A stretch of 64,000 nt of DNA, taken from the NCBI GenBank assembly GCA_947490345.1, contig CANLGL010000020.1, forward strand, positions 18,360 through 82,359. Reading direction: 5' to 3'. This document shows, one piece after another, positions 1 through 64,000 of the stretch; positions within the stretch are counted from its first letter, which is position 1, and every line of letters begins with the position of its first letter. The notes beneath the pieces were generated by a model. It was not told the DNA's origin and did no database searches. It saw only the letters and a program-made list of their open reading frames with translations. Both the position numbers and the translations under genes were made by a program. Source of the stretch: Deltaproteobacteria bacterium (GTDB lineage: Bacteria > Myxococcota_A > UBA796 > SXON01).

Positions 1-66
1 GATGGTGGCGGCTTCGTTGAGGGCCGGCATCATCACCAGGAGGCGCAGCGGACGAGGAGAGTTCAA
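1..66 (-). CDS. Glycosyltransferase family 2, N-terminal fragment running off the left edge
   Basis: Reverse strand reads ...RPLRLLVMMPALNEAATI, the typical GT2 N-terminal motif. Start (TTG at 66 or GTG at 36) uncertain. Confidence 0.55.
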   Translation of the reverse strand, partial: MNSPRPLRLLVMMPALNEAATI

Positions 67-133
67 GGCCGAGCCCCGGGAAGGCGCCGGGAGCTAACAC
101 GCGGAGAGTGGATCAGGTTAGCCCGCGCGAGCT

Positions 134-1465
134 TTGGAGCCGCTGATGCCCTTGTCCGCCCTCACCGCCCGCCTCGCCGGCCCGCGCCCCACCGTGGTCG
201 TCGTGGGGCTCGGCTACGTCGGATTGCCGCTGTGCGTGGAGCTCGCCGAGTCGGGTGCCGAAGTGCTCGGGCTCGATGTGCACGCCGGGTTGTGCGCCCA
301 GCTCAACGCGGGGCGGTCGCACGTGGGGGACATCTCCGATCAGCAGCTTCGCACCGCGCTCGAAGCGGGTTTTGTGGCCGGGATCGATGCCTCCGTCGTC
401 GCGCGGGCGGACGCGGTGGTGATTTGCGTCCCGACTCCACTGCGGCGCACCAAGGACCCCGACATCTCCTACATCGTCGCCGCCGGTCAGGCGGTCGCGG
501 CACACGCCCGCGCAGGGCAGCTCATCGTCCTGGAGAGCACCACCTACCCTGGCACCACCGAGGAGGTCCTGGTCCCGATGCTGGAGGAGCGAGGGCTGGT
601 GGTGGGGAAGGATGTCGCCGTGGCCTTCTCACCCGAGCGTGTGGACCCCGGGAACCCCACCTACGGCATCCGGAACACGCCCAAGGTGGTTGGCGGCATG
701 ACGCCGGCGTGCTCGGCGGCCGCTGCCGCGCTCTACCACCGCTGCTGCGACACGGTTCACCTGGTGTCGACGCCGGCCACGGCCGAGACGGTCAAGCTGC
801 TCGAGAACACCTTCCGCATGGTCAACATCGCGATGGTCAACGAGTTCGCGCTCATCTGCCGACAGCTCGGTCTCGACGTGTGGGAGGTCATCGATGCGGC
901 CGCGACCAAGCCCTTCGGCTTCATGCCCTTCCGTCCGGGTCCCGGGCTCGGCGGGCACTGCATCCCCATCGACCCGCACTACCTGGCCTGGAAGCTGCGC
1001 GCGCACAACTTCACCGCGCGTTTCGTCGAGCTGGCAGACGCCATCAACTGCAAGATGCCGGAACACGTGGTCGAGGTCCTCGCCGACGTGCTCAACGACG
1101 CGGCGCTACCGCTGCGCGGCAGTAAGGTGCTGGTGCTCGGCGTCGCCTACAAGGCCAACATCTCCGACATGCGCGAGTCGCCGGCGCTGGAGGTGATCAC
1201 CCACCTGCAGAAGAAGCACGCCCTCGTCGACTACAACGACCCCTACGTGGCCACGTTGCAGGTCGGAGATCATGAGCTTCGCAGCGTCGAACTCAGCGCC
1301 GAAGCCCTCAGTGGCTATCAGGCGGTCGTGGTGGTGACCGATCACAAGGCCTACGACTGGGACTTCGTGCTCCGCCACAGCGTGCGCATCGTCGATGGCC
1401 GCAATGCGACGTTGGCGGCGAGGAAGCGTGCGCCGGAGCTGGCAGGGAAAGTGCGCGCGATTTGA
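134..1465 (+). CDS. Nucleotide sugar dehydrogenase (UDP-glucose/UDP-GlcNAc dehydrogenase family)
   Basis: Rossmann motif VVVVGLGYVGLPLCVELA; VVICVPTPL; ESTTYPGTTEE; GPGLGGHCIPIDP catalytic Cys motif; start may be the ATG at 146. Confidence 0.93.
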   Translation: MEPLMPLSALTARLAGPRPTVVVVGLGYVGLPLCVELAESGAEVLGLDVHAGLCAQLNAGRSHVGDISDQQLRTALEAGFVAGIDASVVARADAVVICVPTPLRRTKDPDISYIVAAGQAVAAHARAGQLIVLESTTYPGTTEEVLVPMLEERGLVVGKDVAVAFSPERVDPGNPTYGIRNTPKVVGGMTPACSAAAAALYHRCCDTVHLVSTPATAETVKLLENTFRMVNIAMVNEFALICRQLGLDVWEVIDAAATKPFGFMPFRPGPGLGGHCIPIDPHYLAWKLRAHNFTARFVELADAINCKMPEHVVEVLADVLNDAALPLRGSKVLVLGVAYKANISDMRESPALEVITHLQKKHALVDYNDPYVATLQVGDHELRSVELSAEALSGYQAVVVVTDHKAYDWDFVLRHSVRIVDGRNATLAARKRAPELAGKVRAI

Positions 1466-1471
1466 GGGTAG

Positions 1472-2299
1472 TCAATTCGCCTCCACCGCCGCCACCTCCG
1501 CATCCCAATACGTCGGCGTCTGCAGCCAAGGATTCGGGAGCTTACTGTCAGTGGCGTACACGAAGCCGACGCCTTGGGCCACGACCGCGGCGAGCGTCTC
1601 GCCGAGGTACTGCGAGGGGACTTCGTAGCTGAGGTAGGCAAAGCGCTCGGGCGGGTAGTCGGCCATCCAGGATGCGGCCGCCCACTCGAGCAGCTGGTGG
1701 CGGGGACCCTCCGCGACGACGAGCACATCGGCCGCGGTGAGGTACTCGGCGCACGTGATCACGCCAGGGTTGTAGACGATCCAGGCGTCGTGACCCAACA
1801 GTGAATCGACGGTGCCGGCGCGGCTGGCGTAGAACGAGGCCCACGTCGCACAGTCCGGAGCCACCTCGTCGAAGAAGATGCCGTCCACACCGTACCAGTC
1901 CACATAGCGGCCGATCTCGGTGTCCACCTGACCCGCGGTCTTGTCGCCGTACGTTGTCGCGACATAGCCGATGACGATCGCACGCTGAGCTTGCGCCTCG
2001 ACAACCGCGGTGACGTAGGCCGCATCGACGACGCCGCCGGGACCGCTGTTGGGATTGATGATCACAAAGCCGCCGGTCGCCGCCGCGCCGGCCACGAACC
2101 GAGGCCAGTCTTCGCTGCTGGGATGGGCGTAGCTGGGGACGCCCAGGCGTAGGCCGAGGTCTTCGAGCTGACCGGTGTCCGCGGTGTCGCCGGTGTCCAG
2201 AGCCGTGTCGCCGCCGGTGTCTTCAGGAGCGGTGTCGGCCGGCTCTGCGGACTCGCCGGAGGGTGCGGCGGTGCAGGCCAGGTGAAGGGCGAGGAGCAT
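1472..2299 (-). CDS. Spherulation-specific family 4-like lipoprotein
   Basis: Signal/lipobox MLLALHLACT, D/T-rich linker, then LGVPSYAHPSSEDWPRF...VIINPNSGPG...VIGYVATTYGDK...VDGIFFDE, typical of the spherulin-4 family. ORF opens at 2329; internal Met at 2299 preferred. Confidence 0.8.
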   Translation of the reverse strand: MLLALHLACTAAPSGESAEPADTAPEDTGGDTALDTGDTADTGQLEDLGLRLGVPSYAHPSSEDWPRFVAGAAATGGFVIINPNSGPGGVVDAAYVTAVVEAQAQRAIVIGYVATTYGDKTAGQVDTEIGRYVDWYGVDGIFFDEVAPDCATWASFYASRAGTVDSLLGHDAWIVYNPGVITCAEYLTAADVLVVAEGPRHQLLEWAAASWMADYPPERFAYLSYEVPSQYLGETLAAVVAQGVGFVYATDSKLPNPWLQTPTYWDAEVAAVEAN

Positions 2300-2325
2300 G
2301 GCCCGAGCATAGCCGCCCCGCGGCG

Positions 2326-4938
<2,613 letters not shown>

Positions 4939-4958
4939 GCATGCCTCTCTATCATGCC

Positions 4959-5110
4959 AAGGGGAAGGGGCCTGCGGCCCCTTTCCCCTACCGTGCCATT
5001 CCCTCCGGCCTCCACCTTCGGTTTCCGGCCTGCGGCGCCCAGCGCGCTCAATAGCGCGCTGGGACGTGGCGCTCTCCCCATCCCGCCCAGCCGCAGAACC
5101 GCCTACGGCG
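4959..5110. repeat. Intergenic structured repeat, copy A
   Basis: Hairpin 4961-4988 and perfect 11-bp hairpin 5038-5063 (CCCAGCGCGCT-CAAT-AGCGCGCTGGG) joined by linker TTCCCTCCGGCCTCC...TTTCCGGCCTGCGGCGC; matches copy B at 15517-15660. Confidence 0.75.
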
Positions 5111-5168
5111 CCGTCCGCTCGCCGGTTTCATCGCTCCGTGAGCCGGCGGCGCCCATGGCCGCCGCGTT

Positions 5169-5927
5169 TCAGCCGTCGCCGCGCTCGATCTCCGCCATCC
5201 GCTGGCGCACGACCTGCCTGACAATCGCCGGCAACTCCTCGCGCAGCGCGTCCTCCACCGCGACCTCCACCATTTCGCGGAACGCCGGGGAGCTGCTCAT
5301 CGCCTTGTTCAGGACCGCCTCGACCACCTGCGGCAGCACCGCAAGAATCGCGCGCTCCATGGCAGGGCCGACGACGCTGGGATCCACCGCGACGGGAGGA
5401 AGCGCGCGCCAATCGCGGGGCAAGAAGCTGGCAAGGCGCTCGTCCCCAACCGAGGCGAGCGCCTCGAAGGCGAGAGTGGCAGGCTCAGGCGAGGGAGCAT
5501 CGACCTCGACCTCCGTGAGGGGTTCGAGCGTCAAACCGGCATCGAGCACGTCATCCTCGCCCGTCAGGGGGCCGAGCGCCGCCTCGAGTTGGCGGCGCAC
5601 GGCGTCCACGGTGAACGGCCGGGAAAGGCGGACGGCGCCGACCTCCGCTGCCCGCTCCGCGTTGAACACGTCAAATCCGCCCGAGACCAGAATCACCGCC
5701 GCGGCAGGGTGCTGGCCGCGAACGTGGCGTGCAAAGTCGTAGGCATTCCCGCGAGGAAGATTGATCGCCGCGAGCACCGCCACCACAACATCGTGCTTGA
5801 GGACCTCTTCGGCCTCCGCCGCGTCCCGAACGGCGCGCACCGTGAAGCGCGTGCCCGCCAGGGCGTGTGACACCCGCTCGGCCGTCTGCACAACGGTATC
5901 CACCACGAGGACCACAGAGCCGGACAT
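5169..5927 (-). CDS. Response-regulator receiver-like (pseudo-receiver) protein with C-terminal extension
   Basis: CheY-like pattern VVLVVD...VVAVLAAINLPRGNAYDFARHVR...VILVSGG...AVRLSRPF; the usual phospho-acceptor Asp is Ala and the KPF Lys is Arg. Confidence 0.75.
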   Translation of the reverse strand: MSGSVVLVVDTVVQTAERVSHALAGTRFTVRAVRDAAEAEEVLKHDVVVAVLAAINLPRGNAYDFARHVRGQHPAAAVILVSGGFDVFNAERAAEVGAVRLSRPFTVDAVRRQLEAALGPLTGEDDVLDAGLTLEPLTEVEVDAPSPEPATLAFEALASVGDERLASFLPRDWRALPPVAVDPSVVGPAMERAILAVLPQVVEAVLNKAMSSSPAFREMVEVAVEDALREELPAIVRQVVRQRMAEIERGDG

Positions 5928-5941
5928 ACGCCGCAGTTATC

Positions 5942-6766
5942 CTAGTTGACGACGGCGGCGTGGATGACGCGCGTTACCACTTCAATCTTCTGACCGTCCT
6001 CGGTCGTCAGGGTGTCGGCGTTCTGTACGGTCACGTAAAGGTTGGTGACGTCAGGCTCGATCGCCGTGTTCATCAGGCCCCAGACGTCCTCGTCGATGGA
6101 ATATGCAGTGTTTCCACCGGTGTTACAGGTGACCGAATCCACCAGTTCGCCGCCCGACTCGGCCCGGATCTGCACCCACGCGTCCTGCCAGCCCTCGCTG
6201 GTCCAGCTGACGTCGACGGACTGCCCGAAAACCAGCCCGGTGGCCTCGTCGTAGTCGCTGATCTCCACCTCGTCGAAGGTGCCTGCCTTCGGCGTGCGGG
6301 CGCCGGAGAAAACCCCGGCCGCGGTGATTTCCGTTCCCTCGCCGATCAGGTCGTCTGCGTACGCGCAGTTCTCCACCGAGCCGAAGACGTCGTCGTAGTA
6401 GAAGCCATCTGACTTCAACTGCAACGCGCCGCTGGAGTCGCCATTGGCCCAGGACGGGCTGTCGCCGTCGGGAATGTCCGTGCCGCCGCTCCCGGCGTCG
6501 CTGGGGAACATGTCGAGTCCCGCGGTACAACCGGTGGCGGGGAGCTTGCGGGTGACGAGGTCGTCGGGGGCGTACTCCAACGCCACTTCGTAGCTGAAGA
6601 CGCCGTCATAGTAGGTGATGTCGGTCTCCGTCCGCTCCTCACACTGCCAGGTGTAGACGTCGGCGTACAAGCGCGCGTCATCGTCACCGCCCTGGCCAAG
6701 CGCAATCTTGTAGGGGTCGCACGCGGCAAGCGCCAGGAGCATCGGGGTCAAGTTCTTCATCGACAA
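5942..6766 (-). CDS. Hypothetical secreted lipoprotein
   Basis: Lipobox LLALAACDP; no recognised domain. Confidence 0.7.
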   Translation of the reverse strand: MSMKNLTPMLLALAACDPYKIALGQGGDDDARLYADVYTWQCEERTETDITYYDGVFSYEVALEYAPDDLVTRKLPATGCTAGLDMFPSDAGSGGTDIPDGDSPSWANGDSSGALQLKSDGFYYDDVFGSVENCAYADDLIGEGTEITAAGVFSGARTPKAGTFDEVEISDYDEATGLVFGQSVDVSWTSEGWQDAWVQIRAESGGELVDSVTCNTGGNTAYSIDEDVWGLMNTAIEPDVTNLYVTVQNADTLTTEDGQKIEVVTRVIHAAVVN

Positions 6767-6845
6767 AGTCTCCGTCTTGTCTATCGTAGCCGGGCAGGTT
6801 GCCAGAGCGAGGGCGGGGTGTAAAACGATGGTCCAGCTTAGCCCG

Positions 6846-6931
6846 GGGGGCGTGGCGGAATGGCAGACGCAGGGGATTCAAAATCCCCCGAGTGTATACT
6901 CTTGTGGGTTCAACTCCCACCGCCCCCACCA
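6846..6931 (+). tRNA. tRNA-Leu (anticodon CAA), CCA encoded
   Basis: Acceptor GGGGGCG/CGCCCCC, anticodon arm GGGGA-TTCAAAA-TCCCC, variable arm GAGTGTATACTC, T arm GTGGGTTCAACTCCCAC, A discriminator then CCA. Confidence 0.95.
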
Positions 6932-6954
6932 CCGTTCGCAACGAGGTTCTCCGC

Positions 6955-7146
6955 ATGTTCAAGTTGGATCCGGAGAGCGCCGCTGCGATCATTGCCGAAG
7001 AGGCTGCGCTCGCGACGCTGCGCCAGTATCCAGTCGAAACGGTGCTGGCCGCGATCGAGGACACCGACAACATCGCCGATGAGGAGGGCGCCTTCAACGC
7101 GCTGATGGAGGCGATGTACTCGCTGCGACCGGTCGGGTACCTCTAG
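6955..7146 (+). CDS. Small conserved-looking hypothetical protein (63 aa)
   Basis: ATG at 6955 after the tRNA: MFKLDPESAAAIIAEEAALATLRQYPVETVLAAIEDTDNIADEEG...; the track ORF from 6799 runs through the tRNA and is too long at its N-terminus. Confidence 0.6.
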   Translation: MFKLDPESAAAIIAEEAALATLRQYPVETVLAAIEDTDNIADEEGAFNALMEAMYSLRPVGYL

Positions 7147-7220
7147 CAATCCCACCGTGCGCGCGGTGGCCCCGGAAACGACGGTGAGCTAGACGAGGGC
7201 CCGATCCCCGAGGCCGCCAC

Positions 7221-7715
7221 ATGCTCACCGTCTACCTGTTGACCAACCTCATCGCCTGCAGCGAGCCGCCGCCGCCGCCCCCTCCCCCGGCGCCGCCGAA
7301 GGCCGTCGAGCCGCCGCCGCCCCCCCCCGTGGCCGCGCCGGCACCGACCGGGCCCTACACCCCCGATCCGTTGGCGCAAACGGCGTATGACGCCGCGAAG
7401 GCCGCGGGCGCCGACGCCAAGACCAATCCCAAGGTCGCTGATGCCGCGGTCCTCGCCGCCGGAAAGGTCCAGTACGAAAAGTGTCAAACCTGCCACGGCG
7501 CCACCGGCGCCGGCGATGGCATCGCTGGGGCGGCACTTCCCCAGAAGCCCGCGCAATTCACCTGGGACGAGCGCTGGGCCGCGACGTCAGCGGGCACCAA
7601 ACACTGGATCGTCCAAAATGGCATCGCTGCAACGTCCATGGCCCCGCTCGGGCTCACCGACGACCAGGCCTGGGAGGTACTGACCTATATCGAAGCCGAG
7701 CTTCGCAAGAAGTAG
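7221..7715 (+). CDS. Monoheme c-type cytochrome lipoprotein with Pro-rich linker
   Basis: LIACSEPPPPPPPPAPP; CQTCH heme motif; lies directly upstream of the ACIII operon. Confidence 0.85.
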   Translation: MLTVYLLTNLIACSEPPPPPPPPAPPKAVEPPPPPPVAAPAPTGPYTPDPLAQTAYDAAKAAGADAKTNPKVADAAVLAAGKVQYEKCQTCHGATGAGDGIAGAALPQKPAQFTWDERWAATSAGTKHWIVQNGIAATSMAPLGLTDDQAWEVLTYIEAELRKK

Positions 7716-7839
7716 GCGAGTGAGCGGCCTCGGCGAAAACCCCTCGCCGGCGCCGGTCCGCACCCTTGTGTGACCGGCCCCACCGCATTAGGGTGGCGCG
7801 CCTCTCTCCCCCCCCCCTACCGGCCAGAAGGCTGGAGGC

Positions 7840-8493
7840 ATGATGCGACAGCTCACCCGAGCCACCCTGGCATTTGCGCTCACGATGGGCGTGGGTATCG
7901 GGTTGGCGGCGGCGAACGCGGCCGAGACCGCGTCGGACGAAGAGACCTTCACCATCGGGATGAAGAACCTCCTGCCCCCCGCGCTCTTTGATGACAACCT
8001 CGTCGTGACGGTCGGTGATCCGCAGGCGGAAGCGAAGCCGCAGCCCATCGCCTTCACCCACGAACGCCACGTCACGACGCTCGGCATGGACTGCAACTAC
8101 TGCCACAGCAATGCGCGCAAGGGCGTCCACGCCGGAGTGCCCGCCACCAGCGTATGCATGGGCTGCCACGCGCTCATCGACACCACCGACCGTCCTGAGC
8201 TGGTCAAGCTCAAGGACTACTGGGACAAGGGTGCGGTGATCCCCTGGGAAAAGGTGCACGACCTTCCCGACTACGTGTACTTCTCCCACAAACGCCACGT
8301 GATTGCCGGCCTGGATTGCCAGGAATGTCACGGGCAGGTGCAGGACATGACGGTCAACCAGCGGGTTTCCTCGCTGAAGATGGGTTGGTGCCTGGACTGC
8401 CACGCGCAGCATCCGAGCATCGACGAAAACTACGGAACCAAGGCAGAACTTCGGCGCGCTGAGCTGAAGGACTGCTGGACCTGCCACAAGTAG
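7840..8493 (+). CDS. actA: Alternative complex III subunit A, pentaheme cytochrome c
   Basis: Five CxxCH motifs (CNYCH, CMGCH, CQECH, CLDCH, CWTCH); first gene of the act operon. Confidence 0.92.
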   Translation: MMRQLTRATLAFALTMGVGIGLAAANAAETASDEETFTIGMKNLLPPALFDDNLVVTVGDPQAEAKPQPIAFTHERHVTTLGMDCNYCHSNARKGVHAGVPATSVCMGCHALIDTTDRPELVKLKDYWDKGAVIPWEKVHDLPDYVYFSHKRHVIAGLDCQECHGQVQDMTVNQRVSSLKMGWCLDCHAQHPSIDENYGTKAELRRAELKDCWTCHK

Positions 8494-8504
8494 CGGGAGC
8501 CACG

Positions 8505-11629
<3,125 letters not shown>

Positions 11630-11630
<1 letters not shown>

Positions 11631-12961
11631 TGTCAGACAAGCTCACCTACTCCCAGGTCAACCGCGATGTGATGCGGCCCCTGTTCAATGCCACCTCGTT
11701 GTGGTGGGGTTTCATGGCCATCGTCGGCCTGGGGCTGGCCTACGGCGCCGTCTGCTGGGGCATCCAGTTGGTGTGGGGGCTCGGCGTCGCCGGGTACCAC
11801 CCCCCGGTTTTCTGGGGCGTGTACATCACGACCTTCGTCTTCTGGGTCGGCATCGGCCACGCTGGGACGCTGATCAGCGCGATCCTCTTCTTGACGCGAA
11901 GCCGCTGGCGCACCGGCATCTACCGGGCGGCAGAGGCGATGACCATCTTCGCCGTCATGACCGCCGCGCTCTTCCCGGCGATTCACGTCGGTCGGGCGTG
12001 GCAGGCCTACTGGCTTTTCCCGTACCCCAATCAGCGTCAGCTCTGGCAGAACTTCAAGTCGCCGCTGATGTGGGACGTCTTCGCGATCAGCACGTACTTC
12101 ACCGTGTCGACGGTCTTCTTCCTCATTGGTCTCGTCCCTGACATCGCCGCGGTCCGCGACAACACCCGCGGCTGGACCCGCAGGCTCTACGCCGCGATGG
12201 CGCTGGGCTGGCGCGGCACCGACAGGCAGTGGCACCACTACATGGCCGCGTACGGCTTCTTCGCCGCGCTCGCCACGCCCCTGGTGCTCTCCGTGCACAG
12301 CGTCGTGTCCTGGGACTTCGCCATGGCGAACACCCCCGGCTGGCACAGCACGATCTTCCCGCCCTACTTCGTTGCCGGCGCCATCTACTCGGGCTGCGCG
12401 ATGGTCATCACCTTGATGTTGCCGCTGACCAAGTTCTTCAAGCTTGAGGCGTACATCCACATCTGGCACTTCGAGCACCTCGCCAAGTTGTGCATGTTCA
12501 CCGGCGGCATTCTGACCTATGCCTACGGCACGGAGTACTTCGTCGCCTGGTACTCGGACAACCCCTACGAATGGGGCGTCTTCGTCGACCGCGTGGTCGG
12601 CAAGTACTGGTGGGTCTTCTGGATCATGTTCATGTGCAACTGCGTCCTGCCGCTGGTGTGGTGGTTCAAGAAGGTCCGCACCTCGTTCATGGGCCTCTTC
12701 GTGGTGAGCCTGATCATCAACGTCGGCATGTGGTTCGAGCGTTTCAACATCATCGCCAGCTCGTTGGCGCACAGCTTCGATCCGGCCGCGTGGGTGTACT
12801 ACACCCCCACGTACATCGAGATTGGCATCCTCATCTTCTCGTTCGCGTGGTTCCTCCTCTGGTTCCTCTTGTTCGTCAAGATCATGCCCAGCGTCGCGAT
12901 CGCCGAGGTCAAAGAGACGCTTCGTCCGCCGCTCAAGTCTGAAGGGGTCGCCGCCAAATGA
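11630..12961 (+). CDS. actC: Alternative complex III subunit C, NrfD-like membrane protein
   Basis: Polytopic NrfD-type protein (TFVFWVGIGHAGTLISAILFLTRSRWRTGIYRAAEAMT); operon position. Confidence 0.92.
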
Positions 12962-13494
12962 GCACCGCCGCAGCCACCACCGCCGCCGACGTGGCCGTCA
13001 AGGCCGTCTACAAGCAGCTGGATTGCCTCTTGCAGGCAATCCACGACCTGCAGGCCGCCGGCTTCACCGACTTCCAGGTCATGAGCCCCTTCCCCCGGCA
13101 CGAGATCGAGGACCTGATGTACAAGGGCGAGCCGAGCCCCATTCGCTGGATGACGCTGGCGGGCGGCATCACCGGCGGCACCATGATCTTCACCCTGGCT
13201 TCGCTCACCCACGCGAACTGGCCGATGATCATCCCCGGCGGCAAGCCGCTGATCTCCATCCCGCCCTTCCTGGTCATCACCTTCGAAGGGACGATCCTCT
13301 GGGCGTCGATGATGACCCTGTTTGGACTGCTCATCCACTGCGGGCTGCCGGCCACCAACCTGCACCCCGCCATCGAGGACCCCCGCTTCACCAACGACTG
13401 CTTCGGCATCGTGTTCACGAGCACCGGCGGGCAGACCGCCAAGATCCTGCACATCCTCGAACACTCCGGCGCCATCGAGGTCTCCAATGGTTGA
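12958..13494 (+). CDS. actD: Alternative complex III subunit D (DUF3341-like)
   Basis: Operon position; AGFTDFQVMSPFPRHEIEDLM and two TM segments. Confidence 0.9.
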   Translation: MSTAAATTAADVAVKAVYKQLDCLLQAIHDLQAAGFTDFQVMSPFPRHEIEDLMYKGEPSPIRWMTLAGGITGGTMIFTLASLTHANWPMIIPGGKPLISIPPFLVITFEGTILWASMMTLFGLLIHCGLPATNLHPAIEDPRFTNDCFGIVFTSTGGQTAKILHILEHSGAIEVSNG

Positions 13495-14176
13495 GCGCTT
13501 CTCACGCAAACGATGGCTCGTCGGCGGGCTCATGCTCGTCTCGGCGGCCGCATGGGCTTCCCCCTGGGACATCGACATGGTCGATGCGATCATGTTCAAG
13601 GCCTACGAGTGGGAGATGAAGCCGCAGCCCGCGGATGTCGTCTCGCGCGAGTCCGTTGGCGCCCCTTTGCCGCGCGAGGCTGGCTACTACCAGAACGCCG
13701 CAATCGCGACCGTGTCCCGCACGGACATGCCGGCGGTGGACGCGCTGACCGACCCGTACGCCGGTGACGTCAACCACGCGGAGCGGGGCCAGAAGCTGTT
13801 TCGGATCAACTGCGCGCCCTGCCACGGACTTGAGGGCAAGGGCGACGGTCCGGTCACCAAGAACGACGTCGCGACGGGTGTGCGCCGCTTCATGATGGCG
13901 GCGCCGATGCTCTCCGGGCCGTCGTCCCGGACGGCCAAGCTGACCGATGGCTTCCTCTACTCCTACATCCGTAACGGCGGCAACGGCAGCCTCGGCGCCA
14001 CCACCGAGCGTCCTGCAGGCGTCGCGGCGATCGGCGCCGGAATGCCGGCCTACGGCGCACTGTTGACCGACGCTGAGCGCTGGTCGGTGGTCGCCTACAT
14101 GCGCACCCTCCCGGGCTCGGCCTACGCGCCCCCCGCCCCGGCCGCGCCCCCCTCTGCAACGGAAACGCCGCAATGA
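13487..14176 (+). CDS. actE: Alternative complex III subunit E, monoheme cytochrome c
   Basis: Signal peptide MVERFSRKRWLVGGLMLVSAAAWA; CAPCH motif; start set at 13487, overlapping actD. Confidence 0.9.
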   Translation: MVERFSRKRWLVGGLMLVSAAAWASPWDIDMVDAIMFKAYEWEMKPQPADVVSRESVGAPLPREAGYYQNAAIATVSRTDMPAVDALTDPYAGDVNHAERGQKLFRINCAPCHGLEGKGDGPVTKNDVATGVRRFMMAAPMLSGPSSRTAKLTDGFLYSYIRNGGNGSLGATTERPAGVAAIGAGMPAYGALLTDAERWSVVAYMRTLPGSAYAPPAPAAPPSATETPQ

Positions 14177-15510
14177 GCGAAGAAGTCGACTTCGTCGCCG
14201 CCACGCGGCGGACCGTGGGCCCTGGCCCGGACGTACGCGCGACGGTGGAAAGCACCCCCCGCGCCCTCCCCGACGGCACCATGAAGATGGGCCTCATCGG
14301 CATCGGCATCGGCCTGGCGTCCCTCGCCTACGGCTTGAGCACCGAATCGCACCGCACGCTCGGCGCGCTTTTGGTGTGCGTCGTCTACTTCATGGCGGTG
14401 GCCCAGGGCGGACTGATGTTCTCCGTGGTGCAGACGCTGACCTTCGGTCGGTGGACGCGGCCGTTCAAGCGCATCGCCGAATCGTTCTGGTTCTTCATGC
14501 CGGTGAACTACGCGATCTACGCCACCTTCCTCCTTGCGGGTGGGCTTGAGCTCTATCCGTGGTTGCATGAGGACATGCCGGCGCACAAGGCGATCTGGCT
14601 CCAGCCCGGCTTCTTCGTGGCGCGCCAGTTGGCGATGCTCGGCGTGCTGATGGTTTTGGACTTCGTGTTCATCCGGAACAGCATGCGGGCCGACATGGGC
14701 GTGGCTGCGGAGACGCTCGGCACCCGCGCGCCGGCCTTCTGGGCCAACCTCACCGGCGGCTGGCGCGGCAAGGCCGTCGAAGCTGAAGAGACCTACCAGA
14801 AGAACATCCGCCTCGCGCCGGTGATCGTCATCCTCTACGCGATCTTCTTCAGTCTGTTCGCCGTCGACGCGATGATGAGCCTGTCGCCACACTGGTACGC
14901 CAACATGTTCCCGGCGTGGACCTTTGTGTCGAGCTTCTGGCTCGGCATCAACTGGATCTGCATCGTGAGCGTGTTCTTCGGCGCCTGGCTGAAGATCGAC
15001 AAGCTGCTCACGCCGAAGCACTTCCACGACCTCGGCAAGATGATGTTTGCCCTGGGCATCTTCTGGACCTACAACTTCTTCGCGCACCTGCTGCCCATCT
15101 GGTACGGCAACATGCCGGAAGAGACCTGGTACCTCATTCTGCGCATGTACATCGAGCCGTGGTCGGGCCTGTCCAAGGTCGTGATCTCGATGTGTTTCTT
15201 CATTCCGTTCACCGTGCTGTTGAGCCGCGGAATCAAGAAGACGCCGAGGTCGCTCGTCGCGGTCGCCATCGTCATCGCGATCGGGGTATTCCTCGAGCGC
15301 TTCATCCTGATCATGCCGGCCGTGTGGTTCAAGAACGACCTGCCGATCGGCCTCGTGGAGATCGGGTTGGTGATCGGCTTTGTCTCGGCCTTCCTGACCG
15401 TGGTGCTCAACGTGCTCGCGCGGGTCCCGGCCGTGCCGATCAGTGATCCCTTCATGCACCCGCACCCCGACGATGTGCACATCCACGTCGGCAGCGCACA
15501 CTCGCACTGA
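14173..15510 (+). CDS. actF: Alternative complex III subunit F
   Basis: Polytopic membrane protein in the ActF position; 4-bp overlap with actE. Confidence 0.92.
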   Translation: MSEEVDFVAATRRTVGPGPDVRATVESTPRALPDGTMKMGLIGIGIGLASLAYGLSTESHRTLGALLVCVVYFMAVAQGGLMFSVVQTLTFGRWTRPFKRIAESFWFFMPVNYAIYATFLLAGGLELYPWLHEDMPAHKAIWLQPGFFVARQLAMLGVLMVLDFVFIRNSMRADMGVAAETLGTRAPAFWANLTGGWRGKAVEAEETYQKNIRLAPVIVILYAIFFSLFAVDAMMSLSPHWYANMFPAWTFVSSFWLGINWICIVSVFFGAWLKIDKLLTPKHFHDLGKMMFALGIFWTYNFFAHLLPIWYGNMPEETWYLILRMYIEPWSGLSKVVISMCFFIPFTVLLSRGIKKTPRSLVAVAIVIAIGVFLERFILIMPAVWFKNDLPIGLVEIGLVIGFVSAFLTVVLNVLARVPAVPISDPFMHPHPDDVHIHVGSAHSH

Positions 15511-15516
15511 TCCTCA

Positions 15517-15660
15517 GAGGGGGAAAGGGCTGCGCCCTCTCCCCTACCGGTCCGTTCCCTCCGGCCTCCAAGCTGCGCTTTCCGGCCTCCGGCGCACCGC
15601 GCGTTCATAACGCGCGGTGACGCGGCCCTCTCCCCTCTCGGCCCAGCCGCAGAGCGGAGG
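15517..15660. repeat. Intergenic structured repeat, copy B
   Basis: Hairpin 15519-15544 and perfect 11-bp hairpin 15595-15619 (CACCGCGCGTT-CAT-AACGCGCGGTG); linkers shared with copy A. Confidence 0.75.
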
Positions 15661-15738
15661 CGCAGGACGGCAAGCTTCAGGGGAATTGGCCACTGCAGCC
15701 TCTCCGCGGCGCGGGACGCGAATTAGCATCTCCCGGCC

Positions 15739-16197
15739 GTGATCGAAGTCACCCGCGACGACCTGATTCGCCTCTGCGCCCCGATCGCGGCCGTGGCGGC
15801 GCGGCTCGGAACCACCGACGGCGCGGCTCTGGAAGCCGCGCTGGATGCTCTGTCCACCGACGAGCTCGAAGCCACCGCGCTCGCAGCGCATGCGGCGGGC
15901 TGGCTGACGCCCAAGGAGGCGGGCGGCGTCCGCTTCGGGCGCATCAGCCGACCCAGCGCCGACACCCACGGCCACAGCATCGACGCCGTCGACATGGACG
16001 GCCCGGCCGCGGGCGCCCACACCCACCCCCGTGGCGAGGTTGAGCTCTGCATCGATCTGATCGGCCAGCCCGCTTTCGACGGGCGGCGGGCGCGCTTTCA
16101 GAGCTATCCGCCCGGCAGCCGGCACGTCCCGACCGTCAGTGGGGGCAGGATGCTGATCCTGTACTTCTTGCCGGGGGGGGAGATCGACTTCGGGTAG
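15739..16197 (+). CDS. DUF4863 / 4-hydroxylaminobenzoate lyase-like protein
   Basis: Cupin-like C-terminus HTHPRGEVELCIDL...FQSYPPGSRHVPTVSGGRMLILYFLPGGEIDF. Confidence 0.6.
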   Translation: MIEVTRDDLIRLCAPIAAVAARLGTTDGAALEAALDALSTDELEATALAAHAAGWLTPKEAGGVRFGRISRPSADTHGHSIDAVDMDGPAAGAHTHPRGEVELCIDLIGQPAFDGRRARFQSYPPGSRHVPTVSGGRMLILYFLPGGEIDFG

Positions 16198-16338
16198 GGG
16201 GTGAGGGAAAAGCAGGATCCCGCGCCACAGGCCGCGGGCGCCGCTCCCTCCCGGTCGCCCGGAAGAAACCGGCCCAGAGCGATAGCCCGGAGACGCGAAG
16301 CGGCGGCCGCCAATATGGCTCGGTCGCGACAGCAACGA

Positions 16339-18279
16339 CTAAGGCACGACCACGGGCACCCCGGTCGGCAGCCCCAACCCGTCCACCCCGAAGATCACCA
16401 CCTGCGACAAGACAATCGCGCCCGCTCCCGGCTCGGTCTCCACTGCGAGCGGGGGCAAGGCCTGGTTGCTGGCCCAGTCGCCGCCGTAGTTGACCAGGAC
16501 GACCGCCACGGCGATGGTGGTCCCGCCGCCGTCCAGCGCGTTCGGGCCGAGCTCGCCCCAGGGAATCATCCCCTCAAAACCGTTCTCCGTGAGCCCCGTC
16601 GCGCCCGCGTCAGGCGCCGGTCCGCCGACGGAGACGTTGCCGTCGTCGAAGGCGGTGATGGACTGGAGCCAGGCAAAGTCGGCTGCCGACCCGATGCCGT
16701 TGGTGAAGCCGCGCAGACCCCCCTGTTCGCCCGGCTCCCCAAAGATGGTCTCCTCCGCGCTGACGGCCCCGAGGACCACGTCGAAGCCCACTCCCGGGAC
16801 CTCGATGGACAGCAGGGTGTTGCTGATCGCCGCGTCGAGCCCCTCGTCCAGGTCGGCAAGGATGAGCTCCTGACCGAAGCCGGTGCCGACGCCGTAGTCG
16901 AGGTCGACGAGCACGAGGACGGCGTTGTCCTCGCGCTGAAAGACACCGTCGACGCCCACGCGGAGGCCGTCCCGATCGGCGCCGAGCCGCAGCGCGTCGA
17001 GCTGGTTGAAGCCGGGCCCGAAGCTCGAGGCCCAGGTCTGGGTCACGACGATCTCACCCACCTCGGAGGTGGTGCCGTCGATGAGCGCCGGGACTTCCGG
17101 CGGCGTCACCGAGCCTGCCCCGTCCACTGCCGCAACCAGCGTCGCGTGCACCCAGAGCTGGTCGAGCCGCTGGTCGGCCAACACCCCAGTGAGGTTTCCA
17201 CGTGCGTAGACGGGAACGTCAGCGTTGGTGTGCTGCCCCCAACGCCAGGTTGTCGGCGGGATCGTCCCCGCCGGAGCCGTGCCGGTGAGCGTCAGTCCAC
17301 CGCACTCGTGATCCGCGGTGACGATGAGCGTCACCTCGTGAGCCGCGGCATCCGCCCAACCATTGGCCGCTGCAACCGCGGCGTCGAGCGCGACCACCTC
17401 AGGCAGCGCCTGCCCGGCATTGCGGCCGTGGCTGCCATGGTCGATCCGCGCTCCCTCGACCATGAGGAAGAACCCTTCGGGGTCGTCGCCGAGCCAGGCG
17501 AGGGCCCGCTCGGTCATCTCGGCCAGCGTCGGAGTCTCCGCCTCGTAGCCCTCGGAGACGAAGAGAAACTGGGTGTTGGTGAACACGCCGAAGAGGCGGC
17601 GACCGTCGGGGACCGCGGCCAAAAGGGCGGTGCGGGTCGTGACGACCTGGGCGGGAAGTGCGGCGAGCGACGACTCGAACTCGTCGAAGCCGCCGCCCAG
17701 GGTCACGTCGGGAAGCGAGGCGTTGTAGTCGAGGACGATGCCGCTGACGTCGCTGCGATTCGGCGTGTGGGCAACAAAGCTCGAGGGCGTGGCGCCGCTG
17801 AGGCGGTCGGTCGTGACGATGCCGGTGGCCAGGCCCAGGGCGCGCGCGCGCTCGAGCAGATTCTCGACGACCACCCCATCTCGATTTTGCCCCACCACAT
17901 CGTTCCAGGTCTTATGGCCGGTCGCAAGTGCTGTGGCGCTTGCGGCGGAATCGGGCGTCCCTGAGAGTGAGGCGGTGCGGGCCCTGCCGCGATTCGGCAG
18001 CGTCTCCATGGTGAGCGAGCCCGAGGCCCCGTTGGCGTACATGCCCGCGGCAGCGACGTGCTCTGTACCCATGCCGTCACCGATGAACAGGATCACGCCG
18101 CGGAGGCCGGTGACGTCGACGGGATCGGTGTCGCTGTCGGTGCTGTCGCCGGTATGCTCGGAGGTGTCGCTGGGCTCACCGCTGTCGGTAGAGTCGGCAG
18201 CCGCGGGCGAGTCGGCGGGATCGGTCGTCGGGGACGTCGCGCAGGCGACCAGCATCAGAGGGAGCGTCAGACAGCGCAT
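16339..18279 (-). CDS. Alkaline phosphatase family lipoprotein with large C-terminal extension
   Basis: GVILFIGDGMG, GTPDSAASATALATG (catalytic Ser), IDHGSHGRN, TADHECGGL; lipobox LMLVAC and S/T/D-rich linker. Confidence 0.92.
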   Translation of the reverse strand: MRCLTLPLMLVACATSPTTDPADSPAAADSTDSGEPSDTSEHTGDSTDSDTDPVDVTGLRGVILFIGDGMGTEHVAAAGMYANGASGSLTMETLPNRGRARTASLSGTPDSAASATALATGHKTWNDVVGQNRDGVVVENLLERARALGLATGIVTTDRLSGATPSSFVAHTPNRSDVSGIVLDYNASLPDVTLGGGFDEFESSLAALPAQVVTTRTALLAAVPDGRRLFGVFTNTQFLFVSEGYEAETPTLAEMTERALAWLGDDPEGFFLMVEGARIDHGSHGRNAGQALPEVVALDAAVAAANGWADAAAHEVTLIVTADHECGGLTLTGTAPAGTIPPTTWRWGQHTNADVPVYARGNLTGVLADQRLDQLWVHATLVAAVDGAGSVTPPEVPALIDGTTSEVGEIVVTQTWASSFGPGFNQLDALRLGADRDGLRVGVDGVFQREDNAVLVLVDLDYGVGTGFGQELILADLDEGLDAAISNTLLSIEVPGVGFDVVLGAVSAEETIFGEPGEQGGLRGFTNGIGSAADFAWLQSITAFDDGNVSVGGPAPDAGATGLTENGFEGMIPWGELGPNALDGGGTTIAVAVVLVNYGGDWASNQALPPLAVETEPGAGAIVLSQVVIFGVDGLGLPTGVPVVVP

Positions 18280-18381
18280 GCAACAGTTCCGTGACGGAGC
18301 AGTGTAGCCCGGAACTACCCGCCGCTCCCCCCATGCATCCTCCCCGCGGCGGCGCTACATACCGCCGCCCCGGGAGCCGGC

Positions 18382-18684
18382 GTGCTGCTTGAGTCCAGAG
18401 TCAACGACCGCGTCACCCTGCTCGTGGACTGCGAGAACGTCGGGGGCGTGGAAAAGAACGCCCTGACGTCGAATGCTCATCCCGACAAGATCATCGACGG
18501 CGCGATCGCCATCATCCGAGCCGCCGCCGAGCGCTTCGGCGAGGGGCTGTCGCTGGAGGGTCAGCCGGCGCCGGTGGTCCTGGAAGTCGAGTTCGGCGTG
18601 AAGATTGATGCCAACGCAGTGGTGTCCGTGGCGCGACGACCGGAGGAGGGGCACTTCCGCGTGAAGTTACGGTGGGATGGCTGA
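18382..18684 (+). CDS. CU044_2847 / trypsin-co-occurring domain 1 (TCO1)-like protein
   Basis: C-terminal VLEVEFGVKIDANAVVSVARRPEEGHFRVKLRW resembles the family signature VEVEFGLKLSAEAGAVIAKASAEANFKVTLTW. Confidence 0.7.
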   Translation: MLLESRVNDRVTLLVDCENVGGVEKNALTSNAHPDKIIDGAIAIIRAAAERFGEGLSLEGQPAPVVLEVEFGVKIDANAVVSVARRPEEGHFRVKLRWDG

Positions 18685-19218
18685 GGGCGTGCCCATCGCG
18701 GCGGACAGCGTCCCCTCCCCTGGACGCCAGACGCCGTAGTGGACGACGACCCTCGCGAAGGGCCAGGGAACGAGGAACCGGTCCCACGACCGCGCTCGCC
18801 AACCGCGGGTCTCCACGTGCCCGAAAACCACCGGCACCTCTTCCAACTCAGCGAGCGCGGCGGCCCCCGGTGCGACGCGGCCGGCCGGACCCCGCGGACC
18901 ATCCACCGCGAATGCGGGGCTTTTTCCCTCCCGAAGCACCTCGCGGAGCGCAAACAGCGCGTCCCCGCCTCCTGCCGATGACGAGCCGCGCACCACGCCA
19001 TACCCCAACTGTGTCAGCACCGCCGCGATCAGCTCACCATCCCTGGACTGACTCGCGAGCCCGACAAAAGCACGGTCGCGGTGGAGCGCGACCATCGGCA
19101 GGAGCTCGCCGTGCCAGAACGCGACCACGCAGGCGCCCTCTGCCGGCCACGACGGCTGTTCGACGCGCCACGTCGCTGCGAGCAGGCGCACCAGGAGGCT
19201 GAGGACGCGGGGGAGCAC
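18667..19218 (-). CDS. DUF374 lysophospholipid acyltransferase-like protein
   Basis: VVAFWHGELLPMVALHR...GLASQSRDGELIAAVLTQLGYGVVRGSSS...FAVDGPRGPAGRVAPGAAALA. Confidence 0.88.
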   Translation of the reverse strand: MLPRVLSLLVRLLAATWRVEQPSWPAEGACVVAFWHGELLPMVALHRDRAFVGLASQSRDGELIAAVLTQLGYGVVRGSSSAGGGDALFALREVLREGKSPAFAVDGPRGPAGRVAPGAAALAELEEVPVVFGHVETRGWRARSWDRFLVPWPFARVVVHYGVWRPGEGTLSAAMGTPSAIPP

Positions 19219-19254
19219 GCCGCCAACGTAGCGTCGGGCGTGCTAGGCTGCGCC

Positions 19255-19929
19255 ATGCAACGTTTCCTGGTCGCGGCCATCTTCGCCGCGGGTTGTTCGA
19301 CAACACACGGGATCCGCCCGATCGGGAAGGGCTCGGTGGGGGTGGACGCGTCGATCGGCGGCCCGATCACCCAGGTCTTCGGGGCGCCGATCCCCCTGCC
19401 GCTGAGCACGATCGGCGCGACCGTGGGAGTGACCGACACCACCGATGTCCATGCCGCCTTCCACCCCACCGCCGCGGCCATGTTCGCCGTCGCCGCGTTC
19501 GACCTCGGCGCGTCGCAACAGCTCCTCGCACCCAGCGGCGCTCGGCCGCGGCTGATGGCCGATCTGACGCTGTTGGGCGCGGGCGGCGACCTGGATCCCG
19601 ACCAGCGCCCGGAGGGGGGCTTTCGCTTCTTCTTCCAGCCGTCGGTCCTGGCCTCGTGGGACTACGGCAAAGTCGGGCAGCACAGCTTCTACACCGGTGT
19701 CACCGGCTTCTTCGAAGCAGCAGAGGCTTTCCACGGCCTCGGCGGCTTCATCATCGGCAGCCGCCTGGGCGTCGGTCGCAGCCACGTCGACATCGAGATG
19801 AAGTGGCTCAACCCGTGGGACAACAACACGAACATCGTCCCCGAGTTCTCGGCCCCGGGCAATCAGGGCGCGGTGACCGTGCAGATCGGCTACGGCTTCC
19901 GCTTCGGCGGCAAGGATGGTGCGAAGTGA
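19255..19929 (+). CDS. Hypothetical envelope lipoprotein
   Basis: MQRFLVAAIFAAGCSTTHG lipobox; C-terminal IGYGFRFGG resembles a beta-barrel end. Confidence 0.65.
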   Translation: MQRFLVAAIFAAGCSTTHGIRPIGKGSVGVDASIGGPITQVFGAPIPLPLSTIGATVGVTDTTDVHAAFHPTAAAMFAVAAFDLGASQQLLAPSGARPRLMADLTLLGAGGDLDPDQRPEGGFRFFFQPSVLASWDYGKVGQHSFYTGVTGFFEAAEAFHGLGGFIIGSRLGVGRSHVDIEMKWLNPWDNNTNIVPEFSAPGNQGAVTVQIGYGFRFGGKDGAK

Positions 19930-20768
19930 GCCTCCTCCTGCTCTTGGGCGCCTGCTACCAGCTCGACGGCTTCTTCTTCAACCCGACGGTGGTGGAGGCC
20001 TACACCCTTGGCGGCGACGTCATTCCCACGAGCTGCCAGGAGCTCGTTTCCTTCGACAGCCCCGGCGGCTCGCTCTATGGCGCGTGGGCTCACTGGCCGC
20101 TCGATGACGCGACGGAATGTGTCGATACCGTCCCCAATCACCTGGTGCCCCTCGTGCTCTACTTCCACGGCAACTCGGACAACATCGACCGCTACTGGGA
20201 CCAGGTCGAGTTCTACTGGCAGAGCGGGTACGAGGTCTTCATCTTCGATTACGGCGGCTACGGTCGCTCCTGGGGAGAGCCGAGCTTCGACAGCGTCATC
20301 GCCGATGGTCGGCTCGCCATCGACTACGTCAGCGGCGCCACCGGCCGACCCAGCCACCAACTCATCTACGTCGGGCTCTCGCTCGGTGGTTTTGTCTCGG
20401 TCCACAACTTGGTCGACACCCCGCCCGGCATCCTCATCACCCAGGACATGTTCGCAAACACGCAGAAGATGCTCGATGACGGCACCCAGTTGGACATGCC
20501 GTCGGGCTGGTTCTTCGAGCAGAATTACGACAACCTCGTCCCGCTCCGCGCGATGCCGACGGAAATCCCGTACCTGGTCACCCACGGGGCCGCCGACACG
20601 TACATCCAGCCCGAGCACGCCCAGCTCGTCTTCGATGCCGCCGGGGCGACGACCAAGCGGCTCTTCCTGGTCCCTGGCGTCGACCACGCCGATGCAATCG
20701 TCGAGGCGCCCGAGGTCTTGCGCCCCGAGATAGATTGTTGGATCCGCCAAGACTGCGTCGAGGGCTAG
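19926..20768 (+). CDS. Alpha/beta hydrolase lipoprotein
   Basis: GTG start overlapping the previous stop (GTGA); LYFHGNSDN, YGGYGRSWGEPS, YVGLSLGGFVS nucleophile elbow, HGAADTYI, GVDHAD. Confidence 0.85.
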   Translation: MSLLLLLGACYQLDGFFFNPTVVEAYTLGGDVIPTSCQELVSFDSPGGSLYGAWAHWPLDDATECVDTVPNHLVPLVLYFHGNSDNIDRYWDQVEFYWQSGYEVFIFDYGGYGRSWGEPSFDSVIADGRLAIDYVSGATGRPSHQLIYVGLSLGGFVSVHNLVDTPPGILITQDMFANTQKMLDDGTQLDMPSGWFFEQNYDNLVPLRAMPTEIPYLVTHGAADTYIQPEHAQLVFDAAGATTKRLFLVPGVDHADAIVEAPEVLRPEIDCWIRQDCVEG

Positions 20769-20771
20769 CGC

Positions 20772-22022
20772 GTGGGGCTCGAGCCGGGGCTACGGATCGG
20801 TCGGCTGAGAGTCGGGACGGCGCGACCGGCGCCGCCGGGCTTTGTGCGCTTCGGGGTCGAGGGTGAGGTCGAGCTGGAGCTCATCGCGCCCAACGGCCAC
20901 CTCCGGCTGCGCGCCGGCGCCAAGGCGCTTTGGGCGGACGCGCGAGCCCGGCGGGTGGCGGCGGCGACGGTCTCGGTGGCGGAGCACGCCTGGGTCGAGG
21001 TGGACGGCTGGCCGGTCTGGGTGCGGCCGCGTTCGGAATTGATTTCGCTTGAGTCCCTCGATGAGCGCGCTCGGGCCTCGCTAGCGGGATGGCTGCAGGC
21101 TGCGGGGGTGGACCTGGCGACGGCGACCGAGGCCGACCTCGTGGCGGACGCCGAGGGCGTCGTCCGGTACGCGCCGCTCGGACTCGCGGAGAACCAGCTC
21201 GACCGGGCGCCGCCGGCGCCGCTGGCCACCCTCTTGGGCACGCCGGGCGCGGCGGGTGAGGTTCGCGTGGCCGTGGCGAGGCCCGCGCCTGTCCCTGGCC
21301 GCCCACGCGATCTCGTGTTGCCTGACGCCCCGGCGCTCCTGGTCGTGGTCGCGCTCCCGCGGGGCGACGCCGGTGCCCTGGCCCGGGTAGCGGCGCGGAC
21401 GGCGACGGAGCTGCGCGAGGTGGAGCGCGCCGCCGAACGCGGGGCCTCCTGGGTGTGGGCGGCCGTCACTGATCCAGCGCAGGCGCCGCGGTTGCGGGGC
21501 CAGGCGGAGCGCGCCGGGCTCCGAGCGCAGCTCGTGGCCACCCAGGCCCCCTCCCCCACGTTCCTGATGCCGATGGTCCTGGCCGGCGGCGCGCAGGTCC
21601 CTTTCCTCCTGCCGACGGGCATCGCGGCGCTGGACTTCGCGATCATCGGCGGCCTCGGCGTCACGTCATTGGCTTCCGCCCTCCGCGCCCTCGCGCGCAT
21701 CGCCCCCGCGCGGCGCGCTGCCGCTGGCGCCGGGGCGTGGGAAACGTGGCGGCGGAGCACGCGGACGGCGGGCGCGGCGCGGCGGCTCCTGGCGTTGGAG
21801 CTACGCCTGGCGGCGGAGGTGCAACCGGGGCCGGTGAGGGTCGACCTCGGTGAGGCCCTCGACGCGGCGTGGACGCGACTGTTTTCGGCGCTCGCCGAGC
21901 CGCGTCCGGGTGAAGCCGTCGAGGCCCGCCTCGCGCTCGCCGCGGACGCCGTCGATGCCGAGCTGGCTCATCCTGATGCAGTATCGTTTGGCACCGCACT
22001 CAGGAAGCTGGCTTCGGGGTGA
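20772..22022 (+). CDS. Hypothetical protein, Ala/Arg-rich, no recognised domain
   Basis: GTG-start open frame collinear with the preceding gene; one possible hydrophobic segment FLLPTGIAALDFAIIGGLGVTSLA. Confidence 0.6.
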   Translation: MGLEPGLRIGRLRVGTARPAPPGFVRFGVEGEVELELIAPNGHLRLRAGAKALWADARARRVAAATVSVAEHAWVEVDGWPVWVRPRSELISLESLDERARASLAGWLQAAGVDLATATEADLVADAEGVVRYAPLGLAENQLDRAPPAPLATLLGTPGAAGEVRVAVARPAPVPGRPRDLVLPDAPALLVVVALPRGDAGALARVAARTATELREVERAAERGASWVWAAVTDPAQAPRLRGQAERAGLRAQLVATQAPSPTFLMPMVLAGGAQVPFLLPTGIAALDFAIIGGLGVTSLASALRALARIAPARRAAAGAGAWETWRRSTRTAGAARRLLALELRLAAEVQPGPVRVDLGEALDAAWTRLFSALAEPRPGEAVEARLALAADAVDAELAHPDAVSFGTALRKLASG

Positions 22023-22031
22023 TGGGGGGGC

Positions 22032-22934
22032 TCAGATCCGATCCACCTCCGCGACCTCGAAGACACAGTCCGCGTCATCGCCGACGGCCTCGGTGAGGGC
22101 CAGGCTGTCGCTCTGGAAGGTGAGCCGCCCGGTGCGGCCCCAGCACTGGCTCCACGACCACACCGTCTCGCCGAAGCCGCCGCCGGCCACCTGCGCGTCC
22201 GAGCGTCCACCGGTGCCCGGAATCCAGCGGTCACGCACGGTGATCGTGGCCAATTCGTCGCTTCCGTCGTCGGCGAGGTCCGAGACGGTGCGGTACTGGA
22301 AGTCGCCGAGCGTGTCGGTCCGGGTGTAGGCGTAGGTCCAGTCAGTGGGCTCGCCGCCGTCGAGGCTCAGGTCCTCGACCAGCACCAGCAGGTCGACGCC
22401 GTCGCGGTTGTCGTAGTCGACGGTGACGAGCCCGCTCTCGTCGAGGCCGCACCACCCCGCCCAACGGCGGTGATCCCACACAAAACTCCCGTCACCGCCC
22501 GCTACCGTCTCCCCGGAAAAATGGGTGCCGTACAGCACGGTGGCGTCCTCCCCCTCGCCCGGGTGGCCTGACACACTCCACTGATACACGCCGAACTCTC
22601 GCGACATCAACAGCGACGCGGACACCCCACAGTCGCCGTCGTAAGGACCCCAACGCCGTGTGTCGTCGCCGCGCTCGGTCGGCGGCAGCTCGCGCACCCG
22701 CTCGACGAGCCCGAGCGTACCGAGGACAAACCCATTGACCTGCGACGCGATCGCCACCGAAAGCTCGACGAGATCGGCCCGCTCGCCGAGTCCGCGGGCC
22801 GCCGCGTCCGTGGTGTCGTCGCCGAAGCCGACAGTCTGGCGTCCTTCGTCGGGCAAGGCGGCGAGGAAGTTGGCGTCGTCGTCGAAAGTGGCGTTGCTCA
22901 CGTCACCGCACGCAGCGAGAAGGAGGAAGATCAT
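22032..22934 (-). CDS. Hypothetical lipoprotein, last gene of the caspase operon
   Basis: MIFLLLAACGDVSN lipobox; ATG 2 bp after the caspase stop codon. Confidence 0.75.
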   Translation of the reverse strand: MIFLLLAACGDVSNATFDDDANFLAALPDEGRQTVGFGDDTTDAAARGLGERADLVELSVAIASQVNGFVLGTLGLVERVRELPPTERGDDTRRWGPYDGDCGVSASLLMSREFGVYQWSVSGHPGEGEDATVLYGTHFSGETVAGGDGSFVWDHRRWAGWCGLDESGLVTVDYDNRDGVDLLVLVEDLSLDGGEPTDWTYAYTRTDTLGDFQYRTVSDLADDGSDELATITVRDRWIPGTGGRSDAQVAGGGFGETVWSWSQCWGRTGRLTFQSDSLALTEAVGDDADCVFEVAEVDRI

Positions 22935-22936
22935 GG

Positions 22937-24517
22937 TCAAAACCGATACCCCAGTCCGAGAAGCAGCTCGGAGAAGCCCATGCCATTGTCGCGACCGTCC
23001 ACCACATAGGGGAGGTAGTGGACACGAAGTTGTACGTCGATCTCGAATTGTCCTGGGTGGAGGCCGAGCCATCCCACGATCCCCGGCGCCACCGAAAAGA
23101 GTTCCTGGTCCTCGACCCCGCCGTCGGGAAAGCGCCGCCGCAACCAGAAGCCCTGGAGATGGAGCCCGCCGCCCGCCTGGACGATGAACTCCGGCGTCCG
23201 CCAGCCGGCGCCGACCCCGAAGGTGGCCGAATCGAGGTCCACATCCACCGGATACCCGAGACCGTCGATCGCCAGGGTCCCCTGTCCGCTCCCGGCCAAG
23301 AAGTCCATCGAGACATACTTCCCGTCGCGCCAGCCGAAGCGCCCTTCAAGACCGGCCGCGCCCGTGGTCGGAAAGTAGGCGGCCTGGATGGTCGGGTCCG
23401 AGAAGCTCCGCCCGCCCACCAGCAAGTGCAGCGCCAGCTTCGGACGCTTGGCGTCGCGGATGCTCTTGTCGATCGACCCCTTGGCGATGTCGTCCTCGTA
23501 CTCGCCGTCCCGAAAGCGCGTCGAATCGACGGTGACGACCGCCCGTGCCGCCAACTGGATCTCCGCCACGGACAGGTGCGTCGGCAACCGCTCCTGGACC
23601 AGGTAGCGCCCCGGTCGCAGCGCGATGCGTCGGTCAAAGACCGTCACTTCCACTTGCGACACGAACATGCGTCGGTCGACGTCGAAGACCGCGAACGTGC
23701 CCGGATTGCTGCCCGGCAGGTGCAGGGTGCCGGTGCCCGATCGGCCCAACTCCGTGACCACCACCTCCCCATTGGCGTTGAGGTCCCAGTCCTGAGTGGG
23801 GTGCTGCGTGCCGGAGCGGGTCGCGGACGTCCGGTAGACGGTCTCGTGGTAGACGTACCGATAGGCCTCGGACAGGGTCACCCGCGAATCGCCGTCGTCG
23901 TCGGCACCCCCGGACAGGCCCGAGGCCAAGAAGTGGGTGAAGTAGGAGCCGCCGATCTCGTCGGACTCCTGGCTGGCTTCGTCGCCACCGCTGCTGGTGA
24001 CGATCACCGAACCGCGGGCGTCCAGCCGCTCTTCCAGGTCGAACGCGAAGGTCGGCGCCCGGGTGCCGCCCTTGCGCCGGGTCATGCTTCCCGACTGACA
24101 CGCATCAACGAACGCGACCCGAACGTCGGCGCCGCTCTTGTCCAAAAGTGCGGTCAGCTCCGCCCAGGTGACGCTGGTTCGACCGAGGTGCAACGCCGTC
24201 TCGTCGGCGTGCCCCGAGTAGAAGAAGTAGAGCACCGTCTGGTTCCCGTTCTGCCGGGACCCGGCGATCGGTCCTTGCAGCTCCGCCATGCTGCGCAGCA
24301 GCTCGGCGCGACCCTTCCCATACAGCGACCGCGTGTTCAACAGTGAGACGCCGCCAAGTTCGGTGAGGACACCCTGCATCTTTCGTGCGTCCTGCTCGGC
24401 GAAGTAGAGCGCAGCGTCCCCGATCGCCCCTTCGTTGTTGCCCACGACCACCGCGAAGCGTTGGACGTCGGCGTGGGCGAACGTCGCGCCAAGGACGATG
24501 GCGAGGGCACCGATCAA
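22937..24517 (-). CDS. Caspase-like (C14) peptidase with PEGA-like linker and C-terminal outer-membrane-barrel-like domain
   Basis: Signal peptide; FAVVVGNNEG; catalytic YFFYSGHAD (His) and VAFVDACQSGS (Cys); C-terminal alternating beta pattern ending GLGYRF. Confidence 0.88.
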   Translation of the reverse strand: MIGALAIVLGATFAHADVQRFAVVVGNNEGAIGDAALYFAEQDARKMQGVLTELGGVSLLNTRSLYGKGRAELLRSMAELQGPIAGSRQNGNQTVLYFFYSGHADETALHLGRTSVTWAELTALLDKSGADVRVAFVDACQSGSMTRRKGGTRAPTFAFDLEERLDARGSVIVTSSGGDEASQESDEIGGSYFTHFLASGLSGGADDDGDSRVTLSEAYRYVYHETVYRTSATRSGTQHPTQDWDLNANGEVVVTELGRSGTGTLHLPGSNPGTFAVFDVDRRMFVSQVEVTVFDRRIALRPGRYLVQERLPTHLSVAEIQLAARAVVTVDSTRFRDGEYEDDIAKGSIDKSIRDAKRPKLALHLLVGGRSFSDPTIQAAYFPTTGAAGLEGRFGWRDGKYVSMDFLAGSGQGTLAIDGLGYPVDVDLDSATFGVGAGWRTPEFIVQAGGGLHLQGFWLRRRFPDGGVEDQELFSVAPGIVGWLGLHPGQFEIDVQLRVHYLPYVVDGRDNGMGFSELLLGLGYRF

Positions 24518-25254
24518 GGCTTGTCCAAAACCAGGATCGCGACGTCAGCCCGGGCGGCGTCCAAGGCGACCAGACCCTCCACCCCCGACTCCTCGTAGAT
24601 CGCCGCGACTTCGGCCCGGACCACGTCGGCGTCGGCTCCCGAGAAGCTCGCCACGAAGATCTCCGGACCCGGCGCGTCGTCCAACTGGATGCTGCCGTCG
24701 AGGAACTGGCGTTCACCGGGGGTGATAGCGAAGGGTACGCTCCCCGCTTCGGGCCAGTAGGTCTGCACGGTCCCCGTCCCGTCGACGCCCACGAGCACCA
24801 GCGTGTCGTGAACACCGGCGCGGTAGGAGAAGCGGAGACGGTCCCCGGCGCGCACCTCGAAGGCCGCGTCGCCCTCGAAGGGCTGCCCGTCGCGCAAAAC
24901 CGCGAACCCAAGCTCGGCGTCACCCTTGACGCGGATGCCGTCGCGGGGCGGAGGCTTGACGATCAGCAACAGGGCAGCGGCCAACGCAAGGCCGCCGCCG
25001 ATCCACGGCGCGACCCGCCGAAACAGCGGCACGACCTGGCCCGCAGCGCGCGTCGGCCGGCCCTCCGACGGGGCGTCCGCGAGGGAGCGCAGGGCGGCGA
25101 TGTCCAACGCCGGTGGCCGAGCCGCCGCCACTTCGGCGCGCCACGCCGCCGTGGCGGGGTGCGCGGCGTGGTCAGCCGGAAGCGGCGCCTCCCCGGAGAG
25201 CTCCCGCCCGATCGCCAGGCGTGACGGACGGCTCCCATCGTTGAGCCGGCTCAT
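24514..25254 (-). CDS. Single-pass membrane protein, anti-sigma/DUF4384-like
   Basis: Cytosolic N-terminus, TM APWIGGGLALAAALLLIV, outer domain with DRLRFSYRAGVHDTLVLVGVDGTGTVQTYWPEAG; 4-bp overlaps with sigma and caspase genes. Confidence 0.7.
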   Translation of the reverse strand: MSRLNDGSRPSRLAIGRELSGEAPLPADHAAHPATAAWRAEVAAARPPALDIAALRSLADAPSEGRPTRAAGQVVPLFRRVAPWIGGGLALAAALLLIVKPPPRDGIRVKGDAELGFAVLRDGQPFEGDAAFEVRAGDRLRFSYRAGVHDTLVLVGVDGTGTVQTYWPEAGSVPFAITPGERQFLDGSIQLDDAPGPEIFVASFSGADADVVRAEVAAIYEESGVEGLVALDAARADVAILVLDKP

Positions 25255-25868
25255 GGCGCCCCCTGCATCACTTGTAGCGCACACCAGGCGATGCTCGCGC
25301 TGAGCACGGTGAGGCCCAAGGTACGTCGGGAGCGACGCAAGAACTCGTCAAGCCGCTTCCGAAGGGTGGGCACCGAGATCCCCACCAGCACTGCCGTCTC
25401 CTCCCGGGTGAGGTCGTCGAAGAACAGGTGGACCACGATGCGTTGGGTGGTGTCATCTTCCGAGGCCACGAGCGCGCGGATGCGGGCGTCGTCCAGGCGC
25501 TCGTCGTCGGGGGTGACCTCTTCCCGGTGGACGAATTCGCCGCGACGCTCCACGTGTTTGCGGTGGTGGCCACGTTGGTCGCGTAGCCGGTTGAGGCACC
25601 AATTGGTGTTGATCTGGTAGAGCCAGGTCAAGGGCGACGACTCGGAGCGGAAGCCATCGCCGGCGCGGATTACCCGGGCGAAGGTCTCCTGGACCGCATC
25701 GCCAGCTTCCGCGTCATCGCCGAGAATCCCGCGGGCGCGGGCGTGCAGGATCGGGGCGTAGCGCATGTACATCTCACTGAGCTCGGTGTCGGTGATGGCC
25801 ATCGTCCTGGCTTCGACCCCCAAGCGCCGCAGCGCCGAAAGAAAATCGCAATCAACGGATAACCACAT
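25251..25868 (-). CDS. ECF-type RNA polymerase sigma factor
   Basis: ARGILGDDAEAGDAVQETFARVIRAGDGFRSESSPLTWLYQINTNWCLNRLRDQ (region 2) and LTREETAVLVGISVPTLRKRLDEFLRRSRR (region 4). Start may be 25802. Confidence 0.9.
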   Translation of the reverse strand: MWLSVDCDFLSALRRLGVEARTMAITDTELSEMYMRYAPILHARARGILGDDAEAGDAVQETFARVIRAGDGFRSESSPLTWLYQINTNWCLNRLRDQRGHHRKHVERRGEFVHREEVTPDDERLDDARIRALVASEDDTTQRIVVHLFFDDLTREETAVLVGISVPTLRKRLDEFLRRSRRTLGLTVLSASIAWCALQVMQGAP

Positions 25869-25905
25869 GGCCTCACGGTGATACCCGCGGCCGGTCGGAG
25901 GGGAC

Positions 25906-26964
25906 GTGGAAGAGCCGCAGTGGGCGCTAGTGTTTGCCCGGGTCATCGCTGGAGAGTCGATTCGAAGTGTCGCGGTGGCGTTTGGCACCAACCCTCGTCG
26001 GATACGCCGTGCGTTGGCCCGGGCCGGGTTGCGAGCGGGCGGCATCGTCGTCGGCGCGCGCGGCGTCCCGGCACTGGCGCCCCAACGCTCGCGCTTGGGC
26101 ACCACGCCTGACGCACTGATTGCGAAAGCCGCAGGGGTCACGCCGGAGGCCGTTCAGGGAGAGCGCCGTCGGCTGGGCATCGCGGCCTACCGGCCCGCTC
26201 GCCGACCGGCTCCTCCCCCGATCGCACCGCGCATCCTGCCACCAAGCCCGGCCCCGCTGGTCCGCCCACCGCCGTCCCAACGGGGCCACGACCCCGTCGT
26301 CGTGCGGAAGTCACCCCGCGACGGCGACGCGGTCCGCAGCATCCCCGCGCGCCTCGGCGTCACCACGTTCCGCGCCAACGAGCCCGCACCCGTCGCCGTT
26401 GTCGCCATTCCGGTGTTCACGCCGCGCCCCCGCACTGAACGTGAACAGGAAGTCGACCGGCTGCTCTCGGTGCCGCGTCGCGGGCCGGACGAACGAAAGC
26501 GCATCATACGCGCAGAGACACGCCCGTTTGAGTTGGTCAGTAGTCGCCCTGGACCGACGCCGGCTGTCCAGCGCCGCCCCAGCGGCCCGACCTGGCGCGC
26601 TGCCGATCCAGCGGTGTTGCGCGAGTTGGCCGCGCGCGCCGAGGCGGAGCCTGGACCGGTCCGCCCTCCTCCCGTCGCGACAGTCGTCGTGCCGTCCGTG
26701 GCCACTACATCCGTGTCGGCGCGAGCGATTCAGGTCGCACCCACCCCGGCGCCCACCCTCGCCGCCCCCCCGCTGGCGCCGGTCGTGGCGCCCGATCCGG
26801 TCGCGACACCTGACCCATTCGGCGGAGTGGTCTGGGCAGTACACTTCGAGGGGCTCAACGAGATCGTGCACATCTGCGCGGCCGACGTCGTGCAGGCGTT
26901 GGCCGCCGCGCGAGCGTGGCTTCCGCCCGAGCGCTTCGCCGTCGTCGCGATCGAGGCCGTCTGA
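25906..26964 (+). CDS. Putative HTH-containing Pro-rich protein
   Basis: N-terminal HTH-like repeats (ESIRSVAVAFGTNPRRIRRALARAGL; DALIAKAAGVTPEAVQGERRRLGI), Pro/Ala-rich middle, folded-looking C-terminus; divergent from the sigma gene. Confidence 0.6.
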   Translation: MEEPQWALVFARVIAGESIRSVAVAFGTNPRRIRRALARAGLRAGGIVVGARGVPALAPQRSRLGTTPDALIAKAAGVTPEAVQGERRRLGIAAYRPARRPAPPPIAPRILPPSPAPLVRPPPSQRGHDPVVVRKSPRDGDAVRSIPARLGVTTFRANEPAPVAVVAIPVFTPRPRTEREQEVDRLLSVPRRGPDERKRIIRAETRPFELVSSRPGPTPAVQRRPSGPTWRAADPAVLRELAARAEAEPGPVRPPPVATVVVPSVATTSVSARAIQVAPTPAPTLAAPPLAPVVAPDPVATPDPFGGVVWAVHFEGLNEIVHICAADVVQALAAARAWLPPERFAVVAIEAV

Positions 26965-26965
26965 G

Positions 26966-28279
26966 ATGACCCGCTTCCACAACGGCCGGCTCCGCAAAGC
27001 GCTGGTCGTCGAGAGCCCCGACCGTGTTCTTGACACCCTTCTTGAGGCCGAGGGCATCACGGTAGATCGCCGCGACGAGGTGCCAGACGAAGCCACGCTC
27101 GCTCGGTGGCTGGGCGAGGGCGGACACGACGTCCTGTTCAAGCGCAGTCGGGTGCCGGTCACCCGCGCCGTCGTGGTGGCCGCGCCGGCGCTTGCGGTGG
27201 TGCAACTTTGCTGCATCGGCGACGACAGCGTCGACAAACAAGCGTGCGCCGACCACGGGGTGCTCGTGTTCAACGACCCCGTCAGCAACGGTCGCAGCGT
27301 GGTGGAGCTGGCCATCGGCCACCTGATCGCCCTGTCGCGACGGCTGTACGAAACCTACGATCACACCCGCCTGGGTGGGTTCGACAAATCCCAGAACGAA
27401 CGCTTCGAGGTGCACGGGCGGGTGTTGGGTGTGCTGGGTCTGGGAAACATCGGGCGCGCGACGGCGCGGGCCGCCGAGGCGTTGGGGATGCGCGTCGTGT
27501 TTTACGACACCCGGGAAGTCGCGCGCGAGGTGGGGCTGGAGATGGGTTGGCAGAGCGTCGCCAGCATCGACGAGCTCTTCCGCAAGTCCGACGCCGTCAC
27601 GGTCCACCTCAGCGCGGAAGACGTGCGCGGGCACAGCAACCGGGCCATCCTCACTCGGCAACACTTCGCGCAGCTCGCGGCCGATCGTCCGGGGGACTCG
27701 CCTCGCCTCTTCCTGAACCTCGCGCGCGGGTTCCTGTATGACCCCGCCGATTTGTTGGCCGCCATCACCTCGCGCGAGGTGGCACGCGCCGCGGTCGATG
27801 TGTACCCCGAAGAGCCTCGCGGGTCCGGCCCCTGGACCAATCCCTACGCGGCCGAAGCTCGTGTCGCGAGCACGCCCCATCTGGGCGCCGCCACCTTGGA
27901 CGCCCAGCCGCGGATCGCACGCCGGGTCGCGCACACCCTCCGCGGCGTCTCCCGGAGCGGCGCCATCCGCGACTGTGTGTTTCGTCCCCGGCTTACATTG
28001 GGGCTCAACGAGCTCGAGCCCGGAAACGCCTTGGTCTCAGTGGTGCACAGCACGGTCCGGGGCACCCGCAAGGCCATCCAGGACGCAGTCTTCGAAGCGG
28101 GCGTCAGCAACCTCTCGACGGTCCACCAGGACTTCGAAGAATTCGGAGTGGCCTACGATCTGTTGGCTCTCGACAGGCCGCTGTCCGATGTCCAACTCAA
28201 GCGGATCGCGGCCGACGCTGCGGCGCTCACCGGTGACGAGAACACCGTGCGTTCGCTGCGACAGATGCTCGTCGAGTAA
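26966..28279 (+). CDS. serA: D-3-phosphoglycerate dehydrogenase-like
   Basis: VLGVLGLGNIGRATARAAEALGMRVVFYD; FLNLARGFLYD; STPHLGAATLDAQ; ACT-like C-terminus. Track ORF opens too early; ATG at 26966. Confidence 0.85.
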   Translation: MTRFHNGRLRKALVVESPDRVLDTLLEAEGITVDRRDEVPDEATLARWLGEGGHDVLFKRSRVPVTRAVVVAAPALAVVQLCCIGDDSVDKQACADHGVLVFNDPVSNGRSVVELAIGHLIALSRRLYETYDHTRLGGFDKSQNERFEVHGRVLGVLGLGNIGRATARAAEALGMRVVFYDTREVAREVGLEMGWQSVASIDELFRKSDAVTVHLSAEDVRGHSNRAILTRQHFAQLAADRPGDSPRLFLNLARGFLYDPADLLAAITSREVARAAVDVYPEEPRGSGPWTNPYAAEARVASTPHLGAATLDAQPRIARRVAHTLRGVSRSGAIRDCVFRPRLTLGLNELEPGNALVSVVHSTVRGTRKAIQDAVFEAGVSNLSTVHQDFEEFGVAYDLLALDRPLSDVQLKRIAADAAALTGDENTVRSLRQMLVE

Positions 28280-28281
28280 GC

Positions 28282-29352
28282 ATGGCCACGCCACCACCGG
28301 TCTGGCCGGTTCACCTTGAGGCACGCTACGTGCGCGCGCTCGCCTCGGAGTGGAGACGCTTCAATCAGTTCCAACTCAAGGGGGCGCTTCGGCCGCCCAC
28401 CTTCGAGCTCATCGACTCCACCACGCAGCTCGGCCGCTGGCAGCTTGGCACCCGGACCATCGCGATTGCCCGCTCCCTGGTACACCGGCAGCCGTGGGGG
28501 GTGGTCGCCGAGGTGCTCCGCCACGAGATCGCCCACCAGTACGCCCACGAAGTGCTCGGCGCCATCGACGAGACGGCGCATGGTCCCGCCTTCCGGCAGG
28601 TATGCGCGCGCCTCGGCATCGACGCCCGTGCCGCCGGGCTGCCGGCGCCGTCGGAGGCCGACGCCCGCGTCCACCGCCGCGTGGAAAAGCTGCTCGCGCT
28701 GGCCGGCAGTGACAACCGACACGAAGCCGAGGCGGCAATGGCCGAGGCCCGTCGCCTCCTGCTGGTCCACAACCTGGGCGCGCCGCCCCAGAGCTACGGC
28801 TGGCGGCACCTGGGCGCCCCCTCTGGACGGATCCAGCCCTGGCGAAAGCAGCTTGGCGCGCTGTTGGGCGAACACTTCTTCGTCGAGACCATCTGGGTGA
28901 GAACCTACGTCGTGGCTGCCGACGCGTGGCGCTCAATGCTCGAGATCTGCGGGACCCCGGGTAACGTCGAGACCGCGGCCTGGGTCCACGACTGGCTGAT
29001 TGAGACCGCCGAGCGGTTGTGGCTCCAAGAACGCGGCACCTTGGGCCTGGCCGGGGCCAGCGAACACGCCCATTACCTCGGGGGCGTGGTCCGCGGATTC
29101 TCCGAGCGGCTTCGGAAGGGCGCTCTAAAGTGCAAGAAAGAGGGGCTGGTCTGGGTGGGCGATCCGGGCGTCACTGCGTTCCTGGGGGAGCGCCACGGGC
29201 GGATGCGGATGGTGAGCTACTCGGTCCCGCGCGGCGGCGCGGCGACGGCCGCCGGGCTGGCCCAGGGACGGGCGCTGATCATGCACCGGCCGGTCCACGG
29301 CACCACGGGCGGCTCCGGGAAGCTGCTCGGGGTGAAGGGGCCGACGGGTTAG
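28282..29352 (+). CDS. SprT-like metalloprotease domain fused to DUF2786
   Basis: HEIAHQYAHE zinc motif; KLLALAGSDNRHEAEAAMAEARRLLLVHNL DUF2786 signature. Confidence 0.85.
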   Translation: MATPPPVWPVHLEARYVRALASEWRRFNQFQLKGALRPPTFELIDSTTQLGRWQLGTRTIAIARSLVHRQPWGVVAEVLRHEIAHQYAHEVLGAIDETAHGPAFRQVCARLGIDARAAGLPAPSEADARVHRRVEKLLALAGSDNRHEAEAAMAEARRLLLVHNLGAPPQSYGWRHLGAPSGRIQPWRKQLGALLGEHFFVETIWVRTYVVAADAWRSMLEICGTPGNVETAAWVHDWLIETAERLWLQERGTLGLAGASEHAHYLGGVVRGFSERLRKGALKCKKEGLVWVGDPGVTAFLGERHGRMRMVSYSVPRGGAATAAGLAQGRALIMHRPVHGTTGGSGKLLGVKGPTG

Positions 29353-29360
29353 GCGCCGGG

Positions 29361-30200
29361 GTGCCCACCATCGCCTTTCTGACCGACCGCGTGCGCCCCT
29401 CCGGCGTGGCCGACGACCACCTCGTGCTCCCCGCACTGACGGCGCTCGGCGTGACGGTGAGGTTCGTCCCCTGGGAGGACGCGCGGCCGCAGGAGGACAT
29501 CGCCGCCTGGGTGGTGCGCTCGCCCTGGAACTATGCCGCCGCGGTCTCTTCCTTTCTGTCGTCGCTGGCTCCGCTGGCCCCCCTACACAACGCCATGACG
29601 GTGTTGCGCTGGAATAGCGACAAACGGTATCTGTTCGAGCTGGCCGAGGCCGGGGTGCCCATCGTCCCCAGCGTGGTCGCGCCCCGCGACGCCCTCGCAG
29701 CCATCGCCGAGTCCACCGGCTTCGTCGAGGTCGTCGTCAAACCGCTGGTATCCGCGGGGGGGAGCAACACCCGCCGCGTGCGCGCCGAGAACCTCGATGA
29801 CGACGACATCTTCGCGGGCCTGCCCGATGGCGACTACCTCATGCAGCCGTTCCTGGATGACGTGCTCGCCGGGGGCGAAGTGTCGTGTGTGTTTTTCGAG
29901 GGGGTGTACAGCCACTCGGTACGGAAGCGGCCACAGGCAGGGAACTTCCTGGTGCAGGAAGAGCATGGGGGCAGCACTGTCGCCGTTATTGTCACCCCGG
30001 AGTTGATCGAGGCCAGCCAGGCCGCCCTCGCCGCGGCGCCGGCGCCCGGACTCTACGCCCGCGTCGATTGGATCGAAACCCGTCGCGGGCCGCGGCTGGT
30101 TGAGCTGGAGTTGATTGAGCCTGAGCTGTACCTCCGCGCCCACCCCGACGCCCCCGCCCGCTTCGCCGCCGCCATCGTGGGCCGCCTGGAGCGTCGATGA
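29361..30200 (+). CDS. ATP-grasp domain protein (RimK/DcsG-like)
   Basis: VVVKPLVSAGGSNTRRV; YARVDWIETRRGPRLVELELIEPELYL; GTG start at 29361. Confidence 0.82.
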   Translation: MPTIAFLTDRVRPSGVADDHLVLPALTALGVTVRFVPWEDARPQEDIAAWVVRSPWNYAAAVSSFLSSLAPLAPLHNAMTVLRWNSDKRYLFELAEAGVPIVPSVVAPRDALAAIAESTGFVEVVVKPLVSAGGSNTRRVRAENLDDDDIFAGLPDGDYLMQPFLDDVLAGGEVSCVFFEGVYSHSVRKRPQAGNFLVQEEHGGSTVAVIVTPELIEASQAALAAAPAPGLYARVDWIETRRGPRLVELELIEPELYLRAHPDAPARFAAAIVGRLERR

Positions 30201-31180
30201 ACTCGGCTCCGGGGCGCATCTGCCTCGTGGGGGAGCACAACGATTGGGCAGGCGGCGCCGCGATCGTCGTGCCCCTGGACCGCTACGTGCGCGTCCATGC
30301 GCGCAAAGCGGCATCGCTCGCGGCGACGGCGGTCTTGGACGGGAAGGCGCTGTCCTGGCGCCTGGGCGAGGAGCCGGGCGCGCTGCTTTTCGTCCCCGCG
30401 GTGGCGCAGGTCGTCAGCGCCGCCTGGGGTGTCACCATCCAAGCCAACGTACACATCGAAGGGGAGCTGCCGGCCGGCCGCGGATTCTCCTCCTCTGCCG
30501 CGGTGTGCGTGGCCTTGGTGCGCGCGTTCGCCGAGCTGTGCGGACGCGAGGTCGGCGTCTCCGAGGCGGCGGAGCTGGCCTATCGTGCGGAGCACGACGT
30601 CTGTGGCATCGGCTGCGGGCGCCTGGACCCGTTGGCGTGCGCCTGGGCTACCCCCCTGTACCTGCGCTTTTCGGGCGACGAGGTCGACGTCGAGCCCCTT
30701 CCGGCTCACCTCAGTCTCGCCGTCGGAAGCTTCCGCGCCCCGCGGGACACCGCCGCGATCCTCGCTACGCTGGGTCGCCACCACCGCGGCGAGGTCGCGG
30801 TCCGTGATTGGGAAGGCGTCCGTCGCGTCGGCGCGGTCCGGGGCGCGCTCGACGGCTTCTGCGAACAGGCCCGCCACGCGAAAGAAGCGCTCCTCAGCGG
30901 CGACACGCGCGCGCTCGGCGCGTCGATGGACGTGTGTCAGGACATCTACGAGGAGGAGCTGATACCCGCGTTCGCAGAGCTTCGCGCCCCGGGATTGGTA
31001 CGCGCGGTGCGCGCGCTACGGAAGGCGGGCGCGCTCGGCGCCAAGTTCTCCGGCGCGGGCGGCGACGCCTCGGTCATCGGCCTGTACGCACCCGATGATC
31101 CCGCGGTGGCGGGGGGGGTAGCGGCGCTTGATGCGTTGGGGATCGACGCTTTTGCGATGGATGTCTGGTGTAGTGTTTGA
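30197..31180 (+). CDS. GHMP kinase (galactokinase-like)
   Basis: APGRICLVGEHNDWAGG; LPAGRGFSSSAAVCVAL; GAKFSGAGGDASVIGL; 4-bp overlap with the ATP-grasp gene. Confidence 0.88.
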   Translation: MNSAPGRICLVGEHNDWAGGAAIVVPLDRYVRVHARKAASLAATAVLDGKALSWRLGEEPGALLFVPAVAQVVSAAWGVTIQANVHIEGELPAGRGFSSSAAVCVALVRAFAELCGREVGVSEAAELAYRAEHDVCGIGCGRLDPLACAWATPLYLRFSGDEVDVEPLPAHLSLAVGSFRAPRDTAAILATLGRHHRGEVAVRDWEGVRRVGAVRGALDGFCEQARHAKEALLSGDTRALGASMDVCQDIYEEELIPAFAELRAPGLVRAVRALRKAGALGAKFSGAGGDASVIGLYAPDDPAVAGGVAALDALGIDAFAMDVWCSV

Positions 31181-31485
31181 TTCGGAGGGGCGGGCGGCGT
31201 CCTGCCCATGCACGGCGAGGGTGCCGGTAAGTCCTGACCAGTCCCTCATGCTGTCGCGACGCCAGCTCCCAGGGTCAGGAAACTGTCGCGGCACGGTGAC
31301 GCCCAGGCGTAGGCGGCTCGAAAAGCAGGCGGGCGACGCTGCGACTACGCGAGCGAGCGCGGGAAGTGCGTCGCCCCCGCCCCCCAGGAGGCCGCCGGGG
31401 AGACATGCGGCCGCCCTGGCTCGGCGGCCTCGCAGTGCGTGGGACGCTCGGTGTGCTGGTCACCGCGAAGGCAGCCGGCTGCCGC

Positions 31486-34008
31486 CTACCCCAAAACCAC
31501 ACTGCGCGGCAGCGGGCGGGAGTTGTACGTCGAGGCCATCGCCAGCCCGTACGCCCCCGCGAGGCCGATGAGCAGCACGTCGCCTTCCCGGGGATCAATC
31601 AGCGTACGATCGCGACCCAGGACATCCGCCGATTCACAGATCGGCCCCACGATGTCGCAGCTCACGTTCGGGCCGTCGACCCGGCTCAGGTTCACGATCG
31701 GATGCCAGGAGCCGTAGAGCGCTGGCCGGAGCAGCGCGTTCATGCCCGCGTCCACGCCGACAAAACACCGGTCACCCTTCTGCCGAACCTGATTCACCCG
31801 GACCAGGAGAGCGCCCGCTTCGGCCACCAAGAAGCGCCCCGGCTCCATCCACAGCTCTACTCCCGTCGCGCTCGATCGGAAGGGTGCGAGGGATTCGCCC
31901 AGCGCACGCAGATCGAGCCGAGGATCGCCCGGTCGGTAGGGCACGCCGAGCCCACCGCCGAGGTCGAGGATGCGGAGGTCGGGCAGCACCTCGCGGAAGC
32001 CGAGGAGAAACTTCGCGGTCTCCGCCCACGCGCCCGCGTCGCTCACGCCGCTGCCCACATGGGCGTGAACGCCGACGATCCGGGCACCCGCCGCCGCAGC
32101 CAGCTCGCGGAGCGCCGAAACGCGCTCCGGCAAGACCCCGAATTTCGATTCGCCACCCGCGGTCCGAACGTGGCGGTGGTGGCCACGCCCTTGCCCCGGG
32201 TCGATGCGGAGCAGAACGTCGTGACCAGCGAAAAGCTCAGGCCACGCCCGGAACGGGTACTCGCTGTCCACGGTCACCACCGCGCCGGCCTGGAGCGCGG
32301 CTGCGTACTCTCGCCGGGACGCCACGTTCGGAGTGAACAACAGGGGTGCCAGCGGTGCGGCGGCGCGCGCCAACGCGATCTCGCCCTCCGAAACACACTC
32401 CACGCCGAGCCCTGCCGCCGCGACGGCTGCGACCACTTCAGGCAGCGGGCAGGCCTTCATCGCGAAGTAGCAGCGGTCGATCGGGAGTGCCCGGAGGAGC
32501 GCGGCCTGCTCGCGCACCACGGCCAGGTCGTGGATGTAGACGGGCGTGTCCACGACCGCCGCGCCGAGCAGCGTGTCCCGCCGCAGGACCCACCACGCCG
32601 GTGAGGCCAACGCCGCCGGGCGCCAGGCGGGACCGAGATCGGCGCAGTCTCCGCCCTCCAAAAGCCGCTGGTGGAGCGAGAGGACCAGCCGCGCCGCCTG
32701 ATCCTCGTCGACGACGAAGGTGAGGTTCAGGTCACTCGCCGCTTGCGACACGAGGTGGATGCGATGCTCGGCAAAGGCTTCGAGCGCGGGCCCGATCTCA
32801 TGGAGGATCGAACGAATCGCGCGACCGACGAGGCTGACCGCGGCGCAAGGCCCGATCACCCTGACGGAGCAGAACGTCGCCAACTCCGCGACGGCCGCAT
32901 CCACGACGCGGGTGTCCAGCGCGTTGGCGAGCGAGTCGAGGGACACGGTCACGTTCGTCTCACTCGTCGCGACGAGGTCCACGGAGAGCCCATGCCGGGC
33001 CAGCACGGCGAACGCGCGCGCCAGGAAGCCCGGCTCCTGCCACATTCCCAGGGTCTCCATCGAGACCAGGACAATGCCGTTCCGAGCCGCGATCGCGCGC
33101 ACCCGGGCGCCCGACGGGGCGTCCGGGCCCAAGATGGTGCCTTCGAGGTCGGGCTCCGCCGTTGACCGGATCCACAACGGAATACCCGTGTCGCGACAGG
33201 GGGCGATGGACCGGGGGTGCAGCACTTTGGCGCCGGTGGCGGCGAGCTCCTGAGCCTCGTCGAACTGCAAACGGCGCAACAAACGGGCGTGCGGGACCAC
33301 CCGCGGGTCGGCGGTGTACATGCCGGCCACGTCGGTCCAGATTTCCAAGCGCGCCGCTGAGAGCTTCGCCGCAAGGTAGGCCGCGGACGTGTCCGATCCG
33401 CCGCGGCCCAAGAGCACGGTGTGTCCCGCCGCGTCCCGCGCCACGAACCCCTGGGTGAGGGCCCCGCCAGCCAGCCGGGCGTCGAGCGTGGCATCGGCAG
33501 CGAAGATGCACGTGGCCGAGAGATAGTGCCGCGCCTCGTTCGCGCCCGCCTCGCTGGTGAGCAACTCGCGGGCGTCCTGCCACGCCATCGGGATCCCCTC
33601 GGCGTGCAACCACGCCGCGCCCAGCCGCGTTGCCATCAGCTCCCCTGCCGCCATGACGCGGGCCTGCAGGCGGGGCCCGTACTCCCCCAAGAGCGCCACG
33701 CCGCTGGCCACGCGCTCGATGTCGGTGAGCTCGGCGGCCACGAGGTCCGGCGCCACGCCGAGCTCGAGCGCCAACGCCTGATGCCGCGCCTGAATCGCCG
33801 CCAGCGTGCTCGTGTGAGTCCCGGCCACGGCCTCGGGCAACAGTCGCTCCAGCAGGTTCGACACCCCCGTGACCGCGCTGCACACCACGACGGGACAGAA
33901 GCCCTCGCCCCTCCGGCGCTGGATCAGCCGGGCAATCGTCTCCCACCGCGCGCGCGACGACACGCTCGTCCCACCGAATTTCAACACCACGAACGGGGCG
34001 GACGACAT
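31486..34008 (-). CDS. Bifunctional aspartate kinase / diaminopimelate decarboxylase
   Basis: N-terminal LKFGGTSVSS...LGRGGSDTSAAYLAAKL with ACT region; C-terminal PLP decarboxylase (YFAMKACPLPEV, HAHVGSGV, LDLGGGLGVPY, VGPICESADVL). Confidence 0.93.
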   Translation of the reverse strand: MSSAPFVVLKFGGTSVSSRARWETIARLIQRRRGEGFCPVVVCSAVTGVSNLLERLLPEAVAGTHTSTLAAIQARHQALALELGVAPDLVAAELTDIERVASGVALLGEYGPRLQARVMAAGELMATRLGAAWLHAEGIPMAWQDARELLTSEAGANEARHYLSATCIFAADATLDARLAGGALTQGFVARDAAGHTVLLGRGGSDTSAAYLAAKLSAARLEIWTDVAGMYTADPRVVPHARLLRRLQFDEAQELAATGAKVLHPRSIAPCRDTGIPLWIRSTAEPDLEGTILGPDAPSGARVRAIAARNGIVLVSMETLGMWQEPGFLARAFAVLARHGLSVDLVATSETNVTVSLDSLANALDTRVVDAAVAELATFCSVRVIGPCAAVSLVGRAIRSILHEIGPALEAFAEHRIHLVSQAASDLNLTFVVDEDQAARLVLSLHQRLLEGGDCADLGPAWRPAALASPAWWVLRRDTLLGAAVVDTPVYIHDLAVVREQAALLRALPIDRCYFAMKACPLPEVVAAVAAAGLGVECVSEGEIALARAAAPLAPLLFTPNVASRREYAAALQAGAVVTVDSEYPFRAWPELFAGHDVLLRIDPGQGRGHHRHVRTAGGESKFGVLPERVSALRELAAAAGARIVGVHAHVGSGVSDAGAWAETAKFLLGFREVLPDLRILDLGGGLGVPYRPGDPRLDLRALGESLAPFRSSATGVELWMEPGRFLVAEAGALLVRVNQVRQKGDRCFVGVDAGMNALLRPALYGSWHPIVNLSRVDGPNVSCDIVGPICESADVLGRDRTLIDPREGDVLLIGLAGAYGLAMASTYNSRPLPRSVVLG

Positions 34009-34044
34009 CGCGGGGGCCTATCCCCGCGGGATACATCCCCGCCG

Positions 34045-34563
34045 ATGAACACCGCCGCCTTCTCGGAACGGTTCCCCCGCTTCACCGCTGGGGTGGGCGC
34101 GAAGCACCTGCCGGACGTGTTGCCGCTTTTGACCCGCCGCACCCTGGCCGCTGGCGAAGCTGCCAGCCAGCAAGACCAAACCGGGGGCGCCTTGGTGCTC
34201 GTCGAATCAGGCGAGGCCGAGGTCTCCGTGCACCGGGACGGCCGGGACTGGGTGGTGGGCCACATCGGTCCGGGCGGCGTTTTCGGCGAAGTCTCGCTGG
34301 CCGACGGGGGGACGCATTCAGCCACGGTGACCGCCCGGAGTCCCATGTCGGTCTTGGTGCTGGAGCGGGCCACGCTCGCCGCGCTGAGGCGCGATGCCCC
34401 GGCCGCAGCGGCCGCGATCCAACGCGCCCTCTGCCACACGCTCGCCGACCGCGTGCGGGAAAAGTCCGACCAGGTCGAGGCCACCGCAACCGGGGGCGTG
34501 GCGTCGGTGCCGCGCGGGGCGCTCGCTTCCCTCGCCGCCCTGCTCTTCTCCAACGGAGCGTGA
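34045..34563 (+). CDS. Cyclic nucleotide-binding domain protein
   Basis: GALVLVESGEAEVSVHRDG...IGPGGVFGEVSLADGGTHSATVTARS. Confidence 0.85.
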   Translation: MNTAAFSERFPRFTAGVGAKHLPDVLPLLTRRTLAAGEAASQQDQTGGALVLVESGEAEVSVHRDGRDWVVGHIGPGGVFGEVSLADGGTHSATVTARSPMSVLVLERATLAALRRDAPAAAAAIQRALCHTLADRVREKSDQVEATATGGVASVPRGALASLAALLFSNGA

Positions 34564-34564
34564 G

Positions 34565-35017
34565 ATGAACCTCTCCACCGCACTCGGCTCGCACCCAGCG
34601 TTCAACCATCTGGCAGCCGACGACTTCGATGCGCTGGCCTACGCCTTCGTGCCGCGGACCCTCCGCGCGGGTGAGGTGCTGTTCGAAGAGGGCGCCGCCG
34701 CCACGGAAGTGGCAATCGTACTTTCCGGCGAGTTGGACATGGAGCGAGAGCGCGGAGCGCGCACCGTGACCTTCGGACGGACCGGTCCCGGGTCGCTGCT
34801 CGGGTTGGTCGCGATCCTCGGTGGCCGCCGCTCGGCCACCTGTCGCGCGGTCGGGCGGGTGGAAGTGGCGGCGGCTCCCGCGGCAGCCTTCCACCTCCTG
34901 CTGGGCGGGCACTCGCCATTTTCGCTGGCCGTCCAAGAAGCGCTCGCCTCCCAGCTCGCCGAAGACTTCCGTCGGCTGAGCGACCGCCTGGTGGATGGCC
35001 TCGCGTCCTCGCGATGA
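34565..35017 (+). CDS. Cyclic nucleotide-binding domain-like protein
   Basis: LRAGEVLFEEGAAATEVAIVLSGELDME...GPGSLLGLVAILGGRRSATCRAV. Confidence 0.8.
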   Translation: MNLSTALGSHPAFNHLAADDFDALAYAFVPRTLRAGEVLFEEGAAATEVAIVLSGELDMERERGARTVTFGRTGPGSLLGLVAILGGRRSATCRAVGRVEVAAAPAAAFHLLLGGHSPFSLAVQEALASQLAEDFRRLSDRLVDGLASSR

Positions 35018-35030
35018 CCATGCGGCCAGA

Positions 35031-35756
35031 TCAGGCCAACTGCTCCCCGAAGACGCGTTGATACAGCTCACGATACGTCTCGCTGAGGTCGCCGAGGTCG
35101 CGACGGAAGACGTCCTTGTCGAGCTTGCGCCCGGTGCCCCGCTCCCACAGGCGGCTACCGTCGGGAGTGATCTCGTCGGCGAGCACCACCCGCCCACCCA
35201 ACCGGCCGAACTCCAGCTTGAAATCAACCAGGTCGACGCCGAGGCCACCCCAGAACTCCAAGAGCATGTCGTTGACGGCTATCGAATACTCACGCATCGC
35301 GACAAGTTCCCAGCCGTGCGCGTACCCCATGAGCACCGCGCCCTCCTCGTTGATCTGCGGATCATTGAGCGCGTCGGACTTGTAAAAGTGTTCGACCAGC
35401 GGCCGGGCGAGGCGCTGCCCCTCGGGCTGGCCGAGCCGCTTGGCCAACGAACCCGCCACGACGTTGCGCACGACGACCTCGACTGGGATGATCTCCACTC
35501 GGTGGCAGAGCTGGTCCCGCGGCGCCGTTTGCCGGATGAACGCGGTGGGGATGCCGAGCGCGGCCACCTTCTCCATGAAAAAGGCGCTGATGCGACAGTT
35601 GATCACCCCTTTGTCAGCGACGCTGGCCTTCTTGACTCCGTTGAACGCCGTGGCGTCGTCCTTGTAGTGGATGATGACCTGATCCGAGGCGTCGGTGGCG
35701 TAGACCTGCTTGGCTTTGCCTTCGTAGAGGAGGCGTTCGGCGGGGTGCGTGCTCAT
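35031..35756 (-). CDS. purC: Phosphoribosylaminoimidazole-succinocarboxamide synthase
   Basis: LLYEGKAKQVYATDASDQVIIHYKDDATAFNG; VEVVVRNVVAGSL; LVDFKLEFG; DEITPDGSRLW. Confidence 0.95.
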   Translation of the reverse strand: MSTHPAERLLYEGKAKQVYATDASDQVIIHYKDDATAFNGVKKASVADKGVINCRISAFFMEKVAALGIPTAFIRQTAPRDQLCHRVEIIPVEVVVRNVVAGSLAKRLGQPEGQRLARPLVEHFYKSDALNDPQINEEGAVLMGYAHGWELVAMREYSIAVNDMLLEFWGGLGVDLVDFKLEFGRLGGRVVLADEITPDGSRLWERGTGRKLDKDVFRRDLGDLSETYRELYQRVFGEQLA

Positions 35757-35802
35757 GCGCGCGGGTATCGTCGGGCTGGGCGATGGGCTACGCTGCCAAT
35801 CG

Positions 35803-37632
35803 ATGTTCCCTCTGCTCCTGGCCTGTTTGTCCGCGACCGAAGCGCCCCCTCCCGAGGGCGGTGCGACGCCGGCGCTCACTGGGGACGGATTCTGGGATCG
35901 CCCCTTCCCATCGGACGATCGCCTCGTCGACGGCCGCCCCTCGCTCGAAGGATTCCCGGGCGGCAACACGGTGCCCATCTTTGAGACCTACCTTGCGGTG
36001 GCGCCCACGCTCGACGGGTGGGGCACCAACAGTCCCATCTACGTGCGCTTCACCGAACCGCCCGACGCGGATTTGGTGCCGTCGCCGGCCGAGAGCATCG
36101 AGTCCGACTCGCCGATCCTGCTCCTCGACGTGGACCCTTCAAGTCCCCGCCGCGGCGAGGCGATCCCCATCGTCACCGAGTTCTATGACGACGCCGACGC
36201 CTACACGGCCGACAACCTCCTCGCCGTCGCGCCGCTCCTGGGATTTCCGCTGCGTCCGCACACGCGGTACGCGCTGATCATTCGGCCGCCCTATGCCGCG
36301 ATCGGCCAGATGCCATCGGGCTGGGAGGAGGAGGAGGGTTGGGCTGACGTGGTCGGGACACTCACGACGATGGGCATCCCGACAAGCCACGTGGCCGCGG
36401 CCACGGTTTTCACCACTCAGGACCCCGTCCGCGAGCTGGCCAGCATCGCGTGGTCCATCCAGTCCAACCGGATCGGGCGGCCGCGGTGGGAGCCCACCGT
36501 CACCCTGCGCGAGGACAGCGGCGGCCACCTGCTCTTTGAGGGCTACGTCACGGTCCCCGTCTGGCAAGAAGGCGAGCGCCCCTATCGTGATGTGGGCGGC
36601 GGCTTTGTGCTCGACGCGTTCGGGCGCCCCGAGGTCCAGGGCTGGGAAAGGGTGCGTTTTGCGCTCACCGTACCCGACTCGGGAATGCCCGAAGCAGGCT
36701 TCCCGTTGGTGGTGTACAGCCACGGCACTGGCGGCGATCATTTGAGTTTTGCGACGGGCTCCGCCGCCGAAGGGCCGGCCATGGCGTACCGAGGCGTCGC
36801 GATGTTCGGCATCTCGCAGCCCCTCCACGGCGACCGCGCCACACCCGACACAAGCCCAGAGTTCGATACCTTCAACTATGGCAATCCTGCGTCTGGGCGA
36901 ACGAGCTTCCGCCAAGGCGCCGCGGACCAGCTGTGGCTGGCGAGTCGACTCGCCGAAGCCGGCGTGGGCTTTGAGTTCGAGGGCCAGCGCATCGAGATCG
37001 ACCACGCCCGCCTCTGTTTCTTCGGGCACAGTCAGGGCGCGATGGTGGGCGCGCTGGGGGCCAGCTGGCTCGGCAACGACGTCGTCGCCGTCGGCCTTTC
37101 CGCAGCAGGCGGTGGCACCGCGGCCAGCGCGCTCGCCAAGATCGACCCGATTGCCATCGAGCCGCTGCTCGCCGCGATGGTCGGCCTCGAGTCCGGCTCG
37201 CTCACCACCTTGCACCCGGTCATGATGCTGGTGCAAATGCTCAGCGAGGCCACGGACCCCCTCAACTACAGCCCCTACTGGTTCGCGGAGGAGCCGCCCT
37301 GGCGTGCCCACCCGGTGCCCATCCTGATGACGGAGGGCCTGGAGGACACCTTCACGCCTCCGGTCAGCATCGAGGCGCTGGCGACCTCGGGGCGCATTCC
37401 GATCGTGGGCACGATGCGCGCGGAGCCGCCCGGCTTCGATCTCCGCGACCTGGGTGCGGAGTCCCTGCCAACGGAGGCCAACGTGACCGGGTGGGACGAC
37501 AGCTCCCTGACCGCGGGGATGGCGCAGTTCGCGGGCCAGGGACACTTCGCCATCTACGACGACCGCGACGCCAAGGACCTGTACAAAGACTTCTTGGAGA
37601 GCGCTGCCGCCGGTGCGCCGGAGCTCCGGTGA
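35803..37632 (+). CDS. Alpha/beta hydrolase (lipase-like) lipoprotein
   Basis: MFPLLLACLS lipobox; GFPLVVYSHGTGGDH; LCFFGHSQGAMVGALGA; LMTEGLEDTFTPP. Confidence 0.8.
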   Translation: MFPLLLACLSATEAPPPEGGATPALTGDGFWDRPFPSDDRLVDGRPSLEGFPGGNTVPIFETYLAVAPTLDGWGTNSPIYVRFTEPPDADLVPSPAESIESDSPILLLDVDPSSPRRGEAIPIVTEFYDDADAYTADNLLAVAPLLGFPLRPHTRYALIIRPPYAAIGQMPSGWEEEEGWADVVGTLTTMGIPTSHVAAATVFTTQDPVRELASIAWSIQSNRIGRPRWEPTVTLREDSGGHLLFEGYVTVPVWQEGERPYRDVGGGFVLDAFGRPEVQGWERVRFALTVPDSGMPEAGFPLVVYSHGTGGDHLSFATGSAAEGPAMAYRGVAMFGISQPLHGDRATPDTSPEFDTFNYGNPASGRTSFRQGAADQLWLASRLAEAGVGFEFEGQRIEIDHARLCFFGHSQGAMVGALGASWLGNDVVAVGLSAAGGGTAASALAKIDPIAIEPLLAAMVGLESGSLTTLHPVMMLVQMLSEATDPLNYSPYWFAEEPPWRAHPVPILMTEGLEDTFTPPVSIEALATSGRIPIVGTMRAEPPGFDLRDLGAESLPTEANVTGWDDSSLTAGMAQFAGQGHFAIYDDRDAKDLYKDFLESAAAGAPELR

Positions 37633-38156
37633 ACGTGCTCCTCGGCGTCAGCGGCGGCATCGCGGCCTACCGGGCGTGCGAGTTGGTGTCGCTCGCGGTC
37701 AAGCGTGGCCACACGGTGCGAGTGATCATGACCAGCAGCGCCCAACGGTTCGTGGGCACCACCAGCTTTGAGGCGCTCTCGGGGCAGCCCGTGATGATCG
37801 ACACCTTCGCGGACGCGCTCGGGCACATCGAGTGGGCAAAGTGGGCCAGCGTGGCGGCCGTCGCGCCGGCCAGCGCGAACGTCGTCGGGAAGCTGGCGTG
37901 CGGCCTCGCGGACGACGCGCTCGGCACCACGCTCATGGCGCTCCCCCGGGGGCGGCGCATCGTCCTGGCGCCCGCCATGAACACCGAAATGTGGCTGAAC
38001 CCGGTGGTGGAACGCAACCTGCGCTGGCTCGCCGAGCTCGGCCGGTACGACATCGTGGCGCCGACGGAAAAACGACTCGCCTGCGGGGACGTCGGTCCGG
38101 GCGGCCTCGCCGAGCCGGTCGATGTCTTGGCGGCGATCGAGGCGGCGGGGGGGTAG
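37629..38156 (+). CDS. Flavoprotein, phosphopantothenoylcysteine decarboxylase (CoaC domain only)
   Basis: VLLGVSGGIAAYRACELV; VAPASANVVGKLACGLADDALGTT; LAPAMNTEMW; RLACGDVGPGGLAEP. GTG start overlaps previous stop. Confidence 0.85.
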   Translation: MNVLLGVSGGIAAYRACELVSLAVKRGHTVRVIMTSSAQRFVGTTSFEALSGQPVMIDTFADALGHIEWAKWASVAAVAPASANVVGKLACGLADDALGTTLMALPRGRRIVLAPAMNTEMWLNPVVERNLRWLAELGRYDIVAPTEKRLACGDVGPGGLAEPVDVLAAIEAAGG

Positions 38157-38228
38157 CCACCGACTGCTTGCACCCCCCTTGCACATCCTCGCCCGGCGGT
38201 CGTCAATATCGCCGCCTACGCTCAGGGG

Positions 38229-39347
38229 ATGTCCAACTCCCGACGCGTCCTTCTCGTGGTCACCGCGCTGCTCCTGACCGGCGCTGGCCTCGCCGCCGCC
38301 GCAACCCGCCCCGCGCCCGCCGCCGACGCGGTCACGCTCCAAGCCGAGGGCGTCGCCGACTGGCTCGAAGCCGGCGCGCCGACTACAGAATTCACCACCG
38401 GCAGCGCTCTTTTCGACTCCGAGTGGCACTTCGGTACCTGGCAGATGGCGGGGCTCGGCTTCGCGGAGCACGCGGCGACCCATCCCGAGGACCGCGCCCG
38501 AGACCTGGGCAGGATGGACCTGTGCATCGAGCGCCTCTTCGCCGCGGAGGCCCGCGCCTTCGACAAGACTTCGTGGGGCGTCGACCCACTGGATGCCCTC
38601 AACGACCCGCGCGGGCACATGGCCTGGCTCGGGTACACCAATCTCGTGCTGTCAGCGCGGCGGGCACTCGATCCGCACGGGCCCTGGGCCAAGGAGAACG
38701 ACGCGCTCAGCGCCGCCCTGACCCGCCGCTTCGACGCCCAGTTGGCGCCCGAAACCTACCCCGGTGAGCGTTACCCCGTGGACATGGCGGCGGGGGCCGC
38801 CTCGTTGATGCTGCGCGCACGCGCCCTCGGCGAGCCCCTTCCTGCCTTACTCACCGCATGGACAAGCGCGCTGCGTTCACGATGGATCGTCGACGGGGTG
38901 CTGGTGCAGTCGGTCGCTCAGGACGGCTCGGCCACCGACAAACCCCGCGGCAGCGGCAGCTTCCTGGCAGCGTGGTTCTTGTCCTGGGGCGACCCGGCGC
39001 TCGGCGCGGAGCTGTACCGCGGGGCGAGCGCCCGATTGTTCACCACGTTGGGACCGCTGGGGGCCATGCGGGAGTACCCGCCCGGTGTTGACGGCGGCGG
39101 CGACATCGACTCGGGTCCGATCGTCGCCGGCATGGGCGTGAGCGCCACCGGCTTCGCGATCGGCGCCGCGTTGGCCAGCGGCGACGAGGCCACCGCAAAA
39201 ACGCTCACCGCGACCGCCACCTTGGTCGGCCGGCCGGTGGACGAACGCGGCGCGCGCCACTGGGCGACGGGCGCAGCGCTGGGTGGGGCCCCGTTGGCGG
39301 ACGCGATCCTCTTTGCGATGATGGCGACCCCAAACCGTTCGCCATGA
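38229..39347 (+). CDS. Hypothetical secreted protein, helical
   Basis: N-terminal signal-anchor; no recognised motif. Confidence 0.65.
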   Translation: MSNSRRVLLVVTALLLTGAGLAAAATRPAPAADAVTLQAEGVADWLEAGAPTTEFTTGSALFDSEWHFGTWQMAGLGFAEHAATHPEDRARDLGRMDLCIERLFAAEARAFDKTSWGVDPLDALNDPRGHMAWLGYTNLVLSARRALDPHGPWAKENDALSAALTRRFDAQLAPETYPGERYPVDMAAGAASLMLRARALGEPLPALLTAWTSALRSRWIVDGVLVQSVAQDGSATDKPRGSGSFLAAWFLSWGDPALGAELYRGASARLFTTLGPLGAMREYPPGVDGGGDIDSGPIVAGMGVSATGFAIGAALASGDEATAKTLTATATLVGRPVDERGARHWATGAALGGAPLADAILFAMMATPNRSP

Positions 39348-39356
39348 GCGCGAAGC

Positions 39357-39911
39357 CTACTTCCACTTCAACATGTTCAGGTCCTGCCACAGGCTCGCCT
39401 CCTCCGCGTCGGCCTCCGCAACAAAACTGACCCGAACGTAGTCGCGCTTGTCCATGGTCGCGACGGTGCGTTCGGGAATCCCCAGGGCCGCCAGCGCGTC
39501 TCGGAAAAGAGGGTCGTCCGGGGATGCGTACAAGAGGCCCAACTCGTCGAGGATGACGGTCTCGCCGAGCTCGCCGCGCAGCCAGAGCTGATGCCGGCCG
39601 TCACTCCACAAGAGTGTCGGTCGCGCTTCCATCGCGGCGCGGACCCTCTCCTTGGCGAGGCCCATCGCGACGCGCCCTTGGGGCGCCGGGAGCTGTCCGC
39701 TGGCTCGGTCGGTGAGCTGGACGTACCGCAGCCCCAACGGCCCCGCGAGCGTCTCCAAGAGGGCCAGGTGTGTCGCCCCAAGCTCGGCAGGGGGGACGCT
39801 GATGACCAACCGGGTGTGCCCATCTGGAAAGGTCTCGAGCCGCCAGGCTTTGGGCGGTACGAACCCGTCGGGCTCCCCCGCCGCGGTTACCGATTGGGCC
39901 TTTTCAATCAT
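39357..39911 (-). CDS. Hypothetical protein
   Basis: Codon-biased open frame between oppositely oriented genes. Confidence 0.6.
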   Translation of the reverse strand: MIEKAQSVTAAGEPDGFVPPKAWRLETFPDGHTRLVISVPPAELGATHLALLETLAGPLGLRYVQLTDRASGQLPAPQGRVAMGLAKERVRAAMEARPTLLWSDGRHQLWLRGELGETVILDELGLLYASPDDPLFRDALAALGIPERTVATMDKRDYVRVSFVAEADAEEASLWQDLNMLKWK

Positions 39912-39974
39912 CGGCGCGAGCTAACGAGCAACGCTCTACTTGACGAACGCGCGGCACGGCGGCACCTTCGCCGC

Positions 39975-41114
39975 GTGTTCCCCTCCCGCTACCGCATCCG
40001 CGACATCCCCATCGAGCCCAACCTGGTCCTGGCACCGATGGAAGGCGTCACCGACCTGATGTTTCGGCGGCTGGTCCGGAGCATCGGCGGCGTGGGAATG
40101 ACCACGACCGAGTTCATCGCCGGTGAGGCGCTGCGCCGCGGGGTGGCGCGCGCGGAGATGATGGCGCGGTTCGACCCGGATGAGCACCCGGTCGCCATCC
40201 AGATCTACGGCGCCAAACCAGAGTCCATGGCCGAGGCGGCGCGCGCGATCCAGGACGCGGGGGCCGACATCGTCGACCTGAACTACGGCTGCCCGAGCAA
40301 GAAGGTCTGCGCGCATAGCGGCGGGAGTTCGCTGCTCCGCGAACCCGTTCTCGCCAGGCAGATCGTGCGAGCCGTTCGCTCTGCTGTCACGATTCCACTC
40401 ACGTTGAAGATGCGCTGCGGTTTTGACGGGAGTCAGCGCAACGCGCCCGAAGTGGCGCGAATGTGTGAGGAAGAGGGTGTGGAAAGCCTCGTCCTCCACT
40501 GGCGCACGCGCGCCGACCTGTACGGGGGCACCCGTGCCGTCGACAAGATCGCCGAGACCAAGTCCCGGGTCCGCATCCCCGTCATCGGCAACGGGGACAT
40601 CGTCGATGTGGCCTCAGCGGAAGCGATGTTCCGAGAAACGGGCGTGGACGGCCTGATGATCGGGCGCGGGGCGATCAAGAACCCCTGGATCTTCAAACAG
40701 CTGCACGCCCACTTCGCCGGGCTACCCGAGGTCGTGGTCGACGCCGCCGAAAAATACCGTGTGCTTCTCTTGTATTTCGAGAGCCTCCGCGGGGAATTCC
40801 GCAACGACCACGGCGTGCTCGGGCGGATGAAGAAGATTGCCAACTACTTCACCCACGGTCTGCCCTACGGCAGCGACCTGCGCCTCGCGTTCCTACGCAG
40901 CCAGACCATCGATGCGGCCATCGGCCACACCAATCGCTACTTCGCGTGGCTGGGCGAGGAAGAAGCGCGCCGCGGTCGGCCGTTCTCCCTGCAGAGCCAC
41001 CTGCCCGGGAGGCTGCCGCCGGGCGCCGATCAGACCGCGGCCTGGGCGGCGGAGCGGCAGGCCTTGCACCTCGGGTCGCCGCTGGGACCGAGTCCTTTCG
41101 GAGATTCGCGATAG
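39975..41114 (+). CDS. tRNA-dihydrouridine synthase
   Basis: LAPMEGVTDLMFRRL; DLNYGCPSKKVCAHSGGSSLL; LKMRCGFDGS; GNGDIVD; GLMIGRGAIKNPWIF. GTG start at 39975 is a best guess. Confidence 0.93.
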   Translation: MFPSRYRIRDIPIEPNLVLAPMEGVTDLMFRRLVRSIGGVGMTTTEFIAGEALRRGVARAEMMARFDPDEHPVAIQIYGAKPESMAEAARAIQDAGADIVDLNYGCPSKKVCAHSGGSSLLREPVLARQIVRAVRSAVTIPLTLKMRCGFDGSQRNAPEVARMCEEEGVESLVLHWRTRADLYGGTRAVDKIAETKSRVRIPVIGNGDIVDVASAEAMFRETGVDGLMIGRGAIKNPWIFKQLHAHFAGLPEVVVDAAEKYRVLLLYFESLRGEFRNDHGVLGRMKKIANYFTHGLPYGSDLRLAFLRSQTIDAAIGHTNRYFAWLGEEEARRGRPFSLQSHLPGRLPPGADQTAAWAAERQALHLGSPLGPSPFGDSR

Positions 41115-41122
41115 ATCGTCCG

Positions 41123-42241
41123 ATGCCCATCGAGGTCCGCCCGATCCAGCTTCCTGCCGATGCGGGCGCGTTCATCGAGGTCTGGTTCCAGCTGTACGGT
41201 GGCCATCCCCCGTGGGTGCCGCCGCTGCGTTTCGAACGGAAGGAGTTCCTGGACCCGAGGCGGAATCCCTACTTTGATGTCGCGAGCATTCAGTGCTTCA
41301 TCGCGTGGCGAGACGGCAAGGCCGTGGGCACAATTTCCGCGCAGATCGACCAGGACTACCAGGCCCAGGAGCCCGGCACCGGCTTCTTCGGCTTCTTCGA
41401 GTTCCCCGACAACGCCGAGGTCTCCAAGGCGCTCTTCGACGCGGCCATGACCTGGCTGCGCCTGCGGGGGATGACGCGCGCGCACGGGCCGTTCAGCTTC
41501 AACTCCAACCACGAATGCACGCTTCTGGTCGACGGCTTTGACAGCGATCCGCTGGTGATGATGGCATACAACCCGAAGTACTACCTGGATCACTACGCGG
41601 CGCTCGGCCTGGCCAAGGTCAAGGACATGTACGCGTACTGGTTGGCGAACGACGGTCCCATCCCCGATCGGGTGGGTGCCATCGCCGACCGGTTCGAGCA
41701 AAAGCACCCCGAAGTCACCATCCGTTCGGTCAACCTGAAAAACTACGAAGCCGACGTCGAGTTGTGCCGGGTGATCTACAACGACGCGTGGGCCCAGAAC
41801 TGGGGCTTTGTCCGCCTTGGCGATGCGGAGTTCGCGAAGGTCGCCAAAGGCCTCAAGCCGATGGTCGATCCGCGCTACTGTTACTTCGCGTTCGTCAATG
41901 GCGAGATCGCGGGCTTCTCCCTTACGCTTCCCGACTTCAACCAGGTCGTCAAACCCATGAGGGGGGGCATCTTCCCCTTCGGCTGGTACCACTGGCTCAC
42001 CAAGCCGGCGAAGGTCGACAAGATTCGTGTTTTTACACTGGGAATCCGGAAGAAATACCAACACCTGCCGCTCGGCGCGCCGCTCTACAAGCGCACGTGG
42101 GAAGCCGGCGTGAAAGCGGGGGTCAAGGGTGCCGAAGCCAGCTGGGTGCTCGAGGACAACCACCGCATGCGCTCCGCCATCGAAAAGATGGGCGGCAAGA
42201 TCTACAAGACCTACCGCATCTTCGGCGTCGAGCTGGGCTGA
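41123..42241 (+). CDS. GNAT-like acetyltransferase family protein
   Basis: HPPWVPPLRFERKEFLDPRRNPYF; NSNHECTLLVDGFD; PKYYLDHYAALGL, a pattern of long GNAT-fold proteins. Confidence 0.75.
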   Translation: MPIEVRPIQLPADAGAFIEVWFQLYGGHPPWVPPLRFERKEFLDPRRNPYFDVASIQCFIAWRDGKAVGTISAQIDQDYQAQEPGTGFFGFFEFPDNAEVSKALFDAAMTWLRLRGMTRAHGPFSFNSNHECTLLVDGFDSDPLVMMAYNPKYYLDHYAALGLAKVKDMYAYWLANDGPIPDRVGAIADRFEQKHPEVTIRSVNLKNYEADVELCRVIYNDAWAQNWGFVRLGDAEFAKVAKGLKPMVDPRYCYFAFVNGEIAGFSLTLPDFNQVVKPMRGGIFPFGWYHWLTKPAKVDKIRVFTLGIRKKYQHLPLGAPLYKRTWEAGVKAGVKGAEASWVLEDNHRMRSAIEKMGGKIYKTYRIFGVELG

Positions 42242-42864
42242 GCCCCCTCCCACACCAGCCCTGGCACCGCCACAAGCGCCTCGTCCAGGCTCATGAACCG
42301 CGGCAGCCACGCCGCCTCGTGAGCGGGTTCTTTGGCTGGGCTGAGGTTCTGGAAGGTCACCTGGAGCTTCGAGCGTTTTCCCGGAAGTACCAGCCCCTGC
42401 CGGGTGGGCGTGTCGGGCAGGGTCCAGACGCGGGCGGCGGCAGGTGCACGGTCGACGGTAATCTGTGTACTTTGGTCTTCGAACCATACGAAGGCGGCCA
42501 TGGGCCGTCGGCGGTCGGCGGTGACCACGCCGCGCGCGGGCGCCTCGTACAAGAGCAGGAAGGTCTGGTTGGCGAAGACCTTGTCCCTGAGCGGAAAGAC
42601 CCAACGCATCAGCAGATCGACCTCGCCCTCGCGCAGCGCCAATCCCCCCGCAACGTCGATGGCGCCGGCCTCGCGGAGGGTAGCCTCCTGCTGACGTACC
42701 TCCTGAACCAGGGCGTCGCGACAGCTTGGCGTGTCCGTGCAGACGACCGAGCCCCGCCAGATATTATACAGTCGCGACTCACCAGCGACCCGATCCGCGG
42801 GAACGTCGACGGTCGCCGTGACCACCAACTTGTCGTAGCACGCCAACAGAAGCGCGAGGATCAT
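42211..42864 (-). CDS. Hypothetical lipoprotein
   Basis: [12 protein letters not shown] lipobox; convergent overlap with the preceding gene. Confidence 0.65.
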
Positions 42865-43469
42865 GGCTGACTCTGTGCGAGTGCATCGGCATAGTCGAGC
42901 TGGGCTGCACGGATCACGTCCAATGCACGGTCGCGACCATATTCGTGCTCGATGCGCACGGGGTTGCCACCCGGCTCCAGCTTGTAGGTCTCGAAATAAT
43001 GGCGCAGGCGTGCCACCAAAGCCCGCGGCAAGCTGGTCAACTCCCGGACCTCACCCCAGACCGAATCCCCGTCGAGGACCGCGACGATCTTGTCGTCGGC
43101 CTCGCCCTTGTCGACCATGAGCAGACCCCCCACCACCCGCGCTCGCAGGATGATGTCGGCCCGGTCGATGACCCGCTCGGAGAGCACGCAGATGTCGAGC
43201 GGGTCGCCGTCGCCGCGGGGCGTTCCGGCCAAGGCCGCGATGGACGCTCCGCAGTAGGTGCGCGGGACAAAGCCGTAGAGCATCGGGGGCAGCGCGTTCA
43301 TCCGCTGCGGGCGGTCGACCTTGAGGAAGCCGCTGACCTTGTCGACCTCGTATTTCACAGTGCTGTAGGGGGTAATCTCGATGTACGCGGTGACGATGGA
43401 CGGGGCCTCGGCGCCTATGTCGAGTCCGTGCCAGGGATGCGGACGTGAGGCCGCGAAGGGGGGGAGCAT
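42861..43469 (-). CDS. ppa: Inorganic pyrophosphatase
   Basis: [43 protein letters not shown]. Confidence 0.93.
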
Positions 43470-43493
43470 CCCTTCCGATAACGCAGCCGGACG

Positions 43494-45332
<1,839 letters not shown>

Positions 45333-45356
45333 CCTGCCTCCGGTGAGCGCCCGACT

Positions 45357-45902
45357 CTATGCCAGCGGCCGCACGAAGGCGATGCCAAGCACGCCGCGTG
45401 CCGGGTCCTGACCCGGCTCGAACCGGACCCGCGACGCGGCAGCAAGGCGGGCCGCCATCCGCACGCGGGCGCCGCGCTTGCCGAAGGGGTCCCCGGCTTC
45501 CCAGCGTCGAATCACCGCGACGTTCCAGTCCACGCCGAGCTCAGCGGCGTCGAGGTCGGAGATCAACAACTCCACCGTTGTTTCGGACTGAACGAGTTCG
45601 AGCACCCCGTAGGGGAGATCACCCAACGCCTCCTGCAAAAGCCGCAGCCCCGCGGTCATCGCCCGGGCTGACGGCACCGCAAAGAAATCCGCAAGGTCCT
45701 CGTCCCGGTCAGCCACCGGCCGCGCTGGGAGAACCGACAGCATCTGGTTGAGACGCACGACGCCCTGGCGTACCTGGGAACGCACGTGCACCCCATCAAG
45801 TTCTGCGAAGCCGTCGATCGCGGTGAGCGGGCCGCGAACGTCGTGGCAGACCGCGGAAACCAGCAGCTCGCGGTCCAGGAACGTCGCGAGCAACGGCTCC
45901 AT
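45357..45902 (-). CDS. Histidine-kinase-like protein with H-box and degenerate ATPase region
   Basis: SAVCHDVRGPLTAIDGFAEL resembles the HisKA H-box; no N/G1/G2 ATP-binding boxes seen. Confidence 0.6.
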   Translation of the reverse strand: MEPLLATFLDRELLVSAVCHDVRGPLTAIDGFAELDGVHVRSQVRQGVVRLNQMLSVLPARPVADRDEDLADFFAVPSARAMTAGLRLLQEALGDLPYGVLELVQSETTVELLISDLDAAELGVDWNVAVIRRWEAGDPFGKRGARVRMAARLAAASRVRFEPGQDPARGVLGIAFVRPLA

Positions 45903-46384
45903 CAGCGCGGCGGGAGCGCTGCCTTGAGCGCGCTGAGCACCCCTGGCGCTAACCACGCGGAAGCGTCACCCCCGGCCGCCACGATCTCCCTCATCAGCGA
46001 GCTGGAAACGCACGCCAGGGTCGGGTCGGTCAGCACAAAGACCGTCTCGATCGTCGGCGCCATCACCCGGTTGGCCTGTGCCAGAGGCGCCTCGAAGGCG
46101 AGATCGGCGCCATCGCGGAGGCCGCGGAGGATCGCGGCAGCGCCAAGCGTCGTCGCGAAGTCAACCGTGAGCCCCTCATAGCTCTCCACCCTCACCGCAC
46201 CGAGCCCAGAACAGGCGTCCCGGACCAGCGCGAGTCTGAGCTCCAAGCCCAGAACACGCGACTTCTTCGGATTGTGGCCAATGCCCACCACCACCTGGTC
46301 GAAGAGGGCCAGGCCGCGGCGAATCACGTCCACATGACCAAGCGTGATCGGGTCGAAGCTGCCAGCGAAGAGGGCGATCCTCAT
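45902..46384 (-). CDS. coaD: Pantetheine-phosphate adenylyltransferase
   Basis: MRIALFAGSFDPITLGHVDVIRRGL; ILRGLRDGADLAFE; VSSSLMREIVAAGGD. Confidence 0.95.
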   Translation of the reverse strand: MRIALFAGSFDPITLGHVDVIRRGLALFDQVVVGIGHNPKKSRVLGLELRLALVRDACSGLGAVRVESYEGLTVDFATTLGAAAILRGLRDGADLAFEAPLAQANRVMAPTIETVFVLTDPTLACVSSSLMREIVAAGGDASAWLAPGVLSALKAALPPR

Positions 46385-46397
46385 GAACTGGAGCCTA

Positions 46398-48224
46398 TCA
46401 TTGCGGTTCCTCTGGGGTGTCGGCCGCCTCCTTGCTGCCCAGGAACCACCAGGCACCGGGGCGTTCGCCATAGTACTTCATCAAGAGCTTCTTGAATCGG
46501 GGCGTCTCCCGCATGGTCGAAAACGCCGGGTCCACCCGGATGTCCTGCTGAAATTCGATGTTGTGGAGGGTGTCGAGCTTCCGCATCGTCTTGAGGGACT
46601 GCCGCAGGAACCGGTACGATTCTTCTTCTTTGCCCATCAACGCTGCGATTTTGGCGCGATGTAGGTCGGCGTAGGGGTCGTCGGGCAGCTCCCGCTCCAA
46701 GCGCTTCATGATCTGCAGCGCTTCGTCGAAGCGACCCTGATGGGCCAGGCACAACGCGAGGTTTACATAGGTGTTGGGCTCGTTGGGTTCAAACATCAAC
46801 GACGTCCGGTACAGCTCCTCCTCCTTTTCGTAGTCGCCGAGCCGCTTGTACACGAGCGCGAGGTTGTTCCACTCGGAGCCGCGGGTGCCATCCAGCCGGA
46901 TCATGTGATCGTAGGTTCCCTGGGCGGCGTCGAAGTCCATCGCCAGGTATTCGTAGTAGGCCTTCACCGAGAGGCCGATCAGATTATCGGGGTCAAGCCT
47001 GAGTAGTTTCCGGCTCAGCTCCAACTGATCCTGGATCTCCTTGGCGTCGGCCCGGGCGTCCTCGGTGTCGTACCAATCGGTGAGGCCCCAGCCCTCCTTG
47101 ACCTCAACGCTTTGGTGTTGCCCCTCCTGGGCGCCATCGGGCGTGGCGAGGGGATCGGCGAGGTCCTCGATGCTGGGCTCGGGGGGTGCTTCCTGGGGTT
47201 TGAGCTCCTCAGTCTTGCCAAGCTCCTCGATCTGGATGGCCACGTCCGGCTGCGCCTTTTCGGTGCGGGGATCAGCCGAACGTGGCTTGGAGCCCACTTG
47301 CGCGCCGCCACCGACATCGGTGATCGGACCGGCGCTACCCGCCGGGAGGTAGTAGCTGTCAATCTTCGTTTCACCCGCTTTTACCGTCCGTTTCAGCGTA
47401 ACGTAGCCCTGCTCCTCGCCGGCATGGTCGCCGGTCAAAAGTCGTTGGAGATACTCGGCAGACGGCTCGGGAGCCGTGGGCCCTCCGCCCGGAAACATAC
47501 TTTGGAGCAACATGGCCAACAACGCCAACTGCATCGCGAGTACGCTGACCGCGCTGATCACCAGCGGCAGGATGATCGCCGACTGCTCGAAAATCCACCG
47601 CGGCAGACGGAACCGGCGCACGACCTGAGCGGCCACCTCGGCCTTGCCATCCCGAAGCTGGCCCGCCTCCTTTCCAACTCCGATCTGCCCGTCGCGACCC
47701 CGCACGACGTACGCTCCGCCCTCACGACGCACCTCCATGCCCACTGGCGCCGGGGTGGCGTTGCCCAACGACATGCCGTGGGCCAGGTGCTCCATCCCGG
47801 CGACGACGGGGGTGAGGGCCAAAAAGACGAACCCGCCCGGTAGGTACAGTAGCCCCACGGCCAGGATGCCGAGCCCCATCCCGATGAGCATGAAGCCACG
47901 CACGTAGAAGGGCCAAACGCCACTGCCGGACGGGTCGAGCACACCGTCCGCAATGGCGTGCTGATTCACCCGGTAGACGAGCGCAACCGCATCCGAGCCG
48001 TCCGCAGCCTCATTCCCGGCGCGCGAATGGCTGCGCCACGCCCAGACCAGCACCACCACCAGCACGCCACCCGCGACACCCCACCAACCGAAAAGTAGCT
48101 CCAACCCGACAAGCGCCAGGAGCAGGACGGCGCGGAGGAGGGAGCCCACAAACCACAGAGCACGAGCTTTGCCGACGTCCGACACCCAACCAAGGTAGCC
48201 GCTCGATGCGTTAGGCGGAAGCAT
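46398..48224 (-). CDS. TPR-repeat membrane protein
   Basis: N-terminal TM segments and C-terminal TPR motifs (WNNLALVYKRLGDYEKEEELYRTSLMFEPN; TYVNLALCLAHQGRFDEALQIMKR). Confidence 0.8.
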   Translation of the reverse strand: MLPPNASSGYLGWVSDVGKARALWFVGSLLRAVLLLALVGLELLFGWWGVAGGVLVVVLVWAWRSHSRAGNEAADGSDAVALVYRVNQHAIADGVLDPSGSGVWPFYVRGFMLIGMGLGILAVGLLYLPGGFVFLALTPVVAGMEHLAHGMSLGNATPAPVGMEVRREGGAYVVRGRDGQIGVGKEAGQLRDGKAEVAAQVVRRFRLPRWIFEQSAIILPLVISAVSVLAMQLALLAMLLQSMFPGGGPTAPEPSAEYLQRLLTGDHAGEEQGYVTLKRTVKAGETKIDSYYLPAGSAGPITDVGGGAQVGSKPRSADPRTEKAQPDVAIQIEELGKTEELKPQEAPPEPSIEDLADPLATPDGAQEGQHQSVEVKEGWGLTDWYDTEDARADAKEIQDQLELSRKLLRLDPDNLIGLSVKAYYEYLAMDFDAAQGTYDHMIRLDGTRGSEWNNLALVYKRLGDYEKEEELYRTSLMFEPNEPNTYVNLALCLAHQGRFDEALQIMKRLERELPDDPYADLHRAKIAALMGKEEESYRFLRQSLKTMRKLDTLHNIEFQQDIRVDPAFSTMRETPRFKKLLMKYYGERPGAWWFLGSKEAADTPEEPQ

Positions 48225-48936
48225 GCCGAGCGCCGGGGTCGTCATCATCGGCAACGAAATCCTCAGCGGGAAGTTCGCGGACGAAAACAGCCCCTGGCTG
48301 GTCGCCCGGCTTCGACAGCTTGGGTGCGACTTGTTTCGGGTCGCGGTCATCGCCGACACCCTGGACGACATCGCGGCGGAAGTTCGAGCGCAGTCCCGCC
48401 GCTACGACTGGGTTTTCACCACCGGAGGCGTGGGCCCGACCCACGACGACGTCACGTTCGCTGGCGTCGCGCAGGCCTTCGACATCCCCCTGCTCCACCA
48501 TCCAGAGCTGGTCGCGATCTTGCAGCGGAAGCTCGGGGACGCATGCAACACCGCGGCCCTACGCATGGCGGAAGTTCCCCAAGGGAGCGCGCTTTGGTGG
48601 GACGGCAACGTCACCTTTCCGCTGGTCGTCACCCGCAACGTCTGTATCTTCCCCGGCGTACCCTCGCTTTTGCGACTCAAGTTCGACCGCGTGGCGCACC
48701 GCTTCGCCGGGACGCCCGTCCACAGCGTCCGGCTGCGCACCTCTCGCCAGGAGTCTGAGATCGCAGCGCTCCTCGCTGAGGCGGTCGCGAAGTGGCCGGC
48801 GGTCGCCATCGGGAGCTACCCCCGCCTCGACGAGGCCCCCGTGCACGTGATCATCACCCTCGAGAGTCGCGACAATCAGGCGCTCGTCCTCTGCGAGGCC
48901 TTCCTCCGCGCCGGCGGTCTAGCCGACGCGCGTTAG
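48223..48936 (+). CDS. CinA/MoaB-like molybdopterin-binding domain protein
   Basis: IIGNEILSGKFADENSPWLVARLRQLG; TTGGVGPTHDDVTFAGVA; FPGVPSLLR. Confidence 0.9.
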   Translation: MPSAGVVIIGNEILSGKFADENSPWLVARLRQLGCDLFRVAVIADTLDDIAAEVRAQSRRYDWVFTTGGVGPTHDDVTFAGVAQAFDIPLLHHPELVAILQRKLGDACNTAALRMAEVPQGSALWWDGNVTFPLVVTRNVCIFPGVPSLLRLKFDRVAHRFAGTPVHSVRLRTSRQESEIAALLAEAVAKWPAVAIGSYPRLDEAPVHVIITLESRDNQALVLCEAFLRAGGLADAR

Positions 48937-48942
48937 TTACCC

Positions 48943-50748
48943 ATGGCGTGTGCCGCGCCTCCCGTGAACCGCCACGCCGCCCTCGCCATCGGCGTCGCCA
49001 ATCTGCTCGGCCGGCTCACCGGACTGGCGCGTGACGTGATCTTCGCGGCCATCTTCGGGGCCGGCGCGGTCAGCGACGCCTACAACGCGGCCCTCCGGGT
49101 CCCGATGCTCCTTCGGGAGCTTGTCGCCGAGGGCTCACTGCAGAACGTCGTCGTCCCTGCCTTCGCCGACACCGCCGAGCGCGAAGGCGTCGACGCCGCG
49201 TGGACGCTCGCCAACGCGGTTTTGGGGGTGCTTCTCCTGTTTCTCGGTGTCTGCACACTGGTTTTCTGGGTCGGCGCCGAGTGGTGGGTGAGGCTGGTGG
49301 CCGACAGCTTTGCGGCCGACAGCCAGAAGCTGGCGCTCGCGACGACGTTGACCCGCTGGTTGTCGCCGTTTCTCGCGAGCTTGTCCCTCGCCGCCTACTT
49401 CGGCGGACTGCTCAACGCGCGGGGACGATTCTTCGTGCCGGCGATGGCCCAGAATGTGCTCAGCCTCGGCGTGATCGCGGCGTGCCTTGCCGGGGGAAGC
49501 ATCGTCACGGTCGCGGCGGCGACCACGCTCTCTGGTTTCGTGCAGGTCGGCCTGTGCCTTCCCCCCCTCTGGTCGGCGGGCTTCCGCTTCCGGCCCACCT
49601 TCAGAGGCCACCCCGCGCTCGGGCGGATGCTCCGCTACTTCGCCACCGCCATCGTCGGCGTGGCCACCGTCCAAGCCAGCATCCTCATCGAGAGCCAGTG
49701 GGCCAGCAGCTACGGCGACGGGGTCCTGACCTGGCTTCTGGGCAGCTTCCGTCTGGTCCAACTCCCCCTGGCGCTGGTCGCCGGAAGCCTCGTCACGGCC
49801 CTGCTCCCCGCCGTGAGCGCGTTGTCCTCACGCGGCGACGACGAGGGGGCTGGGCGCTTGCTGGACCGCACCCTGCGCACCCACGCGCTCCTGGTCCTTC
49901 CGGCCGCGGTGGGGCTGCTTCTGCTCGCCGAACCCATCGTCGCCTTCATCTACGAACGAGGCGCCTTCGATGCAGCAGACACCCAAGGCACCGCCGACAT
50001 GCTCCGGATGTACGCGCTCGCCACCTACGGCATCTGCCTTCACCGAGTGCTGGTCCCGGTCTGCTACGCGCTAGGTCGCCCGCGCCTGCCCATGTGGTTG
50101 AGCATCATCGCCGTCGCGACGAAGGTGCCGATCATCCTCTTTTTGACTCGCGGCGTCGGCATGGACGCCACGGCGCTCCCGCTGTCGCACGCGATCACCG
50201 TGTCGGGTGAGGCCGTGGGCCTGTTCTGGGGGCTGCGGCAGGCGCTCCGAGGGCGCGGGCTCCTCGGGTACCACGGTCGCCTTCTGGTTGCGCTCGTACC
50301 GATGGGGGCGCTGGCCCTCTGGCTGGCCCCGCGCGTGCATCTGCTGGTGGTCGTCGTCGCCTGCGTGGCTGTTTACGGTGCAGTGGCATGGGCCTTGGGG
50401 GCGATCGTCACCCCCCCGACTCCGCCGCTCATCCCCCCCTTCGTCGACGAGGAGACGACAAGGTGGCTCGAGCGCGCGCGCGTCGAGGGAGCGTCGGCAC
50501 GAGATGGGGGGCTGACCATCGGCACGGTCCAAGTGTCTGTCGTCATCGAGGGCGGCGCCATCGCGCTGAGGGAGGCGGCCGGATCTCTTCTGCTCGCGAC
50601 GGTCACCGAGGACGCGGGCGCACCTGGGTTGGGCATCCACCCTCGCCAAGCGCCGCGGCTGGTCTCGATGCGACTCGGGGGAAGGTTGTACACGCTGGGA
50701 GCGGAGGCGCCGAAAGCGCCAGTGTGGATCGAGTTGTCCCCCCGATGA
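48943..50748 (+). CDS. murJ: Lipid II flippase MurJ-like, with C-terminal soluble extension
   Basis: LLGRLTGLARDVIFAAIFGAGAVSDAYNAALRVPMLLRELVAEGSLQNVVVPAF; polytopic. Confidence 0.92.
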   Translation: MACAAPPVNRHAALAIGVANLLGRLTGLARDVIFAAIFGAGAVSDAYNAALRVPMLLRELVAEGSLQNVVVPAFADTAEREGVDAAWTLANAVLGVLLLFLGVCTLVFWVGAEWWVRLVADSFAADSQKLALATTLTRWLSPFLASLSLAAYFGGLLNARGRFFVPAMAQNVLSLGVIAACLAGGSIVTVAAATTLSGFVQVGLCLPPLWSAGFRFRPTFRGHPALGRMLRYFATAIVGVATVQASILIESQWASSYGDGVLTWLLGSFRLVQLPLALVAGSLVTALLPAVSALSSRGDDEGAGRLLDRTLRTHALLVLPAAVGLLLLAEPIVAFIYERGAFDAADTQGTADMLRMYALATYGICLHRVLVPVCYALGRPRLPMWLSIIAVATKVPIILFLTRGVGMDATALPLSHAITVSGEAVGLFWGLRQALRGRGLLGYHGRLLVALVPMGALALWLAPRVHLLVVVVACVAVYGAVAWALGAIVTPPTPPLIPPFVDEETTRWLERARVEGASARDGGLTIGTVQVSVVIEGGAIALREAAGSLLLATVTEDAGAPGLGIHPRQAPRLVSMRLGGRLYTLGAEAPKAPVWIELSPR

Positions 50749-51374
50749 GGCTCGGTACCCTCGCTCTGGCTGGCTGGCACAGCCGACGCCCACACACCCA
50801 CGTCGTCAACGGCACGCCGATCGTCGTCTTGCCGGGTGTGTTCGATCCGGTGATGACCAAGGTGGGGTCGTGGCTGTCGGGGGTGGTTCGCGAGTTGGTA
50901 CGCCCGGGGGAACGCTGGCTGGAGTTGGGGACCGGTTCCGGGGTGGTGGCCTGCGCGCTCGCGCGGGCAGGTGCCCTGGTTGTCGCGACGGATATCGACG
51001 ACAACGCGGCCCGCAACACCCGCTTCAACGCTGAACTGCTCGGCCTGCAGCTCGATGTCCGCGTCGGTGACCTGTACGCCCCGGTGGCGGGCGAGCGCTT
51101 CGACGGCATCGTCGCCAACCTCCCCTTCTGGCCGGGGCACGCCGCCGGCCTGCCCCTCGGCCGGGCCTTCGCCGCGGGTGCGGATTTCGAGCTGCTCCGA
51201 CGCTTCTCGGCCGGCTATGTCGACCACGCTCCGCGGGCCTACACCGTGCTCAGCGAGGCATTCGCCCGCTTTCCGGATGCTCGTGCGGCATTGGGTCACG
51301 ATGCCCGCCTGGTTCGACGGACCCGGTATCGCGGCGAATGGCTCGACCTGTTCGAGCTGGGCCAGAGGCGATGA
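50745..51374 (+). CDS. Class I SAM-dependent methyltransferase (N5/N6-type)
   Basis: WLELGTGSGVVACALARAGALVVATDID; catalytic NLPFW; 4-bp overlap with murJ. Confidence 0.85.
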   Translation: MRLGTLALAGWHSRRPHTHVVNGTPIVVLPGVFDPVMTKVGSWLSGVVRELVRPGERWLELGTGSGVVACALARAGALVVATDIDDNAARNTRFNAELLGLQLDVRVGDLYAPVAGERFDGIVANLPFWPGHAAGLPLGRAFAAGADFELLRRFSAGYVDHAPRAYTVLSEAFARFPDARAALGHDARLVRRTRYRGEWLDLFELGQRR

Positions 51375-51454
51375 TGTAGCGGATCCCCTGTGGATGCGGG
51401 TCTTCGTGGCGAGCACCCGGCCCGGCGGCTACCCTCACGGGGAAAGCCCAGACC

Positions 51455-53053
51455 ATGAAGATCGCGCTGATCAATCCGACACCGATGGACCACTACAGTC
51501 CGTGCATCCGCACGCTCTCTGGGTATCTACGGGCCCACGGGCACCACACCCGGATGATCTTCCTTCCCGCGGACACCTACGGGAATCGGTTCAAATCGAG
51601 CTGGCGGGAGGACACCTGGTCCCACTTGATGCAGCTCAACGACTCGTTGATCGCCGATCTGGTGGAATTGGTCGGTGACGCCGATGTGGTGGGCGTCTCG
51701 TTCCTGACCAGCATGTTCGACGTCGCGGTGCAAGCCACCCGCGCGATCCAGCGGCGCTACCCGCAGAAGACGATCGTCTGGGGCGGGTTTCACCCCACCA
51801 CCATGCCGCAGCAGGGTCTGGAATTCGTCGACATGGTCCACGTGGGCGAGGGCGAGCACGGCTTTTTGGAGCTGATCGAGCGGCTGGAGGATGGGAAGGA
51901 TTGGTCAGACGTGCGGAACTTCTGGTTTCGCAAGGCCAACGGCAAGGTGGTCGGCAATCCGCACCGCCCGCTCATCCAGGACCTCGACTCCCTGCCCTTC
52001 CAGGACTTCGACTTCGAGGACGACTGGAGCTACGACCAGAAGCAGCAGCACCTGGTCCGCCTCGACTGGCCGACCTACCGCGCGCTCATGCCGACGTACC
52101 CGGACCGTAACGGCGAGCTCCGCCCGGCCTACAAGACGATGATCACCCGGGGGTGCCCCCACAAGTGCAGCTACTGCGGCGTCGCATTCAACCACGACCT
52201 GTACAAGGGCCAGAGTTACCTCCGTCGCCGCTCGGTCGAACACATGGTGGGCGAGATCAAGGCGGTCACCCTTCGATATCCTGAAATCGGCATCATCCAC
52301 TTCCAAGACGATGTGTTCTTTTCCACCTCCACCGAAGAGATCCAGAAGTTCTCCACCGTGTGGCAGAGAGAGATCGGCCTTCCGTTCCGGGCCCAGTGTT
52401 CGCCGACCACGATCAACGAGGAGAAGTACAAGGCCCTGGTGGACGCCGGGTTGTGCTTCACCGAGTTGGGCATCCAGACCGGCTCGACCGAGACGATGAA
52501 GATGTACAAGCGCGGGATGACCAACGAGCAGTTGCTCAAGGCCGTGAACATCATCAGCAAGTACAAGGATTACATCCAGGTTCCCGACTACCACATGATC
52601 CTCGACAACCCGTGGGAGTCCACCGAGGACGTCATGAAGGGGCTGCGTTTGCTCTGGACGCTGCCGCCGCCCTATAATCTTCTACCCTCCTCACTTATTC
52701 CGTATCCAGGCACGGAATTCTACCACAAGAGCATCGAAGACGGCTTTGTCACCGACGAGTACAATCAGGTCTACCGGCGCGGGTTTCACACCCCAAACGG
52801 CAACTACCTCAACTTCCTGTTCTTTCTGACCCTCTTCAACAACCTGCCCAAAGAGCTGGTACAGATGCTGGCGTCGGACCGTCTGGTTCGCAGCTTCAAC
52901 CAGCGGAAATACGACTGGTTCTGGGGCAAGGCCTACCAGTACGGCGAGTATGTGCGCCAAGCGCAGAAGCTCTCCACCTTTGCGGCGAAGGGAAAGCTGT
53001 TCGAGATAAAGTCGATGCGCGATCTGAAGCGGGTCGCGAACCAGATCAAGTAG
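51455..53053 (+). CDS. B12-binding domain radical SAM protein
   Basis: N-terminal cobalamin-binding-like region; TRGCPHKCSYC (CxxxCxxC). Confidence 0.93.
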   Translation: MKIALINPTPMDHYSPCIRTLSGYLRAHGHHTRMIFLPADTYGNRFKSSWREDTWSHLMQLNDSLIADLVELVGDADVVGVSFLTSMFDVAVQATRAIQRRYPQKTIVWGGFHPTTMPQQGLEFVDMVHVGEGEHGFLELIERLEDGKDWSDVRNFWFRKANGKVVGNPHRPLIQDLDSLPFQDFDFEDDWSYDQKQQHLVRLDWPTYRALMPTYPDRNGELRPAYKTMITRGCPHKCSYCGVAFNHDLYKGQSYLRRRSVEHMVGEIKAVTLRYPEIGIIHFQDDVFFSTSTEEIQKFSTVWQREIGLPFRAQCSPTTINEEKYKALVDAGLCFTELGIQTGSTETMKMYKRGMTNEQLLKAVNIISKYKDYIQVPDYHMILDNPWESTEDVMKGLRLLWTLPPPYNLLPSSLIPYPGTEFYHKSIEDGFVTDEYNQVYRRGFHTPNGNYLNFLFFLTLFNNLPKELVQMLASDRLVRSFNQRKYDWFWGKAYQYGEYVRQAQKLSTFAAKGKLFEIKSMRDLKRVANQIK

Positions 53054-53058
53054 GCAGG

Positions 53059-54081
53059 CTACGCGTGCTCGACCATCTTGAGCGCCGGCGCCGCCAAACG
53101 AACCTGCAGCTCGGTGTGCGACGCTGACACCGCCAGCACGGTACCGTCCGCCATGACCATCGAGCCGTTGGGCAGGATCAGGAAGAGCTTCAACTCCGTG
53201 CCCGCCACACCCAGGTCCTTCCTGGCGAAAACCAGCATCCCCGACAGCAGCGACGGCCGGTGCAAGCCCCGCCAGCTCGCGTCGTTCTGAAAGGTCACGC
53301 TGGCCATGCCGTTGTCCACATGCACGGTCGGCTCCCGGACGGCCGGTGCGGCGTCTGGCGAGGTCGGCGCGGTTGCGGGCGCGGCCGGCGTGGCGACGGC
53401 CCAGGGAATCGCGCCGAACCCCTGGCGAAGGGCGTCGGCCACCGCGGTTCGGGGTCGGTCCCCGGTGCCCACACTGCTCCCAGATTGCGTGACGTTCCCG
53501 ACGCTGTGACTCGCCGGTGACCGGCTGGCCGAGCGCGAGAGCGAAGCCCGAAAAGCACCACTGGCCGCAACGCGACCACCCGCGAGGTCCTCCGGGTCCG
53601 GCCACGCCCGCGAGTTGCGCGCCAGGTGTTTCGCATTTTCCAGACGCCGCTTCCGCCGGTCCTCCTGACTGGCCACCGCCAGCCGCCGCTCGGCTTCGGT
53701 GGACCCGACCATCGTCGTCGACTTCAACCAGCTGTCGGTCGGGGCCCGCGAGCTGTGCGAGAACGCGCGCGTGCCCTGCTCGACACCCCGCCGCCACACC
53801 TCAAAGATCTCCGCATCGTCAGGCACAAGCGTTTGAATCGACGCCAAAAAGGAAGAGGCACCCGCGTCGCCCTTGCGCCCGCTGGTGATCCTCAGCGTGC
53901 CCATGGCCGTCTCTTCGAGGCCGGGAAGCTCTATTCGAAACTCCACTACCTCACCGGCGTCCATCCTCGCCTCGAGGTCGAAACTGATGGTCATGCCGTC
54001 GATGCGGGTCGCCGTCCCGAAGACAAGACCCCCCGGCGACTGCACCGAGATCATCGCGACAATCGGCCGTGGGGTTCCCAT
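53059..54081 (-). CDS. PilZ-like protein with disordered linker
   Basis: N-terminal GTATRIDGMTISFDLEARMDAGEVVEFRIELPG and C-terminal beta domain flank an S/A/P-rich linker; family call tentative. Confidence 0.55.
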   Translation of the reverse strand: MGTPRPIVAMISVQSPGGLVFGTATRIDGMTISFDLEARMDAGEVVEFRIELPGLEETAMGTLRITSGRKGDAGASSFLASIQTLVPDDAEIFEVWRRGVEQGTRAFSHSSRAPTDSWLKSTTMVGSTEAERRLAVASQEDRRKRRLENAKHLARNSRAWPDPEDLAGGRVAASGAFRASLSRSASRSPASHSVGNVTQSGSSVGTGDRPRTAVADALRQGFGAIPWAVATPAAPATAPTSPDAAPAVREPTVHVDNGMASVTFQNDASWRGLHRPSLLSGMLVFARKDLGVAGTELKLFLILPNGSMVMADGTVLAVSASHTELQVRLAAPALKMVEHA

Positions 54082-54146
54082 GGCCGCAGGATACAACTTC
54101 TTGACGGATACGGGAATCGGCCCAGACGAATTAACTTCCCGGGCTG

Positions 54147-54749
54147 ATGACCAGACACCTCTCCGAGACCGAGCGCCGCGCCCAGATCCTCCGCGCGGCA
54201 CGCGCGATCTTCATCGAGCGCGGCTACCTGTCCGCGCGGGTCGAAGACATCGCCAGCCGCGCCGGGCTCTCCAAGGGCGCGGTCTACTTCTACTTCGAGT
54301 CCAAGCGCGAGATCTTCGACGCCCTGGTCGAAGAGGAACTTGCAATCACCCGGTCCTTCCTAGCCGAAGCCGAGCGTGACGAACGCCCAGCGGCGATCAA
54401 GCTCATCGATCTGGGCCGGAAATACCTCGATTACTTCGCGGGACTCAAGACGCCGCCGCGCTTCTTCCTCCTGATGTCAGAGCTCGCCATTCGTGACGAG
54501 GACGTGCGCCGCCAGGTCAACGCTGTCCACGAAGAGTTCGTGACGGCCACCGAAGGCGTCATCGCCCAGGGGATCGCCGAGGGGGTCTTCCGCCAATACG
54601 ATGCTCGTGCCGTGGCGCTTTTCCTCAAAGCGTTCATCGACGGACTCGCCGGGCAAAGCGCCGTCGGCATGCGGCCCGACACCGAGCGGCTCGCGAGTGA
54701 TGGTCTACGCGTGCTGCTTCACGGCCTGCTCAACCCGGATGCCTCGTGA
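54147..54749 (+). CDS. TetR family transcriptional regulator
   Basis: ILRAARAIFIERGYLSARVEDIASRAGLSKGAVYFYFESKREIF. Confidence 0.95.
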   Translation: MTRHLSETERRAQILRAARAIFIERGYLSARVEDIASRAGLSKGAVYFYFESKREIFDALVEEELAITRSFLAEAERDERPAAIKLIDLGRKYLDYFAGLKTPPRFFLLMSELAIRDEDVRRQVNAVHEEFVTATEGVIAQGIAEGVFRQYDARAVALFLKAFIDGLAGQSAVGMRPDTERLASDGLRVLLHGLLNPDAS

Positions 54750-55138
54750 TGGTCGCAAGATACCGGATGTACGCGCGCCTCCGCTGGGTAGGTGTGGCCT
54801 GCTTCATCGTGGCGATCCCCATTCCAGGACTGGTCCTCGTCAGCATCGTGGATGGGCGCCTGCCCTGGACGTGGATGTTCCCGGCGATTGGCTGCCTGGG
54901 TCTTTCGCTCGGCACGTTCGGGACGGCGAACGACACGGCGCTCCACGCGCTCCGCTCGGCCGCCGCCGCGGGACTCCCTGCCGACGCCGCGGCCGAGTTG
55001 AGGCACGAGGAGCAGGTCCGGCCGGCGCGCCTCGCCCAGGTGCACCACTCGCCGAAAGCGTCGTTCATCATCCCCCTCCTGGCGGCTCTGCTCATCGCGC
55101 ATGTGGTCCGACAGCTGATCCACGTCTGGTCCGGATGA
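54746..55138 (+). CDS. Hypothetical membrane protein
   Basis: Several hydrophobic segments; overlaps flanking genes by 4 bp each. Confidence 0.7.
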   Translation: MMVARYRMYARLRWVGVACFIVAIPIPGLVLVSIVDGRLPWTWMFPAIGCLGLSLGTFGTANDTALHALRSAAAAGLPADAAAELRHEEQVRPARLAQVHHSPKASFIIPLLAALLIAHVVRQLIHVWSG

Positions 55139-56316
55139 GCCGGCTCGCGTGGGTGACCGGCGATCGCCAGATCGCGATTGCCGCCGCCGACGGATCAGGC
55201 GCCAACCTGCTGACGGCGGGCATCGCCCAGCAGTTCGGCGCCTGGGGACAGCTCGCCCGGCCTCAGGCCCAGTGGTCCTGGCCGACGTGGTCGCCGGACG
55301 GCAAGTGGGTGGCGGCGTTCATGGTCGAGGGGGCCGACGAGGAGTCCTCGCCGGTGCGGGTGCAGGTTCTCGGGGTCGATGGCGTCCATCAGGAGCTGTG
55401 GTGGGAAGCCGGCGGAGTCGCGCCCATCTACCTGCAATGGCAACCCCAGGGTGAGGCGCTGGCCGCGCTGGTTCAACGCTCCGGTGAGCTGAACCTGCTC
55501 GCCATCCGGCGGTCAGAGATGGGGCGGGCTCGGCTCGTGGAAGAGGGGGTGCCGGTTTTCTTCAGTTGGACGCCCGAGGGGGGACGCCTGCTCGTACACG
55601 CCGGCGATCGCGGCGTGGCGCGCGGTCGGCTGGTGCTCCGCGACCCGTTCGGAACCGCCGAGGACGTGATCTACGACCGGCCGCCGGGGAGCTTCTGCGC
55701 GCCGGTCTTTGTGGGCGGGTCCGCGCTTTGGGCAACTCCGGAGGATGGCGGCAGCCTGATCTACGCGAGCACCCCCGACGGGCGCCGGGCCAGGCCCATC
55801 ATCAATCGGAAGGGGCTCTGCGCGCTCATCGCCGCTCCGGGAGGCTCGAGTCTCCTGGCGGTCGCCAACGCCCCTGGCGGCGAGGGCACGCCGTACGCTG
55901 GGATCGACCTTTGCGACCTCGTCAGCCAGGAGGTCCGCCCCCTGACGCGGATGCCCTGCCTTGCCTTTTTCTGGTCCCCCACCGGCGAGTGGCTTTTGGT
56001 GGCGGAAGTGTGCAGCGACGACAACTGCCTGCGGTGGTGGAAGATGGCGATCAATGGCGATGCACCCGTCCCGCTGGGCACCTTCTGGCCCACGCGCGAC
56101 GTGATCTTCTTCCTCCACTTCTTCGACCAATACACCATGAGCCACCCGCTTGTGTCGCACGATGGCCGACACATCGTCTTCGCCGGCTACCCCGCCGGGG
56201 GTGGGCACGCCGATCTGTCGCGACCACCACGCATCTACCTGTGTGACGTCGACCGACCCGAGGAGCCGGCCACCGAGGTCGACGGCGGCTCATTCGCAGT
56301 ATTTTCGCACGGGTGA
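55135..56316 (+). CDS. TolB/WD40-like beta-propeller protein
   Basis: Repeated WSPDGKWVAAF, FSWTPEGGRLLVHA, FFWSPTGEWLLVA, VSHDGRHIVFAG. Confidence 0.85.
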   Translation: MSRLAWVTGDRQIAIAAADGSGANLLTAGIAQQFGAWGQLARPQAQWSWPTWSPDGKWVAAFMVEGADEESSPVRVQVLGVDGVHQELWWEAGGVAPIYLQWQPQGEALAALVQRSGELNLLAIRRSEMGRARLVEEGVPVFFSWTPEGGRLLVHAGDRGVARGRLVLRDPFGTAEDVIYDRPPGSFCAPVFVGGSALWATPEDGGSLIYASTPDGRRARPIINRKGLCALIAAPGGSSLLAVANAPGGEGTPYAGIDLCDLVSQEVRPLTRMPCLAFFWSPTGEWLLVAEVCSDDNCLRWWKMAINGDAPVPLGTFWPTRDVIFFLHFFDQYTMSHPLVSHDGRHIVFAGYPAGGGHADLSRPPRIYLCDVDRPEEPATEVDGGSFAVFSHG

Positions 56317-56375
56317 AGCACCGGGTGGCGCACGTGACACATCGATGATACATCTTGACGTGTCAAGGAGCGCTC

Positions 56376-56774
56376 ATGTCCTTCATCGATAGCCTCGCCA
56401 ACCGGGTCGGTCGTCCCGCCGGTAAGGCGCTCGACCCCACCATCCGCGACATCGTCCACACCGTGCTCAAGGAGCACGGGTACGCCAGCCCGGCCGAGGT
56501 GCAGGCCCTGCGCGACGAAGTCCGGGACATGCGCCAGCGGATCGACGGCATGGCTGCCCGCCTTGCCGAGTGCGTCAAGCTCGCGGAAGCGGCGCGCGCC
56601 GAAGCGGCCGCCCGTCCCCAAGCCATCGTCGCGGCGGCGGCGGCGGCACCGACGGTACGCGCAGCGAACTGCGTTGTCCCCGGCTGCGGCGGTTCGGTGC
56701 GCAGCAAGGGCTTCTGCTCTCCGCACTACCAGAAGTGGCGGCGTGGCACGCTCGACGGCTTCCCGAACCCCTAG
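56376..56774 (+). CDS. Coiled-coil protein with C-terminal Cys/His zinc motif
   Basis: NCVVPGCGGSVRSKGFCSPHYQKWRRGTL (C-x4-C-x8-C-x2-H), a motif also seen beside phage-type HNH nucleases. Confidence 0.7.
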   Translation: MSFIDSLANRVGRPAGKALDPTIRDIVHTVLKEHGYASPAEVQALRDEVRDMRQRIDGMAARLAECVKLAEAARAEAAARPQAIVAAAAAAPTVRAANCVVPGCGGSVRSKGFCSPHYQKWRRGTLDGFPNP

Positions 56775-56784
56775 CCGCGCGGCG

Positions 56785-57768
56785 CTACAACTGCGTCCAC
56801 GACGCCGCGCCCGCTAGTTCGGGTGCTTGCGCGGCGAGCGTGTAGACCGCGCGACGGTTGCGGACTTCGTCGACCCCGTCCCCGGTGGCGACCGCGGGAT
56901 CGCGCTCGCCCAAGCCTGCATAGTACGTGCTGCCCTTGAACCCTGCCCGCTTGAACCAGCTCGCGATGGACTTGGCGCGTTCGAGCGACAACGTCTCGTT
57001 GCGGCCCGCGTCGCCGACCGTGTCGGTGTGCCCATCGACGTACAACTTGATGACGACGTCCTTGCCGTACTTGGCAAGGGTGTTGTCAACCTCGATCATC
57101 GCCGCCTGCAACTTCGGGATCTCGGCGTCGCCGATCACCGCTGAGCCGCTGTCGAAGACCACGTCCTCGTGGGGGATGCTGAATTTCCACGGGTTGAGCT
57201 CCAGCTCCGCGTAAAAGCCGTCGGCATCGTAGCCCTTGAGCTTCATCTTGAGCGCCTCGCCGTTGGCCTGCGACCAGTTGACCTGGATGGCCTCGCCGCC
57301 TCGCGCGTTCGACGGCGTCATCGCCCCCCCGATCTCGGCGCCGCCGGGCCCGAAGATGGACAACTCGACGCGCGAGGCGTCCCGCTCCAGCGTGACCGAG
57401 AGCGTGCGCCCCGGCAGATCAAGTGAGTTGGGCACCAGCCGCATCTTCATCGGCGGCAAGACGGCCACCGTGAACTTCAGCGGCATCTCCCCGCTCTCGC
57501 CGTCAGTGGTCTCAATCGTGATGCTGCCCGTGCAGTTGTAGGTCCCCTGGCCGAGGTCCAGCTCCCAGGTCTTTCGGTCCTTCGCCGAAGAGGGCCCGGA
57601 ACGGTCGAAGCGGGCGGAGCCACATGCGCCGTGCACGGTGAGCTCGGAGGCGTCGGTGTTGGTGATCACGGTGAACGAGGGCTTGGCGGTACCCACCTGC
57701 CCCTTCTTCACATATTCGAGGGTGATCGCGTCTTGTGCGAGGGCTGAAGCCAGTGCGAGCAGCAACAT
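56785..57768 (-). CDS. OmpA family protein
   Basis: VIKLYVDGHTDTVGDAGRNETLSLERAKSIASWFKRAGF; signal peptide. Confidence 0.9.
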   Translation of the reverse strand: MLLLALASALAQDAITLEYVKKGQVGTAKPSFTVITNTDASELTVHGACGSARFDRSGPSSAKDRKTWELDLGQGTYNCTGSITIETTDGESGEMPLKFTVAVLPPMKMRLVPNSLDLPGRTLSVTLERDASRVELSIFGPGGAEIGGAMTPSNARGGEAIQVNWSQANGEALKMKLKGYDADGFYAELELNPWKFSIPHEDVVFDSGSAVIGDAEIPKLQAAMIEVDNTLAKYGKDVVIKLYVDGHTDTVGDAGRNETLSLERAKSIASWFKRAGFKGSTYYAGLGERDPAVATGDGVDEVRNRRAVYTLAAQAPELAGAASWTQL

Positions 57769-58075
57769 CCGCCGGCGTTAACCGGTGTGTGCTCACCTCC
57801 GGAAGACCGCGAGCCGATCCTACGCGGGGACCCAGGCCGACCATGACCGGATCCTCCTCCGCGCCTCGCTTCCGCCCCTTCTGGGCCCAACCCCCCGGAC
57901 CGAATCCGCTGGTCCAGCGCTCGGCCGCCCACAAGGTCGAAGATCCCAAGGTGGTCGCCGCGCGGCTGCGGCTTTTGGGGTCGGTGACCAACCCGGGGGA
58001 GTGACGAGGGCTGCGACGCCCCGGTAGGGGAAGGGTCCGGGAAGTCCGGGCTCTCGCGCCCCTTCCCCCCGTTGG

Positions 58076-59605
58076 ATGATAGAGCGCGCCATGCGCGAAC
58101 TCCTCGCCCGCCTCGGGCTCAGCGATCTCAATGCCGGCGCCTGGGCCGGTGCGCCGGTCGGGGGCCCCGACGACGGCACCCTCGTCAGCCTCAACCCCAC
58201 CGACAACAGCGTCCTCGGGCAGGTCCAGCTCGCGACACGAGCGCAGTACGATGCGGTGGCAAGCGAGGCGGCGCGGGCCTTTCGGGAGTGGCGAATGGTA
58301 CCGGCGCCCAAACGCGGAGAGATCGTCCGGCAGATGGGGGATGCGCTTCGCGCGAACAAGGATGACCTCGGCGCCCTGGTGTCGCTCGAGGTTGGGAAGA
58401 TCCGCTCGGAGGGGCTGGGCGAGGTGCAGGAGTCGATCGACATCGCGGACTTCTCCGTGGGTCTGTCGCGCCAACTCTACGGTTTGAGCCTGCACAGCGA
58501 ACGTCCACAACATCGCATGATGGAGCAGTGGCACCCACTCGGCCCGGTTGGCGTGATCACCGCGTTCAATTTCCCGAATGCGGTGTGGGCCTGGAACGCA
58601 ATGCTCGCGGCCGTCTGCGGCGACACCGTCATCTGGAAGCCCTCGCTCAAGGCCCCGCTCACGGCGATCGCCACCCACCGGGTGTGCGAAGCCGTGCTCG
58701 CCAAACATGGCTGGAGCGGTGTTTTCGGCCTCGTCATCGGCAAGGATGCCGAGGTGGGCGAGGCGATGCTGCGCGACGAGCGCCTGCCACTCATCTCCGC
58801 CACCGGCAGCACCCGCATGGGCCGCCGGGTCGGCGCGGTGGTGAGCGAGCGTTTTGGTCGCACCCTTCTGGAGCTCGGCGGCAACAACGCGATCATCGTC
58901 GAGCCCGACGCCGACCTGTCGCTGGCCGTCCGCGGCATCACTTTTGGCGCGGTGGGGACGGCAGGGCAGCGTTGTACCACCACCCGGCGCCTCTTCGTCC
59001 ACGAACGCATTTCAAGCGAGCTGCTGCCCCGTCTGGTGGCCGCATGGAAGCAGTGTCGCATCGGTGACCCACTCGCCGAGGGCACCCTGGTCGGCCCGCT
59101 CATCGACGCCGACGCGGTGCGCTCCTTCGAGCAGGCAGTCGCCACTGCGATCTCGCAGGGCGGCGAGGTCCTGGCGGGCGGCAAGCGTGTCGATCGTCCC
59201 GGCAACTACGTTGAGCCAACGCTCATCCGCGCCCACGCCGGCATGGCCATCTGCAAGGAGGAGACCTTCGCGCCGATCCTCTACGTGGTCGAATATCGCT
59301 CCCTGGAAGAGGCCATCCACCTCCAGAACGACGTGCCCCAGGGGCTGTCCTCGTCGATCTTCACCGACAGCTTCCGGTCGGCGGAGACCTTCCTGAGCGC
59401 AGCCGGCAGCGACTGCGGCATCGCCAACGTGAACATCGGCACCAGCGGCGCCGAGATCGGCGGGGCGTTCGGTGGAGAAAAAGAGACTGGTGGCGGCCGT
59501 GAGTCTGGGAGCGACGCGTGGAAGGCCTACATGCGCCGGCAGACCAACACCATGAACTGGGGTCGCGACCTGCCCCTCGCCCAGGGCATCACCTTTGACG
59601 TGTGA
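58076..59605 (+). CDS. Aldehyde dehydrogenase, ALDH7 (aminoadipate-semialdehyde dehydrogenase-like)
   Basis: GPVGVITAFNFPNAVWAWNAMLA; LLELGGNNAIIVEPDAD; GTAGQRCTTTRR. Confidence 0.92.
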   Translation: MIERAMRELLARLGLSDLNAGAWAGAPVGGPDDGTLVSLNPTDNSVLGQVQLATRAQYDAVASEAARAFREWRMVPAPKRGEIVRQMGDALRANKDDLGALVSLEVGKIRSEGLGEVQESIDIADFSVGLSRQLYGLSLHSERPQHRMMEQWHPLGPVGVITAFNFPNAVWAWNAMLAAVCGDTVIWKPSLKAPLTAIATHRVCEAVLAKHGWSGVFGLVIGKDAEVGEAMLRDERLPLISATGSTRMGRRVGAVVSERFGRTLLELGGNNAIIVEPDADLSLAVRGITFGAVGTAGQRCTTTRRLFVHERISSELLPRLVAAWKQCRIGDPLAEGTLVGPLIDADAVRSFEQAVATAISQGGEVLAGGKRVDRPGNYVEPTLIRAHAGMAICKEETFAPILYVVEYRSLEEAIHLQNDVPQGLSSSIFTDSFRSAETFLSAAGSDCGIANVNIGTSGAEIGGAFGGEKETGGGRESGSDAWKAYMRRQTNTMNWGRDLPLAQGITFDV

Positions 59606-59620
59606 CCGCGTTGACCCAGG

Positions 59621-59648
59621 CTGCGACACCCGTGGGCCAGTGTCGCAG
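59621..59648. promoter_or_regulatory. Candidate activator-binding inverted repeat (or terminator stem)
   Basis: CTGCGACAC - 10 nt - GTGTCGCAG, perfect 9-bp arms, about 32 bp upstream of the sigma-54 -24 element. Confidence 0.5.
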
Positions 59649-59679
59649 GGAGTCTTCGGAATAGTGCCGGTGCACCCGA

Positions 59680-59695
59680 TGGCACGGCCCTTGCA
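59680..59695 (+). promoter_or_regulatory. Sigma-54 (RpoN) -24/-12 promoter
   Basis: TGGCACGGCCCTTGCA matches TGGCACG-N4-TTGCA exactly; 32 bp before the pilin ATG. Confidence 0.8.
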
Positions 59696-59727
59696 ACACC
59701 CGTCGGCGAACCTCCCTGGAGCTCCCC

Positions 59728-59928
59728 ATGATCCGCGACCTCATCCTCGAAGAAGACGGCCAGTCCACGGTCGAGTACATGCTGCTCATCAGCGTCATCG
59801 TCATTGCGCTGGTGGCCGCGGCCTATGTCTTCGTGCCAGTGTTCGAAGCGGGCGTCAAGGACCTCGCCAACGACGTGCGCAAGATCCTGTCCACCGGAAA
59901 GATCGGCCGCACGGGTACCACGCGCTGA
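59728..59928 (+). CDS. Flp-like type IVb pilin
   Basis: EEDGQSTVEYMLLISVIVIALVAAAYVFVPVF: short leader, Glu near the start of the hydrophobic helix, 66 aa. Confidence 0.75.
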   Translation: MIRDLILEEDGQSTVEYMLLISVIVIALVAAAYVFVPVFEAGVKDLANDVRKILSTGKIGRTGTTR

Positions 59929-59946
59929 GGGGCACCACGCGCCAGG

Positions 59947-60792
59947 CTACAGCTCCACGAGCGTGACCGCCGCGGCCACCGCCGCGGCGTCGCTCACGTT
60001 CCACTCCCGCCGATAGCCGAGCGGCGTGCACAACGCCCGCAGCCCACCGATGCGGAGATCGCTGCGGCGGTGGGTGTGCCCGGCGATCGCCAACTCGACC
60101 CGAGGGTCACTCCGCAGGACCTCCCCCAAGCCGCGGTGCCCGATGAAGGCCTGACAGAAGCGCCAACCGGGGTGGTCCTTCTGTTGGAGTTGTTCGGCGA
60201 ATGGAACCATATGGGTGACCCCGACGATGCGCGACGCGGTCACGCTGGCGAGCTGCGCGGCGAGGCGCCCCCGCAGCACGGCGGCGACGGACGCACAGGG
60301 GAGCGGCTGACCGTCCGCTCCAGGAAAGACCGCGTACACGTGGTCCATCCACTTCATCCCCGCGTACTCGCCCGTCGCGTAGGCCGCGTCCGGGGCGCCG
60401 AGCCCCTCGTCCTTCGTGCTGAGGTCGTACCACCCGAGGGTGCCGACAAACCCGATGCCATCGAGCTCCAACGGGCCCGCATCGAGGTTGTCCACGCCCG
60501 CCTCGGCGCACAAGGCCGGGAGCAGATGATCCAGGCGCCACCACGCATGCTGTCCTTCTGCCAACAGGGTGGGGTGACCCCACACATCGTGGTTGCCCGC
60601 CACGTAGAGAACGCGGGGCGCGACGGCCCGCAAGGACAGGAAGGTCTGTAAAATAACCGTGGGCGAGGTGGCGACGTCCCCCGCCACGACCAGGACGTCG
60701 GGCGTCAATTCGGCGATTCGGCCCGCCAACAACGCCAGGACATCCGGTCCGTTCTTGTCGATGTGAATGTCGCTGGTGGCCACAAGTCGCAT
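59947..60792 (-). CDS. Calcineurin-like metallophosphoesterase
   Basis: MRLVATSDIHID; LVVAGDVAT; YVAGNHDVWGH; IAGHTHRR. Confidence 0.92.
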   Translation of the reverse strand: MRLVATSDIHIDKNGPDVLALLAGRIAELTPDVLVVAGDVATSPTVILQTFLSLRAVAPRVLYVAGNHDVWGHPTLLAEGQHAWWRLDHLLPALCAEAGVDNLDAGPLELDGIGFVGTLGWYDLSTKDEGLGAPDAAYATGEYAGMKWMDHVYAVFPGADGQPLPCASVAAVLRGRLAAQLASVTASRIVGVTHMVPFAEQLQQKDHPGWRFCQAFIGHRGLGEVLRSDPRVELAIAGHTHRRSDLRIGGLRALCTPLGYRREWNVSDAAAVAAAVTLVEL

Positions 60793-60881
60793 ACAACGTA
60801 CGTAGCCGGAAAAAAGCCATTGCGTGACCACCGGCGAGCGAGTAGTCTGCGGGCCGTTCCCACCCACCTTCCGGAGATTCC

Positions 60882-61658
60882 ATGACCCTGTTCCGCCTCA
60901 CCGCCCCCAGCGTGTTTGCCGCCGGCATCGCGCTCCTCGCCACTGGCTGCTTCGACGGCGCGGCCACCGACACCGACCCGGCGGACGCGGACACGGACAC
61001 GGACAGCGACACCGACACCGACGCGGATACCGACGCCGATACCGACGCCGATACCGATGCCGATACCGACGCCGACACCGATGGCGACACCGGCACCGCC
61101 TACCTGTTCACCCACGGGTCGATCAGCTCGGACGGCACCAAGGTCGACGCCACCTACGGCTACATGGCCAAGAACCTCGCCAACGAGGAATGGGCATGCG
61201 ACATGTCCGCCACCTACAGCGGCAGTGGCGACGCCCAGCCGGGCTGCCCGGACTGCAAGTTCGCCTTCGCGACCGAGGTCACCGGCGGCGACACGGTCGG
61301 CACCTACTGCGACGCCTGGGTTGATGGCTACGGCGCCCTCTTCACCGACTACTCGGTCGAAGACTTCTGGTGGGCCGACGGCACCATCCGCGACGGCTGG
61401 GCCTTCGCCGACGCGTATACCTACGTCGGCACCGATGCCACCGAATACGAGCTCGAAAACGTGCTCTTTGACCACATCACCTACTCGGGCGAGGACTCCT
61501 ACGGCGAGCCGGTGGAGTACAATGGCTGGTACTTCCGCGCTTACGACTTCTCGGCCCAGGGCATCGACAACGTGGACGAGACCGCGGACCCCATCACCTG
61601 GGAACGCTACGTCTACAACGAAGACCGCTCCAAGGTCTACTACTACTTCTACTACTAG
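60882..61658 (+). CDS. Lipoprotein with Asp/Thr repeat stalk
   Basis: ALLATGCFDG lipobox followed by (DTDA)n then a folded-looking domain. Confidence 0.8.
   Translation: MTLFRLTAPSVFAAGIALLATGCFDGAATDTDPADADTDTDSDTDTDADTDADTDADTDADTDADTDGDTGTAYLFTHGSISSDGTKVDATYGYMAKNLANEEWACDMSATYSGSGDAQPGCPDCKFAFATEVTGGDTVGTYCDAWVDGYGALFTDYSVEDFWWADGTIRDGWAFADAYTYVGTDATEYELENVLFDHITYSGEDSYGEPVEYNGWYFRAYDFSAQGIDNVDETADPITWERYVYNEDRSKVYYYFYY
60981..61092 (+). repeat. Imperfect 6/12-bp tandem repeat encoding (DTDA)n
   Basis: Repeating gacaccgacgcggataccgacgccgataccgacgccgat... with synonymous variation. Confidence 0.85.
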
Positions 61659-61721
61659 TCCGCGGTACCAAGGGCCCGACACCGCTTCGCGGGTCGGGCT
61701 CTTGTCGTTTTGACCCTTGGA

Positions 61722-62813
61722 CTAACGACGGTCCAACGGCACGAGCTGATCCAGGCTGCGGATCGGGCTGGTCTGCACCGCTTCGTATTGGGCGGCCAAT
61801 TCGGTCGCGTGGGCCGTGTCTCCGCCCGCGCGGGCCAGGTACCAGCGGCTGGCGATCAGCTCCTCGTCGCTTTCGTTGCCAAGCTCATCGGCAAGCCGCC
61901 GCGCCTCGTCCAGCGCACCCTCGTCGACGGCGAGGCGGATGCGCACGACATCGGCGTCCAGCCCCGTAAGCGCCCCGAAAGCCTTCCCCTCGATCGCCGC
62001 CCTGGCCTGGGAGGTAAGCCCCAAGCGCCGCGAGGCCTCGATCGCCAGGAGGCGCGCTGACGCACCGCGCCGGACTCGCCGGTGCTTCGCGAACACGTCG
62101 AGCGCGGTGACGGGATCGTCGAGATCGAGCCAGGACCGCGCCTGGAGCCGGTCGAACTCATCGTTGTCGCGACCTTCCCGCGCCCACAGCGTCGCCATGA
62201 TGTCGAGCACCTCAAGGTCTCCGTGGCGCAGGGCCAGCGCGGCTTCGGCAAAGATGGACTCGTCCCGTCGGGGATCGACGATCCACAGGTGCTCGAGCGC
62301 CACTTGCCGGAGCGCGTCGTCACCGATGCGGTCGGCGTCGAGCACGAGGCGGGTGAGCGCGCCCGGCATGGCGGGGCGGAGCGTCAACGCGTGGAGGTCC
62401 ATCGCGATCGCCTCCTCCACACGCCCCTGTCGCTCCAAGCAGTTCGCGGTCAGCATCGCCGCCTTGGGACCAAATGCCAGCGCGTGGGTCCAGGGCAACA
62501 GGTGCTCGAGGGCGGCAGCGCAGCGTCCCGCGCGGGCCCGCGACTGCCCAAGCCCCACATGGGCCTCCGCGTTGTCGGGGTCACGCTCAAGGGCGTCACG
62601 GAACGCGCCAGCGGCCGCCATCGGCATGCCGCTGTTGAGCATCGCGTTCCCGCGACGAATGCCGGGCTTCATGCGCCCCGGCCCCCCGGACAGGCCCGGC
62701 CCCCCCTTCCCCAGCGCCGCCGGCCGCCCTTTGCCCTCGCCACGAGGTCCCGCGCGCGCGGGAGCGCCGACCACCAGCAGCAGCCCGACCAGCAGCAGCA
62801 GGCCGCGCATCAA
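61722..62813 (-). CDS. TPR-repeat secreted protein
   Basis: Signal peptide; AGAFRDALERDPDNAEAHVGLGQSRARAGRCAAALEHL. Confidence 0.82.
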   Translation of the reverse strand: MMRGLLLLVGLLLVVGAPARAGPRGEGKGRPAALGKGGPGLSGGPGRMKPGIRRGNAMLNSGMPMAAAGAFRDALERDPDNAEAHVGLGQSRARAGRCAAALEHLLPWTHALAFGPKAAMLTANCLERQGRVEEAIAMDLHALTLRPAMPGALTRLVLDADRIGDDALRQVALEHLWIVDPRRDESIFAEAALALRHGDLEVLDIMATLWAREGRDNDEFDRLQARSWLDLDDPVTALDVFAKHRRVRRGASARLLAIEASRRLGLTSQARAAIEGKAFGALTGLDADVVRIRLAVDEGALDEARRLADELGNESDEELIASRWYLARAGGDTAHATELAAQYEAVQTSPIRSLDQLVPLDRR

Positions 62814-64000
62814 CGCTTCCGGGGGCGGGCGATGACATTCTCATCGACCGACGGCACGCTGGCGGTTGGCGGCGGGACCGGGGGGGGGGTCGGCTCCTGC
62901 CCGAGCGCGGCCTGGTGGAGCGCCTGGGCCTTCAGGAACAGCGCCCGACCTTCCTCCGGATGCCCCTCCTTGTCCAGCAGGTTGGCTTCCAGAAGCATGA
63001 TCGCGGCGTCCTCCGGGGCGAGGCGCTTCGCCTCCGCAAGCGGGCTCCGTGCCGCACCGTAGTCCCCCAGGTTGAAGAGGCACTGGGCGACGGCGAGGCG
63101 GGCGCTGGCCGATGTGGGCTCGAGAAGGACCAATCGCCTCGCGATTTCAAGCTGCGCCTGGTAGTCCCGCTCGTCCGCGTAGACCGCAGAGAGCGCGCGC
63201 AGGGCGGGAATGCTGGTCGGATGATCGCCCAGCTCCGCTTCCAGCGTCGCCACCGCGTCCGCGCTACGCCCGGTGCCCGCCAGCACGGCGGCGAGCTGCA
63301 CCCGAGCGGTCGAGTTCGGATTGGCGCCGGCCGAGGCCGCCCGCAGGTACCCTTCGGCCCGGGCGAAGTCCCCACGACGCATCCAGTAGTTTCCCAGCAC
63401 CGTTGCCAGCCCGAGGTTGTCGGGGTCGTCGGCAAACCACGCCGTTCCCGCGGTGATCGCATCGTCCTCCAGCCCCACGAAAAGCTGGCAGGTCACCGAG
63501 ACCTCGCGGGCGGTCCGATCTTTCGGATCGATGTCGAGCGCCCGCCCCGCGAGCTCAAGCGCCCGCGCCGGGTTCTCGCGCTGGGTCACGGCAGCCAGCT
63601 GGGCAAAGGGCCGCGGGTCGTCGGGAAACAACCGCGTCGTCTCGGCAAGGAAGGTCTTTGCCTCCTCCACGCGCTCGGACCTCATCAACAGGCCGGCCGT
63701 GCGCATCCGCAACTCGTAGGCGTCGGGCTTGAGCTTGAGGAGCTTCATCAGCGCGGGGAGGTTCTTCTTCGGGTCCGCGCTGCGCACGCGCTCGAGGTCG
63801 TGGATCCCCGCCATCAGCTCCGGGTAGTCCAGCGCGTCGGGCAACGCGAAGGGATCGACCGCCCCGGTCGCGCCCGAGACGTAGCCAAGCGCCTCGAGCT
63901 GAGCGACCGTGGCCGCGTCGAGGCTGCCGCCGCGGGTGGGCGGCGTTGCGTCCAAACCGTCGAGCAGGCTGGTGAGCCGCTTGACGTCGTCGGGCCGCGC
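62810..64000 (-). CDS. TPR-containing C-terminal part of a larger protein (sulfatase-TPR fusion suspected), truncated by right edge
   Basis: Frame stays open upstream of the track start to the edge (ARPDDVKRLTSLLDGLDATPP...); QLEALGYVSG is typical at the end of sulfatase domains; TPR motifs follow. Confidence 0.7.
   Translation of the reverse strand, partial: ARPDDVKRLTSLLDGLDATPPTRGGSLDAATVAQLEALGYVSGATGAVDPFALPDALDYPELMAGIHDLERVRSADPKKNLPALMKLLKLKPDAYELRMRTAGLLMRSERVEEAKTFLAETTRLFPDDPRPFAQLAAVTQRENPARALELAGRALDIDPKDRTAREVSVTCQLFVGLEDDAITAGTAWFADDPDNLGLATVLGNYWMRRGDFARAEGYLRAASAGANPNSTARVQLAAVLAGTGRSADAVATLEAELGDHPTSIPALRALSAVYADERDYQAQLEIARRLVLLEPTSASARLAVAQCLFNLGDYGAARSPLAEAKRLAPEDAAIMLLEANLLDKEGHPEEGRALFLKAQALHQAALGQEPTPPPVPPPTASVPSVDENVIARPRKR

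Follow-up and report, generated by a model that had tools for sequence, protein, structure and literature searches.

A conserved Myxococcota gene cassette in which a caspase with a predicted outer-membrane barrel accompanies an ECF sigma factor and an anti-sigma-like protein

This work concerns a bacterial operon that brings together a sigma factor and a caspase with a signal peptide. The locus lies in a window of 64,000 nucleotides (contig CANLGL010000020.1, assembly GCA_947490345.1) and consists of four minus-strand genes, positions 22032 to 25802 of the window, which encode an ECF sigma factor, an anti-sigma-like membrane protein, a caspase-like protease and a lipoprotein, in this order (Table 1). 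Apart from one start codon, the genes lie where the initial annotation had placed them, including the 2-bp gap between caspase (22937) and lipoprotein (22934). It had also described two ATGA overlaps; that of the sigma and anti-sigma genes (25254/25251) is present, whereas the sequence at 24517/24514 is TTGA, the caspase starting with TTG. The start of the sigma gene had been set at 25868, but the ATG at 25802 (MAITDTEL..., 183 aa) is more likely, because most orthologs begin there and the stretch 25803-25868 holds a conserved promoter-like motif. The gene overlaps and this motif suggest that the four genes are co-expressed.

Table 1. Positions in the window of the genes and features of the caspase locus
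Feature	Position	Strand	Evidence or detail
Promoter-like motif TTTC-N17-GGGTC	25815..25840	-	12 nt ahead of sigma start codon
ECF sigma factor gene, 183 aa	25251..25802	-	Pfam Sigma70_r2 3.1e-16, TIGR02937 1.8e-18 (above cut-off)
Hydrophobic, membrane-helix-like C-terminal tail of sigma	25266..25322	-	hydropathy
Anti-sigma-like single-pass inner-membrane protein (predicted), 246 aa	24514..25254	-	N-terminal motif R-P-S-R-L...G-E, one TM helix
TM helix of anti-sigma-like protein, residues 81-99	24958..25014	-	hydropathy
R-V-K-G, residues 108-111, candidate caspase cut site, periplasmic linker	24922..24933	-	ortholog conservation; other cassettes too
Periplasmic DUF4384-type domain	24640..24855	-	Pfam matches in orthologs; window copy below detection
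Caspase with barrel tail, 526 aa, TTG start	22937..24517	-	Peptidase_C14 8.2e-10 (above cut-off); AF2 pLDDT 84.9
Signal peptide with AxA site	24470..24517	-	A14, A16 at least 90% conserved
Caspase domain	23780..24466	-	dyad H103 (24209-24211), C140 (24098-24100)
R-R-K-G, residues 147-150, disordered loop after catalytic Cys	24068..24079	-	R147 29/30; K149, G150 30/30
Beta-rich linker domains, residues 253-338	23504..23761	-	AF2; no Pfam family
Eight-stranded outer-membrane barrel (predicted), residues 360-525	22943..23440	-	AF2 and Foldseek
Lipoprotein, 300 aa	22032..22934	-	lipobox LLAAC, Cys9 at 22908-22910

The signal peptide, the two catalytic motifs and the beta-rich tail with a terminal Phe that had been ascribed to the caspase were all found. 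The AlphaFold2 model of the tail has eight confident strands (block pLDDT mostly 84-96) and a C-terminal aromatic residue, and its Foldseek matches are OmpA (2.5e-8), Ail (5.3e-8), OmpX (1.0e-6) and NspA (1.5e-6); the barrel proposed earlier is thus borne out by the modelling, and we predict that the tail is an OmpA-type eight-stranded barrel inserted in the outer membrane. Pfam returned C14 for the caspase set, together with a weak match to OMP_b-brl. The linker between protease and barrel had been called 'PEGA-like', a name which we do not retain: beta structure is predicted there, yet no Pfam family matched. Like the orthocaspases and type-I metacaspases (C14), the protein has the caspase fold, the His/Cys dyad and acidic S1 residues suited to a basic P1 residue; unlike them, it carries a predicted outer-membrane barrel tail and has a dedicated sigma and anti-sigma pair. 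Both dyad residues and the predicted S1 residues D43, S101 and D138 are invariant in 30 of 30 orthologs, and from the conservation of the latter a preference for Arg or Lys at P1 can be predicted.

The sigma factor is of the ECF type, with region 2 above the cut-off and region 4 weak (Pfam, TIGR02937). Its neighbour had been annotated as an anti-sigma-like membrane protein, and the single transmembrane helix, the conserved N-terminal motif and the DUF4384-type domain of its orthologs agree with this; judged from sequence, its one helix, small cytoplasmic domain and position next to sigma fit the layout of a class I anti-sigma factor. DUF4384 was matched in 8 of 29 orthologs (best 7.9e-6; the L213/L062 ortholog lies above the Pfam cut-off), and the Pfam search gave no DUF4384 match in the genome of the window itself. 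The anti-sigma of the window matched neither zf-HC2 nor DUF4880, the N-terminal domain of FecR, but one ortholog matches DUF4880 at 1.4e-4 and the N-terminus of one related cassette (L078) exceeds the zf-HC2 cut-off. In the lipoprotein, Cys9 is invariant (29/29) and a beta-rich fold is predicted (AF2 pLDDT 90.1); Foldseek found no PDB fold for it (best E 0.36), and none of its 29 family members matched Pfam.

Could the four genes simply be unrelated neighbours? Such a chance operon is a negligible prospect. Wherever a barrel-type locus has sufficient flank, its genes run in the order sigma, anti-sigma, caspase-barrel, and the tabulated neighbourhoods, like the barrel, thus passed a check that could have gone against the earlier proposal. 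Among 40 such loci, 36 showed a sigma gene and 39 an anti-sigma gene, each absence falling at a contig edge, and 37 showed the lipoprotein gene. Every ortholog locus on a sufficiently long contig shows the four-gene arrangement, in six families of the taxonomic order, and outside this order the arrangement is mostly kept in Myxococcota-type genomes. The presence of the barrel is linked to that of the lipoprotein. With the order kept in dozens of genomes, and with nothing found in favour of chance adjacency, we regard it as ruled out by conservation. Nearly every cassette couples sigma and anti-sigma to an exported caspase, whatever the tail of the caspase. Since beta-rich tails of other kinds occur in the sister cassettes, the sensors may form a modular family.

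What might the sigma factor control? Directly ahead of the sigma gene, 21 of 27 orthologs have an exact TTTC-N17-GGGTC, and the 517,472 strand-bases of the loci hold 22 matches to it; the motif also precedes 16 of 33 copies of a distal lipoprotein gene. Because the motif marks both the operon and the distal lipoprotein genes, we predict a two-locus regulon, in which the operon is joined by the distal gene for a second lipoprotein from the same family. A motif-only scan of three genomes gave 33, 31 and 24 matches, and the reversed control pattern gave similar numbers (24, 27 and 20), so that raw counts are uninformative; signal was parted from noise only by conservation and by the match to lipoprotein genes. 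In four genomes the neighbours of the distal copy showed no clear conservation. A regulon of envelope proteins only resembles an effector set, and the caspase and lipoproteins share the promoter-like motif of sigma. It may be, then, that the caspase is an output: the anti-sigma would sense envelope stress through its DUF4384-type domain, and the protease and the two lipoproteins would remodel, digest or protect the envelope. We consider this unlikely on balance, as it leaves unexplained both the near-universal pairing of sigma and anti-sigma with an exported caspase of any tail and the strict conservation of a basic site in the linker of the anti-sigma.

In this linker, just outside the inner membrane, [KR]110 and G111 are conserved in 29 of 29 orthologs and R108 in 22 of 29; the [KR]-G pair is invariant even though the length of the linker varies. 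Six DUF4384 proteins from outside the cassette showed no R-x-[KR]-G ahead of the domain. The same pattern, R-x-K/R-G, recurs in the caspase, in the loop that follows the catalytic Cys, and pLDDT falls below 50 at residues 150-164. We propose that the locus works by Fec-like surface signalling, with the anti-sigma as the target that the outer-membrane caspase would cleave, a reading that could go either way. The architecture is well supported, and computation also bears out its conservation, an intact active site, the promoter-like motif and the two-locus regulon; we infer where the proteins sit, that the caspase cuts, at which residue it does so and in which sequence the steps follow. The sigma and anti-sigma would sit at the inner membrane, with the anti-sigma N-terminus in the cytoplasm and the DUF4384-type domain in the periplasm, and the exported caspase would be anchored in the outer membrane through its C-terminal barrel. 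Since OmpA-type barrels have their N- and C-termini in the periplasm, the caspase domain should face this compartment. The barrel, the lipoprotein or the two together would sense a change at the outer membrane, and the caspase, thereby activated, would cleave the anti-sigma after K110 of R-V-K-G; a site-2 protease (M50 site-2 proteases are present) would complete the processing, and the freed sigma would transcribe its own operon and the distal lipoprotein gene.

Some observations sit uneasily with the cutting model. Type-I metacaspases have S-T-K-G at the equivalent loop, and K-G could be structural rather than a cut site. The model needs the linker domains to bridge the periplasmic gap between the two membranes. 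Nor does simple release account for the membrane-like tail of sigma, which is present in 28 of 36 barrel-type loci and in 0 of 18 other cassettes and also counts against the model.

How does the proposed circuit compare with known ones? In the DegS/RseA/RpoE cascade, a periplasmic protease tied to the state of the outer membrane cuts a single-pass anti-sigma, and a site-2 protease follows; the cascade proposed here is alike, with a caspase on an outer-membrane barrel in place of an inner-membrane serine protease. In fecI-fecR-fecA, the genes for sigma and anti-sigma are followed by that for an outer-membrane receptor. Our locus has the same order and, like the Fec system (PMC9249621), combines a sigma, an anti-sigma of the membrane and a barrel, here predicted, of the outer membrane whose N-terminal domain faces the periplasm; the DUF4880 match of one anti-sigma ortholog is a further likeness. 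However, the barrel here is small and OmpA-like instead of a TonB-dependent receptor, a caspase domain stands where Fec has a receptor signalling domain, and the anti-sigma set is of the DUF4384 type rather than having the FecR domain (Pfam). Lacking a TonB-dependent receptor and a FecR domain, the system is therefore Fec-like in its proposed working and not a member of Fec. The shared gene order would also suit a caspase domain that serves for docking or sensing, as the signalling domain at the N-terminus of FecA does, with Prc/RseP-type proteases doing the cutting; in Fec, Prc and RseP cut the anti-sigma, with which the receptor domain makes contact (PMC9249621). We think this improbable, since an invariant H103, C140 and set of predicted S1 acids (30/30) would be needless for mere docking.

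The suggestion that the locus is an undescribed system was too strong. Operons of sigma-70 factors and metacaspases were reported in 2012 from Myxococcus, Anaeromyxobacter, Haliangium, Sorangium, Ralstonia and Fibrobacter, with four of the five metacaspases of M. xanthus in such operons (Asplund-Samuelsson et al., PMC3501461), and our locus, with its sigma-70 factor and C14 caspase homolog in one operon, is of this kind. The accessible part of that paper describes these operons without an anti-sigma, barrel tail, lipoprotein, promoter, regulon or mechanism. EACC-caspase systems also share a caspase and a nearby ECF sigma gene, and their authors propose the caspase as the trigger of the system (PMC8195603); export or an outer-membrane barrel is not described in the accessible part of that source, and the caspase of the window scores 54 bits with the NCBIfam EACC1-type model, far below the cut-off of 140. 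Full-text literature searches turned up no previous account of the barrel, the anti-sigma association, a predicted substrate, the promoter or the regulon, though caspase genes may already be listed as neighbours of some ECF group. Is the caspase perhaps an agent of programmed cell death or of anti-phage defence? Cell death is a role often considered for bacterial caspases, and the 2012 paper suggested autolysis in Myxococcus (PMC3501461). Here such a role seems highly improbable: PADLOC matched none of the four proteins, a plasmid search gave no match, export to the envelope is predicted for the caspase, and genomes as a rule have a single barrel-type copy, which is kept throughout the order.

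Little is known of what bacterial caspases cut in nature and of the roles they play, and this operon points to the anti-sigma as a candidate substrate; it also offers a candidate cut site by the inner membrane (R-V-K-G), a motif for readout (TTTC-N17-GGGTC) and a small regulon. If the cutting model is true, the caspase fold would be tied to outer-membrane sensing and transcription, not to cell death, and Fec-like circuits could work with a protease instead of a receptor signalling domain. Only tentatively do we extend this to a general class, in which barrel-mounted outer-membrane caspases would be dedicated, sequence-specific proteases (R-x-K/R-G) of the anti-sigma encoded next to them, different barrels receiving different inputs. 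Such a class, if true, would give a large group of bacterial caspases a concrete role other than death.

Of 58 relatives, either close or from the same order, 50 have the caspase of the operon; about 60 loci were fetched, with profiles built for all four proteins. Full-length matches to the caspase form one ortholog group, and matches to residues 1 to about 350 only mark sister caspases with other tails. Among the 40 loci with a barrel-type caspase, sigma was present in 36, the anti-sigma in 39 and the lipoprotein in 37, which bears out the coupled operon proposed in the initial annotation; every barrel-type locus without sigma or anti-sigma ends at a contig edge. Where the caspase failed to match the barrel profile (21 loci), sigma was found in 18 cases, the anti-sigma in 20 and the lipoprotein in none. 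At one locus (L204) sigma and anti-sigma are divergent from the caspase. Only one locus, L077 (contig C40), lacks both without a contig edge to account for it, and its caspase is distant; this third C14 caspase of our genome stands alone, with no sigma/anti-sigma neighbour found. Because of these counts in barrel-type and other loci, the unit is sigma, anti-sigma and an exported caspase whose beta-rich tail varies, and barrel plus lipoprotein is one subtype of it.

Features of the operon and of a second cassette in the same genome
Feature	Sequence	Position	Strand	Remark
Sigma factor	window	25251-25802	-	
Membrane-helix-like C-terminal tail of sigma	window	25266-25322	-	barrel subtype only
Anti-sigma	window	24514-25254	-	
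Caspase-barrel	window	22937-24517	-	
Lipoprotein	window	22032-22934	-	
Second sigma/anti-sigma/caspase cassette (L069)	contig C59	4237-7765		zinc-type anti-sigma N-terminus; caspase tail with weak DUF5683-like stretch; without lipoprotein

The window is part of contig C20 of a 5.5 Mb draft genome, whose nearest relatives in public collections are metagenome-assembled genomes labelled Deltaproteobacteria or proteobacterium; it probably belongs to the Myxococcota. All four claimed genes were found there; the sigma start, given as 25868, is better placed at 25802, and the anti-sigma/caspase overlap is TTGA and not ATGA. The 4-bp sigma/anti-sigma overlap recurs in nearly all orthologs.

All 30 caspase orthologs matched Pfam C14, and H103, C140, D43, S101 and D138 are invariant. 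In our own mapping, anchored on the motifs NDA, YSGH and DxCxSG, D43, S101 and D138 correspond to Asp95, Ser156 and Asp211 in the S1 pocket of the metacaspase TbMCA2. In clan CD a basic P1 is the commonest preference, and such pockets are lined by acidic residues (PMC4357240). The AlphaFold2 model (30 orthologs in the input, mean pLDDT 84.9) shows eight strands within residues 360-525, besides a caspase domain and small beta domains. Foldseek ranked legumain and metacaspase 9 first for the head and OmpA, Ail, OmpX and NspA for the tail, in agreement with the barrel-like tail initially suspected. Since both termini of OmpA-type barrels are periplasmic, the modelled caspase domain should face the periplasm. 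Seven sister caspases (L196, L198, L200, L201, L203-L205) carry long runs of G-x-Q-x-A/G-x-x-N-type repeats, after which comes a barrel-like end rich in beta structure; this part has no Pfam family in the two scanned (L196, L201).

The anti-sigma has one TM helix (residues 81-99), and its N-terminus bears R-P-S-R-L...G-E; one ortholog matches DUF4880. Several sister cassettes have H-x3-C-x2-C there, one above the zf-HC2 cut-off. The C-terminal domain is of DUF4384 type, with a match in 8 of 29 orthologs, one (L213, the same as L062) above the Pfam cut-off. The linker between TM helix and C-terminal domain varies in length, and yet all 29 orthologs have K or R at position 110 and G at 111, and 22 of the 29 have R108. 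Most sister anti-sigmas bear the same R-x-[KR]-[GAS], which inspection by eye did not find ahead of the domain in six DUF4384 proteins that lie outside such cassettes. The caspase has R-x-K-G (R147 29/30, K149 and G150 30/30) in the loop that follows its catalytic Cys, bordering on a low-confidence stretch of the model. Judging from sequence, linker and loop may share one recognition motif. The K-G of the loop may be conserved for another reason, because type-I metacaspases carry S-T-K-G in the equivalent loop.

Could the caspase act on the anti-sigma itself? The layout is that of Fec-type surface signalling in which a caspase has replaced the receptor signalling domain, or that of DegS/RseA with an outer-membrane protease. 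That the caspase cuts the anti-sigma we regard as the likeliest step, with about an even chance of being right. A caspase that is instead the output of the circuit ranks second and seems rather unlikely; that it serves for docking only we rank third and consider quite improbable. M50 site-2 proteases are encoded in our genome, and likewise in all control genomes.

A membrane-helix-like end was found in 28 of 36 sigma factors of the barrel subtype, but in none of 18 from sister cassettes. Fused membrane extensions are known from ECF48, 52, 53 and IutY (PMC8999054), where the extension replaces the anti-sigma, whereas here both are present. Twelve nt before the sigma start lies TTTC-N17-GGGTC, which occupies that position in 21 of 27 orthologs (22 matches in total in 517,472 strand-bases of these loci) and is upstream of sigma in 0 of 18 sister cassettes. 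It is not enriched across our genome (33 matches, against 24 for the reversed control). One of the 33 sits just upstream of the only further gene of the lipoprotein family, and is kept in the nearest relative. Distal lipoprotein genes across relatives have the exact motif upstream in 16 of 33 and a degenerate form in 28 of 33, counts that are not independent, the sequences being related, yet span several families; at the match density of our genome, far fewer than one exact match would be expected. As the motif precedes both sigma and distal lipoprotein genes, a regulon of operon plus distal lipoprotein is predicted from sequence. Seven sister cassettes (L196, L198, L200, L201, L204-L206) seem to share a different, GGTGTT-like motif upstream of sigma instead of GGGTC. 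Promoter specificity may differ from one subtype to another.

The lipoprotein gave a confident model (pLDDT 90) with no PDB match and no Pfam family, and may be a new fold. In L188 and L192, from outside the order, the operon is directly followed by one more gene, in which the lipoprotein domain occurs twice in tandem.

The operon type is partly known, sigma-70 factors in myxobacterial metacaspase operons being mentioned in the 2012 survey of Asplund-Samuelsson et al. (PMC3501461). In the open-access papers searched, we found no earlier report of the barrel or the anti-sigma partner, nor of the shared motif or the two-locus regulon. The proposed mechanism is both testable and surprising.
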